Positions 1-64,000 of a stretch of DNA of 64,000 nt are shown here, piece after piece (within the stretch, counting starts at the first letter, position 1; each line of letters begins with the position of its first letter). The DNA is taken from the NCBI RefSeq assembly GCF_001281175.1, contig NZ_KQ440395.1, forward strand, positions 269,593 through 333,592. Direction: 5' to 3'. The position numbers were made by a program, and so were the translations under genes. This stretch comes from Apilactobacillus apinorum. GTDB taxonomy: Bacteria > Bacillota > Bacilli > Lactobacillales > Lactobacillaceae. The notes below the pieces were generated by a model. That model ran no database searches. It was not told where the DNA came from and saw only the letters and a program-made list of their open reading frames with translations.

Positions 1-1
1 C

Positions 2-3000
2 AATGCGAAGACGGCTTATACTCAAGCAGTTCGTGGAGATTCAACTACTACTTTGAGCGATCCACAAAGTCAAAATGCATTTAACGTTGGTAAAGAAGTT
101 GTTACCGGAGTTAGATTAGCTATTAACAAGGGAACTTTAGATAGTACTGCGAGTGCAGCTGAAACAGATGCATTCAATGCAACTTCACAAGCCTACCAAG
201 ATGCTAACAGTAATACTAAGAGTATGATTGACCACCCAAGTTTGGCATACACCACTGCATACAACTATGCTTTGAGAAGAGCTAATAATGAACGTAATGC
301 AGGTGCCCAAAGTTATGTTGATAATAATAATTATCAAGCTACTGACAAGACTTTAACCGCTGAAGCTCAAAACAATGGAGCTCAAGCTGCTAAAGCTGGT
401 ATTCAAGATCAAAAAGATAATACAGGTACCAATGCAAATACTGATACAGCATACCTAATTGGTTATAACTCTGTTTCAGGAGCAACTGATGGTGCCAATG
501 ATGCTAAACAAGGTAAGACTCAACAAACAGACTTTACTGGTAAGTCTCAAGTTTACATTGAGGGTTACAATGCTGGATTTACTGGAACACAAGACGGATA
601 CGCTGCTGGTCAAAATGATAGTCCAGTTTCCAGTTTTGATGGCAAGTCTCAAGCATACAAAGATACCTACAACAACGCATACAATGATGCAAAGACTTAT
701 GCAAATGCAGGTGCCGTTGATCAAATGAACGGATCCCAAACTCCATCCATTACAATCACTGCCGGTAATACTCTAGAACAAACTGCATATAATACAGGTA
801 AGGCTAACGCTAATGATGCTTACCAATACGCTCACGATAATGTTAATAACACTAATAAGTACACTTCCGGTACAGACAGTTATGACACATTCAATGGTGC
901 GCGTGATGGATTTACTGCTGGAAAACTCGGTCAATCCAGTGTGACTCCACAAGGTAGTACACTATATCAATCTGCTTACAATAAGGCTAGACAAGTTGCA
1001 GCTCAATCAACTATCAATGGGATCATCGCATTCCAAGCATCTAGCTTGAATCAAGATGCAACTATTTACACCCAAGCTTTAAATAAGCAAGATGTTGAAA
1101 GTGATGCCTTTGTTAACGCTTATCAAAAGACTAAGGCTGGATTCAATGCCCAAATGGCAAGTTCTACCGACTTATCATTATCAGATACTTCCGAGTCTTC
1201 ATACAATGCTGGAATTATAATGGCTAAAGACCTTCAACTAGGAACTTTAGATGCATCTAACAATCCAAGTCGTTCTAACTACCCTGGAACTGCTACTCAG
1301 ATTGCCGCATACTATGGAACTCGTGACGGATACAATGATGGTAGTCATTTCAATACAACAACTACAATGTACACTTCATTGGCTGTTCAAACTTATGCTT
1401 ACCAATATGCATATCAAAAGGCTAAGGCATTAGGAGCAACTAATGCTTTAACTGGAGCTAACACCTACATTCAAGCTGATGCGCAAAATACAGGTGTCTC
1501 TGCTGATGCACTAGCTCAACAAAGTGGTTATGCCGATGCTAAGGCAGGACATGATGCCTTTAATTCAGGATCTACTCAACCAACCACTAGCACTGAATCG
1601 GCTGCATATATTGTTGGATACAATGCTGCAAAAGATGCCCAAACAGGTGCAACTAACTTTAATGCTTTAACTAGTGATAAGGTTTCAAGTACTGTTACTG
1701 ACACCACCGTCAATGCTTCACATAACCAACTTGATGGTTTCAATGGTGCAAGGGATGGTTACCTAGCAGGAATTACAAGACAAACAGCATTGATTTTTGA
1801 TACTAGTTCTGGTCAGTCTAGAGCATATCAAGAACAATACAATGCAGCTTACAGTACTGCTAGATCAACCGCACAAAGTGGTGCTACTGCATGGTTAAGT
1901 TCATCATCAGTTGATCAAACTAATTGGACTCAAGCGCAAAAGAATGCTTTTGCATACGGGCAAACAATTGCCCAAACAGCTTACAACGATGCATTAAATA
2001 ATGGATCAGTGGTTAACGGAAATACTATTAATAATGATAGTAAGTACACTACTATTAACGACGCGCAAGATGCATACCAAGGTGCTGAAGCTGGATTTAG
2101 TGATGGTAAGTTAGGCAATAATAATGCGCCAAGTTCTATCACAAGTCGTCCTGTTTACTGGACTGCATACCAAAAGGCTCAAGTAGCTGCTGTTAATGCT
2201 GCTCAAACAGGTGTTGCCAACTTTGCTAAAGGAGATTTAGCTAGTGAAACTGCTAGTCAAAGTGATCAATTATCAGCTGCCCAAAACTACGGTTTTGCTC
2301 AAGCTCAATCTGGCTACAATGATCGTATTAGTGGTAATAGTAATGAAAACTCTAATAACGTTTCATACGTTTCTGGTTTCAACATTGCTAACGATGAAAT
2401 CAATGCAATTAATGATGCAGCAAATGCTAATACTAGCAACGCAACGACTACCAGTACGATTTACAACCAATCAACATACAATGCTGCATATCAAGCAACT
2501 GTTAATGGATATAACGATGGTAGTAAGAGTATTTCAACTAATCAACAACCAACTGATACAACTCAATCATTGGTTTACACTGATGCATACAATAAGGCTA
2601 AGTTAATTGGTAATTGGGCTGCTAGATCAGGTGCTATGATTTATAGCCAAGGTAGTTCAGCTGGATCTGACACTTCTGCTCAAGATATTCGTTCTAAGGC
2701 ATTCCACCAAGGTTATAGTGATGCGCAAACTGCATACAACAATGCGTTTACAGATTACACTACTACCCAAGGTGCGGGGTTAGATAATTCTACTCAAGCC
2801 TACAATGGTTATGCTGATGCAATTAAGGATGTTGTTTTAGGAAATGTGGCTAAACAATTAGGTAATATTTCTGTTTATAACGCTGCATATAATAGAGCAA
2901 TATCTGATGCACAGGCCATTACTAGAAAAGGTGCACAAGATTACTTTGCTACTAAGCAAAACCAAAACACTAAATCTAATACTGACCTATACAGTAAAGG

Positions 3001-6000
3001 TTATACAGATGCCGCTAATGCCTATGCTGCTGCGGTAGCAAGTCCAACAAATGAACCAGCTACTTATGTAGCGGGTAGCAACGCTGACGTTGTTTACTCA
3101 GGGGCTGCATTAGCCTTTAACGAAGTTGCAATTAATAACACTAACCTTGGAACTAACGGTAATACTAATCCTATCTTTATTGCTGCATATCAAAAGGCAA
3201 TCGGTGAAGGAAGCAGATATGCTAACCAAGGTGCGGTTGCATATGGTCAATTGAAGTTATTAAACGAAGCTGTTAATGGCTATGGTAATCAAGTTGGTTA
3301 TTCAGTTGCCATTGTTGCTGGTTACATTAATGCTCAATCCGCATATACTGAATCTCAGACCAATAAAAACGAAACTAACAATGGCAATTCTGCATATGAT
3401 CAAGCATACCAAGGTGCTGTTACTGCATTTAATGATGTTATTAATAACACTAATAAAGGTTCTGCTGGTCAAAGTGAAGTCTTTCAAGCTATGTACAACC
3501 GTGCATTAAGTCATGGTAAAGCATTGGCTAAACGAGGTGCCGTTGCCTTTGGAAATGGTAAAGTTCAGTTGACATCAACAGATACTAATGCTGCAATGTT
3601 TAATACTGGTTACACTGATGCTCAGTCAGCATATGCTGCTGCACAAAGTGATCCAAGTCAAAGCCAACAAAATGGTGGTACTGCAAGCAGTACCCAAAGT
3701 AACTACAACAATGCTTACTTAGGAGCTGCTGCTGCCTTCAATGATGTTGCTAATGGTACTACCACTAACGTGAAGAATGTTGATAGTCTAGTCTTCCAAG
3801 CAGTATACGCTAAGGCTTACGCTGTTGCTCAATCCAACGCCCAATCGGGTGCAACTGCTGCAATGCAATTAAGTCCAAATAAACAATCAGGAATGGATCA
3901 ATTAACTGGTCAAGCTGCTAAGAATGACTTCAGTCGTGGATTTGATGATGCAATTAAGGGTTATCAAGAAGCTCAAGCCAATATATCTGATTCTGCAAAT
4001 CACGGAACAACTTCTAACTTGGATAGTGCATACCGTGGTGCTGCTTCATCCTTCAATGATGTGATGAATAACACATTATATGCAAGTCAAAAAGCAGATA
4101 CCAGTCCGGTATATCAAGCTGCCTATACTAAGGCGCTAGCTGAAGCTAGATCGATTGCTAATAAGGCTGCTGCTGATTACTCTAAGGGTAAGGATTACAC
4201 AGACACCCAAGCAAATGATGCTGCAACTAAGGCATACACCGTTGGTCGTAGTGATGCAATCAAGGGTTATCAATCTGCTTTAGCTAACCCTAGTGATACC
4301 AGTTACGATAGTCAATCTAATGAAGATGAGGTCTTCAGAGGAACAGTTGATGCCTACACTGCCGTTTCTACACATAAGACTAGTGATGCAGGTAAGAGTT
4401 CAACAGATACTAACCAAGCCTACACTGCCGCTTATGATAAGGCCTTTGCTGAAGCAACTACCTTTGCTCAAAGTGGTGCAACCGACTTTGGTAATTCTGT
4501 GGACCTAAGTGTTGGTAGAAATAACCTAGGTACTAATCAAGCAGCTAAACTAGTTTATGCAGTTGGATACCAAGATGCTAATAATGGTTATCAAGCAGCA
4601 CAACAAAATCCATCAGATCAAAGTAACCACAGTTCAAATAGTAATTTGGATGAAGCATATAAAGGTTTTGCCGCTGGATTTAATGATGTAGCTGCAACTA
4701 GCTTGACTCATGCAACAACTGATAATAGTTCGGTATATCAAGCTGCATACCAACGTGCTGTTAAAGAAGGGAAAATTATTGCTACTAACGGTGCACAAAC
4801 TTCATTCTTAGGTGATGCAGCGGTTCAAAAAGCAATTGATGCATATGGTAATAACCAAGCAGCAATCAACATGTTTAACCAAGGTAAAGCTAATGCTCAA
4901 GCAGGTTATACTGCTGCTGAAAATAGTCCTGACGATTTACCAAGTCAGCATGCTACAGGTTCAGATTATGATGAAGCTTACAATGGAGCTGCTGCTGGAT
5001 TTAACGATGTTGCCAACCATTCAATTGGTAGTTCACAAACTGTAGATGCCAGCCCAGTATATCTAAATGCGTACAACAAAGCCGTTTCAGTCGGTCAAGA
5101 CTATGCAAGTAGAGGAGCGGCATACGCAAGTACTTCGAATGCTAATCCAAATACTGCTACCGCTAACATCACTCAACAGTCATTAATTAATGCTTTCAAT
5201 ACTGGTTATACTGATGCAGTTAATGGATACAACGAAGCAGTTCAAGATCCAAGCAAGAGTTTCTTGCACAATAGCGGATCAAATACTGATAAGGCATACT
5301 TGGGAGCTGCCGCCGGATTTAATGATGTTGCAACTGACTCGGCTAATGGTAAGAGTCGAGATATTAATAACGATCCAGTAAGTACGGCAGCTTACGATAA
5401 AGCTTATGCTGATGGATTGACTTACCAAACCCAAGGTGCAGCTGATGCTGCTAAGGGAACTAATAGTCAATCTGGTTTGGATAAACTTAACAACACTCAA
5501 GCTTACTATGATGCATACTATCGTGGTTACACAGACGCTAATAATGGATACACATTAGCTCAACAAAACATCAGTGATGGTGCAAACCACACTAGTTCTA
5601 ACAATGTAGATAGTGCTTATCAAGGTGCCGTTAACGGATTTAATGATGCGATGAATAATTCCAATGTCCATCAAGATGACCATGCCAACGTTGTTTATCA
5701 AAACGCTTACAGTCAAGCTAAGTCTGAAGCACAAAATATCATGAATCAAGCTACTGCAGACTTTAACGCTGGTTTGAACCAAACTACCCAAGCTCAATTG
5801 CAACCAAATGCAACTGATAAGTTGGTATACAATACTGCATATCAAGATGTGCAAACAGCATATCAATTGGTTCAAACTAGTGGTGTTGATGACAATAATC
5901 ATCAAACTGATAGCATTGCCGATCAAGAATATCGTGGTGCAATGGCAGCTTACCAAGATGTAATTAATGGAACACATAGTGCACACGCTAACACCGAAAC

Positions 6001-9000
6001 AACAGCTATTTACACAGCTGCTTATGCGAAGGCACAAAAAGAAGCGACTGAATTCGCATTAAACGGGGCAAGCAACTACATTCAATCTGGTGTTACTAAC
6101 ACTCCAAATCAAAATAACGCTGCTCAAGTGAAGGCTTACGATAAGGGTGCTAATGATGCTGCTCAAGCTTACCAAGCTGCTCAAAGTGATTACAGTAAGG
6201 CTAGTCAACATACTACTAATAGTAATTACGATGTCGTATACAGTAATGCTGCTCAAGCATTCACAACGGTTGTTGCTAACCCAATGACCACTACCAAGAG
6301 TGGTAACGATTTGGCAACCATTGCTTACAATAAGGCAGTGGTAGAAGCAACCTCAGCTGCTAAACGTGGTGCACTAGCATTCGTTAATGATGATACTGAA
6401 GCTCATGAAAACATTAAGGCTGATCAGGATGCGTTTAATACCGCTCATCAACAAGCGCTAAATGGTTACACTGATGCGATGGCTAATTACCATGATCAAG
6501 CTAATCATGATGGTAGTTCATATCAAGATATCGTATACAACGGTGTTGTTAACGCTGTAACCGACGTCTTGAATAGAGGTGGAGCAATTAAAGCTAACGC
6601 TAGTCAAGATGTTAAGAATAGTGCTTACAATAAAGCCTTGAATGAATTACTACCAATTGCTAACCAAGCTGCTGACGATGCGGTTAATCAAAATAATAAT
6701 GCAACCAGTTATGGTAGCAACCAATCTAAAGTGGCTGTTTATAACGCTGGTCACACTGATGGTACTAATGCATACAGTGACGCACAAAGTGATTACAGTA
6801 AGGCTAGTCAACATATGACAAACAGTAATTACGACCGCGTTTACCGTGGTGCAGCTCTTGGATTCAGTGATATTATTAATCGCAATCCAAACAGCAACCA
6901 ACATGTTGATAGTAATTCAGCTTTTGCCGATGCATATAAGCGTGCCAGTCTACAAGCATTTACTCAAGCACATAATGGTGCAATTGCTGCTAACACTAAT
7001 AACAAAGAAACCGACTTTACAACTACGGTTGATAAGGACGCTTACAACACTGGTTATACCGATGGTCAAACTGGTTACAGTGATGCTCAACGTAACCCAG
7101 TTAGTCCAGATCATCAATCTGGTTCTAACTTAGACATGGCATTTGCTGGTGCAGCAGCAGCCTTTAATGATGTTGATCACAACACATTAGGCAATCATCG
7201 TAGTGATAATGCCGATATGGTATATCAAAACGCTTACGATAAGGCATTAGCTGAAGGTAAGCAAAATGCTAACGATGGGGCAACTGCATTTGGTAATAGC
7301 CATGTGCTAAGCGATGATACTAAAAACTTTAGTGATAATGCTGCTAAGGTCATGGATTACAGTCGTGGTTACAATGACGCTGCTAGTGCTTTTGCGGATG
7401 CCCAATCTGATCCAAGCAAGATTAGTCAACATCAAAGTGATTCTAACTACGATGTCGTTTATCGTGCGGCCGCTAATGCATTCAATGACATTGCTAACCA
7501 TGATGTTAACAAGCATCGTAACGATTCAACAAATCCAGCATATGTTCCTGCGTATGACAAGGCTTTAAATGCTGGTAAGACTAATACCCAAAATGGGGCA
7601 TTAACTTACCTAACTAATCCAGCTGATTACAATGATCAAATGGATAAGTTAGCCACTCCAGCTGACAAGAATGCTTTTGAAACAGGTTACAACGACGCTA
7701 AACAAGCATATGAATTAGCCCAATCTAACCCACTATTGCAAAGTCACATTGACCAAACTAATGGCGATGAAACTTATCGCGGAGCCGCTGCCGCCTTTAA
7801 TGATGTTAAAGATGGCACGATTAACCAACACGCCAATAGTGAAGATAGTCCTGTTTACCAAAAGGCATATCAAACAGCTATGAAGGCAGCATTACAATCA
7901 TTACTAGATGGTGCTAATGAATTTAATGCCAACCAACCAAACTCAGGTAAGAGCGGTAGTGCTGATGGATTAGACCATAATAAGGGATATCTTGATGCAC
8001 AGGCTCAATACAAAGATGTATTGACCAAACCAGATGCGCAACTACCTGACAACTATAACCAAGCCCAAAAGATTGGTTATGAAAAGGGACAATCTGTTCT
8101 TGCTGGTTTGGTCGACGCAACTGCTGGGAATAAGCCAAAATCGGATGATCCAAATTATGTATTAGGTTATAATTCAGCGCAACAAGCGATTAAGGATGCC
8201 ACTAAGTTTGCCCAAGCTAATAAGAAGTTAGACGACGTGAGTCAACTTCCTATTCCAGATGGCGTTGACCCAGATGCATATCGTGAAGCTTTTGCTGGAA
8301 CACTAGCCGGATACACAGATGGTTATGGATCAAAGAACAAGAAGCCAAGCGAATTAGGTCCAGCATATCAATCAGCATACAATGCCGGATACAAGAAGGG
8401 ACAATCAGATATTCCAGTTCCTGATACTAATGAACAAGTGCCAAATGATTTCTTGTACAAGCAAAAGAATAATTACTTTGCTGACCCTCAAGCTCGCCAA
8501 AAATATGACCAAGCATACGAAAGTACTAAGTCCGGATTCACAGATGCAGTTTCTAAGAAATTAATTAGTGATTACGGTTCTGACTACTACATGACTGGTT
8601 ATAAAGCTGGCCAAACAGCTCTAGAAGCAATCAAGGAAGCTAAGAAGAAGACAACATTAACCCATGACCAACAATTAAAACTAGGTGGTCAAGCCTTTGC
8701 TAAGGGATACTCTGGTTATCGTGAAGGGGTTAAGGCTGCTAAGGAAGCTGCTAAGACTCACAAGCCATTAACTAAGGAACAATTAGCTAAGAAGGGTGAA
8801 GTCTTTGCTTATACTTACAAACTTGGTTTCAAGGATGAAAGTAAGGTCCAAAGTGATAATGGTACTAAGGCAGGTATTAAGCAAGCAGGTAAACGTAAGT
8901 ATATTCCTGCAAATATTGCCAAGAACCATTCCGTTGCATACTCACGTAGCTATGTCAAAGCATACAAGGCTGAATTTAAGCGTCGTATGCCTAAGTACAT

Positions 9001-9439
9001 TTACAACGTCAAGACAATCTTCGTTCATAATAAGGTTAAGTTTACTAACAAGACTCGTGTTATGAAGTATGAATACTCAAGTCGTAGTAATGCCCAAGTC
9101 TTTAAGGTTATCGGAGTGGCATATTATCGTAATGGTGTGCCAAGATATATCGTTAGAGGTGGCGGAATCGTGACAGCGGGATCTAGTGTTCAAGACGCTT
9201 ACTACCGTGGTTCAACATCTTCTAAGCAAACTAGTAAGGTATACCGAGTAATTAATCCAAAGGGTGCATACATCCATTCTGGATTGAAGTACTCAAAACG
9301 TAATGCAGTTAGAAAATTCCACTATGGACAACTTATCCATATCAAGAAAGTTGTTAAGTACCATGGACTAACAAGATTCTACGTTGGTCCACACAAGTAC
9401 TTCACTTCTAACAAAACGTTTGTTAAAAGAATTAAATAG
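2..9439 (+). CDS. Giant secreted repeat protein A (5' end outside window)
   Basis: The frame is open from base 2, so the gene begins left of the window; a TTG at 53 is inside the repeats and has no ribosome binding site. At least 3,145 residues are visible. From about residue 85 to 2,640 there are about 24 copies of a helical Tyr/Ala/Gly-rich repeat. Its core reads AYxxAxxxAxxxAxxGAxxF. In the later, regular part (bases 2,900-7,930) it alternates with GYxDAxxGYxxAxxxP and GAAAAFNDV about every 105 residues. The C-terminus is basic: an SLAP-like segment (about 2,997-3,075) and a DUF5776-like module (about 3,078-3,145) ending TSNKTFVKRIK. No LPXTG motif follows. It is probably secreted and held in the wall non-covalently, but the signal peptide is not visible here. 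The function is unknown; adhesion or a surface layer are guesses. A terminator follows at once. Confidence 0.9.
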   Translation, partial: NAKTAYTQAVRGDSTTTLSDPQSQNAFNVGKEVVTGVRLAINKGTLDSTASAAETDAFNATSQAYQDANSNTKSMIDHPSLAYTTAYNYALRRANNERNAGAQSYVDNNNYQATDKTLTAEAQNNGAQAAKAGIQDQKDNTGTNANTDTAYLIGYNSVSGATDGANDAKQGKTQQTDFTGKSQVYIEGYNAGFTGTQDGYAAGQNDSPVSSFDGKSQAYKDTYNNAYNDAKTYANAGAVDQMNGSQTPSITITAGNTLEQTAYNTGKANANDAYQYAHDNVNNTNKYTSGTDSYDTFNGARDGFTAGKLGQSSVTPQGSTLYQSAYNKARQVAAQSTINGIIAFQASSLNQDATIYTQALNKQDVESDAFVNAYQKTKAGFNAQMASSTDLSLSDTSESSYNAGIIMAKDLQLGTLDASNNPSRSNYPGTATQIAAYYGTRDGYNDGSHFNTTTTMYTSLAVQTYAYQYAYQKAKALGATNALTGANTYIQADAQNTGVSADALAQQSGYADAKAGHDAFNSGSTQPTTSTESAAYIVGYNAAKDAQTGATNFNALTSDKVSSTVTDTTVNASHNQLDGFNGARDGYLAGITRQTALIFDTSSGQSRAYQEQYNAAYSTARSTAQSGATAWLSSSSVDQTNWTQAQKNAFAYGQTIAQTAYNDALNNGSVVNGNTINNDSKYTTINDAQDAYQGAEAGFSDGKLGNNNAPSSITSRPVYWTAYQKAQVAAVNAAQTGVANFAKGDLASETASQSDQLSAAQNYGFAQAQSGYNDRISGNSNENSNNVSYVSGFNIANDEINAINDAANANTSNATTTSTIYNQSTYNAAYQATVNGYNDGSKSISTNQQPTDTTQSLVYTDAYNKAKLIGNWAARSGAMIYSQGSSAGSDTSAQDIRSKAFHQGYSDAQTAYNNAFTDYTTTQGAGLDNSTQAYNGYADAIKDVVLGNVAKQLGNISVYNAAYNRAISDAQAITRKGAQDYFATKQNQNTKSNTDLYSKGYTDAANAYAAAVASPTNEPATYVAGSNADVVYSGAALAFNEVAINNTNLGTNGNTNPIFIAAYQKAIGEGSRYANQGAVAYGQLKLLNEAVNGYGNQVGYSVAIVAGYINAQSAYTESQTNKNETNNGNSAYDQAYQGAVTAFNDVINNTNKGSAGQSEVFQAMYNRALSHGKALAKRGAVAFGNGKVQLTSTDTNAAMFNTGYTDAQSAYAAAQSDPSQSQQNGGTASSTQSNYNNAYLGAAAAFNDVANGTTTNVKNVDSLVFQAVYAKAYAVAQSNAQSGATAAMQLSPNKQSGMDQLTGQAAKNDFSRGFDDAIKGYQEAQANISDSANHGTTSNLDSAYRGAASSFNDVMNNTLYASQKADTSPVYQAAYTKALAEARSIANKAAADYSKGKDYTDTQANDAATKAYTVGRSDAIKGYQSALANPSDTSYDSQSNEDEVFRGTVDAYTAVSTHKTSDAGKSSTDTNQAYTAAYDKAFAEATTFAQSGATDFGNSVDLSVGRNNLGTNQAAKLVYAVGYQDANNGYQAAQQNPSDQSNHSSNSNLDEAYKGFAAGFNDVAATSLTHATTDNSSVYQAAYQRAVKEGKIIATNGAQTSFLGDAAVQKAIDAYGNNQAAINMFNQGKANAQAGYTAAENSPDDLPSQHATGSDYDEAYNGAAAGFNDVANHSIGSSQTVDASPVYLNAYNKAVSVGQDYASRGAAYASTSNANPNTATANITQQSLINAFNTGYTDAVNGYNEAVQDPSKSFLHNSGSNTDKAYLGAAAGFNDVATDSANGKSRDINNDPVSTAAYDKAYADGLTYQTQGAADAAKGTNSQSGLDKLNNTQAYYDAYYRGYTDANNGYTLAQQNISDGANHTSSNNVDSAYQGAVNGFNDAMNNSNVHQDDHANVVYQNAYSQAKSEAQNIMNQATADFNAGLNQTTQAQLQPNATDKLVYNTAYQDVQTAYQLVQTSGVDDNNHQTDSIADQEYRGAMAAYQDVINGTHSAHANTETTAIYTAAYAKAQKEATEFALNGASNYIQSGVTNTPNQNNAAQVKAYDKGANDAAQAYQAAQSDYSKASQHTTNSNYDVVYSNAAQAFTTVVANPMTTTKSGNDLATIAYNKAVVEATSAAKRGALAFVNDDTEAHENIKADQDAFNTAHQQALNGYTDAMANYHDQANHDGSSYQDIVYNGVVNAVTDVLNRGGAIKANASQDVKNSAYNKALNELLPIANQAADDAVNQNNNATSYGSNQSKVAVYNAGHTDGTNAYSDAQSDYSKASQHMTNSNYDRVYRGAALGFSDIINRNPNSNQHVDSNSAFADAYKRASLQAFTQAHNGAIAANTNNKETDFTTTVDKDAYNTGYTDGQTGYSDAQRNPVSPDHQSGSNLDMAFAGAAAAFNDVDHNTLGNHRSDNADMVYQNAYDKALAEGKQNANDGATAFGNSHVLSDDTKNFSDNAAKVMDYSRGYNDAASAFADAQSDPSKISQHQSDSNYDVVYRAAANAFNDIANHDVNKHRNDSTNPAYVPAYDKALNAGKTNTQNGALTYLTNPADYNDQMDKLATPADKNAFETGYNDAKQAYELAQSNPLLQSHIDQTNGDETYRGAAAAFNDVKDGTINQHANSEDSPVYQKAYQTAMKAALQSLLDGANEFNANQPNSGKSGSADGLDHNKGYLDAQAQYKDVLTKPDAQLPDNYNQAQKIGYEKGQSVLAGLVDATAGNKPKSDDPNYVLGYNSAQQAIKDATKFAQANKKLDDVSQLPIPDGVDPDAYREAFAGTLAGYTDGYGSKNKKPSELGPAYQSAYNAGYKKGQSDIPVPDTNEQVPNDFLYKQKNNYFADPQARQKYDQAYESTKSGFTDAVSKKLISDYGSDYYMTGYKAGQTALEAIKEAKKKTTLTHDQQLKLGGQAFAKGYSGYREGVKAAKEAAKTHKPLTKEQLAKKGEVFAYTYKLGFKDESKVQSDNGTKAGIKQAGKRKYIPANIAKNHSVAYSRSYVKAYKAEFKRRMPKYIYNVKTIFVHNKVKFTNKTRVMKYEYSSRSNAQVFKVIGVAYYRNGVPRYIVRGGGIVTAGSSVQDAYYRGSTSSKQTSKVYRVINPKGAYIHSGLKYSKRNAVRKFHYGQLIHIKKVVKYHGLTRFYVGPHKYFTSNKTFVKRIK

Positions 9440-9446
9440 GTAAAAG

Positions 9447-9482
9447 AAAAGAGTTCTAACTTCTTAGTTAGAACTCTTTTTT
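9447..9482 (+). terminator. Intrinsic terminator of giant gene A
   Basis: A 14-base inverted repeat, AAAAGAGTTCTAAC with its complement, encloses a six-base loop and ends in a T run. It starts seven bases after the stop codon. Confidence 0.92.
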
Positions 9483-9503
9483 ATAATTAAAATATAAAAA
9501 TGT

Positions 9504-9551
9504 TTAAGAATTTTATACGTTTATAAACATTTAGTTAAGATTTGTTTAAGA
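9504..9551 (+). promoter_or_regulatory. TTAAGA direct repeats upstream of giant gene B
   Basis: Three copies of TTAAGA start at 9,504, 9,535 and 9,546. The last two are 11 bases apart, one helical turn, and the first lies 31 bases upstream. Same-face direct repeats of this kind are typical of OmpR-family response-regulator sites. No regulator can be named from the window and the site may be chance in AT-rich DNA. Confidence 0.35.
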
Positions 9552-9613
9552 ACGTTAACCTATCTGTATATTAGGTTTAAAATGATGATATGTAAATTGG
9601 CTCAATTGCCTAC

Positions 9614-9627
9614 TTTATTAAGTTTTT
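9614..9627 (+). promoter_or_regulatory. Shared 14-base leader motif, giant gene B copy
   Basis: TTTATTAAGTTTTT lies 107 bases before the start of giant gene B. The same 14 bases lie 112 bases before the start of giant gene C (27,369). The matching distance suggests a common promoter or operator element. I could not fix the -35 and -10 boxes with confidence. Confidence 0.45.
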
Positions 9628-9720
9628 ATTTTTTTACGTGGACATTAAATCAAAAAATGTTCTTTTGTACTTTAAATTTTTCAATCGTTTAATTACAAGG
9701 AATGATAGGGGGATTTCTAC

Positions 9721-12700
9721 ATGCAATATAATAAAAGTGAAATTCAGAAAACTAATGATAAGAAGATACTTCGTAAGGTAAAGAAACAATGGGTAGTGGT
9801 TTCTCTAGCTTCTTTCGCATTTTTAGGAGCTAGTGCAATGGGCCTAATGACTCAAAATACTAGTGCCCACGCAGATACTGTCGCAACCGCGAGTTCAAGT
9901 AATACTAGCCAAACTCAGACAGCAGATAGTGCTTCTAACGGTCAAAGTCAATCTGAAGATAGCGCCCAAAGTGCTAATCAATCCAGTGCTTCTCCAGCTA
10001 GCTCAGATAACGATAATCAATTAACTAATCGTGATGGGGATGCCCAAAGTACAGCTAGCATTCAAGAAGTGAAAGTTAACTTGGACGATACCACAATTAA
10101 TAATTTTAAACAAAACCTATATGGAACTCAAAAGGGCTCGAGTGATCAATATGCTGATTACACAAGCTCTATTAATCAAGGAATCCATGATGCTTACGCT
10201 GGTAAAGTAAGCAACACCAGTAATCTAAATGGAACTAACAACCAAGATTTATATACTGCTGCATATCAAGGGGTTCAAGCTGATGCTTCTAAGACAGTAA
10301 CCCAAAATATGACGGCATCAACCAACGCTGACGTTCAAGCTGCTGCAAGTAACTTGAACTCTTTGTTGTACACTGCTTACCAATATGGAATCGATTTTAA
10401 GAAGACTGCTGATTTAGCATATAACGATGCAATCAAGAGCAAGAGTGAAGACCCAACTACTGGCTCAAATCGTCCAGCGGCTTCTACTAACCTACAACCT
10501 ATTTATGACAATTCGTACGTAGGGACTAGACAAGCACTTGCTCAACAATTCGATTCATCTAACAACTTCAATACTGGTGGTTACAACGTCTCCCCCGACG
10601 CTACTGTAATGCCTGTAAATAATAGTGATAGCAGTAAAAATCAATACCAAACAGCTTATGATAAAGCTGTTAACAACTTTAATAACGGAATCGTTTATGT
10701 AAACAATGCGGCTCAATACCAAAAGGCATTGTACGCTTCATCCACTAGTACTGTTAATAAAATTGTGCTGACTGCTGATATTTCGTCTACTGGATCAATG
10801 GATAATTTAGGCAATGTTGTGGTTGATGGACAAGGACAATATAATTTATCCGGTAGCTACACATTCAATAAGTCCAACAAGAGCAATAGTATTATCATTC
10901 AAAATATGCGCGGACTAAGTACTTCATATACGGTTAATGGTGATGGGTTTATTGGGTATAACAATGTTAACTACAATGGTGGATTTAATAATTTGTTTAA
11001 TCCCACAGCCGGTAATGGAAACTATATTATTGGCGCAAATGTAAAGACATCAGATGGTTCTATACAAAATGATGGGTCAATAACTTACAATGTTGACTTT
11101 GCTGATAACAATCCTAATGGTGGAAAAATCGTCATCGGTGATAATGCTAAGTACAATATGAACTCACTATCAGCTAACTACATAGTAGTTAACCAAGGTG
11201 TTCAACTAAAGTTAAATCCAGTTGAATTAGATAACCATGTTTACAATAAAAATCTAAAGGGACAAATGATCAAAAACGAAAAATATTTAGATCCTGCTAA
11301 AACCCCACGTTACGCTATTATGGCGAATGGAAACATTAGTATTCATCAAGGAGCGGTCGTTACGCTTACTATTTCCAACAACACTAACGCGATTAGAGTT
11401 GGAAATGTTAACAAACCTGAAGATACCGGTAGTGGTGACAGTGGAAATGTTACGATTAGTGGTACTTTAAATGTAATTGTTCCTAGTGGAGTAACTCCTA
11501 CATCTTTAGATAAGCGTGTTCAATATCCAAATTCTAAGCGAACTGATGCAGTTATTTGGTTAGGACATGGGATGCAAGTGTTAAGTGGCGGGACCTTTAA
11601 TGTGGATGCCAAAATCTCAGATCAATCAGACGCTGGTAAGTATTATGCCTTCGTGTATGGTCCATATTCTAATTTAATTAAGGGTGGAACCCGTGAACCA
11701 TCTATGAGTCAAATTACGGTTTTACAAAATGGTTCAATGATTGTAAATATGAATACAGGTTCTAAAACTGAACCTATTCGTTTTGCATATGTACCAATTG
11801 TTGCATACAATCCTAAAGATTTTAGCATTAATTTGAATGTTACCCCAGGATCAACTACTGGTGCCGATGGTGTTAAATTGAGCTTATCTTCTATTGACGT
11901 TTTTGGAGCTGTTTTAGATCAAGATACTATCGACAGTGTGAAAACTTCTAGTGGATATCTAGTTAATCCATATATTTACCATTATCGTCGTAATGGAACT
12001 GCTGGTGGAAAGATTGATTCTTCAATGATTGGGAATGAAATTTTCCAAGATATTAATGGTGTTACTAATGGTTATAAGAGTTCTAACCAATATAGTAAAG
12101 ATAAATTTAGTTTTAGTTATCCATACACTTGGAAGTTAATCCCTAATACTGGCGTGACTTCAAATGGAGCTAGTTTCGATTATGCTTTGGATTATTTAGC
12201 AAACTACGTTCAATTATACGAAGATATTATTGGTTACCAGCAATCATTTGAAGAGCAAGTAGGTAATGGTAATTTTGTTACTAATAATACTTCTCGTGCA
12301 TCTGCCGGAGCTTATAATCCTGATAAAAACAAACATGGAGATAATCCAACACAAGATGATATCAATAATGCTATCAAGAGTGTTTGGAGATCGGATGTGA
12401 ATAAAGCTACTGGAATAGGTATTTTTAGTGACAGTACATTTAATACTAAGAGCCAACAAGCTTACCTAAATGGTCAAACATTTGAGCAAGTAGCTGGAAT
12501 GAGTATGAAAGACTTTAAAAAGGCTTTAACTAATATTTCTTCAGCGGTTTCATTAAAATCTAATATTATTAATATCGCGAATGCTTTAGGACAAACAGTT
12601 TCATCCATTGCCCAAGGTAACTCTAAAGTTTCTGACACAATTGATAAAAAATTAGGTGGTAATAACCCAAGCATCGTTTCTGGACAAAATTCCAGAAATG

Positions 12701-15700
12701 ATACTTCGATTAATTTAAGTGGTGCTCCATCAATTCAATTTAATAATAACTTAGTTACTTACGTTGATGCTAATGGATATTACCATGCTAAGTTTAATGC
12801 CCAAATGAATAATCAGGGTAGCGATCCACAATCTAAAGAAGTGGATGTTCATTTTGTAACTGGTAGCTTTGATGCTGGTACCAATGGAAATGAAGATAGT
12901 TACCAAAATATGTATAAGCAAAGTGGTAATAAGGAAAACTTTGCTGAAACAATTACTTTGGATAGTAGTAATTCAACAACTCAAAGCGATGGTTCTATCT
13001 TATTTAGTGGTGACGTCAATTTAGGAGTTAAACAACTAGATACTGTCGGGATTCGTTTGAATACATTCCTATCTACGGGATTAAACAGTTCACAAGGTGC
13101 TAGTCGTCAACAAATTGCCAGTGTAACTAGTACGCTTCGTCCATCTAATAATAGTTACCAAACCAATGTTGACGGATATAATAGTGTGGTTGACAATGGC
13201 GGAACATTATTGAGACCAACAGATAATAATTTATATTCAGTGCCATCGGTTGTTAAAGCTAATGATTTCCTTGCTAATATTAGTAATACTTTGTCACATT
13301 TAAATGATGCTGATCAGTCAGAAGCACAATACTATACTAATAAGACTTCCAGTGATCCACTTCCTGAACCGGAATATCGTACTTTCTCCGTTAATAATCA
13401 AAATATTACACCATTTAATGATTCAGATTATTCTGGTGCAAATGCTGAAAGTAGTTTAATCAACGCAAAGACAATCCGTGTTTATGCTGGTTTAGGAACT
13501 AATAAGCGTCGTTTAATCGGGGTAACTTCTGTTCCAGGTGATTCAATTTTAGCTAATGGAACCGTTGATACCAGTAACTTCTCTCAAGCTAGAGATCAAA
13601 TCAATATCTTAAAGAACAACGTTTCAACTAATAATAAAGGTTATGTACTAGATTTAAGTAAGACTCCATTAACTCAATATGATGCGAAGACATATGATGT
13701 TGTTGTTCCAGAAGTTCAATACATGCAAACAGGCGCTCAACTATCACTAGATACAGCCAATGGGAGCCAATTGCCATTTGCCGGAACAGCAACTGTTGAT
13801 GCTAACGGTAAGATTACTCAAATTACACCAAACCTTCCTGGTTATGCAATTGTAAGTAATCCAAACGGAATTAGTCCGGACTCATCAGGAATGTACACGG
13901 TAGTACCACAAGCTGGACTAGCAGATGTTTACATTGATGATGCTAACGGTAATCCAACTGGTGCAGTTGCCAAACAAATTGAGGTGATTGGTAACGCTAA
14001 TGGTGGTGTTAACGCAACTAAGACCACTAAGGTACCATCAGGTAAAAATGATGGTGTTCAATACGTGATAGATCCAAGTACAAAGATTGGGGTCGTAACG
14101 GATTCTAATGGGGTTCAAACTTACCACGTTAAATTGACTGCTACACTAGATAAAACTAATGTAAATGTTCAAACACCAAGCGGTTCAACTGTTGCAGGTG
14201 GTGGTACTAGAACCATTGATGCTAACGGCAACGTGGTTACTAACACCAACTTGCCTGGTTTTGCACCTACCAATACTTCTGTAAGTAATGGTAAGGATGT
14301 TGTTAACCCATCAACCACACCAGTTCGTACTAAGGTAACTGTCTATGATGATCAAGGTAACCCCGTTACTAAGAATGGTAAGCCAGTTACTGCTGATGTA
14401 ATGGTTCAAGGTCAAGATAATGGTCAATCTATCATTACAGCAGTTAATGGTCGTGATGAATTTACTGGTGATGATGGTAAGAAGTACAAAGTTACTCCAG
14501 GTAGTGCAATTAATCCAATCATTAATAACACAGTCTACTCAGGAGCTTCTGTAACTGCGACTGTTGATAACACTAAGACTTCAACCGTTACAGCGGTAAC
14601 TCCAAATGGTAGTTCTATTCCTGGTGGGGCAACTTTGGTTACTGATCAAAACGGTAATACAAGTAGTCAATCTAATGTTCCTGGATTTGTGGGTAGTAAT
14701 CCAGCTCAAAAGAATGGCAATAGTGCGGTCTTGACACCAACTACTTCAACTAATGTTCAAATTCCAGTTGTAAATTCTTCCACTGGGCAACAAGTAGGGA
14801 CTGTTACTGTAGATGTCCAAGGACATGATGACGGAACTAGCAGTATTACAAAGGTAGACAATTCAACACCAATTACCGACAATCAGGGGAACACTTATCC
14901 GGTTGATACTAACTCAAAAATTACTATTGATCAAAATGGCAATCCAGTCATTTCTGTCAATCCAGTTGCACCACAAAATCAAAATGTAGGTGCAGTTACT
15001 CCTTCCGGTAATCCAATTTCAGCTGGAGCTGTCATTAGTACTACTAATGGACAATCAACTTCTACCTCAAACATTCCAGGGTTTATAGGTAGTACACCAG
15101 CTAAACAAGATGCTAAAGGTAATGCAATTTTAACCCCAACTACAACAAGTAACGTAACTATTGAAGTTCAAGATCAAAATGGAAATGCAATTGGGCACGT
15201 TACTGCAACTGTTCAAGGTAATTCAGATGGAACTGCCACAATTAAGAGTATTGATAATCCTTCTAATGGGACTTTGATTGATCCTGAAAATCCTAATAAT
15301 GCATATGTTGTCAATCCAGGTACCCAAATTAGTGAAAACGCAAGTGATCCGACTAAGGCTGTAGTTAATATTGCACCTACGTTTACCGGATCTAAAAATG
15401 TCGGAGCAGTTACTGATTCAGGTAGTCCTATTCAAGGTGGTGCAACCATTACTGGTAATGGTGCGGGTGGCATTCAAGCAACTACAGTTCTACCAGGTTT
15501 TAATACTTCTACGGAAGCACAATTAGATAAAAACGGTAATGCAGTCATGACACCTTCTAATAATCCAGTTAGTGCATCAGTTGATGTATACGATGCAGAT
15601 ACTGGACAAAAAGTGGGAACAACTACAATTAGTGCTCAAGGTAACGAAAATGGTACTTCTAACGTAACTGCTGGGACTACCTTTACCAACGGTAACGATA

Positions 15701-18700
15701 CTTACATCATTCCACAGGGGACAAACATTACCATTCAAAACGGGAACCCTGCAGTTACAATTAAGAAAAGTAATGGTAACTACAAGGCAGGGGATAAGGT
15801 TCCATTAAGACGAACAGATGGAGTATTACTTCCATTTACTGGAATCGTGCAAAATGATGGCTCGATTGTTCCTAATCTTCCTGGTTACAACAACGGAAGT
15901 ACTAGTACGATGTCTAACGGTGCATTTACTGTAGCGCCTAATACTGATACTTCAGCAAACTTATCGACTAACATTCACGTTGTGGATGGTATCAGTGGCC
16001 AAGATACTGGTAAAGTAATTACTGCTACTATTTTAGGTTCAACAAGTACTTTCTTCCCTAATAGATTAATTGAAATTCAAGCACTTTCTCCACAACAACA
16101 AAGTGGTGTTTCGGCTACTGCTAATTCCGATGGAATTACAGCTAATATTTCTGTTCTAGAAAATGACGGAAAAACCACGCTTTCATATAATGATACATTT
16201 GGAAATTTGGATAATATGATCCAAGCGCATGATGGTTCTGGAGCTTCAGATAGCTATTACTATGTAGTCTTAGGAACTCCTGCAGATGGTTCAATTGCAC
16301 CTGTAGTTACTTCAACCGGTGCATCTATTGGACAAGGAATAATTCATTCAAGTAATACTTCTCGTCCATATATCACACCTGATAATCCTGGATTTACTTC
16401 AACTAGTCTTCAAAAAGACAGTACAGGTAATAATTACGTAGTAACACCAACTGTTGCTCAAACTACTTTGGATGTTCATGATGCTAATGGTAATAAAGTT
16501 GGATCAGTAACTGCAACGGTTCAAGGACATACAGATGGAACAACAACCATTGTTTCACCAAATGCACCGATTACTATTACTGGAACTGATGGTAATACTT
16601 ACCATGTTTCAGATGGAAATTCAGTAATTGCAAACCAACCAAATACAATTGGTAAAGGTTATAACACGGTGGGGGATCTAGTTGGAATTGGAAATGCTAC
16701 TATCACTAACGGCGGAAATAATACTGTAATCAACATTAATAATGTTCCTGTTACAACCGATGAAAATGGTAATACTGTCGTTTCATCTAACACATTAAGT
16801 CCAGATGGTAGTTACATTATTCCTGCAGGAACTAAGGTTAATATGAACAATGGAAATGCTACTATCGAAGGTCTTCCATATGATAGCAATAGTCAAACTG
16901 CAACTATCTCTGCTCATTTTGATCACCGTGGTCAAGATACTGGAACTACTGGTTCAGTCAAGGTAACCGTTAATTCAGATGGTTCTATGACTGTTAAGAA
17001 TGTGGCTTCAGCAAGTAGTGATGATACTATTTACACTACCCAACCGGATGATAATGTAACTGTAACTACTAATGCTAATGGTCAAAATGAATACCATGTA
17101 CCAAGTAAGGCACAAAAGTTAACTCAAACTTTCCCAGCGCAAACTGGATCTAACGGACCGGTTGTAAAAGATGGAATTACAGTAACTGTTGACCCATTAA
17201 CCGGCAACAAGACAATTACATCTAATGTTCCTGGATTTGGTTTGGATAATGGTCAAAAATCAATGACAGTACCAAGCAATGTTGATACTAGCTCATTAAT
17301 TCTAAAACCAATTACTGAAACTATTTCAGGAGTTAAAAATGATAGTAATGGTCAAACTACTGGATCAACTACAGATAGCTTAACTGTGAAGGGTGACGAT
17401 AAGGGAAACATCTCCGTGGTAACTGGTAAGGCATCAAGTGATAATAATTACTTCGTACCTGCTAATACACCAGTAACAAAGAGTGATGACGGTAGCTATC
17501 ATGCTAACTCACTTCCATTGAATTCAGATGGAACAGTTACATTGAATAACACTAAGTACAATGGTCAAGATGGTTCAAGTGTAACCGGACCAATTAAAGC
17601 TCATGTTAACTCAGATGGGACTTTATCAACTGCGGGTGGTCAAACTCAAACTGATAACAAGGGCAATGTTTATGTTGTTCCTGATAACACTCCAGTGAAT
17701 ATTGGTCAAAACTCAGATGGAACTCCAGCATACAATGTACCTGCTACCAAGGTACAACAAGATAAACAAGTACCTGCTAAGACAGGTGATAATGGTCAAA
17801 GCGTACCAAATGGTGCAACCATTCACATCAATTCAGATGGTACTCAAACTGTTCAATCTAACGTTCCAGGATACACTGGAGACACTAACTTGCCAATTTC
17901 TCAAGATACAAGTAACCCAACATTACATCCTGCAGAAACTACATTAAACAATGTTCATGCAGATGATAACCAAAGTAGTGATACAGGTAAGACAATTAGC
18001 AGTTTACCAGTGAAGGGTGATGACAAGGGGAACCTAGTTACTACCCAAACCACTTACACTTCAGATGGTAGCCAAGTTGCATTACCAGGTTCACCTGTAA
18101 TTAAAGATGCCAGTGGTAATTATCATGTTCAAACATTACCAATCCAAAATGGTACTGTAACTATTCATGATGCTGCGATTTACGATGATAAAGGTAACAT
18201 CATTGATCATAAAGATGTTACTGCAACTCTAGATCCAAATACTGGCAAACTTACATTGAACCAACCAGATGGTAAAGGTGTTCATACTATTATTACAAGT
18301 AACGGAACAGCATACCAAGCTGACAATGGTACTGAAGTTATCAAAGACGGTAATGGTTACAAGGTTGTCAGTCAAGTAGCTTACGTAACTATTAACAATG
18401 CTCAATTGACTGATACTGCTTCCGGTAATCCGGTGGTTGGTACTGGTACGGTTAACGTTGATACAACTACTGGTAAGGTATTGCCTCATGCAGACATTTC
18501 ATCATTGAATGGTAAAGGACCAGACAATGCTGGATATCAAATTGCACAAGATCCTGATAAGACTGCACAAACCATTAACTGGAAGAACCCAGATGGTAGT
18601 ACAAATGAAAATGCGGTTGTAAAAGTTACTGCGAACTCACCATTCGATTACTTTACTCCAGTTGGATTTAAAAATGCTTACACTAAGCAAATGTTGACTC

Positions 18701-21700
18701 CAGAAGAAGTTGGTAATACTACTTACTATATCAAGATTACTCATGCAACAGGTTTACCTGTTTACTACGGTACAAAGGATGTTTACAAGTCAGTTGTTAA
18801 TGCACAAGGATCACAAGGCGTTCCGGCATTACCTAACAATTACATCTATGATCCAAACCAAGAACTATATCACGATAACCAATTGGGTGAATACATTATC
18901 TCTGTAATCCCTCAAAACACTTCCATTCCAACAGCTATTGTGGATGGACCAGATGGTCAAGAAAAGGCGACAGCGACATTGCCAGTTACTGTAAGTAGTG
19001 ATGGTCAAAGTGCTACAATTACCACTTCTGCAGACCATGTTACTAAGGGTGAAAATGGAGATCCAAACTACTACTTCGTACCAAAGGGAAGTAATGTAGT
19101 ACAAAACCCAACTACCGGTACATTCCATGCACAAGGTTATGAAATTAAGTCGAACAATGACGGTACATTTACTATTGATAATGGTAAATATGACAACAAT
19201 GGTAATTCATACCCAGGTCCTATGACTGTGAAGATAGATGATGCAACTGGAACTATTACTGTTACTAAACCATCAGTTGTTAAGGGTAGCGATGGTAATC
19301 TTTACCAAGTTAACCCAGGAACAGTCGTAACACCAAAGGTTGAAAATGGAAACGTTGAATACCACGCTGATGCTGTTCAAATTCCAGCAAGCACTACTGT
19401 TGATGCTCAAACTGGTAAGAATGGTCAAAACGTACCTAGTGGAGCAAAAGTGGTAATTAACCCAGATACTAATACCAAGGATGTTGTTTCAAACGTTCCT
19501 GGGTTTAAGGGTGCAACTGGTCTTCCATTAGATGCTGATACTAGTCATCCAGTATTACAACCTGCTGATGATATTGCTAAAGGTGTTACTGTTGATTTCG
19601 GTGGACAATCTACTAACACTACCGCTGACCTACCAGTTAGAGGTAATGATGATGGTAGTATCACTGTTACTAAGACAGTTACATCTCCAGATGGCAAGTA
19701 CGTCATTACTGCTGGAACTACTATGGTTAAGGGACCAGATGGTCAATACCATGCTAAGGGTTACCAAACTAATTCAGACGGTACATTTAACATTGATAAC
19801 GCTAACTTGAAGGCCAACGATGGTACTTATGTAACCCAAAATGTGAAAGCCAAGGTTGATGCTAGTGGCAACATTACATTAGCTAACACAACTGTAGGTG
19901 ATGATGGTAAAGGTAATAAGTTTATTGCTCAAGCTGGTTCAACCATCTACAGATCAACTAAGGATGCTAATTCAGATGGTCAATACAACGTTAGTGCAGT
20001 TAAGGTCTCTCAAGATCAATCAATTCCTGCTAAACCAGGTCAAAACTCACAACCACAAGCAAATGCTGCTCATACTCATGTGAATGATGATGGAACAATT
20101 AGCATTGTTTCTGATAAACCAGGTTATGTTGGAACTACACTTCCTGCTGGAACTACTGATATTCCAACTAACCCAGTATTAACACCAGCTACTACTAAGG
20201 CTAACTTGAATCTAAATGATCCAAGCGGAAACCCAACTAGCTCAACTGCTAGTGGCGTTAAGGTTAAGGGTGATGACAACGGTGGTTTGACTACTGCTGA
20301 AACTAAGTACAGTGATGATGGAAATAGTATTGTACTTATTAACACACCAGTAACTACTGATGAAAGTGGTAAGCTACATGCTAACTCATACCCATATGAC
20401 CCTGATAACCAAACCATTACATTACCAAATGTTCCAATTAAGGATCCAAACGGTAATGTAATTGGTAACCAAACCATTATTGGTAAGGTTGATCCAAATA
20501 CTGGGGCCATCACTGTTCAAACTCCTGTTGACGCTATTAATGGTAACCATGCTTACTTGGCTGATACTGGAACTGTTGTTGACAAGGGACCAAACGGTTA
20601 CTCAGTTACAGCTGTTGATAACACAGCCGTGATTAATAACGCTAACTTACAAGATACTTTGACTAACAGTTCAATTGGAACTGGTACTGCATATGTAGAC
20701 AAGAGCACTGGAAAGATTATTAGTGCAACTGTTCCAACTACTGGTGGTAACCAAAACGCTGGATACAAAGTCTTCAATCAAGCAGGTCAAATTGTTAACT
20801 GGAGTAATGGTGATGGAAGTGTAAACGATAACGCCACAATCGTTGTTATCGATAATGCACCATACCACAATAATACTAATGTTTCCTTCGTTAATATTTA
20901 CACAAACCAAACAGTGCCAACTAATGGTGAAAAATACACTATTAAGGTTAACGATAGTGACCATATGCCAGTTGGTGCCGGAACTTCAAATGCATCTAGT
21001 GCAGTCGAATCACTTCCAAATGGTTACATGTATGCACAAGGACGCCAAATTATTGTTGAAGGTTATCCAAACAACGACCAAAATGATACTGATAAGAAGA
21101 TGTACATTGTTCCAGTTGTCCCAGTTGATGGTCAAATCAACAATGCAACTGTTAACGATGAAAGTGGTACTGCTCGTAACACTAGTCAAACGCTTCCAGT
21201 TCACACTAATTCAGATGGTTCAATTGAAACAACTAAGGATGTTATTTCTCAAGGTAGCGATGGTAATTACTACGCTATTCCTAAGGGTACTCCAGTTGTT
21301 GCAACCACCACTCCAGATGGACAAAATAACTTCCAAACTGCAGGTACTAAGATTCCTGGTAATGGTTTGATTGATAACGTTCATTTTGATAATAGTGACA
21401 ATGCTTCAATTACTGGACCGGTTCAAGCTAATATTGATACCAATACTGGTAAGATTACAGCTGCTAAGACCACAGTAGTAACTGATCCAAATAATCCAAA
21501 GAAGGCTTACCAAGTAACTGCCGGAACTGAAATCACCATGACTAAGGATGCTAATGGTAATACTGAATACTATGCCGCTGCGCAAACCCTAGATCAAGAT
21601 AAATCAATTCCAGCGCAAGTTGGTAACCAAGGCCCAATTAAGGATGATGCGGCACACGTTCACTACAATAGTGATGGAACTAAGGATATTGTTTCTGATA

Positions 21701-24700
21701 TTCCAGGTTTCACAGGTCAAAATAATCTACCAAATGATTACGATACCAGCAAGTCCACACCAGAATTAACACCAGTGGACTCAACATTGGATAATGTTCA
21801 TGTTGCTGACCTAAACGGTAAGGATACTGGTAAGATTATCAATAACCTACCAATTAAGGGTCAACCTGATGGTAGTATTCAAGTTACTAAGCCAACTATC
21901 ACTACCGATGGTCGTATTATCCTACCTGGCACTAAGGTTACTAAGGATGCTAATGGTAATTGGACTGTCCCATCATATCCATACGATGCAAATAGTAGAA
22001 CGGTAACACTTCCAAATACTGCTATTAATAGTGAAGATGGCAACAGATTAGCTTCTAAGGATGTTAAGGCTACTATTGATTTAAACACTGGAACATTGTC
22101 ATTAGCTTCAGACGATAGTAAGGGTGTTCACATTGTGGATCAACCAAATTCAAAAGCATATCAAGCTGATGATGGCACTACTATTACTAGAAATCCAAAT
22201 GGTACTTACTCATTAGTTGCCAAGGATGATACTGCAGTGATGAAGAATGTCACAATGGTTAATGATAATAACGGGCAAACTCCTGATAAGGCTTCTCAAG
22301 TAATCGTTGATAAGACTACAGGAATTATCTTGAATGCAACATTGCCTAAGACTGGTAGTATCGCTAACGATGGTTACAAGGTAAACAACTATGGTACTCA
22401 AACCATCGATTACAAGAATCCAAATGCACCAATTCATGTTGTTGATAACGCACCAATTTCTAGTTCAAGCAACGTTAAATTCATCAACATCTACACTGGC
22501 CAGGAAGTAACTAAGCCTTCTGATAGCACTGTCACTTACACTCAAAGAGATGGTCTACCAATATACAATGGAACTGATGAAGCTGGGAATGCTGTTAACA
22601 AGTACCCAGATGGATACAACTTTGTTAATGGAACTACTATTCAAAAGGTTAAGGATAGCCAAGGCAACGATCAATATGTTGTTTCTGTATATCCAACCGA
22701 TGGTCCAATGAAGGCGGATGTTACCGATGCTAATGGAAGCACTCAATCTGCTGGTCAAACATTAACAGTTCACACTGATGATAACCACAACATTACTACT
22801 ACCAAGGATTCTATTTCTAAAGGTTCTGATGGTAATTACTATGTTGTTCCAAAGGGAACTACTGTAAATAAGAACCAAAATCCAACTAGCCCAAATGCTG
22901 CAGGTTACACAGTTTCTGGAAACAAGCTTCCAACTAATCAAGATGGGACAGTTACAATTGATAATGCGCACTTAGATAATAAGGATCCAAAGACTGGTGA
23001 TGTTAATAGCTCAATCCTAGGCTCAATTACTGCAAACGTTAACAATAACGGTGACGGTACTTCTAACAACCCAGTACTTACTGTAGCGAATACTAAGGTA
23101 GTCGTTGATCCAAATGATCCAAGCAAGGCATATCAAGTGGACAAGGATACTCCAATCACTGTTTCAAGTGATGCTAACGGCAATCCTCAATACCATGTTG
23201 ATGCTAAGGTAATTCAACAAGATCAAAAGATTACAGCTAAACCAGGTCAAAATTCACAACCAGTTAATGATGCTGCTCACGTTCACTACAACAGCGATGG
23301 TACTAAGGATGTTGTTTCAGACATTCCTGGATACCAAGGTCAAAAAGGATTAGCTAATAATGCTGATACTTCAAATGAAACATTGACCCCAGTTGATGAT
23401 ATCGCCAAAGGTGTTCACCTAGATGAAAATGGTAAAGACAGCGGTTCAACTGCTGATCTACCAGTTAAGGGTGATGACAATGGTAACGTGGTTGTAACTA
23501 AGAATACTGTGTCACCTGATGGTAAGTATCTAATTCCACAAAACACAACGATTGCAAAACAAGGCGATCAAAACTACCATGCTGATGCACTACCAATTAA
23601 CAATGGTATTATCAAGATTAATGATGCCAACGTTAATAACAGTGGTGCTGTAAAAGCTAATGCGGACTTAGATGCTAAGTTAGATGCAAACAACAACTTA
23701 GTAACGGCTCATGACCAAATTGTTAAGGGTAATGGTAGTGATAACAACTACTACATTATTCCTGCTGGTTCTCCAATTACTAAGGACCAAGCAACTGGTA
23801 AGTTCAACGTTGATGGAAATCCAATTCCAATTAACCCAGACGGAACAATTAACATTAGCAATGCTAATTACGACAATAAGGACAATCCAAGTCAAAGTGT
23901 TGTGGCACCAATTACTGCTCATGTTGACCCAACTACTGGTCAAATTACTGTTGCTAAGACTTCAGTGGTTAACACTGATGATCCTAAGACGGTATTGAAG
24001 GCTCCAGCCGGTGAAGAAATTACTATTACAGTCGATGCCAACGGTAATCCTCAATACCATGTTGCTGCTACACCATTAGCACAAGACGTGGTTAGGGATG
24101 CTCAAGCAGGTACTAACGGTAATACTCAAGCCGGTGGATCAACTATCCACATTAATGCAGATGGTAGTCAAACTATCAATTCAAATGTTCCAGGATTTAC
24201 AGGTTCAACTATTCCAGATGGACAAACTGTTCCATCAGTACCAGTATTAACTCCAACCGATGGCGTTCTAAATGGCGTTCATGTTGATGATAATAGTGGT
24301 AATGACACTGGTAAGATAGTTGATAGTGTTCCTGTTCGTGGACAAGAAGATGGAACTCTTCAAGTTACTAAACCGGTGGAAACTGCTGATCATACTCGTG
24401 TCATCCTACCAACTACTAATGTTGAAAAGGATAACAACGGTAATTACCATGCTCCATCATATGCATACGATCCATCTACTGGTATCGTGACATTACCAAA
24501 TGTACCAATTAAGAATGGCGCAGGTGATGCTGTGGGATACCACGATGTAACTGCTAAGATGGATTCAAATGGTAATCTAACAGTTAATAATGATGATGGT
24601 ATTCACGTTGTTAATGGTATTAAATCTTACCAAGCTGATAAGGGTACACCTGTTACTCCTGATGGCAAGGGTGGTTTCTACGTTACTGCTCAAGATAATA

Positions 24701-27249
24701 CGGTTACATTGACTAATGTTCCTTTATTCGATGACAAGACTAAGAAAGATGTTCCAGCTAAGGGAACCGTTGTTGTGGATAAGACAACTGGTCACATCTT
24801 GGATGCAACTCTTCCAACTGAGGGTAGTATCGGTGACGAAGGCTACCACATTACTGATCTAGATAATCAAGTTGTGGATATCAAGAACCCATTGATTCAC
24901 GTTACTGATAATGCACCAACAGCTGATAGTCATAATGTTAAGTTCTTAGACATTTACACGAACCAATTAGTGCCAAATGTCTCTGGAACTGTTAGATACT
25001 CTGTTGATGACGGGAATCAACCAATTTTCCACGGTACTGATCGTGCTAAGGAAGCCTTGATTACACCGGTTCCAGCTGGATTGAACTATGTTCCTGGTAG
25101 TCAAATTAAGTACGATGCATCTGATAATTCATACACTGTTTCAGTTTACCCAACTGACGGTATCATGAATAATGCCAGTGTGGTGGATAATACTAATATT
25201 CCTCGTGCTAACAACCAAACATTACACGTTCATACTGATGCTAATGGTAATATTTACACTACTGCACCATCAATCGCTCAAGGTAATGATGGTAATTACT
25301 ATTATGTACCTACTAATACAGCGGTTAATAAAGATGGTAATGTTAACGGTGGTTATGCTGCTGCTGGAAACAAGCTATTAACAAATCCGGATGGTACAGT
25401 TAATATTCCAGATGCTCATTTTGATCAAGTTGATAGTAACAACAAGATTGTCAACACAGTTATTCACAATGTTGCAGCAAATGTTAACCCAGATGGTACA
25501 TTCAGCGTTGCTCACATTACAGTGGTGCCAGATCCTAATAACCCAGGAAAGGCATACCAAGTTCAAGCTGGTGAACCAATTACCGTAACTAAGGATGATA
25601 AAGGTAATCCTGTTTACCACATCATTTCTGAACAAATTGACCAAGATGTGCACATTCCTGCGCAAATTGGTGATAAAGGTAAAGTCGTTGATGGTGCTGG
25701 AATTATCCATGTTAACCCAGATGGCACTAAGACCGTTCAATCAGTTGTTCCTGGATATGTTGGTCCAACGCTTCAACCAGGTGATCAAATTCCAAACAAC
25801 CCAGTTCTAGAACCTGTTAACGATACTATTAAGGATGCCCACTTTGATCATAACGGCAAAGACACTGGTTCAATTGGTGACATTCCGGTAATTGGGGATG
25901 GTAAAGGTAACACTATCGTTAGTGCACCAACTAAGTCCGCAGATGGTAAATACTTGGTACCTAAGGGTGCTCAAGTAACCAAGGATAAAGATGGTAACTA
26001 CCACGTTCCTTCATACCCAGTTAACCCAGATGGTACTATCACAATTGATGACGCTCGATTTAATGCTCTAGATGGCACTACAGTCATCGGAACAGTGATT
26101 GCTAAAGTTGATAAGGACGGTAACTTAGTAGTTAACAACACCACAAGTATCACAGATTCAGATGGTAATACCTACACCGCATCTGCTGGTACAATCATTA
26201 AACCAGTTGTTAACGATGATGGTTCAACTACTATGAACATCTCAGTAAGCAAGACCTTTGCTCCAATTGGTAACCCTGAAAAGGATGCCAAGGAACAAGC
26301 GAAGAAGAAGTTACCGATTCCTGACTTGAGCAAACACAATAAGCGTTATCAAGAACGTTACCTAGCTGCATACAAGAAAGAACTAGCTAAGTCCATTCCA
26401 ACTTATGTATACAGTGACAATGGTCTATACGTTCACCGTGATGCTAAGTTTACTAAGAAAAACCGTGTTAATGGTTATGCTAAGAAGCCTAGAAACAAAG
26501 CCCATGTATTTAAGGTATTAGGTTTTACTTTAGACGCTAACAAGTACCCAAGACTAAAGGTTAAGGGTGGCTACATTTCTTACAATAAGCACATTCATGA
26601 TGCTTACTACAGAACTAACGCGCTAAAGACTTACCGCATCATTAGAAACACAGGGGCTTGGATCCATTCAGGCAAGCATTACACAGTCAAGAATCGTCTA
26701 GTTCACCTACGTCGTGGTCAATTAGTCCACGTTAAGAAGGTAATCAAACTAAATGGTTTGACTAGATTCTACCTAGGAAACAGACGTTACTTCACTTCTA
26801 ACAAGACCTATGTAAGTCGTGTCGCACCTAGATACGTTTACTGGACTAACCAACGTAATGTCTACAAGGTTACTCACTTTAGCAAGAAGACAGTGGTCAG
26901 ATATGTTAAAGCAAGACCAAGACATGAAGCAACAGCTTACAAAGTATTGAAGACTATTGTTACTAAGCAAGGTGTTAAATACAAGTTGAGAGTTGGTTAC
27001 GTTTACGCTAATAAGACGATAGAAGCTTATTACCGTCGTCCTGCTCTAGAAGTACGAGTAATCAGAAAGGGTGGAATTTTAATTCACACCAAGAAGACTT
27101 TCTCCAGATTAAATGCAATTAAGCATTTGAAGAAAGGTTCAGTCATTCGTATTTCTGAACTTCAAAACTTAAATGGAATTACTAGATTCTACATCGGTAA
27201 TGGTAAGTACATTACTTCAAATAAAACCTATGTGAAAAGAATCAAATAA
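9721..27249 (+). CDS. Giant secreted repeat protein B, 5,842 aa
   Basis: The ATG follows a strong GGGGG-type ribosome binding site. Residues 1-50 form an unusual basic, Trp-containing signal peptide (KKILRKVKKQWVVVSLAS) that resembles the KxYKxGKxW class. A Ser-rich linker follows, then helical YxxAY repeats like those of giant protein A (about 110-300). Residues about 325-770 look like the pectate-lyase-like beta-helix domain common in lactobacillar surface proteins (VVDGQGQYNLSG, then a ladder of short Gly/Asn-rich strands). From about 1,335 to 5,520 come beta-rich repeats; the landmark xPGF/Y occurs about 15 times. The later part is a composite series with blocks such as VKGDDxG, YQADxGT and NIYTNQ. 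The end (5,560-5,842) holds two pairs of SLAP-like plus DUF5776-like wall-binding-type modules. There is no LPXTG. It is a surface protein of unknown function, perhaps an adhesin or matrix fibre. Confidence 0.93.
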   Translation: MQYNKSEIQKTNDKKILRKVKKQWVVVSLASFAFLGASAMGLMTQNTSAHADTVATASSSNTSQTQTADSASNGQSQSEDSAQSANQSSASPASSDNDNQLTNRDGDAQSTASIQEVKVNLDDTTINNFKQNLYGTQKGSSDQYADYTSSINQGIHDAYAGKVSNTSNLNGTNNQDLYTAAYQGVQADASKTVTQNMTASTNADVQAAASNLNSLLYTAYQYGIDFKKTADLAYNDAIKSKSEDPTTGSNRPAASTNLQPIYDNSYVGTRQALAQQFDSSNNFNTGGYNVSPDATVMPVNNSDSSKNQYQTAYDKAVNNFNNGIVYVNNAAQYQKALYASSTSTVNKIVLTADISSTGSMDNLGNVVVDGQGQYNLSGSYTFNKSNKSNSIIIQNMRGLSTSYTVNGDGFIGYNNVNYNGGFNNLFNPTAGNGNYIIGANVKTSDGSIQNDGSITYNVDFADNNPNGGKIVIGDNAKYNMNSLSANYIVVNQGVQLKLNPVELDNHVYNKNLKGQMIKNEKYLDPAKTPRYAIMANGNISIHQGAVVTLTISNNTNAIRVGNVNKPEDTGSGDSGNVTISGTLNVIVPSGVTPTSLDKRVQYPNSKRTDAVIWLGHGMQVLSGGTFNVDAKISDQSDAGKYYAFVYGPYSNLIKGGTREPSMSQITVLQNGSMIVNMNTGSKTEPIRFAYVPIVAYNPKDFSINLNVTPGSTTGADGVKLSLSSIDVFGAVLDQDTIDSVKTSSGYLVNPYIYHYRRNGTAGGKIDSSMIGNEIFQDINGVTNGYKSSNQYSKDKFSFSYPYTWKLIPNTGVTSNGASFDYALDYLANYVQLYEDIIGYQQSFEEQVGNGNFVTNNTSRASAGAYNPDKNKHGDNPTQDDINNAIKSVWRSDVNKATGIGIFSDSTFNTKSQQAYLNGQTFEQVAGMSMKDFKKALTNISSAVSLKSNIINIANALGQTVSSIAQGNSKVSDTIDKKLGGNNPSIVSGQNSRNDTSINLSGAPSIQFNNNLVTYVDANGYYHAKFNAQMNNQGSDPQSKEVDVHFVTGSFDAGTNGNEDSYQNMYKQSGNKENFAETITLDSSNSTTQSDGSILFSGDVNLGVKQLDTVGIRLNTFLSTGLNSSQGASRQQIASVTSTLRPSNNSYQTNVDGYNSVVDNGGTLLRPTDNNLYSVPSVVKANDFLANISNTLSHLNDADQSEAQYYTNKTSSDPLPEPEYRTFSVNNQNITPFNDSDYSGANAESSLINAKTIRVYAGLGTNKRRLIGVTSVPGDSILANGTVDTSNFSQARDQINILKNNVSTNNKGYVLDLSKTPLTQYDAKTYDVVVPEVQYMQTGAQLSLDTANGSQLPFAGTATVDANGKITQITPNLPGYAIVSNPNGISPDSSGMYTVVPQAGLADVYIDDANGNPTGAVAKQIEVIGNANGGVNATKTTKVPSGKNDGVQYVIDPSTKIGVVTDSNGVQTYHVKLTATLDKTNVNVQTPSGSTVAGGGTRTIDANGNVVTNTNLPGFAPTNTSVSNGKDVVNPSTTPVRTKVTVYDDQGNPVTKNGKPVTADVMVQGQDNGQSIITAVNGRDEFTGDDGKKYKVTPGSAINPIINNTVYSGASVTATVDNTKTSTVTAVTPNGSSIPGGATLVTDQNGNTSSQSNVPGFVGSNPAQKNGNSAVLTPTTSTNVQIPVVNSSTGQQVGTVTVDVQGHDDGTSSITKVDNSTPITDNQGNTYPVDTNSKITIDQNGNPVISVNPVAPQNQNVGAVTPSGNPISAGAVISTTNGQSTSTSNIPGFIGSTPAKQDAKGNAILTPTTTSNVTIEVQDQNGNAIGHVTATVQGNSDGTATIKSIDNPSNGTLIDPENPNNAYVVNPGTQISENASDPTKAVVNIAPTFTGSKNVGAVTDSGSPIQGGATITGNGAGGIQATTVLPGFNTSTEAQLDKNGNAVMTPSNNPVSASVDVYDADTGQKVGTTTISAQGNENGTSNVTAGTTFTNGNDTYIIPQGTNITIQNGNPAVTIKKSNGNYKAGDKVPLRRTDGVLLPFTGIVQNDGSIVPNLPGYNNGSTSTMSNGAFTVAPNTDTSANLSTNIHVVDGISGQDTGKVITATILGSTSTFFPNRLIEIQALSPQQQSGVSATANSDGITANISVLENDGKTTLSYNDTFGNLDNMIQAHDGSGASDSYYYVVLGTPADGSIAPVVTSTGASIGQGIIHSSNTSRPYITPDNPGFTSTSLQKDSTGNNYVVTPTVAQTTLDVHDANGNKVGSVTATVQGHTDGTTTIVSPNAPITITGTDGNTYHVSDGNSVIANQPNTIGKGYNTVGDLVGIGNATITNGGNNTVININNVPVTTDENGNTVVSSNTLSPDGSYIIPAGTKVNMNNGNATIEGLPYDSNSQTATISAHFDHRGQDTGTTGSVKVTVNSDGSMTVKNVASASSDDTIYTTQPDDNVTVTTNANGQNEYHVPSKAQKLTQTFPAQTGSNGPVVKDGITVTVDPLTGNKTITSNVPGFGLDNGQKSMTVPSNVDTSSLILKPITETISGVKNDSNGQTTGSTTDSLTVKGDDKGNISVVTGKASSDNNYFVPANTPVTKSDDGSYHANSLPLNSDGTVTLNNTKYNGQDGSSVTGPIKAHVNSDGTLSTAGGQTQTDNKGNVYVVPDNTPVNIGQNSDGTPAYNVPATKVQQDKQVPAKTGDNGQSVPNGATIHINSDGTQTVQSNVPGYTGDTNLPISQDTSNPTLHPAETTLNNVHADDNQSSDTGKTISSLPVKGDDKGNLVTTQTTYTSDGSQVALPGSPVIKDASGNYHVQTLPIQNGTVTIHDAAIYDDKGNIIDHKDVTATLDPNTGKLTLNQPDGKGVHTIITSNGTAYQADNGTEVIKDGNGYKVVSQVAYVTINNAQLTDTASGNPVVGTGTVNVDTTTGKVLPHADISSLNGKGPDNAGYQIAQDPDKTAQTINWKNPDGSTNENAVVKVTANSPFDYFTPVGFKNAYTKQMLTPEEVGNTTYYIKITHATGLPVYYGTKDVYKSVVNAQGSQGVPALPNNYIYDPNQELYHDNQLGEYIISVIPQNTSIPTAIVDGPDGQEKATATLPVTVSSDGQSATITTSADHVTKGENGDPNYYFVPKGSNVVQNPTTGTFHAQGYEIKSNNDGTFTIDNGKYDNNGNSYPGPMTVKIDDATGTITVTKPSVVKGSDGNLYQVNPGTVVTPKVENGNVEYHADAVQIPASTTVDAQTGKNGQNVPSGAKVVINPDTNTKDVVSNVPGFKGATGLPLDADTSHPVLQPADDIAKGVTVDFGGQSTNTTADLPVRGNDDGSITVTKTVTSPDGKYVITAGTTMVKGPDGQYHAKGYQTNSDGTFNIDNANLKANDGTYVTQNVKAKVDASGNITLANTTVGDDGKGNKFIAQAGSTIYRSTKDANSDGQYNVSAVKVSQDQSIPAKPGQNSQPQANAAHTHVNDDGTISIVSDKPGYVGTTLPAGTTDIPTNPVLTPATTKANLNLNDPSGNPTSSTASGVKVKGDDNGGLTTAETKYSDDGNSIVLINTPVTTDESGKLHANSYPYDPDNQTITLPNVPIKDPNGNVIGNQTIIGKVDPNTGAITVQTPVDAINGNHAYLADTGTVVDKGPNGYSVTAVDNTAVINNANLQDTLTNSSIGTGTAYVDKSTGKIISATVPTTGGNQNAGYKVFNQAGQIVNWSNGDGSVNDNATIVVIDNAPYHNNTNVSFVNIYTNQTVPTNGEKYTIKVNDSDHMPVGAGTSNASSAVESLPNGYMYAQGRQIIVEGYPNNDQNDTDKKMYIVPVVPVDGQINNATVNDESGTARNTSQTLPVHTNSDGSIETTKDVISQGSDGNYYAIPKGTPVVATTTPDGQNNFQTAGTKIPGNGLIDNVHFDNSDNASITGPVQANIDTNTGKITAAKTTVVTDPNNPKKAYQVTAGTEITMTKDANGNTEYYAAAQTLDQDKSIPAQVGNQGPIKDDAAHVHYNSDGTKDIVSDIPGFTGQNNLPNDYDTSKSTPELTPVDSTLDNVHVADLNGKDTGKIINNLPIKGQPDGSIQVTKPTITTDGRIILPGTKVTKDANGNWTVPSYPYDANSRTVTLPNTAINSEDGNRLASKDVKATIDLNTGTLSLASDDSKGVHIVDQPNSKAYQADDGTTITRNPNGTYSLVAKDDTAVMKNVTMVNDNNGQTPDKASQVIVDKTTGIILNATLPKTGSIANDGYKVNNYGTQTIDYKNPNAPIHVVDNAPISSSSNVKFINIYTGQEVTKPSDSTVTYTQRDGLPIYNGTDEAGNAVNKYPDGYNFVNGTTIQKVKDSQGNDQYVVSVYPTDGPMKADVTDANGSTQSAGQTLTVHTDDNHNITTTKDSISKGSDGNYYVVPKGTTVNKNQNPTSPNAAGYTVSGNKLPTNQDGTVTIDNAHLDNKDPKTGDVNSSILGSITANVNNNGDGTSNNPVLTVANTKVVVDPNDPSKAYQVDKDTPITVSSDANGNPQYHVDAKVIQQDQKITAKPGQNSQPVNDAAHVHYNSDGTKDVVSDIPGYQGQKGLANNADTSNETLTPVDDIAKGVHLDENGKDSGSTADLPVKGDDNGNVVVTKNTVSPDGKYLIPQNTTIAKQGDQNYHADALPINNGIIKINDANVNNSGAVKANADLDAKLDANNNLVTAHDQIVKGNGSDNNYYIIPAGSPITKDQATGKFNVDGNPIPINPDGTINISNANYDNKDNPSQSVVAPITAHVDPTTGQITVAKTSVVNTDDPKTVLKAPAGEEITITVDANGNPQYHVAATPLAQDVVRDAQAGTNGNTQAGGSTIHINADGSQTINSNVPGFTGSTIPDGQTVPSVPVLTPTDGVLNGVHVDDNSGNDTGKIVDSVPVRGQEDGTLQVTKPVETADHTRVILPTTNVEKDNNGNYHAPSYAYDPSTGIVTLPNVPIKNGAGDAVGYHDVTAKMDSNGNLTVNNDDGIHVVNGIKSYQADKGTPVTPDGKGGFYVTAQDNTVTLTNVPLFDDKTKKDVPAKGTVVVDKTTGHILDATLPTEGSIGDEGYHITDLDNQVVDIKNPLIHVTDNAPTADSHNVKFLDIYTNQLVPNVSGTVRYSVDDGNQPIFHGTDRAKEALITPVPAGLNYVPGSQIKYDASDNSYTVSVYPTDGIMNNASVVDNTNIPRANNQTLHVHTDANGNIYTTAPSIAQGNDGNYYYVPTNTAVNKDGNVNGGYAAAGNKLLTNPDGTVNIPDAHFDQVDSNNKIVNTVIHNVAANVNPDGTFSVAHITVVPDPNNPGKAYQVQAGEPITVTKDDKGNPVYHIISEQIDQDVHIPAQIGDKGKVVDGAGIIHVNPDGTKTVQSVVPGYVGPTLQPGDQIPNNPVLEPVNDTIKDAHFDHNGKDTGSIGDIPVIGDGKGNTIVSAPTKSADGKYLVPKGAQVTKDKDGNYHVPSYPVNPDGTITIDDARFNALDGTTVIGTVIAKVDKDGNLVVNNTTSITDSDGNTYTASAGTIIKPVVNDDGSTTMNISVSKTFAPIGNPEKDAKEQAKKKLPIPDLSKHNKRYQERYLAAYKKELAKSIPTYVYSDNGLYVHRDAKFTKKNRVNGYAKKPRNKAHVFKVLGFTLDANKYPRLKVKGGYISYNKHIHDAYYRTNALKTYRIIRNTGAWIHSGKHYTVKNRLVHLRRGQLVHVKKVIKLNGLTRFYLGNRRYFTSNKTYVSRVAPRYVYWTNQRNVYKVTHFSKKTVVRYVKARPRHEATAYKVLKTIVTKQGVKYKLRVGYVYANKTIEAYYRRPALEVRVIRKGGILIHTKKTFSRLNAIKHLKKGSVIRISELQNLNGITRFYIGNGKYITSNKTYVKRIK

Positions 27250-27258
27250 TTAAATAAA

Positions 27259-27299
27259 AGGACTCATTAACAATAATTCTTGTTAGTGAGTCTTTTTTT
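27259..27299 (+). terminator. Intrinsic terminator of giant gene B
   Basis: GACTCATTAACA pairs with TGTTAGTGAGTC, with one G-T wobble, across an eight-base loop. A run of seven T follows. Confidence 0.9.
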
Positions 27300-27368
27300 A
27301 TACATTTCTTATAACGATAATTATTTTTATTAATGAAAATAAGGGTGTAATGTGGCAAAAGATTACGA

Positions 27369-27397
27369 TTTATTAAGTTTTTTAAATTTTTATTAAG
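27369..27397 (+). promoter_or_regulatory. Shared leader motif, giant gene C copy, with direct repeat
   Basis: TTTATTAAGTTTTT at 27,369 matches the element before giant gene B. TTTATTAAG recurs at 27,389, a 20-base direct repeat. A possible promoter further down is TTGATG (27,429), 16 bases, GATAAT (27,451), but it is weak. Confidence 0.42.
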
Positions 27398-27480
27398 ACA
27401 TCACTTTTTGATTAACTTGTCAAAAAAATTGATGTAATATGTACGTATTAGATAATTGGAATAATTGTGAGGTGAGCTCT

Positions 27481-30400
27481 GTGAAATACAACAAACAAAA
27501 AATTAGAAAAATTAATGACAAGAAGATATTAAAGAAGGTTAAAAAGAATTGGGTAGTAGTATCTGTTTCTTCTTTTGCTTTCTTTGGTGCAGCTGGATTT
27601 ACTCTTACTAATGGAAATGTAAACGCACATGCATATGTAAACAGTGGTAAGACAGTAGTTGTTGCCGGACAAAATAGTTCAGCTGCAACATACACTAGTG
27701 GATCATCTTCACAATCAACTTCCACTAATTCTGCTAATGTGGCTACTTCAAGTAGTGCTAACAGTAATATTGCTCCTACAAGTAGCATTAATAGTTTATC
27801 CAATAGTAATCCCACTAATAACACTCCTAGTGTATACCAAACAACAGACTGGGATTCATACGCTAGTCTAAGTGAAAACATGGGAAGTAGTAGTTCTAAT
27901 AACCAAATTACAACAAGTACAAATCTATCTGACGCTGAAAATATTATTGATCAAATGGCATCATCTGCGCAAAGCGCCATTGATAGTAACACTGCCAATT
28001 ACCGTGCAGCCTTGGCACAGGGATTAAGTACAAAGATGGCTTCGGGAACATTTGGTACGCTTTATTTCCTAGATAAAAATGGTAATCAAATTTTTTCAGG
28101 TAATGGAGCACCCTTTGGTTACCAGGGACCACAGAGGGGTGGAAATACAAGCAATTATCAAATTTATAACTCTAATGTTGCTTCATCTAGTTCTAATCAA
28201 TTAAACAATCCTAATAATATTAATAATGATGGTAAATTATGGGTTATTACTACCGGTTCAGGTGTGACAAATACTTTTTTAGGTAGTCCACAAATTAGAA
28301 TTGAAGTTAAGGGAACTAATCCAACGTTTGTAATGCCGGTGCAATTGTATGATCCTAATGGCAATCCAATTGCTCAAACTAATAATGACAGTACTGGAAT
28401 GGCTCCAACCGCAATGGGAATGGCTGTCATTAATGCAAGCAATAATTCATTAGTTCAAGTTTTAAATATGAATGTAGACCCAACTAAGTATGTTGCGCCA
28501 GCTGCTGGGACAATTCTTACAGTTGATCCAAATACTTATAACTACAAATTGATTGTAGCTTCTGCAGCTAAGCCATACCCATTAAACTTCTATAACCGTA
28601 ATGGACAATTGGTGGCAACAGGTACCGTTAATATTAATAATAATGGGACAATCACTAATACCTACACTACTGGTAATTTGAGTAGTACAGTTTATCACAT
28701 TCCAAGTAATCCTAAAATTGTGACTGATGTTAACAACGCTGGTCAATATGCAATGAATGTAGACCAAAACACTGCTAGTTTAACATTTGTTACACCAAAT
28801 GGAACGCAATTAACTGATAGTAACAATAATGTATTAACTGGTACAGTATATGTAAATGCTGATGGTTCTGGAACAATAGCAGATAGTACTGCAATTAATG
28901 GGTCAGCTTATCATGTTGTCCCAGGGGCTCAACCTTCATTACAAAATGGTCAATATGTAGTTAATGTTACTAAGAATGCTCGTACATCAACAGTTACATT
29001 TACTAATAAAGGTAATATCATCACAGATGCTAACGGAAATCCTTACACAGGTCTAGTTAACGTAAATGGAAATAGCGTAGCCAAATTAGTAGATTATGGA
29101 CAATTAGGTAATAGTAACTACCATATCACGCAAAATTCATCATTAATTAAGGATGCTAATGATGATAACTTTACTATGGAAGTAACTCCTAATAATGTCG
29201 GGAACACACAAAGTGCCAATTTTGTTGATGCGAATGGAAATGTTCAAGGACAAGGTACTATCATTTTTGATAGTAATAACAATCCTAAACTGGTAGATAA
29301 CGGTAACTTAAATATTAATAACTATTATGTTGTTAACAATCAAGTCATTAGTAATAATGGTCAATATCAAGTTTTAGTTAAACCATTTTCAATCACAAAT
29401 ACACTCCCTGTTTATTTTGTTGACTCTAACAATAACAATCATGGACAAGGTACAATTGTTATTGATCAAAGTGGAAATGCGAAATTAGTAGATACTGGAT
29501 CTTTGGATTCGGCAAATTATTACATTGCTAATGGTCAAATTAATAACGTTAATGGTCAATATCAAATTTTAGTAAATCCAAATGTTTCATCCAAATCTGT
29601 GTCAGTTACTTTCTATGATTCTTACACAGGAAAGGCAGTTGGTACTGGTACTGGTATTAGTATTAATGGTAATGATCCACTTGGGATTAAGAGTTATGGT
29701 AATTTGGACACCACATCATATTATTTGAGTGGTAAAGTTGTTCACTTTAACGATGCAAGTGGAAATCCGGTTTATTGGGCTTATGTAACTGTTCAACCAC
29801 AACGTGCGGATTCCATAGCAGCTTCTAACTCTTCATCTGCGGCAGCATATATAAGTAGTTCTCAATCTTCAGTAGCTCAATCTATTGCGAACGCAATTAG
29901 TTTAGCTTCTTCTACTGCTGCATCACTTGCTAACAGTATTGCTGCATCTAATGCCGCCGTTGCAGGTGCAAATTTCCAAAATTCAATAACAGCACTTCAA
30001 AATCAATCTCAACAAGCAGTTCAAGCGAGTTTACTAGCTTCGCAAACAGCATCTTCATATGCACAATCATTGATTAACTCGGCTAACTCAGCATATAATA
30101 GCTTGCAAACATCAGCAGCTACTGACAAATCTAATACAATTAGTAATTTGCAAAGTTCTGCTGCTACAGATAAATCTAATGCAGTATCTGCCGCAATTAG
30201 CAGTACTTTATCATCAGCACAATCATCAGCACAGTCAGTGCAAAATTCATTAAGTATTGCTAATAGTCAGGCTATTGTTGATTTGAATAACCAATATCAA
30301 AATAGCTTAGCGGTATTAAGTAGCCAAGCTATTTCTAACCAAAATAGTGCAGTCCAAAGTGCTACTAACTCAATTAATGCTGCTAATCAAGCAACTATTG

Positions 30401-33400
30401 CTAAAATCAATGCTGATAACAATAAGAAAATTAATCAATTGTTAGCTCAAAGCTATGCTAATTCTGTGAGTGCACAATCAATTGCTGATTCTTTACAATC
30501 ATCAGCGGTTAACAGTGTTAAAGCTGACGCAGCTAACTCGATGTCAATATTAACACAACAAAATATTGATGCTGTGAACCAATTAAATTCTAGTTATCAA
30601 GCTCAATTACAATCGGCACAAAATTCTGCTAGTGCAGCTATTAATAGTGCAGCTAGTTCAGCGGCAACTTCAATGTCAGCTGCCGATGCAACTGTTTTAC
30701 AAAATACAATTGACTCTTTAACTAAGCAATTTCAAGCTTCTAGCTCTGCTCAACAAGCTCAGTATTTAGCTGCTTCAATTGCTGCTAGTTCATCTGCAAA
30801 GGCAGAAATGGATTCAGCTATTAGTAGTTTAACTTCATCTGCTAATAGTGTTTATCAACAACAAAGTATTGCTAATTCACAAGCGATTCAGTCTCTCCAA
30901 CAACAAAGTATCGCTGATTCTAAGGCTGCTTCTAGTCAAGCTGCTGTGGATTTAGCAAACGCTGTTCAAACTGCTAAAAGTAATGCAGAATCAGCAGCTA
31001 AATCACAAGCTGATCAGTTAGCTGCTGATAACCAAAAGAGAATTGATAGTATGAACGCTAAGAGTATTGAAGACTCTCAAAATGCTTCTAGTGTGGCCCA
31101 ATCAATTTTGAACTCAGCAATTCAATCAGCACAAGATTCATATGCTGCTCAATTGAGTGCTACTTCTAGTGCGAACCAATCATTGATTGATTCTATGAAT
31201 GCAAAGAGTATTTCAGATTCACAAAGTGCTGCTCAAAGTGCACAAAATGCAATCGATTCTGCGGTGAAATCAGCATCTAGTTCTGCAAATTCACTTGCTC
31301 AATCAATTGCCGACTCTAACAATGCAGTAATCGATAGTTTGAAATCACAAAACATTCAAGATTTACAATCAGCACAAAATAGTGCAACTACTGCTATTAC
31401 AAGTGCTGCTGATTCGGCTCGTCTATCAGCTGAAACTAAAGCAGCTGAAGAATCAACAGCAACATCAATTGCTAACTCTAAGCAAATTTCAGACATTCAA
31501 TCTAATGCAGATACTCAATTACAAAGCGCTCAATCCAGTGCTAAGTCAGCAGTTGATAGTGTTGCACAGTCCGTAAAAGATTCAGCTTCATCATTGGCAA
31601 AATCAATTGCAGACTCCAACAATTCATTGATTAGTAGTTTGCAAGCGCAAAGCATACAAGATCTTCAATCAGCTCAATCCAGTGCTAGTGCTGCTATTGA
31701 TAGTGCAGTTTCTAGCGCAAAATCAATCGCGCAATCTAAAGCAGATGCAGATTCGATTGCAACTCAAAAATCTAATCAAGATGCTATTAATAGTTTGAAA
31801 TCACAAAACGATCAAGCGCTAGCTAACCAATCTAGTGCATATCAAGATGCGATGAATTCAGCAATTCAATCAGCTCAAAGTAGTGCAGCTAAAGAAGCTG
31901 ATGATCTAAGATCACAAAATCAATCAGCAATCGATAGCTTGTCACAAAAAGCTGAACAGGATTCAATTGCTGCATCTAATTCAGCTCAGACAGCAATTAA
32001 TAATGCTGTATCATCCGCACAGAAATCAGTTAGTGATTCTGCATCTAGTCTAGCTGAACAGGTTTCTGCAGCTAATTCCAAAGCGTTAGAACAATTACAA
32101 CAACAAAGTTCTAATGATTTAGCCTCATTACAATCAAGTGCTTCCGCTGCAATTGAATCCGCTGCATCTAGTGCAAGGAGTGTAGCGTCAAGTCAGGCCT
32201 CTGTTGAATATAGTGCATTATCAACTGCTAACTCAAACACTATTAAGCAAATGCAAGATAAAAGTACAGCTGATTCGATTGCTGCATCTAACAGTGCCCA
32301 ATCTGCAATTCAAAGTGCTGTTCAAACTGCACAAGACGAGGCCTCAAAACAGGCAGCTGCTCAGTCAACGGCTGTTTCTCAACATAATCAAAGTGTAATT
32401 GATTCTTTGCAACAACAAATTATTGATGACTCTAAAAACGCCTCAAATAGTGCTCAACAAGCTACTAACGATGCAGTTGCATCAGCACAAAAAGCGGCAA
32501 GTGATTCTGCATCAGCTCAATCAGTTGCAACATCAATAGCTAACCAAAAGGCCATTGATGATATGATTGCCAAAGCTAAGTCTGATTCAGAAAATGCTGC
32601 GGCGAGCGCACAAGCGGCCATTAATGATGCAATAGCTAAAACTAGTTTAGCTGCAAGTTCATCAGCCGCACAGGAATCATTATCGACATCATTAGCTAAT
32701 TCATCAGCAATCGCTTCGTTGAGTCAAAAAGCTATTAATGATTCTAAATCAGCTGCAGATCAAGCTGATGCGGATAAGAGAAATGCTGTTTCATCAGCTC
32801 AGAACTCATTAAATAACTCATACAGTGGATACATCAAGAGTTTGAATGATGACAGAGATGCTGAAATCAATTCTCTAAAGGCCAACCTTGATTCAGCAAA
32901 TAGTTCACTTGCGCAAGTTACTCAAGACTCAATAGCACAAAGTAGTGCATTTGATTCAGCAATTGCAAGTTTGCAAGGGGATAGTAAATTAGCTAGTGAA
33001 GCTGCATACAGTGCGAGCGTGGCGGCTGCTTCAAGTTATAGCAGTGTAATTGATTCTTATGAGGCAACTATTTCTAGTTTACAAAGTGATCAAAAAGCAA
33101 CTTCTGATCAAGTTATAAAATACCAAAAAGAATTAAGTGATTTACAAAACAGCTATAATGACACTATTAACAGTGCTAAAGCGGCATCAAGTGCTGCGGC
33201 ACAAGCTTCTTCAGCTGCAATTGATAGTGCTGCTTCTAAAGCTGCGAGTGAAGCTCAACAACAGGCTAAAGATTCACAAGCTCAAAGCGAAGCCGCATCA
33301 AAGGCTAAAGATCTTGAATCACAAGCGCAACAATCAATTCAAGATTCATATAACCAAAAAATTAGTGACTTGCAAAATGCATCGACAGCATCAAGTGCTG

Positions 33401-36400
33401 CAGCTCAAAGCGCACTAGATAGTGCAACTTCACTAATGAATAGTTACTTAAGTCAAATTAGTAGTCTTCAAGCTGATAGTGCTGCAGCTGCTGAGAAGAA
33501 TAGTGCTGCAGTATCTGCTACAAACAGTCGAGCTAGATCAGTTGCTCAATCTTTTGCAACTCTAGCTAATAGTTTAAATAAACAATACGCAAATGAATCC
33601 ACAGCTTTCCAACAAAGTTTAAGTAATTTAAATAGTATGATTGCAAGTATTACTGCTGACAATCAACAAAAGGCATCTAGTGCCGCTGTAGATTATGATA
33701 ATAAGTTGGCTTCATACGAAAGTTCATTTGCAATTGCATCATCTAATGCAATATCACAAGCTGTTGCTGATGCAGAACAACGTGCTAAGCAAGCATCAGA
33801 GGCTGTATCCTTGGCTAACTCAAAAGCTTTATCTGATGCACAAAATAAAGCACAACAAGATAGTTTGAATGCGGCTAGCAGTGCAGCTCAAGCAATTAAA
33901 GATGCTGTAAATGCTGCTTCAACAGAAGCTAGTCAACAGGCTGCTGCTCAATCAACCGCAACTTCGATTGCAAATTCACAAGCACTAGACTCACTTGCCC
34001 AACAAAGTAAGAACGATTCATTAAACGCTTCACAAAGTGCTGCTAAGGCAATTCAAGATGCAATTAATTCAGCTCAATCAATAGCAAGTCAACAAGCTAG
34101 TGCACAATCAACAGCCGCTAGCGAAGCTGCTTCAAAAGCATTGCAAAGTTCACAAAATAAAGCGGCTCAAGACAGTGCAAATGCTTCATCTGTAGCAGAA
34201 TCAATTAAAAATAGTTTGATTTCTTCTGCTCAACAAAGTGCTTTAGACTCAGCAAATTCAGTTTATGCATCGTTATCATCAGCAAATTCTAAGGCTCTAG
34301 CTGATGCTCAAGATAAAGCAAATCGTGATAGTGTTGCTGCATCTAGTTATGCTAAATCGTTAATGGATGATGCTGTTTCTTCAGCGAAAGCGGACGCCCA
34401 ATCGACTGCTGATAATAATATTAGCTCATTAAATAGTTCATATGCTCAAAAAATTAATGATATGTTAGCTGCTAGCAAGCAAGCTTCGATTGCTGCCAGT
34501 CAAGCAGCATCTGAAGCTCAGTCTGCCGCTATTAGTTCGGCTCAGTCTGTCGCTGAAAGTTTAGCAAGTGCACAATCAATTGCAACATCTCAACAAAACG
34601 CAGCAGCATTAAGTTCTGCTCAACAAAAGGCTTTAGAAGATAGTCAACAAGCTCAATCTATTTATAACGATAAGCTAAATCAAGCGAGTTTAGCAGCACA
34701 AAGTTCCGCAAGCCAAATGCTATTAGATCAATCTGTAGCAAATTCAGCAGCATTAAAATCTGCACAAGATAAGGCTGCCCAAGATAGTGCAAATGCTTCT
34801 CAACGTGCAGAAGAAGTGAAACAAGCAGCATTAGATTCAGCCCGTCAATCTGCTCAAGACTCTGCTAACTCTTTGATACAATCACTTCAAAGTAGTTACA
34901 ATGCGTCAATTGCATCAGCTCAAAGCAACGCAGTGGCTGAAAGTATTGCAGCTGCAAACAATGCTAAATCAGCATTAGATTCTGCACTAAATGATGCTCG
35001 GAATAGTGCTGCTAATCAAATCAATGCATTGCAATCAAGTAATGCTGATCTGCTTTCATCAGCTCAAAGTAAGGCAACAGCTGATAGTTTAGCGGCTTCT
35101 CAAAAAGCTCAAGATGAGATTAGTTCAGCTGTTCAATCTGCCCAAGATAAAGCTAAGAGTGATGCTCAAGCTATCATCGATTCATTGAACTCACAATATG
35201 CAAATAGCTTATCATTAGCCAATAGTAAGGCCTCTGCAGATAGTATTGCAGCGAGTCAAGCTGCTGAACAAGCTAAGAATGATGCACTTTCATCAGCTCA
35301 AGAAGCTGCCCGTCAGGAAAGTATCGCAACCGCTGAATCTAACGCTGCTGCATTGAAATCAGCACAAGATAAAGCATACAGTGATAGTGTTGAAGCATCT
35401 AAAAATGCTGATTCATTACTAAGCGCTGCAGTTTCAGCTGCTAAATCAGCTGCTGAGAGTCAAGCTGCGGTCCAATCAGCAGCTACTTCAGCCATAAATT
35501 CACAAGCGTTATCATTTGCTCAAAGTAAGGCAAAGGCTGATTCTGAAGCTGCTTCATCAGTAGCTCAATCAATTATCAGTTCAGCTGAATCGCTAGCATC
35601 ACAAACGGCATCTCAATATGCTCAATCTGTTGCTAATAGTGTTAAGGATTCTTATGATAGTAAGGTTGCATCAATCGCCTCACAAAACGATGCTCAATCT
35701 AAAGCTGCTAACCAAGCAGTTGATGATTTGAGAAATCAATTGAGTGCTTCTGCTAAGGCTGATATGGATAAACTAGCTGCATCAAACGCGGCTGCTCAAC
35801 AAAGCTTAAAATCTGAATATGATAGCTTAATTGCTGCCGAAAGAAGTTCAGCTCAAGCGGCCATTGATAGTGCCGCATCAAGTGCAGCTTCTGATGCTAA
35901 GAGTAAGGCAGAAAGTCAAGCTCAATCAGAACAAGCTAAAATCACTAGTGATTACTTAGCTAAATCTAATGAGATGAACTCAACATTCGCAAGCGAAATG
36001 GCTTCATTGCAAGCTAGTTTACAAGCAGCTCAAAGTGCTGCAATTAGTTCAGCTCAATCTGTTGCTGATAGTCAAGCTGCACAAAGAAGTTCTGCATTTG
36101 CTAGTCAACTTGCATCACTTCAATCACAAAGTGCAGCTGACCTAAGCGCTGCCAACTCGGCTGCTTCAGCTGCCTTGAGTTCAGCTCAATCTTCAGCAAT
36201 TAGTAGCGCACAATCTGATGCTGACTCGCTTAAAGCTTCATTAGCATCTTCATACGAAAATGCAATGGCTATTATAAAAGCTAAACAAGAAGCAACTTCG
36301 ATTGCAGACATGAATAACCAACATGCTGCTTTAAGTAGTCAAGCTGCGAAATTCAACGAAGAGATTAATAACTTGAAGAATCAATTAAGTAGTAAAGATA

Positions 36401-37125
36401 ACGATAACAGTAAGTTAATTAAGACTTATGAAGATCAAATTGCGGAATTACGTGCCGAAATTGCTCGTCTAAAGGCCAACCCAGGTGTCGTGATTAAACA
36501 AAATGATGTTTACTACCCAGTAGCAGAACCAGCTACTAACTACCAAGTTATTAATCAAGGTGGTGTCTGGGTTCACGACGATAAAGACTTTAGTGAAGAT
36601 AATCGTGTTCGTTTCATTAAATACGGTGCTAAAATTAAGGTACAAAAAGTTGTTAACCACAAGGGCATTACTAGGTTGTACATTGGTAAAAATCAATATG
36701 TAACTGCTAATAAGAACTTTGTCGCTACCGATAAAGAGTTACAAGCAGTTCCTAAGTATGTTTACAGCTTAAACATCGAAAGAAATAAAGCAACAGTGTA
36801 CAAAGTAACTGGCTTTAAGTACATCGAAGGTAAGTTAAAACTAGAGGTAAAAGGAAAATATGTTGATCCTAATAATTACGATAATGGTTACTATGCTCAA
36901 ACAGAAAATAATAACCAATCTGATTATCGAATTATTAAGACCAGCGGAGCCTGGATACATGATAGTAAGCACTTTACTAAACATAACCGTATTCAAAAAT
37001 TAAAACGCGGTCAAAAGGTAAAAGTCGTTAAAGTTGTAAAGACAGGTGGAATTACTCGTCTATACATCGGTAATGGTCAATACATTACTTCTAACAAGAC
37101 TTTCGTGCAAAAACATCATAAGTAA
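27481..37125 (+). CDS. Giant serine-rich coiled-coil surface protein C, about 3,214 aa
   Basis: I chose the GTG at 27,481. GAGGTGA lies five bases upstream, and the translation then aligns from residue 1 with giant protein B (YNK, NDKKIL, KVKKxWVVVS). The ATG at 27,439 would add 14 unrelated residues. The order is: signal peptide of the KxYKxGKxW-like class (1-45), Ser/Asn-rich linker, a mixed domain to about 365, and six beta repeats of 65-74 residues (about 365-775) with motifs like VTFxDxxGNxxGxGT. Then come about 2,200 residues (775-2,990) dominated by Ala, Ser, Gln, Asp and Lys in runs such as SAQSSAxxAxxSA, very likely a long helical coiled coil. Two DUF5776-like modules close it (about 3,020-3,085 and 3,145-3,214). 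No LPXTG is present. Such Ser-rich proteins are often O-glycosylated, and two glycosyltransferase genes lie next door. The function is unknown. Confidence 0.92.
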   Translation: MKYNKQKIRKINDKKILKKVKKNWVVVSVSSFAFFGAAGFTLTNGNVNAHAYVNSGKTVVVAGQNSSAATYTSGSSSQSTSTNSANVATSSSANSNIAPTSSINSLSNSNPTNNTPSVYQTTDWDSYASLSENMGSSSSNNQITTSTNLSDAENIIDQMASSAQSAIDSNTANYRAALAQGLSTKMASGTFGTLYFLDKNGNQIFSGNGAPFGYQGPQRGGNTSNYQIYNSNVASSSSNQLNNPNNINNDGKLWVITTGSGVTNTFLGSPQIRIEVKGTNPTFVMPVQLYDPNGNPIAQTNNDSTGMAPTAMGMAVINASNNSLVQVLNMNVDPTKYVAPAAGTILTVDPNTYNYKLIVASAAKPYPLNFYNRNGQLVATGTVNINNNGTITNTYTTGNLSSTVYHIPSNPKIVTDVNNAGQYAMNVDQNTASLTFVTPNGTQLTDSNNNVLTGTVYVNADGSGTIADSTAINGSAYHVVPGAQPSLQNGQYVVNVTKNARTSTVTFTNKGNIITDANGNPYTGLVNVNGNSVAKLVDYGQLGNSNYHITQNSSLIKDANDDNFTMEVTPNNVGNTQSANFVDANGNVQGQGTIIFDSNNNPKLVDNGNLNINNYYVVNNQVISNNGQYQVLVKPFSITNTLPVYFVDSNNNNHGQGTIVIDQSGNAKLVDTGSLDSANYYIANGQINNVNGQYQILVNPNVSSKSVSVTFYDSYTGKAVGTGTGISINGNDPLGIKSYGNLDTTSYYLSGKVVHFNDASGNPVYWAYVTVQPQRADSIAASNSSSAAAYISSSQSSVAQSIANAISLASSTAASLANSIAASNAAVAGANFQNSITALQNQSQQAVQASLLASQTASSYAQSLINSANSAYNSLQTSAATDKSNTISNLQSSAATDKSNAVSAAISSTLSSAQSSAQSVQNSLSIANSQAIVDLNNQYQNSLAVLSSQAISNQNSAVQSATNSINAANQATIAKINADNNKKINQLLAQSYANSVSAQSIADSLQSSAVNSVKADAANSMSILTQQNIDAVNQLNSSYQAQLQSAQNSASAAINSAASSAATSMSAADATVLQNTIDSLTKQFQASSSAQQAQYLAASIAASSSAKAEMDSAISSLTSSANSVYQQQSIANSQAIQSLQQQSIADSKAASSQAAVDLANAVQTAKSNAESAAKSQADQLAADNQKRIDSMNAKSIEDSQNASSVAQSILNSAIQSAQDSYAAQLSATSSANQSLIDSMNAKSISDSQSAAQSAQNAIDSAVKSASSSANSLAQSIADSNNAVIDSLKSQNIQDLQSAQNSATTAITSAADSARLSAETKAAEESTATSIANSKQISDIQSNADTQLQSAQSSAKSAVDSVAQSVKDSASSLAKSIADSNNSLISSLQAQSIQDLQSAQSSASAAIDSAVSSAKSIAQSKADADSIATQKSNQDAINSLKSQNDQALANQSSAYQDAMNSAIQSAQSSAAKEADDLRSQNQSAIDSLSQKAEQDSIAASNSAQTAINNAVSSAQKSVSDSASSLAEQVSAANSKALEQLQQQSSNDLASLQSSASAAIESAASSARSVASSQASVEYSALSTANSNTIKQMQDKSTADSIAASNSAQSAIQSAVQTAQDEASKQAAAQSTAVSQHNQSVIDSLQQQIIDDSKNASNSAQQATNDAVASAQKAASDSASAQSVATSIANQKAIDDMIAKAKSDSENAAASAQAAINDAIAKTSLAASSSAAQESLSTSLANSSAIASLSQKAINDSKSAADQADADKRNAVSSAQNSLNNSYSGYIKSLNDDRDAEINSLKANLDSANSSLAQVTQDSIAQSSAFDSAIASLQGDSKLASEAAYSASVAAASSYSSVIDSYEATISSLQSDQKATSDQVIKYQKELSDLQNSYNDTINSAKAASSAAAQASSAAIDSAASKAASEAQQQAKDSQAQSEAASKAKDLESQAQQSIQDSYNQKISDLQNASTASSAAAQSALDSATSLMNSYLSQISSLQADSAAAAEKNSAAVSATNSRARSVAQSFATLANSLNKQYANESTAFQQSLSNLNSMIASITADNQQKASSAAVDYDNKLASYESSFAIASSNAISQAVADAEQRAKQASEAVSLANSKALSDAQNKAQQDSLNAASSAAQAIKDAVNAASTEASQQAAAQSTATSIANSQALDSLAQQSKNDSLNASQSAAKAIQDAINSAQSIASQQASAQSTAASEAASKALQSSQNKAAQDSANASSVAESIKNSLISSAQQSALDSANSVYASLSSANSKALADAQDKANRDSVAASSYAKSLMDDAVSSAKADAQSTADNNISSLNSSYAQKINDMLAASKQASIAASQAASEAQSAAISSAQSVAESLASAQSIATSQQNAAALSSAQQKALEDSQQAQSIYNDKLNQASLAAQSSASQMLLDQSVANSAALKSAQDKAAQDSANASQRAEEVKQAALDSARQSAQDSANSLIQSLQSSYNASIASAQSNAVAESIAAANNAKSALDSALNDARNSAANQINALQSSNADLLSSAQSKATADSLAASQKAQDEISSAVQSAQDKAKSDAQAIIDSLNSQYANSLSLANSKASADSIAASQAAEQAKNDALSSAQEAARQESIATAESNAAALKSAQDKAYSDSVEASKNADSLLSAAVSAAKSAAESQAAVQSAATSAINSQALSFAQSKAKADSEAASSVAQSIISSAESLASQTASQYAQSVANSVKDSYDSKVASIASQNDAQSKAANQAVDDLRNQLSASAKADMDKLAASNAAAQQSLKSEYDSLIAAERSSAQAAIDSAASSAASDAKSKAESQAQSEQAKITSDYLAKSNEMNSTFASEMASLQASLQAAQSAAISSAQSVADSQAAQRSSAFASQLASLQSQSAADLSAANSAASAALSSAQSSAISSAQSDADSLKASLASSYENAMAIIKAKQEATSIADMNNQHAALSSQAAKFNEEINNLKNQLSSKDNDNSKLIKTYEDQIAELRAEIARLKANPGVVIKQNDVYYPVAEPATNYQVINQGGVWVHDDKDFSEDNRVRFIKYGAKIKVQKVVNHKGITRLYIGKNQYVTANKNFVATDKELQAVPKYVYSLNIERNKATVYKVTGFKYIEGKLKLEVKGKYVDPNNYDNGYYAQTENNNQSDYRIIKTSGAWIHDSKHFTKHNRIQKLKRGQKVKVVKVVKTGGITRLYIGNGQYITSNKTFVQKHHK

Positions 37126-37126
37126 T

Positions 37127-37164
37127 AAAAAAAGCTCCTATCCGAAAAGGATAGGGGCTTTTTT
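37127..37164. terminator. Bidirectional terminator, giant gene C / glycosyltransferase operon
   Basis: AAAAAGCTCCTATCC and its complement flank a short A-rich loop, with T runs on both strands. It lies in the 49-base gap between two convergent genes. Confidence 0.92.
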
Positions 37165-37174
37165 GTGTACTGAT

Positions 37175-38683
37175 TTATTTATTGAAAAATGTTTCCCATT
37201 GAGCAAATACATTGTCAGGATTAAATTTAATTGATTTAGTAATTGCTTGATCATGCATACGATCATAGGTATCTTGATTGTTTAAAATCTCAATTACACG
37301 GTTTGCTAAACTAGTAATATTTTTAGGTTCGACCAAGAAACCGTTAACGTTATTTTCAATGATTTCGTTAGGTCCATAGTTAACATCGTAAGCAACTTCA
37401 GGTAAACCATAGCTAAGTCCTTCAACTAATGACATGCTAAGACCTTCACCTAATGAAGTTTGAACTAACACACAAGTATTGTATAAGATATTGTCCTTTT
37501 CAGCTTCAATTTTGTAATCCAATAAAGAGACAGCGTTTTCGATTTTTAGCTGTTTGATTATTGCTTCTAATTCGTTCTTGTAATCAGCTGATTCGAAATA
37601 TCCCATGATATTTAGGTGAACATCTGGAACTTGTTGTTGAACTGCCGGAATAATAGTTAATAGTTCACTAATATTCTTGTCTCTGAAGACACGGCCTAAA
37701 TAAGTGATATTATGGGTGTTTACCGGTTTGATGTTAGCTTTCAAATCAAAAGCAGAATCAAAGATACTGTAGAACTTACCCATTGGATAACGCTTTTCTA
37801 GGTCTTTTCTTTGCTTATCCGTAGGCACGATTATTCCTGCAAACTTACCAAAGAATTCATCGAATAGTGGGTATAAGTTGTTAAATAAGACTGCACTATT
37901 GTTTCCAGCTTGAGAAGCATTTTCAGTATGGACATTGTGTAAATATTGATACTTAGTAGCATCAGTATTTAAGTTAGCGATGACTGGGGTTAATGATGGA
38001 CGGTCGTTAATAATGACTGTGTTTTCATCGCTGATTTCTTCCAAGAAGAAGGCGAAAAGATCATCTTCAGTATTAAAACGATAAGTCTTACCTTTGTAAT
38101 CTAATAACTTGTACATTGATGGTAGGACACGATCACCGACATTCATATGAGTGATTTCAATTACGACTTTGCCGTTCTTATCAAAGACTAATTCATGACC
38201 AATTCCGCCAGCAGGGTGCATGTAAATTTCTTTGGACTTAAAACCACGATAATCAAAAACGTCTTGGCTAGAAATATTTCCAAAGTTGTCATAGTATTCG
38301 ATATTACCAATTTCACCAATGGTTAGTGGGAAAATCGATACTTTGGCGATCCGTTGACCTAAGCGTTCAATGTATGAAGTATTGTTGTCCACTCCGTTGA
38401 TTTTATAGTCATGTTTATCTACAACAGAAGAGTAACGTAAGTATTCATGATGGTTTTTCTTACCAGTTTGATTTTGAAAATAATCGTACATGTTTAATAC
38501 TTGGTCGTCATCAATTCCATATTTTTCGATTTCTTGGTGCAAACTAGGATTGAAGTTTCTAGTAACAATCTTGGCATCAACACCATTCCTCTTAAATAAT
38601 TTAGCTCGATTCATGGCCGAGAATTCTGTTCCGGAATTGAATGTAAAAATGTTTTCATTTACGAATAGATATTGCTTGGTCAT
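37175..38683 (-). CDS. GT4 glycosyltransferase with DUF1975-type N-terminal domain (502 aa)
   Basis: This is a retaining GT-B enzyme of the group annotated as poly(glycerol-phosphate) glucosyltransferase (TagE) or accessory-Sec GtfA. The N-terminal about 200 residues carry the beta-rich DUF1975-like signature (NSGTEFSAMNRAKLFKRNG, then YDNFG, DYRGF, MHPAGG). The C-terminal half has the GT4 EX7E motif, GEGLSMSLVEGL with Glu413 and Glu421, followed by YGPNEII. AAGGAGG, inside the end of the upstream gene, is its ribosome binding site; only two bases separate the two reading frames, so they are translationally linked. In Lactiplantibacillus plantarum a similar former TagE pair (GtfA/GtfB) is needed for protein O-glycosylation. 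Next to giant protein C, glycosylation of surface proteins is the better guess; wall teichoic acid decoration is the alternative. It acts in the cytoplasm. Confidence 0.85.
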   Translation of the reverse strand: MTKQYLFVNENIFTFNSGTEFSAMNRAKLFKRNGVDAKIVTRNFNPSLHQEIEKYGIDDDQVLNMYDYFQNQTGKKNHHEYLRYSSVVDKHDYKINGVDNNTSYIERLGQRIAKVSIFPLTIGEIGNIEYYDNFGNISSQDVFDYRGFKSKEIYMHPAGGIGHELVFDKNGKVVIEITHMNVGDRVLPSMYKLLDYKGKTYRFNTEDDLFAFFLEEISDENTVIINDRPSLTPVIANLNTDATKYQYLHNVHTENASQAGNNSAVLFNNLYPLFDEFFGKFAGIIVPTDKQRKDLEKRYPMGKFYSIFDSAFDLKANIKPVNTHNITYLGRVFRDKNISELLTIIPAVQQQVPDVHLNIMGYFESADYKNELEAIIKQLKIENAVSLLDYKIEAEKDNILYNTCVLVQTSLGEGLSMSLVEGLSYGLPEVAYDVNYGPNEIIENNVNGFLVEPKNITSLANRVIEILNNQDTYDRMHDQAITKSIKFNPDNVFAQWETFFNK

Positions 38684-38685
38684 TA

Positions 38686-40317
38686 TTAAGCCTCCTTATG
38701 TTCCATGTCATTTAGACCTTGAGTAATGTCGCTATGATATGTTTTGAGTTTGTCTTGCCAAGTTTTTTTAGCAGAATTGATTAAATCTTCCCAGGCTTTC
38801 CAAACACTGTCTTCAGAAAAACGATTTGATAGTTCATAAGCCTTATCAGACATTGATTGTAATAAATCGTCATCAGAGAATAACTTAACCATACAGTCTG
38901 AAAGTGCCTTAGTGTCGTCATAATCAACGACGTAACCATTTTCGTCATTCACAATTAATTCATTTGGACCATAATTAGTATCGAAGGTAATTCCAACATC
39001 ACCTTGGGATTGAGCTTCCATTAAGGCTAAGTTAAAACCTTCCATGACAGAAGCTAGCGCATAGATTTGTGCGTTTCGTTGAACAGCGGCAACGTCATTA
39101 GTGTATTCGTGTAGTTTAACGGCATCGCGAAGGTCGTATTCGTCTAGGGATGCGTTGATACGTTTCATCGCCACGTCATCATTAGAATGGTCAACGTATC
39201 CGTAAACTTCCATGTTAATGTCTGGAATTTCCTTCTTGGCCATTCCCATGGCGTCAATAATCTTATTGATTTGCTTTTCAGGAGCAACACGAGCGGTTAC
39301 AACAATGCTGTGCTTTTTACGATTAGCCATTGGCACTCGTTTTTGTTGAAGGTCTTCGTTTTTAATTACCCCTACCGGAATCGTAAACATATCAATGGCA
39401 GGATTAAAACGCTTTTTAACATCGTTAGTTTGCTTTTCGGTCGCGCTAACAATGGCGTCATATCTGTTTGCATCAGTTAATGAATATTCATAGTTGTTAT
39501 TCATGATTGATGTATCAGTTTTTTGTGCATCACCTGCATGTGAGTTATGAAGATGTAATACTGTGTATGTAGGTGAGTTTAGGTTTTCTAGAATTTCTTC
39601 AAAGTAGTCAGAACGATCCATAACATAAATGTTAGGGTTATTCTTGTCCATGAATTCTACATTGATTGATTCTAAGAAATCTTTAATGACACCAACGATA
39701 TTGTTATGAGTTCTAACGGCACCATCTTTTCGAATGATTTTAAAACCAGATTTTTCTAGTTTGCCTGCTGCGTTGAATCTAAAATAATCTTCAACAGCAG
39801 GGCGTCCATCTGGCGTGTACCATGTCTCGGTCGCGATTTTGTTGTCAGGTGTGTACCATTGAGCCATTGATAAGAATCCGCGGTAATCATAAAAGTCAAC
39901 GCGATATAAGTTAGAGAATCCGTCAAATAATTCTACAGACTTAACTAGGTCTTCGTCGGTTACTTCTTTATCAAATAGATTGATACGACCAACAATTTGC
40001 TTGTTACTATAGACGATAATTCTGTTTTGCTCTTTATCTTTGTCATAAGTAAGGTTATCCACACCAAATTCAATATCTTTCGGTTTTAGTGGTTTTGCTT
40101 CTAAATCAAGGGCTTCTTGGAAGTAATCAAATATATTTAAGATGTACTTATCTTCAATCCCATTTTTGTTTAAGTGGTAGTGAAGCAATGGATTCCATTC
40201 ACGGAAAACTAGTCGATAGTCTTCGCCGAATTTTTCGAATAGCTTCGCACGTTTTAATTGGGCATGTTCGATCCCAGAGTTTTTAGCATTAAAACTGGAA
40301 TTTAGGAAAAAATTCAT
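38686..40317 (-). CDS. GT4 glycosyltransferase with DUF1975-type N-terminal domain (543 aa)
   Basis: This is the first gene of the pair and a paralogue of the downstream enzyme. The start at 40,317 (MNFFLNSSF) has AAGGAG seven bases upstream; an in-frame ATG 18 bases earlier overlaps that site and is rejected. The N-terminal part (NSGIEHAQLKRAKLF, then YDYRGF, YTPDG) is the DUF1975-like extension, and the C-terminal half is GT4 with MEGFNLALMEAQ (Glu426, Glu434) and YGPNELI. Both pair members keep the EX7E residues, unlike classical GtfB chaperone subunits, so each may be catalytic. It is probably a UDP-sugar transferase working as a complex with its neighbour on Ser-rich proteins, or less likely on teichoic acid. 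A TATAAT box lies about 30 bases upstream. Confidence 0.84.
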   Translation of the reverse strand: MNFFLNSSFNAKNSGIEHAQLKRAKLFEKFGEDYRLVFREWNPLLHYHLNKNGIEDKYILNIFDYFQEALDLEAKPLKPKDIEFGVDNLTYDKDKEQNRIIVYSNKQIVGRINLFDKEVTDEDLVKSVELFDGFSNLYRVDFYDYRGFLSMAQWYTPDNKIATETWYTPDGRPAVEDYFRFNAAGKLEKSGFKIIRKDGAVRTHNNIVGVIKDFLESINVEFMDKNNPNIYVMDRSDYFEEILENLNSPTYTVLHLHNSHAGDAQKTDTSIMNNNYEYSLTDANRYDAIVSATEKQTNDVKKRFNPAIDMFTIPVGVIKNEDLQQKRVPMANRKKHSIVVTARVAPEKQINKIIDAMGMAKKEIPDINMEVYGYVDHSNDDVAMKRINASLDEYDLRDAVKLHEYTNDVAAVQRNAQIYALASVMEGFNLALMEAQSQGDVGITFDTNYGPNELIVNDENGYVVDYDDTKALSDCMVKLFSDDDLLQSMSDKAYELSNRFSEDSVWKAWEDLINSAKKTWQDKLKTYHSDITQGLNDMEHKEA

Positions 40318-40346
40318 AATGATACTCCTTTGCATTTATTTCTTTC

Positions 40347-40352
40347 ATTATA
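40347..40352 (-). promoter_or_regulatory. -10 box of the glycosyltransferase operon
   Basis: The minus strand reads GCGTTATAATG here, about 30 bases before the chosen start codon. The -35 region is weak. Confidence 0.55.
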
Positions 40353-40489
40353 ACGCAAATAAAGATGAAAATAATTAAAGAAAGCATTAAGAATAGATAA
40401 TTTGTCTACTTTGTTTAGAGGATAAAATTTGCGCATTTATGATATAAAATGATAGAATCAATTCATTACATATTTTGGAGATGAACAAC

Positions 40490-41500
40490 ATGAAAAAAGT
40501 TACACAATATACATTTTTTGCTGTTACAGCGTTGATATTTGCTACTGCTGGTAGCAACATTGCTGCACATGCAGATATATTTAATAATGCAAGCGCAAGT
40601 CAAATCGCTGCTGCTGAAAAATTAGCAGGTGGTAATAATTCAACCACCACTACTTCTACAAATACTAATAATACTAGTGCAAGTCAGAATTTAAACAACA
40701 CTTCTAACAACAATGATGCTGACTATTCCGGTATTAGTTTTACTGTTATCGCAACCCATTCTGGATTTCAATACCAAGATGCAACTTTAAAGGGTGATCA
40801 AGCCGGGGCATATGATAAGGGTGATAAATTAACTGTCGTTGGTGTGCAAAAAGACGGTAACAAGTTAAGATACGAAGTCCTAACTCCAAATGGTAAGTTT
40901 TTCATCTCTGCATATTACACAAAATTAGCTGATGCTAAAGACACTGCTGTTAGAGAAGGAATGGTAGCAATTGCTAATAACAAGTTCTTCACAGTGATTG
41001 CCACTCATGATGGTGTGGTTTACACCGATTCATCATTATCAGCTGACAAACAAATCTCTGCCTACAACAATGGTGACACTTTCAACGTTGTCAAAGTAGT
41101 TAAAGAAAATAACAAATTAAGATATGCTGTACAAACTGATACTGGTTTTTACTACATTTCTGCATACCACACTAAGTTAGCTGACAATGGTAGCGCTGCT
41201 CAATACAAAGCAATGCGTGCTGCAGTAATTAACGTGAAAACACCTGCTAAGACTAACAACAGTGCCTACTACACTACTGTTAAAAAGGGTAACCACGTTG
41301 CTGTTGCTAAGAAAGCACTAGTTCAACACACAACTAAGACTTTCAAGGACAACTCAGCTAAGGCCAAGAAGAATACAATCAAAAAGGGTAAGAAATTATC
41401 ATTCAATAGCATCGTTAAAGTTGGTACCACCTACCGTTTACATTTAACTAACGGTAAATATGTCACAGCAAGTAAGCAATTTGTGAACGTTATTAAATAA
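40490..41500 (+). CDS. Secreted protein with two internal repeats and a giant-protein-type C-terminus
   Basis: The ATG at 40,490 is nine bases after TTTGGAG; upstream in-frame TTG and ATG codons sit in or on that site. The product has 336 residues. Residues 1-28 are a normal Sec signal peptide ending IAAHA. A Ser/Thr/Asn linker leads to two copies of a roughly 70-residue beta domain, both beginning FTVIATHxG and ending ISAYxTKLAD (about 80-150 and 160-230), probably SH3-like. The C-terminal about 75 residues are basic and end in KYVTASKQFVNVIK, matching the DUF5776-like modules of the giant proteins next door. It is probably a small cell-wall-bound protein using the same wall ligand as the giants. 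The function is unknown. Confidence 0.85.
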   Translation: MKKVTQYTFFAVTALIFATAGSNIAAHADIFNNASASQIAAAEKLAGGNNSTTTTSTNTNNTSASQNLNNTSNNNDADYSGISFTVIATHSGFQYQDATLKGDQAGAYDKGDKLTVVGVQKDGNKLRYEVLTPNGKFFISAYYTKLADAKDTAVREGMVAIANNKFFTVIATHDGVVYTDSSLSADKQISAYNNGDTFNVVKVVKENNKLRYAVQTDTGFYYISAYHTKLADNGSAAQYKAMRAAVINVKTPAKTNNSAYYTTVKKGNHVAVAKKALVQHTTKTFKDNSAKAKKNTIKKGKKLSFNSIVKVGTTYRLHLTNGKYVTASKQFVNVIK

Positions 41501-41513
41501 TGGGAATTATTTG

Positions 41514-41545
41514 AAAGCCATCTCTTAGCTGAGATGGCTTTTTTA
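41514..41545 (+). terminator. Intrinsic terminator
   Basis: AAAGCCATCTC pairs with GAGATGGCTTT around a six-base loop, followed by a T run. It ends the 336-residue secreted protein gene. Confidence 0.9.
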
Positions 41546-41575
41546 TGTCAAAAATATAATTTTTTTATAAAAAAA

Positions 41576-41606
41576 TTGAAAACTATTTTTAATATTCTGT
41601 AATAAT
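41576..41606 (+). promoter_or_regulatory. Probable promoter of the fructansucrase gene
   Basis: TTGAAA at 41,576 and TAATAA at 41,600 are 18 bases apart. The transcript would have a short leader before the ATG at 41,650. Confidence 0.45.
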
Positions 41607-41649
41607 GGTATGTTTAGATTAACTACAAAAGAGATAGGAATGTGGTCTG

Positions 41650-43737
41650 ATGAATAAAAAGTATAAATATCTAATTGGGGTCATTGTGGCACTAGTGGTA
41701 TTGGCGGGAGGCTATAAGGTCTACCATCATTTCCATTACCAAGCAATTCGTAATGCTAAAATCGCAGAAAAAAAAGAAGCTGAATATCGTAAATACCATC
41801 CAGTTAATTACGATGGTTATGTCAAAAACTATACTAAACTATACGCGAAAGCTGACCCTAATAGTAAGGTTCTAACTCGTATTAGTGCCTATGTATTAAG
41901 TGGAACTGGAAAGAATTACGCTAAGCATAGTAGTGCTGGGATTCCAGTGCGTATTATCAGTAAGAAAAATAAAATGTTTAAGGTTAAGTTCAGTCAATAT
42001 ACTGGATATATTAAAGCGGGTCGTTTCCATACTATGAAGAACTTTACTGATGATTCAGGTGTGTCTCATTACACTCGTTATGATCTATCATTATTGGAAA
42101 AGAACCAAGCTAAGACCGCTTATGCGGTGCCTTCATTTGTGGGGATGAGTATTAAAGATATTCCATCAGCCCAAAGCACTAGTTTAGTTCAAACTGCTCG
42201 TGATAGTGACGGTAAACTAATTGAAAACCCAACTACTCACCAAACTGGTTTATACAGTGGTTCTCAAATGGACGTGTGGGATAGTTGGCCAATTCAAAAT
42301 CCTGACGGAACTGTCGCTACTTATCATGGTTACCGTATTGTGTTAGCACTAGCTGCCAATATGAACCCATGGCAATCAGGTCACGTCGGTGTCGGTCTAG
42401 GTCAAGCCAAGATTTATGTCTTCTACCAAAAGGTTAGTGACTACAACAAGGGTGTCGAATCATGGAAGAACGCTGGTCTATTAACCAAGACTAAGCTAGA
42501 AGGGGTCAAGAGTACTGATAAGTACCTAAAGATGTTGACTCAACAATGGTCTGGTTCAGCAGTTAAACTAGATAACAGCAATAATTTCCGTTTATTCTAC
42601 ACTAACTACACTGGTGGTAAATTGTACGGTGGAACTTCTAACAATGCGCAATACTTAAGTACTGCCCAATTCACTTTGAAATTTGATAAAAATAGTGTCA
42701 GCATTGATCATTCCAAGACTACTGACAATAAGTCAGTCTTTGCAAGTGAAGGCAAGAGTTACCAAAGTTTTGACCAATTCACTAATGAATGGCCGGATAG
42801 CAAAGGATTCGATGACACTTCACTTCGTGATCCTCACTACATTGAAGACCACGGTAAGAAATACCTAGTCTTTGAAGCTAACACTGGAACCAATACTGGT
42901 TACCAAGGAATCGATAACCTGTTTAACATGGCTTACTTCGGTGGTAGCAAGAGTTTCCAAAAGGCCGAACAAAAGAAGTTGTTCGACAACGATGTACAAA
43001 ATGCTGTGATTGACACTACTAATAACTTGAAGAGCCAAGTTAGTGCTTACCAAAAAGCACTTAAAGCGGTTAATGATCAAATCAAGGAAACTAGTTCTGA
43101 AGACACCATTCAACTAGCTCAATTGAACCAACAAGTTACTAATTTATCTCAAGCCATCACTAACATCACTACTTCACAAAACTACATGAAGAAGACTGGT
43201 GAAGGAATTAAAGCCCAATACATGAACGCAGCGATTGGAATTGTGGAATTGAATAACGATTACACCGTTAAGAAGATTCTAAAACCACTAGTTGCTTTCA
43301 ACACTACTGATGACGAAACTGAACGTCCAGATATCATCAAGCATGATGGTAAGTACTACATGTTTACAATTACCCGTGCTAGTCGCATGGCATCTAACAC
43401 ATTGGATGCACGTGGCGTTTACCTATTAGGATTTGTTTCAGATAGTCTAACTGGTAAGTACAAGCCATTAAACGGTAGTGGAGTCGTATTGTACTCACAT
43501 GAATTAAATATCAATAGTCGTACTTGGACATATTCTTACTACATTATGCCAACTAAGACTTCCGCTAAGGATAATCAATTCCTAGTAACTAGTTACATGA
43601 CTGTCCCTGGAATTGCATCACAAACCGGTGGTCATGCGACATTCGCACCAACATTTAAGATTAAGATTAAGGGTGACAAGACTGAAGTAGTCCCTAACTC
43701 AACATTGAGCCAAGGCCAAGTGGCAGTCACTAAATAA
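41650..43737 (+). CDS. GH68 fructansucrase (levansucrase/inulosucrase type), membrane-anchored
   Basis: The 695-residue product would split sucrose and transfer fructose to build fructan or fructo-oligosaccharides outside the cell. GH68 landmarks are all present: DVWDSWP with the nucleophile Asp211, TQQWSGSA, SLRDPHY with the transition-state stabiliser Asp394, and ETERPDIIK with the acid/base Glu558. Residues 7-26 are a hydrophobic anchor followed by a basic helix, with no clear cleavage site. Residues about 50-125 form an SH3-like domain (SSAGIPVRIISKKNKMFKVK, YTGYIKAGRF). Unusually, between NMAYFGGSKSF and the conserved AAIGIVELNNDY there are about 70 extra residues (about 450-520) that look like a helical coiled coil. 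No C-terminal anchor follows. The start lies about ten bases after AGGA. Levan versus inulin cannot be decided from sequence alone. Confidence 0.93.
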   Translation: MNKKYKYLIGVIVALVVLAGGYKVYHHFHYQAIRNAKIAEKKEAEYRKYHPVNYDGYVKNYTKLYAKADPNSKVLTRISAYVLSGTGKNYAKHSSAGIPVRIISKKNKMFKVKFSQYTGYIKAGRFHTMKNFTDDSGVSHYTRYDLSLLEKNQAKTAYAVPSFVGMSIKDIPSAQSTSLVQTARDSDGKLIENPTTHQTGLYSGSQMDVWDSWPIQNPDGTVATYHGYRIVLALAANMNPWQSGHVGVGLGQAKIYVFYQKVSDYNKGVESWKNAGLLTKTKLEGVKSTDKYLKMLTQQWSGSAVKLDNSNNFRLFYTNYTGGKLYGGTSNNAQYLSTAQFTLKFDKNSVSIDHSKTTDNKSVFASEGKSYQSFDQFTNEWPDSKGFDDTSLRDPHYIEDHGKKYLVFEANTGTNTGYQGIDNLFNMAYFGGSKSFQKAEQKKLFDNDVQNAVIDTTNNLKSQVSAYQKALKAVNDQIKETSSEDTIQLAQLNQQVTNLSQAITNITTSQNYMKKTGEGIKAQYMNAAIGIVELNNDYTVKKILKPLVAFNTTDDETERPDIIKHDGKYYMFTITRASRMASNTLDARGVYLLGFVSDSLTGKYKPLNGSGVVLYSHELNINSRTWTYSYYIMPTKTSAKDNQFLVTSYMTVPGIASQTGGHATFAPTFKIKIKGDKTEVVPNSTLSQGQVAVTK

Positions 43738-43776
43738 AAAATTGCACTTTTTGAAAATATTTAAAATAATTTGCGT

Positions 43777-43893
43777 AATTATATTATGTCGGCTTTTGAT
43801 GAGAAACCAACTTAATCAAATCGACTATAGAGCCAATCTCTATAAAACCATAAGTGCATGGAGCTGAGAAGTTATATTCTCAGCTCTTTTTTT
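43777..43893 (+). ncRNA. Candidate structured RNA or folded 3' UTR after the fructansucrase gene
   Basis: Four stems follow each other. GTCG/CGAC (43,788 and 43,822) encloses TTTGAT/ATCAAA. TATAGAG pairs with CTCTATA (43,826-43,844). CCAT pairs with ATGG (43,848-43,861). The last is a terminator hairpin at 43,861. A possible promoter is TTGCAC (43,742), 17 bases, AATAAT (43,765). I do not recognise the family, and it could simply be the fructansucrase 3' UTR. Confidence 0.35.
43861..43893 (+). terminator. Intrinsic terminator downstream of the fructansucrase gene
   Basis: GAGCTGAGA pairs with TCTCAGCTC around an eight-base loop, then seven T. It is the first terminator after the GH68 gene. 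Confidence 0.9.
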
Positions 43894-43914
43894 GCCCAAA
43901 TATACCCCAAAATA

Positions 43915-43952
43915 AAAAAGCGCTAGAAGTTTATTCTTCTAGCGCTTTTTTA
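43915..43952. terminator. Bidirectional terminator before the minus-strand operon end
   Basis: AAAAAGCGCTAGAAG and its complement flank TTTATT, with A and T runs on either side. It ends the minus-strand methyltransferase operon. Confidence 0.9.
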
Positions 43953-43957
43953 TTTAT

Positions 43958-44389
43958 TTATTTATGAAAACTATTTAATTCGTCTTCTGTCATATCAGTT
44001 AGTTCAACATCGATGTGATGATTTTTTAAGACCAATTGTGAGTTTTGATCCACCGGACGGAAGTCACGGTTAATCATGCGTCGAATGAACATATAGTTAT
44101 AAATTGAACCCCACAAGACGGCTCCTATCATATAAGTAATGTTCATTGCACTACTTGGATCAACATTGAAGACTAATTGTAAGATCATGTGAGTAACCAT
44201 GTAGATACATGCATCTACTCCGACGATACACGCGGCGTTGTAATAATCAGAACGTAAAATCGCTGGAATCCAGTGGAACAAGAATGCGAGTAGTGAGAAA
44301 CCAAAGCGACCAAAACGGAGTCCGTTTTTACGATTGATTAGAAAAACGAAATTTTGTTTAAAGTCTGGTAAGTGTGGCATGTTATTCAT
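43958..44389 (-). CDS. Small integral membrane protein, unknown (143 aa)
   Basis: TAGGAG lies five bases before the ATG. The product has about three hydrophobic segments (about residues 27-45, 50-75 and 83-102), a soluble N-terminus with NRKNGLRFGRFGFSLLAF, and an acidic tail. The layout is a little like DUF2628-type membrane proteins, but I cannot assign a family. It lies 21 bases after the RlmCD-type methyltransferase gene and is probably co-transcribed with it. No catalytic motif is visible. Confidence 0.75.
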   Translation of the reverse strand: MNNMPHLPDFKQNFVFLINRKNGLRFGRFGFSLLAFLFHWIPAILRSDYYNAACIVGVDACIYMVTHMILQLVFNVDPSSAMNITYMIGAVLWGSIYNYMFIRRMINRDFRPVDQNSQLVLKNHHIDVELTDMTEDELNSFHK

Positions 44390-44410
44390 TGCGACTCCTA
44401 CTTTCTGTGA

Positions 44411-45814
44411 TTATTTTTTGGTGAATTTAACGACTGCTTCACAGCGTGGTGTTTGTGGCATCATGTCGATTGGTTGAATCCATTCAACTTTGTACTTGCG
44501 GGTTAGCGGTACTAAGTCAGCAGCTAAAGTGGATGGGTTACATGATACGTAGACAAATTTTTCAGGCGCACTCTTTAAGATAGCGTCGATTAATTTGTCG
44601 TCTAGACCAGTACGTGGTGGATCCACGATAATGGCATCTGGTTTGAAACCTTCTTCCAACCATTCAGGCAATAGGTCTTCAGCTTTACCGACTTCGTAAT
44701 AAGCGTTACGAATCTTGTTGATGATGGCGTTATGGTTAGCATCTTCGACAGCTTCGGGGATGATATCCATTCCACGAATTTCATCAGCATGCTTGGCAAG
44801 TGGTAAACCAATAGTTCCAACACCAGAATAAGCATCAACAATCTTTTCGTTACCAGTTAATTCCAATGCAGAGATGGCAACTTCGTATAAACGAGGTAGC
44901 ATGATTGAATTCAATTGTAGGAAAGCACGAGCAGAAAGTTCGAAGCTTAACCCTTTAATCTTTTCCACGATGGTATCCTTACCAGCTAAATGAACAGTTT
45001 TGTCACCCCAGATTAATGGAGAGTCACCGGGATTAATGTTTTGCATCACTGAAGTTACTTCAGGAAGTTCTAACATAATCTTCTTTAGCATGAAACCTTT
45101 TTTAACGAACTTAGGCGTGTTAGTTACGAACACAACTTGAACGTCGTCAGTATTTAAGGCAGCACGGACAATCACCGTTTTGATGATTCCGGAATTGTTT
45201 TCTTCATTAAAAACAGGAATTTCTAGTTCGTCAATGAATTCCACAATCTTGCGCATTACTTTCATAGTGGCAGGGTATTGGACTGAACAAGTTGGCAAGT
45301 CAACTAAATCGTGAGTACCTTCCTTAAACAATCCAGCGATAACCTTACCATCTTGCATGCGGACAGGGAATTGTGCCTTATTACGGTATTCATATGGGTC
45401 TTCCATTCCCATTGTGGAACGGATTTTCATTTTTTGATAACCCTGTGGTTGGAACTTTTCTAATGCTTGTTTGATTAGATCTCGTTTGAAACGAAGCTGA
45501 GCTGGGTATGATAGGGCTTCTAGTTCGAAACCACCAACGTTACCAGCGTAACTATCGCGAGGTTCAACGCGGTCTTCTGACACGCGATTGATTTTAACAG
45601 CCTTGGCCTTGATATAGTTAGGGTATACCTTGGTAACCTCAGCGACGACTTTTTCATCGGTAAAAGCACCGGATACGAAGACTAATTTGTGTTCGTAAAA
45701 ACCGATTCCCTCGCCGTTAATGCCCATTCTCTTGATGGTCATTTTAAATTGTTGGCCGACTTCAACATCTACATCGTTAAAGTCATTACGATAATTATTT
45801 CTTTGGTATGCCAT
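44411..45814 (-). CDS. rlmD: 23S rRNA (uracil-5-)-methyltransferase, RlmCD/RumA family
   Basis: The 467-residue product is a SAM-dependent enzyme expected to form 5-methyluridine in 23S rRNA. Residues about 15-75 are a TRAM RNA-binding domain (GINGEGIGFYEHKLVFVSGA). The C-terminal Rossmann domain has VDAYSGVGTIGLP near residue 326, VDPPRTGLD, and the catalytic cysteine motif VSCNPST near residue 425. The Fe-S cysteine cluster that E. coli RumA carries after the TRAM domain is absent: the matching stretch reads DSYAGNVGGFELEALSY. A Cys near DLPTCSVQ remains. In low-GC Gram-positives this family modifies two sites (RlmCD). It is first in a two-gene operon with a small membrane protein. Confidence 0.9.
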   Translation of the reverse strand: MAYQRNNYRNDFNDVDVEVGQQFKMTIKRMGINGEGIGFYEHKLVFVSGAFTDEKVVAEVTKVYPNYIKAKAVKINRVSEDRVEPRDSYAGNVGGFELEALSYPAQLRFKRDLIKQALEKFQPQGYQKMKIRSTMGMEDPYEYRNKAQFPVRMQDGKVIAGLFKEGTHDLVDLPTCSVQYPATMKVMRKIVEFIDELEIPVFNEENNSGIIKTVIVRAALNTDDVQVVFVTNTPKFVKKGFMLKKIMLELPEVTSVMQNINPGDSPLIWGDKTVHLAGKDTIVEKIKGLSFELSARAFLQLNSIMLPRLYEVAISALELTGNEKIVDAYSGVGTIGLPLAKHADEIRGMDIIPEAVEDANHNAIINKIRNAYYEVGKAEDLLPEWLEEGFKPDAIIVDPPRTGLDDKLIDAILKSAPEKFVYVSCNPSTLAADLVPLTRKYKVEWIQPIDMMPQTPRCEAVVKFTKK

Positions 45815-45910
45815 TGCTACCGTCCTTTTCTATAAATCCATAGTTATTCCACATTATAACATGGAGTTATTAAATTTAAGTTAAGAGTACTGTAAATAGT
45901 CGAAAAAAGA

Positions 45911-45939
45911 TTGCAAATGCCTCTATAAAAGGTTATAAA
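45911..45939 (+). promoter_or_regulatory. Promoter of the propeller-like secreted protein gene
   Basis: TTGCAA (45,911) and TATAAA (45,934) are separated by 17 bases, about 30 bases upstream of the start codon. Confidence 0.7.
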
Positions 45940-45969
45940 TAAAGTGTTGCGTTAAAAAGGGGGATAATT

Positions 45970-47577
45970 ATGAACAAGATGACTAAAACACTGTTACTTA
46001 CTGCAGTGACAACATTAATCGTGTCAATTCCAGCAGCTGCACTTAGCGCAAATGCTGCTGCTGATGAATTGATTCCTGCATCTGCACCAAGTAATGGTCA
46101 AAGAGACTCACAAAATTTCTGGATTCATTCATGGGATGAGGGTAAGAATCCAATCCCGGTTACAACTACAGATAATGCATTAACTGATCGTAACGATCAA
46201 CTATTTCACACAATCGATAGTCAAGTGCCTAATATGACACCTGTTTGGGGAAACTATCGTCGTGTTAAAAACACTACTAAGCCAAATTACATAAATGCTG
46301 TTGACTCAGTTAATACTGCTAAAGTTAATTTTAGAACAAAATGGTTCTTGCCAACTGGATTTAATGTTTCCCCACAAGAACACGGTAACTACCAAGGTGC
46401 GATTATGGCTAATAACTCCATCTATATTGTTGAATCAATGGGAACTGGTGCTAACCAAGGTGCCATTATTCGATTAAAGATGGATGCCCTACAAGCTATG
46501 GGATTAGATGACACTAATCACCAAAACTTATTAATTCAAGTGTTTAACTTCTTCAATCCTTTCACTGATCGTGGCCGTGATAATAGTTTAAAGTTTGCTA
46601 AGTTTATTAATGACAGTAAGAAGCCTAGACAAGATAGTAATAAGACTGAAAAGCAATTACTAAAAGTTAAGAAGTCATTGAACAAAGCTCAAAAAGTCGT
46701 TAATAAGAATTTAGTGAAGTACCAAAAAGTTAGTCAAAAGTTGAAGAACGCTAAGAAAAAGAATGATAAAAAAGTTCTTAAAGTAAAGAAAAAAGTATTA
46801 TTCAATAAATATAAGGCAGTTAAGAGACAACAATCAGGTCGTATTAAATTGTTAACTGACCAATTGGGTCGTCTTAACCAACAATACAATAAGCATCAAT
46901 CTAAGATTAATAAGATTGGTCAAAACAACCCAATCTTTAATCAATACTACCAAATCTCTAAATCTGTAAGTGTTAGTCCACTAATGAATATTGGTCATGG
47001 TCAAACACTTGCTTACAATCCAAGTAATGACCATATCTATCTAGCACAAGATGATCAACTAGGAATTGTTGGTAATGACTTTTATAACCAAGTTACTGAA
47101 TTAGATGCTCAATCATTGAAGCCTGTTCATCAATACCGTTTCAGAATGATTAACAACCAAGGTAAAAACTTAGCCTTGCATACATTGACATTCGATAAAG
47201 CGGGTAATGCATACTTCGGTGTTCATTCAGGTCGTAATGGAGCAAACGGTGTTTACACACTATACACTGGTAACTTTACTAACAAGAAGATATCATTCAG
47301 ACCAGTAACTGGTATGATTAAGTGGCCAGCTAGTTTCAATCAGTACGTTACTTACAATTCTATCAACGACAGAATTTACTTAGTATCTAACGATATGTTG
47401 ATTTCAATTCCAGCTAAGGAAGTTAGAAATGACACTATTAAGCCACAAGATGTTCATTACGTTACATTCGATTCAGGTCGTGAATTTGAAAGTATTGCAT
47501 TTGATAATAAAGGTTATGGATACCTATTATCTCTATGGCGTTCAGAACTACTACGTTCAGATCGTCCAATGAACTAA
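45970..47577 (+). CDS. Secreted propeller-like protein with Lys-rich coiled-coil insertion (535 aa)
   Basis: AAGGGGG lies six bases before the ATG. Residues 1-31 are a Sec signal peptide (AALSANAAA). The rest looks like an extracellular beta-propeller made of strands such as GAIMANNSIYIVES, GQTLAYNPSNDHIYLAQDD and HTLTFDKAGNAYFGVHSG, in two blocks (about 100-200 and 335-530). Between them residues about 216-315 are a strongly basic helical stretch (KKSLNKAQKVVNKN, KNAKKKNDKKVLKVKKK) ending in a heptad-like QLGRLNQQYNKHQSKI, probably a coiled-coil arm that could bind teichoic acid or other polyanions. No LPXTG is present. I know similar extracellular proteins in lactobacilli without a defined function. 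A consensus promoter and a terminator frame it as a single-gene unit. Confidence 0.82.
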   Translation: MNKMTKTLLLTAVTTLIVSIPAAALSANAAADELIPASAPSNGQRDSQNFWIHSWDEGKNPIPVTTTDNALTDRNDQLFHTIDSQVPNMTPVWGNYRRVKNTTKPNYINAVDSVNTAKVNFRTKWFLPTGFNVSPQEHGNYQGAIMANNSIYIVESMGTGANQGAIIRLKMDALQAMGLDDTNHQNLLIQVFNFFNPFTDRGRDNSLKFAKFINDSKKPRQDSNKTEKQLLKVKKSLNKAQKVVNKNLVKYQKVSQKLKNAKKKNDKKVLKVKKKVLFNKYKAVKRQQSGRIKLLTDQLGRLNQQYNKHQSKINKIGQNNPIFNQYYQISKSVSVSPLMNIGHGQTLAYNPSNDHIYLAQDDQLGIVGNDFYNQVTELDAQSLKPVHQYRFRMINNQGKNLALHTLTFDKAGNAYFGVHSGRNGANGVYTLYTGNFTNKKISFRPVTGMIKWPASFNQYVTYNSINDRIYLVSNDMLISIPAKEVRNDTIKPQDVHYVTFDSGREFESIAFDNKGYGYLLSLWRSELLRSDRPMN

Positions 47578-47594
47578 ATTTTTACAAAACAACT

Positions 47595-47637
47595 AAAAAA
47601 TGCATGTAGAATGAAAATTTCTACATGCATTTTTTTA
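47595..47637. terminator. Bidirectional terminator, propeller-like gene / elaA
   Basis: AAAAAATGCATGTAGA and its full complement flank a nine-base loop, with A and T runs on both sides. It overlaps the stop codon of elaA. Confidence 0.92.
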
Positions 47638-48069
47638 TTTTTCTAAAATCATTTTGATGTGTGGAGTTTGATGGAAGGTGTAAACATCACCGACCGCTTT
47701 AAAGCCGAACTTCGCATAGAAGTTTTCTTTATCGTCTTGGGAGTCGATTTCCACACGGGGATGGTTGAAGTGTTCATCGATTTCTTCTAATACTTTTTCG
47801 ATTAGCTTTTTACCTAGTCCTTTACCACGAGCAGCAGGGGTGGTTAAGACACGACCGAACGTGGTGTGGTCTTCACCGTGAAAAACACGGGCATAAGCTA
47901 ATAACTTTCCATCTTCTTCTGCCCAGATATGTAAGGCGTTAAAGTCGACATCATCGACTTCTTGATATGGTCTCTTTTGTTCGACCACAAATGTTTGTAC
48001 TCGGGCGTAATAGATCGCCCAAAGTTCATCTCTGGTGATTTGATCAAAGGTTTTTACTTTCCATTCCAT
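47635..48069 (-). CDS. elaA: ElaA-family GNAT acetyltransferase
   Basis: The 144-residue protein has the ElaA-type pattern: an N-terminal IYYARVQTFVVEQKRPYQEVDDVD, the acetyl-CoA loop FGRVLTTPAARGKGLGKKL (Q/RxxGxG/A in the form RGKGLG, about residues 86-91), and the end motif NFYAKFGFKAVGDVY. AGGAGG lies seven bases before the ATG. It is a cytoplasmic N-acetyltransferase; the substrate of this family is not established. It is a single gene, convergent with the secreted protein gene. Confidence 0.88.
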   Translation of the reverse strand: MEWKVKTFDQITRDELWAIYYARVQTFVVEQKRPYQEVDDVDFNALHIWAEEDGKLLAYARVFHGEDHTTFGRVLTTPAARGKGLGKKLIEKVLEEIDEHFNHPRVEIDSQDDKENFYAKFGFKAVGDVYTFHQTPHIKMILEK

Positions 48070-48196
48070 AATCTAACCTCCTGGATTAATTATCCTCATT
48101 CTACTATTTTTTCTGTCAAATGAAGCAAATTTTGCATAATTTTTGAAAATAATGCACGGTGTTTTTCTTAGTTGAAGTTGATACATTAATATTCGT

Positions 48197-48210
48197 TCAA
48201 GGGCCCTTGA
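48197..48210. promoter_or_regulatory. Perfect palindrome in the leader of the sigma-factor gene
   Basis: TCAAGGGCCCTTGA is a perfect 14-base palindrome 25 bases before the chosen start codon. It is GC-rich in an AT-rich setting. It could be an operator or a stem in the 5' leader. Confidence 0.45.
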
Positions 48211-48235
48211 TCAATTCACTAAAGGAATGATTAAG

Positions 48236-48763
48236 ATGAACGAACCAGACTTAACCCCTGGATTTGAATATTTAATGAGGGAAAATCACCAGGGATTAGT
48301 CCATGGCGTTTTAAAGCGCCTCAACATATTACCAAATAATCCGCAATACGACGATTTAGTTCAAGAGGGCTTTATCCGTTTTGCACAAAAATACATTGAA
48401 TATGATGAAGAAAAGACCAATAACTCATTGATAAGTTATTTGTATCAAGGGGTCTATTGGTACCTATTAGACTTACTGCGTAAACAACAACGCCAAAACA
48501 ACCACACTGAAATGATGAGTGCCGAACAAGACGGGTGGGAAGATGAGTTATTAGATGATAGTGAAGGAGTTGGTGAGGTAAATGACAGAGCGTTGTTAAA
48601 TCAGTTGTGGTTAAATTGTACCCACGATCAACGTAAGTTTTTATGTAGTAGCTTTAATGAGGGGATGAACGTTACTGACATTTCCCGTAAATATCGAGTT
48701 AGCCGCAAGACGGTCTATAAGTGGAAACAGGGCGTCCAAAAAGAATATTTAAAAATTAGGTAA
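48236..48763 (+). CDS. ComX/SigH-like alternative sigma factor (175 aa)
   Basis: The ATG at 48,236 lies nine bases after AGGA; the in-frame ATG at 48,227 directly abuts that site. Residues about 37-90 match sigma region 2 (QYDDLVQEGFIRFAQKYIEY, then LISYLYQGVYWYLLDLLRKQ). A short acidic linker follows, and residues about 140-172 are a region 4 helix-turn-helix (VTDISRKYRVSRKTVYKWKQ). The size and layout fit the competence-type sigma factors of lactobacilli. It probably directs RNA polymerase to a small set of genes; an EndA-like nuclease gene lies 6 kb downstream. The DUF1659 and DUF2922 genes that follow often accompany such sigma genes. Whether it drives natural competence here is inference. 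Confidence 0.8.
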   Translation: MNEPDLTPGFEYLMRENHQGLVHGVLKRLNILPNNPQYDDLVQEGFIRFAQKYIEYDEEKTNNSLISYLYQGVYWYLLDLLRKQQRQNNHTEMMSAEQDGWEDELLDDSEGVGEVNDRALLNQLWLNCTHDQRKFLCSSFNEGMNVTDISRKYRVSRKTVYKWKQGVQKEYLKIR

Positions 48764-48776
48764 CACTTTGATATGG

Positions 48777-48812
48777 AATAACGTTATTAAGAGTGTAAGG
48801 GTTAGCGCTAAC
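48777..48812. promoter_or_regulatory. Two perfect palindromes between the sigma gene and the DUF1659 gene
   Basis: AATAACGTTATT (48,777-48,788) and GTTAGCGCTAAC (48,801-48,812) are perfect 12-base palindromes whose centres are 24 bases apart. The second is extended by an imperfect GTAAG/CTTAC repeat. They look like paired operator sites or leader stems for the small two-gene unit that follows. Confidence 0.45.
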
Positions 48813-48844
48813 GACTTACTAAGTTAAGAAAAGAGGTTGATACA

Positions 48845-49045
48845 ATGAATAAAAAATGGAATAAGTCAAAAATCACAGTTGCTACTATGGGTAAGGACAA
48901 AGTAGTTCGTAACCGTAACTTTGCTAATGCCGTAGAAAACATCTCTGCTGATCAAATGGCTGAATTAAGTGACATTGTTGCTCAATTAACTGGAAGCGAA
49001 TTTGCATCAGGTAAGTTAATTCATGAAGATGGATTCACTAAATAA
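48845..49045 (+). CDS. DUF1659-like small protein (66 aa)
   Basis: AAGAGGT precedes the ATG. The 66-residue protein begins with a basic KKWNKSKITVATMGKD strand and continues with NFANAVENISADQMAELSDIVAQLTG, which resembles the DUF1659 family found beside competence-like sigma genes in low-GC Gram-positives. The function is unknown. It is 19 bases upstream of the DUF2922-like gene, clearly one operon. Confidence 0.75.
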   Translation: MNKKWNKSKITVATMGKDKVVRNRNFANAVENISADQMAELSDIVAQLTGSEFASGKLIHEDGFTK

Positions 49046-49064
49046 TTAACTGGAGGAACGATAA

Positions 49065-49310
49065 ATGAGAAAATTAGAACTAACATTCAAAAGTGAAAAT
49101 GGTAAGAACAAGACTTTAAGCCTAAATTATGTTGATGGCAAACTAGATACTTCAGTAGTAATGCCAGCAATGCAACGTCTATCTGCATTGAATATTTTTC
49201 AAGACGAAGCTGGTAACTTGTATAAGACACCGGTTGCTGCCAAAATTGTGGACACACAAAATAGCTCACTATTTGATACCCGTGTTGTCGTAACTCCTGC
49301 TGCTAAGTAA
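49065..49310 (+). CDS. DUF2922-like small protein (81 aa)
   Basis: GGAGG lies shortly before the ATG. The protein opens MRKLELTFKSENGKNKTLSL and later has VMPAMQRLSALNIF and KIVDTQNSSLFD, the usual layout of DUF2922 proteins. These pair with DUF1659 proteins and have no known function. A terminator follows 47 bases downstream. Confidence 0.78.
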   Translation: MRKLELTFKSENGKNKTLSLNYVDGKLDTSVVMPAMQRLSALNIFQDEAGNLYKTPVAAKIVDTQNSSLFDTRVVVTPAAK

Positions 49311-49357
49311 TTTAATTAACTAAGACAAACAACACTCCCTACTAAAACCCCGACAAT

Positions 49358-49391
49358 AAAAAGCGTTCAGTCATTGACTGGACGCTTTTTG
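49358..49391. terminator. Bidirectional terminator, DUF2922 gene / LysR gene
   Basis: AAAAAGCGTTCAGTC pairs with GACTGGACGCTTTTT around a three-base loop, with one G-T wobble. Confidence 0.9.
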
Positions 49392-49392
49392 T

Positions 49393-50286
49393 TTATTCTA
49401 AATAACCATCCGGATAATTGCTTTCAATAAATTCACGGATACATGACACCATCTTTTGTGCGGCTGGTGTTTTCATTTGAACTGAGTTCATTACCATAAA
49501 GATTGAACGATAGAAATCGTCATCGAAAGGATAGAACTTAACGTCACCACCGATACGTTGGAAGGCAAGCTTAGGGAGAATGCCCATTCCTAATCCGGCC
49601 TCTACCATCGCAATGATGGAGTGGTCATCGATACTGAATTGAATTGAGTTCGGTGCCACATTGTATTGGTCCAAGACTTTTTTGGTATCACCATCGTAAT
49701 CTGATTTTTGTAAGATGAAGTGTTGATCGACTAAATCGTCTTGAGTGATGGTTTTGCCATTCTTTGGAATGAAGTCTTTGGGTGTAATGCAATAAATCTT
49801 GTCTTTAATTAGTAACGCTTTGACTAACCGTTCATTAATTGGTTGGCAAGTAAATCCTAAATCAATTTTTCCCTGTCGAGCTTGTAACGTAATGTCGTTA
49901 AAATCACTTTGCGTTACTTCTACCTTAACGTTAGGAAAAAGATTGTGGAAATTATGTATTATTGTAGGCATCCAATTAATGCAGACACTACTGAAAGCTC
50001 CTAAGCGGACAGTTCCAGAAGTAAGTCCTTTAATCTTATTGGCCTCTTGTTGCAAACGTTCTTCGTTGTTTAAGATGTCTTGAATGATTGGTAAGACGTC
50101 CTTACCATCTTCAGTCAGTTTAACTCCAGAACGGTCGCGAATTAGTAGAGAGAAACCCAGTTGCTTTTCTAATTTATCGATAGAGTGAGAAATCGCAGAA
50201 GGGGTTACTTCTAATTTTTGCGCTGCATGGTGGAAACTTGATTCGCTTACCACTGTGACGAACGCTTGATATGAGAAAGAAATCAT
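49393..50286 (-). CDS. LysR-family transcriptional regulator
   Basis: The 297-residue protein has the standard LysR layout. The N-terminal winged helix (about residues 3-62) reads SFHHAAQKLEVTPSAISHSI and then LEKQLGFSLLIRD. The periplasmic-binding-like effector domain (about 90-295) has VRLGAFSSVCINWMP and MVEAGLGMGILPKLA. AAAGGAG lies nine bases before the ATG. It is read away from the S-layer-type gene across a 269-base gap, so it might act on that gene, on itself, or elsewhere. The effector is unknown. Confidence 0.9.
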   Translation of the reverse strand: MISFSYQAFVTVVSESSFHHAAQKLEVTPSAISHSIDKLEKQLGFSLLIRDRSGVKLTEDGKDVLPIIQDILNNEERLQQEANKIKGLTSGTVRLGAFSSVCINWMPTIIHNFHNLFPNVKVEVTQSDFNDITLQARQGKIDLGFTCQPINERLVKALLIKDKIYCITPKDFIPKNGKTITQDDLVDQHFILQKSDYDGDTKKVLDQYNVAPNSIQFSIDDHSIIAMVEAGLGMGILPKLAFQRIGGDVKFYPFDDDFYRSIFMVMNSVQMKTPAAQKMVSCIREFIESNYPDGYLE

Positions 50287-50388
50287 GATTGTTTGCTCCT
50301 TTCACTCGATATGTGATTTGATTATTTAAGATTATAGCCGTTTTATTAGAAAAATGTAACAGAAAGTTGATAAATTTCTGTTAACTTC

Positions 50389-50417
50389 TTGCCAAATAAT
50401 ATATTGATAGTTATAAT
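50389..50417 (+). promoter_or_regulatory. Promoter P1 of the S-layer-type gene
   Basis: TTGCCA (50,389), 17 bases, TATAAT (50,412). Transcripts from here would carry a leader of about 130 bases with stems GCTCTT/AAGAGC (50,418 and 50,468) and GAGT/ACTC (50,444 and 50,453). Confidence 0.65.
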
Positions 50418-50482
50418 GCTCTTATAAGCATAGTAGATTATGTGAGTTTTAGACTCAGTTCGGGGAAAAGAGCGAAATTATT

Positions 50483-50510
50483 TTGACATTTTGACTTGAA
50501 GTGATATACT
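50483..50510 (+). promoter_or_regulatory. Promoter P2 of the S-layer-type gene
   Basis: TTGACA (50,483), 16 bases, TATACT (50,505), about 45 bases before the start codon. A second TATACT overlaps at 50,510. Confidence 0.75.
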
Positions 50511-50555
50511 ATACTTGCTTGATAAATTACATAAAATGTATTGGAGGAATTTATA

Positions 50556-52070
50556 ATGCAATCAAGTCTAAAGAAATCACTTTACTTGGGATTAGCTGCT
50601 TTAACTTTTGCTTCAGTTGCAGGTGCTTCTGTATCAGCTACTTCAACTAACGCAAATGCTGCAAAGCACACAACCAAGAAGGTTGCTAAAAAGGTCACTT
50701 ACAAAACTACTGACAGCAAGTTAGACCAATCAGTTGTATATGTTTCAACTGGTAAAAACGCTGTTTACTCAAAGCCAGGTACTGTTAAAGGTGCTAAGGT
50801 AGTTGCTTCAAAGGCAACTATGGCTTCACTAGCTAACACTAAGTCAGTTAGTGCACAATTCATGGCTTACCAAGAAGCTACAACTTCAAAGGGTGCTAAG
50901 TACCTAAAAGTTGTATCATTTGATAAGAAGATCCGTGGATACGTATACGTTGGTGGTGTACAAAAAGCTCAAGGTACTGCAAGTGCTAAAGCTTCATACA
51001 ACTTCAACACTGACCAAGCTAAGAGTCTATACCTAAAGACTCCTCGTCTATTTGACAAGGCTTACGGTTCAGAATTTGGTGCTAAACTAGTTAAATTTGC
51101 TGGTAACACTAACTTCAAGACTGTTAGATTTGCAGCTGACGATGCTGTTACTAATGCAAACGGTGACGTTTACTTCCACGTTTACGAAATCGATGACAGC
51201 AAAAACGCTATCAACACTGGTTTAACTGGTACTGCTAACCAAGGTTGGGTTAACGCTAAGAACCTAGTTAATAACTCTGGTGATGCATTTAGTGATATGA
51301 ATGTTACTGTTAACTTTGTTGACACTGCTTCAAACTCAGTTGTTGATACAAAGACTGTAACTCCTAACAATGGTTCATACAACACTAACATTAATGGTTC
51401 AACTACTGCTAATGCTTGGGATGCTGCTTCAGTACAAACTGCTGTAGAAGCTGCTAAGTCTGCAGATACTAAGTTAAACTCATACAATTGGGCTTCTAAC
51501 TACGCTAACCAATACACTATCGTAACTAAGGGTGCTTCAATTAACGTTTACGTTACTAAGAGCACTACTTACGCTGATGCTGCCAAGGTAAACTTCTTTG
51601 TTGAAGGCGACAAGAACGCTAACAACTCAGCTGTTTCAGCTAGTCAACAAGATCTATCAACTGTATACTTATCAGATGGTAAGACTGCTGTAAGTACTTA
51701 CACATTTGATAATGTTGCTGCTGGATTAAAGGGTATCGCTACTGATAACTTCAGTTACAACAATGTTGTTAAGTCACTATTTGCTGATGGTAAAGCATTC
51801 AACACTATCATCGTTAAGAACGGTGACTCAACTACTACTTACAAGTTTGATGCTGTTGCTACTCAACAAAACAACAACGCTCTTGTAAACCAATACACTG
51901 GTGCAGATGTTGTACTTCCATTCTCAAGTGCTTCAGCAATCAATGTATACTACACTAAGGTAGCTTCAAACACTACTTCAAACTTTGTTGTTCCTTCTGC
52001 TACTGCAATTAGTAACTCAAACGTTGCTGCAGTTACATCAGGTTCAACTTCAACTTCAACTGGTAAATAA
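50556..52070 (+). CDS. S-layer-type secreted protein (504 aa)
   Basis: GGAGG is eight bases before the ATG at 50,556; an in-frame TTG upstream overlaps that site. Residues 1-36 form a Sec signal peptide (FASVAGASVSATSTNANAA). Next is a basic wall-binding-type domain (about 37-150) with KPGTVKGAKVVASKATMASL and RGYVYVGG, shared with the gene at 53,052. The rest is Thr/Ser/Asn-rich, beta-rich and without Cys, ending TSTSTGK. Two good promoters, a strong ribosome binding site, very uniform codon choice (Leu CTA, Ser TCA, Ala GCT) and an efficient terminator all point to very high expression, as for S-layer proteins of lactobacilli. It may be the main surface-layer subunit. That role is inferred. 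Confidence 0.8.
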   Translation: MQSSLKKSLYLGLAALTFASVAGASVSATSTNANAAKHTTKKVAKKVTYKTTDSKLDQSVVYVSTGKNAVYSKPGTVKGAKVVASKATMASLANTKSVSAQFMAYQEATTSKGAKYLKVVSFDKKIRGYVYVGGVQKAQGTASAKASYNFNTDQAKSLYLKTPRLFDKAYGSEFGAKLVKFAGNTNFKTVRFAADDAVTNANGDVYFHVYEIDDSKNAINTGLTGTANQGWVNAKNLVNNSGDAFSDMNVTVNFVDTASNSVVDTKTVTPNNGSYNTNINGSTTANAWDAASVQTAVEAAKSADTKLNSYNWASNYANQYTIVTKGASINVYVTKSTTYADAAKVNFFVEGDKNANNSAVSASQQDLSTVYLSDGKTAVSTYTFDNVAAGLKGIATDNFSYNNVVKSLFADGKAFNTIIVKNGDSTTTYKFDAVATQQNNNALVNQYTGADVVLPFSSASAINVYYTKVASNTTSNFVVPSATAISNSNVAAVTSGSTSTSTGK

Positions 52071-52089
52071 TATTAGTTAATTGTTGATA

Positions 52090-52121
52090 AAAGAGATATG
52101 ACTTCGGTCATATCTTTTTTT
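52090..52121 (+). terminator. Intrinsic terminator of the S-layer-type gene
   Basis: AGATATGAC and its complement enclose a TTCG tetraloop, followed by at least seven T. UUCG-capped stems are unusually stable. Confidence 0.93.
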
Positions 52122-52141
52122 ATACATAAGATTCACATAAG

Positions 52142-52177
52142 AAAAGAGCTAACGATTATTCGTTAGCTCTTTTTTTA
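52142..52177 (-). terminator. Terminator of the small minus-strand gene
   Basis: AAAAGAGCTAACG and its complement flank ATTATT, with A and T runs. It lies just beyond the stop codon at 52,179. Confidence 0.88.
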
Positions 52178-52178
52178 T

Positions 52179-52490
52179 TTATGGATGCCAAAAACCAAAT
52201 GATCGTTCCATTTGTCTGTGCTTACGCCGTTGGTCTCTAGTCTCTATATATTCAATCATATATTCTAATTTGTTCAATCGAGAACTTTTTAGTATTACTA
52301 ACATATAATTCATGTCATTACAGCAATATATTTTGTCTAGTGCTAAATTACAAGTGTTAAAATGCCGATCGTTGATAAACGGAAGCATTAGCATTTGAAC
52401 TTTATTACGTATAATCCGACGGATTTTTCTATTATGATACTCAAAATCAAACCCAGGGCGAATAGCCCTAATAATATTTTCCACATGCAT
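52179..52490 (-). CDS. Hypothetical protein, His/Arg-rich (103 aa)
   Basis: GAAAGG lies about seven bases before the ATG. The protein has no signal peptide or membrane segment. It is rich in Arg, His and Asn with three Cys (TCNLALDKIYCCND) and a basic tail, TRDQRRKHRQMERSF. I recognise no family. It forms a minus-strand pair with the 88-residue gene upstream, wedged between the two S-layer-type paralogues. The AT-rich, loosely chosen codons differ from the surface-protein genes on either side, which may mean recent arrival. Confidence 0.6.
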   Translation of the reverse strand: MHVENIIRAIRPGFDFEYHNRKIRRIIRNKVQMLMLPFINDRHFNTCNLALDKIYCCNDMNYMLVILKSSRLNKLEYMIEYIETRDQRRKHRQMERSFGFWHP

Positions 52491-52561
52491 CGACCTTTCA
52501 TAATTTACTATTAAATAATAAAATAGTCCACCAAATGAAAATAAAAAGGGTGTCGGGGAAA

Positions 52562-52828
52562 CTAACCTACTTTTTTAGTTAATATATTAATCATCTCTTC
52601 CAATAAATTAGGCTGGTTTCTATATCTGTGGGCGATGATGTATAGGCAATTAACCACTTCGAAGTTGTTTTGTTTTTTTAATAAATTTTCAAATTCCTTA
52701 TATTGAGGGTCGTTTGAGAATCTATTTTTAATTATATCAAGGATATGCTTAGCAAAATAATTTCTCAGTCTTAATTGTGCAAGCAAATGGGACCCGGACG
52801 GAAACCGTTCATTGTCTTCGCTTATCAT
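52562..52828 (-). CDS. Hypothetical all-helical protein (88 aa)
   Basis: GAGGG precedes the ATG. The 88 residues look fully helical (LLAQLRLRNYFAKHIL, EFENLLKKQNNFEVV, then LEEMINILTKKVG). Size and helix layout recall class II bacteriocin immunity proteins, but no bacteriocin gene is visible nearby and no signature motif supports this. It is probably transcribed with the 103-residue gene 71 bases downstream. Confidence 0.55.
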   Translation of the reverse strand: MISEDNERFPSGSHLLAQLRLRNYFAKHILDIIKNRFSNDPQYKEFENLLKKQNNFEVVNCLYIIAHRYRNQPNLLEEMINILTKKVG

Positions 52829-53012
52829 TTTAAGCCCTCTTTCTGTAAATTCTAATTATACTTTAATCGTTATTATAACTGTATACTTTTTTAGACCATT
52901 TGTCTAAGTAATTGAGTTGTCTTATAACTTTTTTAAGAAAGTACGACATGTTTTCTGATTGTATTAAATAACAATTACAAACCTTTAAATCATGATAGAA
53001 GATGATAAAGTG

Positions 53013-53021
53013 TGTTATAAT
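53013..53021 (+). promoter_or_regulatory. Extended -10 promoter of the second S-layer-type gene
   Basis: TG, one base, TATAAT at 53,016. The -35 region is weak, as is usual for extended -10 promoters. Confidence 0.6.
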
Positions 53022-53051
53022 TTGAATTAGAAATTTATGGGAGGCAATACA

Positions 53052-54332
53052 ATGCATTCATTGATTAAAAAAATTACATTAACTAGTATCGCCGTATTAG
53101 CTCTTGCATCAGTTGCAACTGTTAATGCTGATGCTGCAAAACATCACACCAAGGTTGCTACTAAGACAGCCAAACGCGTTAAGAAAACTACTGCTTCTTA
53201 CTACAAAGTAAGTTATGCTGAAAATGCTGCTTACGCTAAATCAACAGGAATCGTGACCGTCTTTAACAAACCAGGTCGGTTATCTGGTGCGAAAGTGGTT
53301 GCCTCAAAGAAGACTATGAAGCAACTTGCTAAATCAATGTCACCTAAAGATGTGTTCTATGTGTATGGTATGGCCAAGACTAATACCGGTTTATACTACG
53401 CTCACATTGTTACACTAGGTGGTAAGTACAGAGGATGGGTTTACGTTGGTAAGCATGACATCTCAACCGACTTAAACAATATTGATAGAAATACTGGAAT
53501 TGTTGCAACTAAGACTTTGACTTATGCTTCATTACCAAAGAAGACTACTAACATTAAAATCTCTAACTCATTATGGACTTTCCCTAACTACAGTCGTATT
53601 AATGCTAAAGTAATTCCACACAAGAAGACTACTTACATTAAGGATACTTTTACTATTGATGGTGCTGTAAAGAATACTTTAGGTTGGACTTATTACCATG
53701 TAACTGACAATAAGAAGAAAAACATTGATGGTTGGATTTTCTCAAAGAACATTTCAACTACTATGAAGAGTACAACCACTACAAACACAGATAAGAACAA
53801 CACACCAACTGATCCATACACATTAACTTTCAACTACAATGGTAGCCCGGTTAATACTGTGATTGTTAGTGTTAAGAATGACTTAACAGTTAACGGTACT
53901 GCAAAAGTAAATGCGGATACTTTAGCTAAGTTCATTCCAAGTGGTTACCAAATCACTACAGATGCTAATGCAATTAACACCGATGGTCCGATTGTAAGTG
54001 GTGGTAAAGCAATTATTAACCTAGCACCTAAGAACGTTACTCGTATTGCGATTCAATTAAAACAAAACGGTACTAATAATGTTTTAACTCCAAGTACTAG
54101 TCTAAATAATACCCTTACTACTATTGCTAACGACTTATTAGCTAACAAGAGTGTCTTTGTTGATCAACCAGTCAACGCTGATGTTGTTAAGGCTGAATTA
54201 ACTAGCAAGAACATCACTACTATTACTCAATCTGACTTAGGCTTAACTGGTGCGGGTTCATTAACTTACACTGGTGTCGATACTACTAAGATTGATGGTA
54301 ACAACCCAGTAATTACAATTTACTTCCAATAA
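53052..54332 (+). CDS. S-layer-type secreted protein, second paralogue (426 aa)
   Basis: GGGAGG lies seven bases before the ATG at 53,052; the ATG at 53,037 overlaps that site. A signal peptide (1-29, ending VNADA) leads to a basic wall-binding-type domain closely like that of the 504-residue protein (NKPGRLSGAKVVASKKTMKQ, RGWVYVGK). A second, more diverged copy of the fold follows to about 240 (GWTYYHVTDNKKK, GWIFSKN). After a Thr linker come two beta domains (about 255-426), the first of MucBP-like look (YTLTFNYNGSPVNTVIVSV). It is probably a minor surface-layer or adhesion protein bound to the same wall polymer. The role is inferred. Confidence 0.78.
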   Translation: MHSLIKKITLTSIAVLALASVATVNADAAKHHTKVATKTAKRVKKTTASYYKVSYAENAAYAKSTGIVTVFNKPGRLSGAKVVASKKTMKQLAKSMSPKDVFYVYGMAKTNTGLYYAHIVTLGGKYRGWVYVGKHDISTDLNNIDRNTGIVATKTLTYASLPKKTTNIKISNSLWTFPNYSRINAKVIPHKKTTYIKDTFTIDGAVKNTLGWTYYHVTDNKKKNIDGWIFSKNISTTMKSTTTTNTDKNNTPTDPYTLTFNYNGSPVNTVIVSVKNDLTVNGTAKVNADTLAKFIPSGYQITTDANAINTDGPIVSGGKAIINLAPKNVTRIAIQLKQNGTNNVLTPSTSLNNTLTTIANDLLANKSVFVDQPVNADVVKAELTSKNITTITQSDLGLTGAGSLTYTGVDTTKIDGNNPVITIYFQ

Positions 54333-54337
54333 AAAAT

Positions 54338-54371
54338 TAAAAGGATCACCGCAAAGCGGTGGTCCTTTTTT
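54338..54371 (+). terminator. Intrinsic terminator
   Basis: AAGGATCACCGC pairs with GCGGTGGTCCTT (one wobble) around AAA, followed by T's. Confidence 0.92.
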
Positions 54372-54389
54372 AGTTTATTTTAAAATTGA

Positions 54390-54418
54390 TTGGATATTAT
54401 GAGATTATGTACTATGAT
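54390..54418 (+). promoter_or_regulatory. Probable promoter of the nuclease gene
   Basis: TTGGAT (54,390), 17 bases, TATGAT (54,413), about 32 bases before the TTG start. Confidence 0.5.
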
Positions 54419-54450
54419 AGTGTTAAAAGATTAGAAAGAAGTGAGCTTGA

Positions 54451-55320
54451 TTGCGTAAATACTTATTTTTTATCACTATTCTGCTGACACTTACTACAGG
54501 TGTTATTGTAAGTAATAATCCAACATCGCAAGCCGAAACATACGTTTATACAACTGCAACTGGGAGTCATTACTTTTATAATCGCAATGATAGGGGATTG
54601 AGTCATGCGAAAAAAGTTTATAAAGAAACACTAAGCCAAGCACAAAGTCGCGGGTTAACATTAAGCCGGACAGAAAGTAATGGCCGCCGTGTCGTAGCCA
54701 AGACCACTGGTAAAAAAATTAAACGAATTAAGCAAAAGGCTAACGCTAAATCGAATCAATCGATTATTGCTGCAGGCCAAGTGGTGGTACTAAATCATAA
54801 CCGCCCAAGCTTTACTAAAGCCGAATTATCATTAAAACATGGGGCATGGGCCAAGTATGGTCAATTAGATTCGTTGAATCGTGCGACTACAGCCAATGCA
54901 ATGTTGAATTATTCATTAATGCCAAAAGCAAAACGATTGCCATTATATGTTGATCCAACGGGTTGGCATAATAAAAAAGCACATGGAACTTGGCTATATA
55001 ACCGTAGTCATTTAATTGGTTACCAATTCACTGGACAAAATAATAACTTACGTAATCTAATCACAGGAACTAGATCTTTAAACGATCCTGCAATGAGTAC
55101 ATATGAAAATCAAGTCGCTGCATATATTAGAAGCAGCCGTAGTCATTACGTTCGTTATCAAGTACAACCGGTATTTCATGGGAAAAATCTATTAGCTTCA
55201 GGTGTGGTTATGCAAGCCCAATCTATTGGTAGTTCGTCAGTCTCATTTCATATTTACATCAAAAATATTGAAAGTGGTTTCAAACTCAACTACTTAACTG
55301 GTACCAGCGTGGTTGAATAA
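54451..55320 (+). CDS. Secreted EndA-like DNA/RNA non-specific endonuclease
   Basis: The likely start is TTG with GTGAG five bases upstream. The 289-residue product has a signal peptide (1-28, ending SQAEA-like SQAET) and a basic region. From about residue 105 comes a beta-beta-alpha-metal nuclease domain of the EndA/NucA group. The DRGH motif reads NRSH here (Asn184, Arg185, Ser186, His187), with His187 as general base, followed by LIGYQFTGQNNNLRNLITGT, which holds the metal-binding Asn. The NRSH variant is common in lactobacillar EndA-like proteins as far as I recall. It is probably an extracellular nuclease for DNA degradation or uptake. The next gene starts 14 bases downstream, so it may share a transcript. 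Confidence 0.87.
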   Translation: MRKYLFFITILLTLTTGVIVSNNPTSQAETYVYTTATGSHYFYNRNDRGLSHAKKVYKETLSQAQSRGLTLSRTESNGRRVVAKTTGKKIKRIKQKANAKSNQSIIAAGQVVVLNHNRPSFTKAELSLKHGAWAKYGQLDSLNRATTANAMLNYSLMPKAKRLPLYVDPTGWHNKKAHGTWLYNRSHLIGYQFTGQNNNLRNLITGTRSLNDPAMSTYENQVAAYIRSSRSHYVRYQVQPVFHGKNLLASGVVMQAQSIGSSSVSFHIYIKNIESGFKLNYLTGTSVVE

Positions 55321-55334
55321 AGAGGAGAGTAACA

Positions 55335-57098
55335 ATGCAAAAATCAAAACGAATTTTAAACTGGCTGTTGCCATTTATTATCTTTATTGGATTAGCCTTG
55401 TTGTTAGTAGCAATTCCATTAATTAAAAAACAAACATTTTTAGGTTCAGATTCACTATTTCACTACAATCGTTTTTATGATGCAGCCATGCAACTAAAGA
55501 CGCATAAGATTAGTTATTTTCAATCTAATTATGGCTTTTTACAAACTGGCCGGATTATGAGTGCTTTATATGGACCAGTGGTTGCATATTTAGGTGGATT
55601 CTTGCTACTGATTGCTGGAACTTGGTTTAAATTCCAAATTTTGACCGACTTAATTGTATTAGTGGGGGCGGCGCTTGGTATGTACAAGCTTTGCCGTGTG
55701 AATGAAGTATCAAGAAAAGCCGCTATTTTCATGGGCTTTATCTACATGTATTCATCTACCATCGTCCAATGGACCACTGCACAACAATTTACTGCACTTG
55801 GAGCAGCAATTATTCCGTTTTTGATGATTTATGCCACTCAAATGGTTCGCAAGTTTGATGTTTCATACATTGGTTTTGCGTTTACCATGAGCATCTTAAT
55901 TCAAACTCACTTAATGAGTAGTGTGATTGCAATGGTCGGGATTTTACCATTCTTTATTGTTGGATTGGTGAAATCGGATAAAGACCAACGAATTAAGTTA
56001 ATCCTACACACTATCTTTGCAGCATTAATTACATTAGCTTTAACCATTAACGTTTGGTATAACCTAATCACATTAAATCTATGGAATAAGTTATTACCAG
56101 TTTATCCGGTACCAGAAGTTCGTACGTACGGATATAACTTTAACAGTTATTCATTAATCAATATTTTAAAACCAACCGAATTTTTACTATTCCTAGTAGT
56201 ACTATATTTTGTTATCAGACGTTTTAAGCAAATTGATCTATTAACAAAAACGACTGCACTTACAGGATTTGGGTTCTTGATTATTGCATGGAGTCATTTC
56301 CCTTGGGGTGTGATTCAAAAAGTTATTCCTCAACTGGCATTTACGTTACAATTCCCTAAGCGTTTTCTAGTATTAGCATTTGTTTTCTTATTACTAACCT
56401 TTGGACGTTTCGTTAACAGTGAATTTAAGCATGTTGATCAAAAAGGTAAATTAATCATGGTTGCTTCAATGTGTGTATTGATTATTGGAAGTGTTGGTTT
56501 AGACTTTTACGCTATTCACCAACGTAGCCAAAATTACGTTGCATTGAACACTAAGCATCATCACAATAATTACAATGATAATTCGCTATATTACTACACT
56601 AAGAAGCATCATCGTACGATTCAAAAGGATACCCAAAGTCATGATTTAGGATATCTAATGCATGACTACTTGAAGGCGACCCCTGATTATTTGCCAGCTA
56701 AGAAGAACATTGTTAACTTCAAACAATATAATGCCTTTGATCCTTACTTGAAGTATTACCACCAATACATTAAGACTAATCATTTAAAGACCATTCACTT
56801 TAAGCATTATGTTAAAAATGATGGTTCATTAACTTTGAAGTTTAAGGCTACTAAAGCCCAAACGGTTCAAGTTCCATTGGCGAAGTATGCTAATACGCAA
56901 GTAACTATTAACGGTAATATCATTAAGAATGTTAAAACCACCAACTTAGGGGCAATTATTATGCACGCTAAGAAGGGTGAAAATAAGATTAACATTAAAT
57001 ACATGACTTCATTTACTACCAGATTATTGATGGTGTTAACATGGGTTTCATGGATGATTTTTGTTTTTGCAGTTTTTTATAAAATTAGAAAAAGATAA
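55335..57098 (+). CDS. Large membrane protein, GT-C/YfhO-like (587 aa)
   Basis: GAGGAG lies about seven bases before the ATG. About a dozen membrane segments fill residues 10-400. The first outer loop has GSDSLFHYNRFYDA, a GT-C-like acidic motif (Asp near residue 37). The soluble region (about 410-560) includes His-rich stretches and a beta domain (VQVPLAKYANTQVTINGN, then GAIIMHAKKGENKINIKY) like the C-terminal part of YfhO proteins. A last membrane helix and KIRKR end it. Proteins of this kind transfer sugars from lipid carriers to envelope polymers; the substrate is unknown. The neighbour at 57,192 is a paralogue. Confidence 0.78.
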   Translation: MQKSKRILNWLLPFIIFIGLALLLVAIPLIKKQTFLGSDSLFHYNRFYDAAMQLKTHKISYFQSNYGFLQTGRIMSALYGPVVAYLGGFLLLIAGTWFKFQILTDLIVLVGAALGMYKLCRVNEVSRKAAIFMGFIYMYSSTIVQWTTAQQFTALGAAIIPFLMIYATQMVRKFDVSYIGFAFTMSILIQTHLMSSVIAMVGILPFFIVGLVKSDKDQRIKLILHTIFAALITLALTINVWYNLITLNLWNKLLPVYPVPEVRTYGYNFNSYSLINILKPTEFLLFLVVLYFVIRRFKQIDLLTKTTALTGFGFLIIAWSHFPWGVIQKVIPQLAFTLQFPKRFLVLAFVFLLLTFGRFVNSEFKHVDQKGKLIMVASMCVLIIGSVGLDFYAIHQRSQNYVALNTKHHHNNYNDNSLYYYTKKHHRTIQKDTQSHDLGYLMHDYLKATPDYLPAKKNIVNFKQYNAFDPYLKYYHQYIKTNHLKTIHFKHYVKNDGSLTLKFKATKAQTVQVPLAKYANTQVTINGNIIKNVKTTNLGAIIMHAKKGENKINIKYMTSFTTRLLMVLTWVSWMIFVFAVFYKIRKR

Positions 57099-57100
57099 AT

Positions 57101-57127
57101 AAAAACCCGCCACTGGCGGGTTTTTAT
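57101..57127 (+). terminator. Intrinsic terminator
   Basis: CCCGCC pairs with GGCGGG around ACT, flanked by A5 and T5 runs. Confidence 0.9.
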
Positions 57128-57148
57128 TATTTAGTCATAATTTTTGTG

Positions 57149-57157
57149 TGTTATACT
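57149..57157 (+). promoter_or_regulatory. Extended -10 promoter of the second GT-C/YfhO-like gene
   Basis: TG, one base, TATACT at 57,152, about 35 bases before the TTG start. Confidence 0.5.
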
Positions 57158-57191
57158 AAATGCAACAATATCTAGGACGGAGGAGATTAAT

Positions 57192-58979
57192 TTGCAACGA
57201 AAGCACGCTAATATCATTAGTAAGATACATAATAGTCGATTATTCCCGTTGCTAATTTTCGTATTGGTTGGCTTACTTGTCTTGAGTAAGGTCATTTTTA
57301 ATCATTCATTGATTTTAGGTCATGATTCTCTATTTCATTTTAATCGATTCCTGGATGCTGAAGAACAATTAAGAACTGGTAAATTCAATTATTTTCAAAT
57401 GAATTATGGATTTAATCAGACTGGTCGAATTGTTAACGCCCTTTATGGACCCTTTGTCGCATATATTAGTGGGGCATTGTTATTAGTAAGTCCTAACTGG
57501 TATATTTTTGAATTAATTGATGTCATGTTAGTGATGTTAGTGGCGGCTTTTGGAATGTATTGGGTTTGTAAAGTCAATAAAGTTATCCGTGGATATGCGA
57601 TAATTGTCTCAGTCATGTACATGATTGGTTCTTCTGTCATTTCATGGGTTAATACGCAACAATTCACAGGTGTGGGTGCAGCTGTGTTACCATACTTGTT
57701 TGTTGCAATCTCACTAACACTTAGAAGATTAAAAGTTCCAGTGATTGGATTATCAATCGCGATGGCTATTTTGGTTCAGACTCATATGATCACTAGTATG
57801 ATGGGCTTTTTAGCGTTAGTACCAATTTTTACGGTTGCATTGATCAAGACCGAAGATAAATTCAAGATGGTGATTAGTTCATTTGTTGCTGCACTAATTA
57901 CATTAGCGTTAACCGCTAATGTTTGGGGTGCTTTACTATCAGTATTTAGCAATAATCATTTAATTCCGGCATTTTCGACCGTTGATATGGGTCAATATGG
58001 GTTTATTTTTAATCTTTATTCATTTGAGATGATTATTAAGCCAATGGAATTAATTGTATTTGTATACGTGATTGCGTACGTCTTAATTAAGTGGAATACA
58101 TTAGATTATGTTCTTAAGACATATGCTTTAGTGGGTGGTTTCTTCTTATGGGTATCAACTAATTTATTCCCATGGCGTATTTTACAAGGTTTAATTCCAG
58201 AATTAAGTACCTACTTACAATTCCCTAAGCGATTTGCAGTATTGGCATTCGTACTGCTCTTTCTATCATTTGGAATCATTTTGACTAATGATAAGAAGGC
58301 GCTATCACTTAAATGGCTACACTTTGAAGGACCAGACTATCGTTATGCATTCATATTTTTATTACTAGCTACAATGATAGGAACAAACATATGGGTGTTG
58401 AATTTTAAAATTGCTACTGTTGATAGTATGCGTCAAAGTAATGACTTTCAAGTGCCAATTGAACATACGGTGAGTCACGTTAATCGTAATAAGCGAACGT
58501 ATTATCAAGATTTTTATGGATCAGATAAGAAGGCCTTAGTAGATGACTTGAGTAAAGTGGTTCCAGATTATTTACCAGCAACTCAAAAAGTTAACTATAA
58601 AAACTATGGAGATTATCATCCATACGCAAATACCTATCAACAATTAGATAAACAAAATTACCGCATTAAGGGTGGATTTAAGAAGACTGTTAATTCTGAT
58701 GGATCACTAACGGTTACTTGGAAGAATCTTCATAAAAAAGCGCGTAATTACCAGGTGCCAGTGGTAGCATATGCTTCCACTCAATTAACGTTAAATGGTA
58801 AGACAACCATTCCGGTTCGCCAAACTCCTGTTGGTGCCGTTGTAATTAAAGCTAACCCTGGCAAAAATAGTTTGAATGTTAGCTATTATATTGGCTGGGC
58901 GATGAAATCTTTATTTGCTTTAACAATTATTAGTTGGATTTTAGTTATTGGGATTTCATTAATTAGAATATGGTTTTAA
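57192..58979 (+). CDS. Large membrane protein, GT-C/YfhO-like paralogue (595 aa)
   Basis: GGAGGAG lies six bases before the TTG at 57,192; an ATG at 57,144 would add 16 residues with no ribosome binding site and overlap the promoter. The layout matches the gene just upstream: GHDSLFHFNRFLDAE in the first outer loop, FNYFQMNYGFNQTGRI, about a dozen membrane helices, LQFPKRFAVLAFVL near residue 345, a soluble beta domain (YQVPVVAYASTQLTLNGK) and a final membrane helix. It is probably a tandem duplication that has diverged, with its own promoter. The substrate is unknown. Confidence 0.78.
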   Translation: MQRKHANIISKIHNSRLFPLLIFVLVGLLVLSKVIFNHSLILGHDSLFHFNRFLDAEEQLRTGKFNYFQMNYGFNQTGRIVNALYGPFVAYISGALLLVSPNWYIFELIDVMLVMLVAAFGMYWVCKVNKVIRGYAIIVSVMYMIGSSVISWVNTQQFTGVGAAVLPYLFVAISLTLRRLKVPVIGLSIAMAILVQTHMITSMMGFLALVPIFTVALIKTEDKFKMVISSFVAALITLALTANVWGALLSVFSNNHLIPAFSTVDMGQYGFIFNLYSFEMIIKPMELIVFVYVIAYVLIKWNTLDYVLKTYALVGGFFLWVSTNLFPWRILQGLIPELSTYLQFPKRFAVLAFVLLFLSFGIILTNDKKALSLKWLHFEGPDYRYAFIFLLLATMIGTNIWVLNFKIATVDSMRQSNDFQVPIEHTVSHVNRNKRTYYQDFYGSDKKALVDDLSKVVPDYLPATQKVNYKNYGDYHPYANTYQQLDKQNYRIKGGFKKTVNSDGSLTVTWKNLHKKARNYQVPVVAYASTQLTLNGKTTIPVRQTPVGAVVIKANPGKNSLNVSYYIGWAMKSLFALTIISWILVIGISLIRIWF

Positions 58980-58982
58980 ATC

Positions 58983-59012
58983 AAGATTAACCGTTGATGG
59001 TTAATCTTTTTT
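58983..59012. terminator. Bidirectional terminator
   Basis: AAGATTAACC and GGTTAATCTT flank GTTGAT, with a T run on the plus strand. It overlaps the end of the convergent minus-strand gene. Confidence 0.85.
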
Positions 59013-59723
59013 ATTTGGTTGTGTAGATAAATATATTTCTTGAGAGAGATAGTAAATGACGTTTTTATAATTATCCTCTGTAAATCCATAACGACATGCA
59101 GGATCATTGCTTGGATTATTACTAATGGATTTTCCGACTTCAGCAGAAATTAAATTAAAATGATTACGTATATCAAGTATGAAAAGCTGAATTTTTTGAA
59201 TGTCACTGAATTTCTTTTTTAAATAAGATGGTCGTTCATTGACTTTAATGTAAATGTTCTCGTCGGGAGTATAGAGAAAGACACTATTCGACTGACGACC
59301 ACTAACGGTGTAATCTACTAAATTAGTATTAATCCACGAATGATACCTTGAATTATTGCGGGATTGAAGAGGTAGCAAGGATGCTTTAGAGTGTATGATT
59401 GGTCGTTTATTACTAATCAATAGTTCATTACAAATGCTATTGCATAGCTTATCGTTTAGAAAACATTCTTTTTCTAATTGATGGTTAATTATGGTAGTCG
59501 TTGAATCGTATAATTGGTAGCAATTCATATTTTTTTCGATTACTAATGTGGCATATCTTTTAGACTGTCTTGATATATCGACGAGCATTAATAAGTTTGA
59601 CCAGTTAACGTTGCGACTTTTAAATTTATGATTAACGTATTTCATCGGGAGATGATCAATATCGATGCAATCAATTCCGTCAATTGTCTTAATAGCTGCT
59701 GGGTTTAGATTAGTTTTATACAT
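59001..59723 (-). CDS. Hypothetical protein (240 aa), partner of the SGNH hydrolase gene
   Basis: The start at 59,723 (MYKTNLNPAAIKTIDG) has AAAGGAG seven bases upstream. A longer reading from 59,858 would overlap the neighbouring gene. There is no signal peptide or membrane helix. Residues include IDCIDIDHLPMKYVNHKF, SRQSKRYATLVIEKN and a C-terminal NNPSNDPACRYGFTEDNYKN. I recognise no family. Codon use is AT-rich and unlike the surface genes. Its ribosome binding site can pair with a complementary stretch 44 bases upstream, see the inverted repeat at 59,729. Confidence 0.65.
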   Translation of the reverse strand: MYKTNLNPAAIKTIDGIDCIDIDHLPMKYVNHKFKSRNVNWSNLLMLVDISRQSKRYATLVIEKNMNCYQLYDSTTTIINHQLEKECFLNDKLCNSICNELLISNKRPIIHSKASLLPLQSRNNSRYHSWINTNLVDYTVSGRQSNSVFLYTPDENIYIKVNERPSYLKKKFSDIQKIQLFILDIRNHFNLISAEVGKSISNNPSNDPACRYGFTEDNYKNVIYYLSQEIYLSTQPNKKD

Positions 59724-59728
59724 AAAAA

Positions 59729-59787
59729 AACTCCTTTCCAGTAATTGATAACATGTAAATGCTAAGTTACCAAATTGAGAAGGAGTT
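59729..59787 (-). promoter_or_regulatory. Inverted repeat that covers the ribosome binding site of the 240-residue gene
   Basis: On the minus strand AACTCCTT (59,787-59,780) is complementary to AAGGAGTT (59,736-59,729), which contains the ribosome binding site and runs into T7. The same stem could act as an intrinsic terminator or mask translation. The loop is 43 bases. Confidence 0.45.
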
Positions 59788-59799
59788 CTTAAGAAATTC

Positions 59800-60399
59800 T
59801 TAATTATTTTGAATAAAATCACCGATGTAAAAGGCAAGACGACGATAAGTGTATGCATTTGGGTGAACGTGTTGATCTTGATACATGTCTTTAAAATTAA
59901 AGTCAGTGATAAATTCTGTGTGATAATGACGCCAATCTATGTATGGAATTTGAAAGGCAGAATAAATTGTACTTAATTTATCTAATAAGTCATTGAAAGT
60001 ATAATCAGCATATCTCACAACATCATTTGCATTTTTACCAGAATCGTATCGTGGTAATGGTAGTGAAGCATATATTTTACTGCATGGATGTGTGCTGATT
60101 AGGCGTCTTACTATCGAAGTCATTTTTGATACGATATCAATTAATGGGACATCTAGGTGTCCATAATCATTAGTTCCAATCATAAGAATGATTACGTCAT
60201 ATCGACTATCTTTTATGTTTTCAATTTGTTGTTCTAAATCATTAAAAATAGTGGCACCATTTAAGCCTAGGTTAACTACTGAAGCATCATAATACTTTGA
60301 TAAATATTGGGGATAGTTGTAACGTAGATTTGCGGTTCCATCAAATCCTCTTGTAATGGAATCACCTAAGGCGGCGATTCGTTTGTTTTTTAAGTCCAT
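59800..60399 (-). CDS. SGNH/GDSL hydrolase (199 aa)
   Basis: I chose the ATG at 60,399 (MDLKNKRIAALGDS) with GGAG eight bases upstream; the longer frame from 60,477 adds 26 residues with no binding site. Block I is ALGDSITRG with catalytic Ser14, block II NLGLNGATI (oxyanion Gly), block III MIGTNDYG (Asn of GTND), and the last block is QDQHVHPN near residues 174-181 with the catalytic His. No signal peptide is present, so it acts in the cytoplasm. It is probably an esterase or lipase-like acyl hydrolase; the substrate is unknown. The 240-residue unknown gene follows 76 bases downstream. Confidence 0.87.
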   Translation of the reverse strand: MDLKNKRIAALGDSITRGFDGTANLRYNYPQYLSKYYDASVVNLGLNGATIFNDLEQQIENIKDSRYDVIILMIGTNDYGHLDVPLIDIVSKMTSIVRRLISTHPCSKIYASLPLPRYDSGKNANDVVRYADYTFNDLLDKLSTIYSAFQIPYIDWRHYHTEFITDFNFKDMYQDQHVHPNAYTYRRLAFYIGDFIQNN

Positions 60400-60482
60400 C
60401 GAATCATCTCCGAGATAAGTATGATAAAAATATATACATATTATATAATATGTGACTAAATTTACAAAATGAATCATTTAAA

Positions 60483-60511
60483 TTGAAAAAAAGTAATTTA
60501 ATTGTTAATAT
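60483..60511 (+). promoter_or_regulatory. Promoter of the candidate RNA at 60,518
   Basis: TTGAAA (60,483), 17 bases, TAATAT (60,506), inside a 455-base gap between divergent genes. Confidence 0.55.
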
Positions 60512-60517
60512 AGTAAT

Positions 60518-60700
60518 ATAAATATCAATGGAAGAGGTAATTTACCAAGCGATAGAATACTCTGATTATCCAATGCGCCGAGATACTTAGGTATCAAAGA
60601 ACACTACGAGGCGGATAAATAACAAATTACTGGATATTTAACATTTTTTCTTCCTTTGGGGCGCAGGGACTTGCTAGTGATAGTGCAGTCTCTATTTTTT
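60518..60700 (+). ncRNA. Candidate structured RNA with its own promoter and terminator (about 180 nt)
   Basis: Nested stems: AAATATC/GATATTT (60,520 and 60,633), GTAATTT/AAATTAC (60,537 and 60,624), TTATC/GATAA (60,566 and 60,614), CGCC/GGCG (60,576 and 60,610) and hairpin GATAC-TTAG-GTATC (60,582-60,595). GGAAGA in the first internal loop can pair with TCTTCC at 60,649, a pseudoknot-like contact. A terminator closes it. The build is riboswitch-like or 6S-like in size, but I match no known family. Confidence 0.45.
60666..60700 (+). terminator. Intrinsic terminator of the candidate RNA
   Basis: GGGACTTGC and GCAGTCTC pair imperfectly across an 11- to 12-base loop, followed by a T run. Confidence 0.7.
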
Positions 60701-60750
60701 TGCAATTATTTAATATATAATGAAGTTCCTTGGCAGGGGCAACATGAATT

Positions 60751-60788
60751 AGACGAATCTATCTTAGTTGATTAGATTCGTCTTTTTT
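60751..60788 (+). terminator. Second intrinsic terminator before the DeoB-like gene
   Basis: AGACGAATCTA and its full complement flank an 11-base loop, followed by T's. Between it and the terminator at 60,700 lies a short segment with GTTCC/GGGGCAAC that may belong to a second small transcript. Confidence 0.88.
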
Positions 60789-60792
60789 AATA

Positions 60793-60820
60793 TTGACAGC
60801 ATTAGTGTTTATGATATACT
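60793..60820 (+). promoter_or_regulatory. Promoter of the DeoB-like / nupC unit
   Basis: TTGACA (60,793), 16 bases, TATACT (60,815), 34 bases before the ATG. It is a near-consensus site. Confidence 0.78.
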
Positions 60821-60854
60821 TTTTTGTTAATGAAGAAATTAAGGAGGCACTAAA

Positions 60855-61670
60855 ATGACACACAAGCGAATGATTATTTTGGATATCGCTTCACTAGGTA
60901 TTGGTGAGGCTCCTGATGCTAATCGTTTTAATTCTGTTGGTGCCGACACATTAGGCCATGTTGCTGACAAAGGGCTTAGTGTTCCTAATTTGATCGATTT
61001 AGGATTAGGTAACATTCGTTGGGACAACGAATTAGCTACCGTTCCACAAAATGACGCACCCCGTGCTTTCTTTGGTAAAATGGTGCCTAACGTAGCTTCA
61101 TACAAGGGTAGTGCTACTTATCGTGAAATGTTCGATTATACTACTGATGCCCGTACTGTCTCTGTAATGGACTTAATGGCCGAACAGAATATGGATGTAT
61201 CAATTATTTCAAGCTTTACTAATTATCTAGAAAAACAGGACGAAATCTCAACGCTCCAAGTTCCTAGTGATAGTAAAGCTTTTGTTGAATTATCAGCTAA
61301 AATGAGAACACAAAAAGATGGTTTAATATACTGCCAAGTTCCAGAAGTTCACATTTTAGCAAAAGCTAGAAATTGTTTTGGATATGCGGAACAATTAAAC
61401 AAAGTAGATGAAACAATTGGTAAGATTGTTGAAAGACTTCGAGACACAGATTTATTGTTAATTTTATCGTCTGAAGCAATCGACCCATCAATGGAAATTA
61501 AGATTTCTCGTGAATACTTACCGCTATTAGTTTTTAATCCAAACCAAGAAGTCGGTAAATCACTTGGCATTAAGCGCTCATTGGGGGCAGTTGGAAATGC
61601 GATTGCAGCATATTTTGACTTAGATGAGGGGAAACAAAATAAGCCAAACTTTATTAACGAGGTTCTATAA
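60855..61670 (+). CDS. Phosphopentomutase-like protein lacking metal ligands (probable pseudoenzyme, 271 aa)
   Basis: AAGGAGG lies just before the ATG. The start (LGIGEAPDANRF, ADTLGHVADKGLSVPNLIDL, GLGNI) and end (DLLLI, REYLPLLVFNP, then FINEVL) align clearly with DeoB, which converts ribose-1-phosphate to ribose-5-phosphate. DeoB is normally about 390 residues, so about 120 are missing, fitting loss of the cap domain. The Mn ligands are replaced: DSVGIG reads ASLGIG (Ala12), TADHGND reads LSSEAID, the TDHTRE block reads KISRE, and KDTMTGHWE with the phospho-Thr reads KGSATYREM. Catalysis by the known mechanism is therefore unlikely. The frame is intact, with a strong promoter and binding site, so it is kept for some other role. 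nupC follows 88 bases on. Confidence 0.82.
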   Translation: MTHKRMIILDIASLGIGEAPDANRFNSVGADTLGHVADKGLSVPNLIDLGLGNIRWDNELATVPQNDAPRAFFGKMVPNVASYKGSATYREMFDYTTDARTVSVMDLMAEQNMDVSIISSFTNYLEKQDEISTLQVPSDSKAFVELSAKMRTQKDGLIYCQVPEVHILAKARNCFGYAEQLNKVDETIGKIVERLRDTDLLLILSSEAIDPSMEIKISREYLPLLVFNPNQEVGKSLGIKRSLGAVGNAIAAYFDLDEGKQNKPNFINEVL

Positions 61671-61691
61671 TAAAAGTAACTTGAAAGGGGT

Positions 61692-61701
61692 GTTGCGCAA
61701 C
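61692..61701. repeat. Short palindrome between the DeoB-like gene and nupC
   Basis: GTTGCGCAAC is a perfect 10-base palindrome in the 88-base gap. It may be chance or a minor operator. Confidence 0.3.
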
Positions 61702-61758
61702 TAAAATAAGCTATTTGTCACTATATTTTTTGTCGCAGAGAAAGGATTAGAATTAAAT

Positions 61759-63006
61759 ATGTATTTATTAGTTAATATCTTAGGAATTATTGTATTTCTA
61801 GGAATCGCGGTTTTATTTTCAAAAAACAAGAAGGAAATTAAATGGCGCTCAGTTATAACCGTTTTAGTAGTAAACTTATTGATTGCATACTGTTTAACAG
61901 AATTTTCATGGGGTCGTGCAGCTGTTGAAGCCGCTGCCAACGGATTCACAGCATTAGTTGAAGTTGCCTACCAAGGAATTGCATTTGCTTTACCAAGTTG
62001 GGTACACGTTAAGTCAATGGACTTTGTAACATCAGCACTTCTTCCTATTTTATTAATTGTTCCAGTGTTTGATATTTTAACTTACATTGGAGTCCTACCA
62101 TGGATCATCAAGTGGGTAGGTAAAGGATTGGCTTACATAACTGGCCAACCTAAATTTGAATCATTCTTCGCTGTTGAAATGATGTTTTTAGGTAATACTG
62201 AAGCACTTGCTGTTTCAACTCTACAATTAAAACAAATCTCAGCAGTTAGAAACGTTGTTATTGCTATGATGTCAATGTCATGTGTTACTGCATCAATCCT
62301 TGGTGCATATACACAAATGGTTCCAGGTCAATACGTATTGACTGCCGTTCCATTGAACATCTTAAATGCCGTTATTATTACTAGCATTTTAATGCCAACT
62401 ACTGTTACTCCAGAAGAAGACACTATCGCTAAATTAGGTAGTTCAGCTTCGACTGCAGAAGTGGCTGTTGGTGAAAACCCAGTAAACGATGAAGAAGCTA
62501 AGAAAGAACCATTCTTCTCATTCTTAGGTGATTCAATTCTAGGTGCCGGTAAATTAATCTTAATCATCACTGCTAATGTTATTGCATTCGTTGCTTTAGC
62601 TGCATTGATTGACAAGATCTTAGGCGCAATCAACCCTAGTTTATCTCTAGAACACATTCTAGGAATCATTATGTTCCCATTCGCATGGTTAATGGGTTCA
62701 GACGTACACACTGCTTTTGACTTTGCTCAAAACATGGGTACTAAGTTAGTAACTAATGAATTTGTGGTTATGGGTAAAGTATCTCCACACATCTCCTCAT
62801 ACGCACCTCACTACCGTGCTCAATTAACAGTCTTCCTTACTTCATTTGCTAACCTTTCTACAGTAGGAATGATTATCGGTGCGTTTAAAGGTATCGTTAA
62901 TAGAGAAGTAAACAACGCTATTTCCAAGAGTGTTGGTTACATGATTCTATCAGGTATTTTAGTATCACTAATGTCTGCTGGAATCGTGGGACTATTTGTT
63001 TGGTAA
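61759..63006 (+). CDS. nupC: NupC-type concentrative nucleoside transporter (CNT family)
   Basis: The 415-residue membrane protein matches the CNT family, which imports nucleosides with protons or sodium. Motifs include TSALLPILLIVPVFDILTYI, FESFFAVEMMFLGNTEALAV, the long core FPFAWLMGSDVHTAF, KLVTNEFVVM and LTSFANLSTVGMIIGA. About ten membrane helices fit the family. AAAGGA lies about 12 bases before the ATG, a little far. It shares a likely transcript with the phosphopentomutase-like gene, fitting nucleoside salvage. A short acidic loop (SSASTAEVAVGENPVNDEEA) lies at about residues 229-248. Confidence 0.92.
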   Translation: MYLLVNILGIIVFLGIAVLFSKNKKEIKWRSVITVLVVNLLIAYCLTEFSWGRAAVEAAANGFTALVEVAYQGIAFALPSWVHVKSMDFVTSALLPILLIVPVFDILTYIGVLPWIIKWVGKGLAYITGQPKFESFFAVEMMFLGNTEALAVSTLQLKQISAVRNVVIAMMSMSCVTASILGAYTQMVPGQYVLTAVPLNILNAVIITSILMPTTVTPEEDTIAKLGSSASTAEVAVGENPVNDEEAKKEPFFSFLGDSILGAGKLILIITANVIAFVALAALIDKILGAINPSLSLEHILGIIMFPFAWLMGSDVHTAFDFAQNMGTKLVTNEFVVMGKVSPHISSYAPHYRAQLTVFLTSFANLSTVGMIIGAFKGIVNREVNNAISKSVGYMILSGILVSLMSAGIVGLFVW

Positions 63007-63027
63007 AATAGATTTAATAATAACTAT

Positions 63028-63056
63028 AAAAAGACAGCGCACGCTGTCTTTTTTGT
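63028..63056 (+). terminator. Intrinsic terminator of nupC
   Basis: AAGACAGC pairs with GCTGTCTT around GCAC, with A and T runs on both sides. Confidence 0.92.
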
Positions 63057-63114
63057 TTCCTTAAATTAGTGAATTTTTTTGGATATTGTAGTGACTAAAT
63101 AACCCGATTTTGGT

Positions 63115-63120
63115 TATAAT
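63115..63120 (+). promoter_or_regulatory. -10 box of rsmG
   Basis: TATAAT, 95 bases before the chosen start. A partial -35 (TGACTA, 63,092) lies 17 bases upstream. Confidence 0.5.
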
Positions 63121-63179
63121 GGAGAAGTATATGTTTCATCATTGTAAAAGAAGAAAATTTCATGTAAAGTATAGATATA

Positions 63180-63200
63180 TGTGAAACATCGTGTTTCACA
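63180..63200. promoter_or_regulatory. Inverted repeat made of parS-like half-sites before rsmG
   Basis: TGTGAAACA, TCG, TGTTTCACA is a perfect nine-base inverted repeat that ends one base before the GTAGGAGG binding-site stretch. The arms contain GTGAAACA and TGTTTCAC, the two halves of the parS sequence, in swapped order. Another TGTTTCA lies at 63,132. Confidence 0.5.
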
Positions 63201-63214
63201 GTAGGAGGATTTGT

Positions 63215-63952
63215 ATGAATCCAGAAGAATTTAAGACAGAATTAGCTAAACACAATATCGAATTAAGCGACGAACAAATGCAACAATTTGCTACATATTA
63301 TGAAATGCTAGTGGCAACTAATGAACACGTGAACTTAACTACGATTGTCGATCGTGACGAAGTGTATTTAAAGCATTTCTTTGACTCCATTACACCAGCT
63401 TTTTATGCCGATGAATTGAGAACAGAAGAATTAACACTTTGCGATGTGGGAGCTGGAGCTGGTTTTCCATCGATTCCACTAAAGATTGCCTTTCCCAATT
63501 TAAGGGTAACGATTATTGATTCATTAAATAAGCGCATTAACTTTTTAGATGAGCTAGTCACTAAATTGGGCTTGGACCATGTTCAATTGCACCATGCGCG
63601 TGCAGAAGAATTTGGCGGTAAGAAGTCCACATATCGTGAACAATTCGATTTAGCAACTGCCCGTGCAGTAGCTAGAATGAGTGTTTTAGCTGAACTTTGT
63701 TTACCACTGGTTAAAGTTGGCGGTAAGATGATTGCACTGAAAGCATCACAAGCCAAAAATGAAATCTCTGATGGCAAGAGCGCGATTACTACTTTAGGTG
63801 GTAAATTACTATCAGATGATGAATTTAATCTACCAGTTTCTAATGATCCACGAAATATGGTAATTTTAGAAAAAGTGAAAGCAACACCTAAGCAATACCC
63901 AAGAAAAGCAGGAACACCTAACAAGAAACCAATTGGTTCCAATAACAACTAG
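63215..63952 (+). CDS. rsmG: 16S rRNA (guanine-N7) methyltransferase RsmG
   Basis: GTAGGAGG precedes the ATG at 63,215; the longer GTG frame from 63,191 overlaps the inverted repeat and is rejected. The 245-residue protein has the RsmG/GidB layout: NEHVNLTTIVDRDEVYLKHF, a SAM site DVGAGAGFPSIPLKI near residue 77, IDSLNKRINFLDEL, and DLATARAVARMSVLAELC. It would methylate G527 of 16S rRNA. The basic tail (about 225-245) is typical. It is followed 18 bases on by parA, which fits an origin-proximal rsmG-par locus. Confidence 0.95.
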   Translation: MNPEEFKTELAKHNIELSDEQMQQFATYYEMLVATNEHVNLTTIVDRDEVYLKHFFDSITPAFYADELRTEELTLCDVGAGAGFPSIPLKIAFPNLRVTIIDSLNKRINFLDELVTKLGLDHVQLHHARAEEFGGKKSTYREQFDLATARAVARMSVLAELCLPLVKVGGKMIALKASQAKNEISDGKSAITTLGGKLLSDDEFNLPVSNDPRNMVILEKVKATPKQYPRKAGTPNKKPIGSNNN

Positions 63953-63970
63953 ACGATAGGAGGGGTTTTC

Positions 63971-64000
63971 ATGGCACACGTCATATCTTTAGCTAACCAA
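63971..64000 (+). CDS. parA: ParA/Soj chromosome-partitioning ATPase (first 10 codons only)
   Basis: AGGAGG lies seven bases before the ATG. The ten visible residues, MAHVISLANQ, match the start of ParA/Soj, which continues with a deviant Walker A loop in known homologues. The gene runs off the window. It lies 18 bases after rsmG with no noc gene between them. Confidence 0.8.
   Translation, partial: MAHVISLANQ

Follow-up and report, generated by a model that had tools for sequence, protein, structure and literature searches.

A DeoB-derived protein without cap and metal site, probably a pseudoenzyme, ahead of nupC in Apilactobacillus apinorum and other Lactobacillaceae

Pseudoenzymes are catalytically dead paralogues of enzymes that are retained for another role. 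A stretch of 64,000 nucleotides of Apilactobacillus apinorum (contig NZ_KQ440395.1, positions 269,593 to 333,592; hereafter the window) raises the question of whether one of its genes, a shortened relative of the phosphopentomutase gene deoB located directly upstream of a nucleoside transporter gene, encodes such a protein and, if so, which role it might have. The initial annotation had read it as a phosphopentomutase turned pseudoenzyme, still in frame and possibly acting as a sensor of nucleosides or pentose phosphates or as a partner of the transporter. In this work, we analyzed the protein, which we call psDeoB, together with its relatives, its gene neighbourhood and the non-coding elements around it (Table 1).

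Table 1. Features of the psDeoB locus, in positions of the window
Feature	Position	Strand	Description
psDeoB (our name), paralogue of DeoB lacking cap and metal site	60855..61670	+	ATG start, 271 aa
Shine-Dalgarno sequence AAGGAGG	60841..60847	+	7 nt 5' of the psDeoB ATG; read from the sequence
nupC, CNT-family nucleoside transporter	61759..63006	+	415 aa; next gene after psDeoB, same strand
Probable promoter TTGACA-16-TATACT, sigma-70-like	60793..60820	+	11 of 12 consensus positions; TG before the -10 box
Conserved psDeoB-nupC intergenic block, GGGGTGTTGCGCAACTAAAATAAGCTA	61687..61713	+	27 bases; found once in each of the 4 genomes searched
Candidate small RNA gene	60716-60788	+	TATAAT, 5 nt, 14-mer, spacer, terminator-like hairpin with T run
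14-mer core of the candidate small RNA, TCCTTGGCAGGGGC	60727-60740	+	

The descent of psDeoB is clear. According to the available text of PMC2964296, phosphopentomutase belongs to the alkaline phosphatase superfamily, and psDeoB matches the corresponding Pfam core family (PF01676, Metalloenzyme superfamily) over residues 6-257 with 46.3 bits against a cut-off of 24.3. The gathering cut-off being exceeded, it is a member of this family by descent, although the metal site that gives the family its name is lost. Three NCBIfam DeoB models match psDeoB in two stretches, each below its equivalog cut-off (119 of 256, 102.5 of 341.2 and 89.9 of 254 bits; the second pair of values is that of TIGR01696, E 2.2e-29). 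The match to the phosphopentomutase of Bacillus cereus (3m8w) is likewise in two pieces, residues 3-77 of psDeoB aligning with 9-82 of the chain and residues 93-269 with 218-396, and all nine significant matches among solved structures were phosphopentomutases (E 1.5e-20 or better; the others, 0.7 or worse). Like DeoB (TIGR01696/NF003766; 3m8w), psDeoB has the GxGEAPDA...DTLGH N-terminus, the LGLGN motif and the C-terminal REY-x-P, and it keeps the core on both sides of the cap, so that the ends and core of the enzyme are recognisable, as the initial annotation had stated. Predicted structure models were low in confidence, the mean pLDDT of AlphaFold being 31.6 with the window protein and its relative from L033, and 36.2 when one full DeoB from a viral contig was included as well.

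What psDeoB has lost was examined by aligning 11 full DeoBs with 57 short proteins, which come from as many of the 82 carrier genomes described below. From every aligned short protein the same uninterrupted block is missing, which corresponds to residues 92-211 in the full DeoB of L025; its 120 residues agree with the initial estimate. We take this block, by reference to the B. cereus enzyme, to be the cap domain, which would bind the sugar phosphate in DeoB, and since a single shared block of this presumed identity is missing, the loss would amount to a clean domain excision. We further take D13, T/S85, D286, H291, D327, H328 and H339 to be the active-site positions in the numbering of the B. 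cereus phosphopentomutase. The six metal ligands are all present in 11 of 11 full DeoBs, which have T (seven proteins) or S (four) at position 85. In the window protein, by contrast, the seven positions read A, G, H, K, S, E and I; every catalytic residue is thus replaced, and the claim that the metal-binding and phospho-threonine blocks had been exchanged stands. Among the 57 short proteins, D13, D327 and H339 are never retained, D286 is kept in two, H291 in three and H328 in 13; counted per protein, 41 have none of the six ligands, 14 have one and two have two, never more. The phospho-acceptor column 85 holds T in none of the 57 and S in eight, in no case after GKD. psDeoB therefore lacks four features that define DeoB, namely an equivalog score, the metal ligands, the GKD[TS]M phospho-acceptor and the cap (as far as the missing block is the cap), which places it outside the DeoB enzymes. 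To judge from its sequence, psDeoB, having neither cap nor metal site nor phospho-acceptor, cannot carry out the DeoB reaction as it is known.

These losses are shared by a whole family. A search for relatives gave some match in 45 of 60 genomes, with the short form in 16 of the 16 genomes of the genus Apilactobacillus and in three further ones (G028, G030 and G035). Applied at E<=1e-6 to 397 Lactobacillaceae genomes, a profile built on the short form detected it in 82 of them, belonging to eight genera, and for this reason the change is neither recent nor local to a strain. The frames encode 266 to 346 aa and are open in all 82 carriers, with no internal stops, which speaks against the frame-shifted copies in most strains that the initial annotation had named as a refutation. 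At the level of the order, nine of 295 genomes gave a match at E<=1e-36, all of them Lactobacillaceae. The nearest named relative, a protein 91% identical to psDeoB, comes from the Apilactobacillus MAG L033, which is probably one and the same as G007. In a tree of the core domain the short form is a single split on a long branch (modest support, 0.70), which suggests that it probably had one origin followed by wide divergence. No description of a DeoB-like pseudoenzyme or of a lactobacillus DeoB paralogue was found in the open-licence literature.

On mobile elements, no psDeoB was found among viral contigs, and one further plasmid and phage search for it gave no match. The plasmid and phage matches listed (20 of 32, 13 of 13 and 10 of 14 records) were two-piece or partial matches of the ordinary DeoB type, or unannotated. 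A short-looking match on a Limosilactobacillus fermentum plasmid turned out to be a 1200-base phosphopentomutase gene beside deoC and deoD and was discarded. Separately, positions 2001-3179 of a viral-classed contig (L137, IMGVR_UViG_3300036831_000092) contain a DeoB-like gene of full length, whose identity to the query is 48%.

Within the genus, psDeoB is under strong purifying selection. Out of 120 genus pairs, the 26 with dS<0.65 had dN/dS ratios of 0.020-0.088, the upper value being that of the window protein and its nearest relative; over the 62 pairs with dS between 0.05 and 1.5, where dS comes near saturation, the median was 0.146 and the maximum 0.39. NupC from the same genomes had a median of 0.096 over 119 pairs. 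Across genera psDeoB diverges fast, with a mean distance of 0.63 versus 0.24 for NupC. The initial annotation had proposed that purifying selection without activity would support a new role, and its first half holds. Like pseudoenzymes in general, psDeoB is a homologue of an enzyme that has lost the catalytic residues and is maintained by purifying selection. That it represents a pseudoenzyme family derived from DeoB and kept for a role, as first proposed, appears well supported by homology, by the lost active site, and by frames that are open in all carriers and retained under selection. The clade would be a clean natural example of an enzyme core retained after loss of lid and active site.

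Which metabolism surrounds this protein was approached through the complete deoB gene. In the genome of the window, the DeoB model finds psDeoB alone and no complete deoB, the second copy whose presence the initial annotation had wished to see checked. The model was applied to 19 genomes and exceeded its cut-off in six, in all of which a gene of the PNP_UDP_1 family, presumably deoD, lies directly behind deoB; the phosphorolytic pathway is therefore a separate unit. A nucleoside hydrolase match was obtained in 19 of the 19 genomes. That of the window has one nucleoside hydrolase gene, outside the window, and a single PNP_UDP_1 gene, which we take to be that of the general MTA/SAH nucleosidase. 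As a complete deoB is missing, a hydrolase is present and the PNP_UDP_1 protein is presumably a nucleosidase, the organism probably cleaves nucleosides hydrolytically and releases free ribose, a route in which a phosphopentomutase would be unneeded. In a wider count, made by hand from the matches of the short-form profile, 39 of the 82 carriers show no second, full-length DeoB match and 43 have both forms; psDeoB is therefore not merely a helper of DeoB. The same count makes misannotation relevant, as psDeoB taken for a phosphopentomutase could introduce a false ribose-1-phosphate step into metabolic models. Ordinary deoB, deoD, deoC and iunH genes are described, in the available text of two reports, for two other lactobacilli (PMC3146418, PMC4972977).

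The gene neighbourhood points to nucleosides. The nupC gene that follows in the window, as initially annotated, encodes a protein with the N- and C-terminal Pfam CNT domains above cut-off, and matches TIGR00804 with E 5.4e-88, yet with 295.7 of 442 bits. Gene order was examined in 52 of the 82 carriers (two overlapping sets of 19 and 42 loci), with neighbour labels verified by Pfam on one member each. In 50 of the 52 genomes nupC is the next same-strand gene after psDeoB, three of these having a small predicted ORF of 71-80 codons in between. The typical run, on one strand, consists of psDeoB, nupC, often a xanthine/uracil-type permease, and iunH for a nucleoside hydrolase. Among the 42 loci, iunH occurs downstream on the same strand in 32, the permease (PF00860) downstream in 23 and rsmG in 26. 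The psDeoB clusters thus differ from those of full-length deoB, which have PNP_UDP_1 behind in six of six cases. Known neighbourhoods of deoB and nupC do exist: G080, G128 and G153 each have a full-length deoB and a nupC on the same strand, within some 2 kb. In Lactobacillus buchneri, nupC (0602), a permease (0603) and rihB (0604) were all lowered under oxygen according to the available text of PMC4521753, in which gene 0601 goes unmentioned. At locus L095, each of the genes nupC, permease and iunH is divided between two frames. In G012 (L102), the genes after nupC are unlike those of the other genus members shown, and the nucleoside hydrolase match at G012:C10:103910-104625 is likewise broken into two frames.

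Two genomes depart from the rule. In G071 the order is SGNH, psDeoB, rsmG, parA, iunH is not adjacent, and no nupC was found in the genome at E<=1e-60, with psDeoB kept; in G129 the order is psDeoB, iunH, rsmG, and nupC lies on another contig. Conversely, at 11 of the best-scoring 30 nupC loci, one of them that of G129, there is no psDeoB-like sequence within 1.5 kb, and NupC therefore works without psDeoB in other lineages. The proposal that psDeoB is a partner of the transporter is thus supported by gene order but not as an obligate pairing, and given G071 and G129, NupC is unlikely to be its sole partner.

Taken together, we find it somewhat more probable than otherwise that psDeoB is a non-catalytic accessory of nucleoside uptake or hydrolysis that arose from a DeoB duplicate, a role suggested by its retention at the head of uptake and hydrolysis genes. 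A DeoB duplicate of the Lactobacillaceae would have lost its cap domain in one excision and, along with it, its two-metal site and its Thr/Ser phospho-acceptor motif, and would then have been retained as a non-catalytic core protein heading a same-strand run for nucleoside uptake and hydrolysis. There it might act in the cytosol as an accessory or regulator and tune nucleoside import or hydrolysis by binding either a pathway protein (NupC or IunH) or a ligand derived from nucleosides. It is tempting to speculate, although we regard this as a doubtful extension, that soluble, non-catalytic proteins of the psDeoB type form a new class of regulators, acting on CNT-type import or on the coupling of import and hydrolysis, built on a capless DeoB core and present in part of the Lactobacillaceae, often without the phosphorolytic DeoB pathway.

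Loss of the sugar-phosphate lid, and lack of conservation at the old site, where the divergent g43 group differs from the rest, lead us to prefer an accessory that binds a protein over a small-molecule sensor. Still, a remodelled core pocket could bind a nucleoside, a base or a sugar and signal to the transporter or the hydrolase. Besides the nucleoside gene context, such a ligand sensor would be in line with D10, close to the old active site, which is invariant in all short proteins whereas 11 of 11 full DeoBs have V there, and with the TREY-x-P segment, which is retained outside g43. Against it, the cap that presumably binds sugar phosphate in DeoB is gone from every short protein, which in particular makes the pentose-phosphate sensor of the initial annotation less likely; and the g43 group has lost most of GEAPDA and REY as well, so that a common pocket is doubtful. 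On these grounds we consider a sensor unlikely.

More improbable is an enzyme re-purposed around a new active site, either metal-free or with other ligands. Conserved polar residues are certainly available for it, D10, E91 and D185 in all short proteins and R219 and E220 outside g43. However, E91, D185, R219 and E220 are common to ordinary DeoB and for that reason may be structural; G15, H35, G50, E91, D185, D210 and P223 are in fact shared by DeoB and at least 95% of the short proteins. In addition, no new cluster of metal-binding type was recognised by eye in the sequence.

A role outside nucleosides, tied to the SGNH or rsmG-parA neighbourhood, was suggested by the G071 arrangement and by the comparison of distance matrices, from which L095 and L096 were left out. 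psDeoB and NupC co-vary with r 0.86 (partial 0.68 given rsmG), and SGNH distances track those of psDeoB about as well as NupC distances do (psDeoB-SGNH 0.64, NupC-SGNH 0.74; psDeoB-parA 0.38). For psDeoB and IunH the co-variation is weak, at 0.20, a value that 36 of 500 permutations attained. As SGNH matches the NupC signal and IunH is weak, these distances give no evidence of a contact of psDeoB. The SGNH gene, moreover, is on the opposite strand and is absent from the upstream ORFs shown (at most three) in all 13 g16 and g21 loci, two of which end at psDeoB, and nupC is the usual next gene as described above; we therefore hold such a role to be quite improbable. The shortened protein without catalytic residues might also suggest a decaying pseudogene or an assembly error in a single genome, which is very improbable in view of the 82 open frames, the genus dN/dS far below 1 and the 91% identical protein in L033. 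Finally, the homology to DeoB would fit a phosphopentomutase that is still active, a reading to which the missing full set of metal ligands, phospho-acceptor motif and cap, and the scores below three equivalog cut-offs leave hardly any room.

The non-coding elements of the locus were analyzed as well. The promoter, which had been called intact, has a nearly complete consensus, but matches of that kind are barely above chance in this stretch (seven found versus a mean of 5.5 in shuffles). Twelve of the 13 genus loci aligned share its TTGACA, and the -10 box varies. The binding site likewise called intact, left unspecified in the initial annotation, could not be identified. Between psDeoB and nupC, the last 20 bases of the conserved block (TGCGCAACTAAAATAAGCTA) are identical in 12 genus loci aligned but not in L018 and L111. 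The block has a G run resembling an anti-Shine-Dalgarno sequence, followed by ATG or TTG, CGC, AAC and TAA, which could possibly form a mini-ORF of three codons. In other genera, several loci show a G-rich block unlike this one a short distance 3' of the psDeoB stop. For the RNA of this gap five pairs were predicted, none of which changed on both sides, and no Rfam family reached its gathering cut-off within the window, six weak matches in 60450-61800 being all far below.

Upstream of the promoter lies the candidate small RNA gene. Its 14-mer core occurs in 165 of the 397 Lactobacillaceae genomes, from 22 of 40 genera, with one copy each among the matches listed; the pattern read backwards gave one match in the 397. 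At 13 loci of other genera the surroundings differ, a similar -10 box precedes the 14-mer and in most a hairpin follows. The 14-mer was considered as a leader of the psDeoB operon and rejected, because it occurs in genera without psDeoB and in other surroundings; in G144 and G368 the 14-mer and psDeoB lie on separate contigs, and none of the g16 and g43 genomes searched contains the 14-mer. Below the gathering cut-off, STnc40 overlaps the L006 copy (32.4 of 45 bits, E 0.09) and RefA9 matches the opposite strand of the window (18.9 of 49 bits); a literature search with variants of the 14-mer string returned a sole, unrelated match. The element looks like a free-standing small RNA gene, independent of psDeoB, and may be the more surprising object of the two. 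Further upstream, a stretch at 60520-60705 (+) carries a terminator-like hairpin (AGGGACT...AGTCTCT, followed by a T run); absent from the other loci compared, it is found in small part in L018 and is shared with the closest relative, L004.
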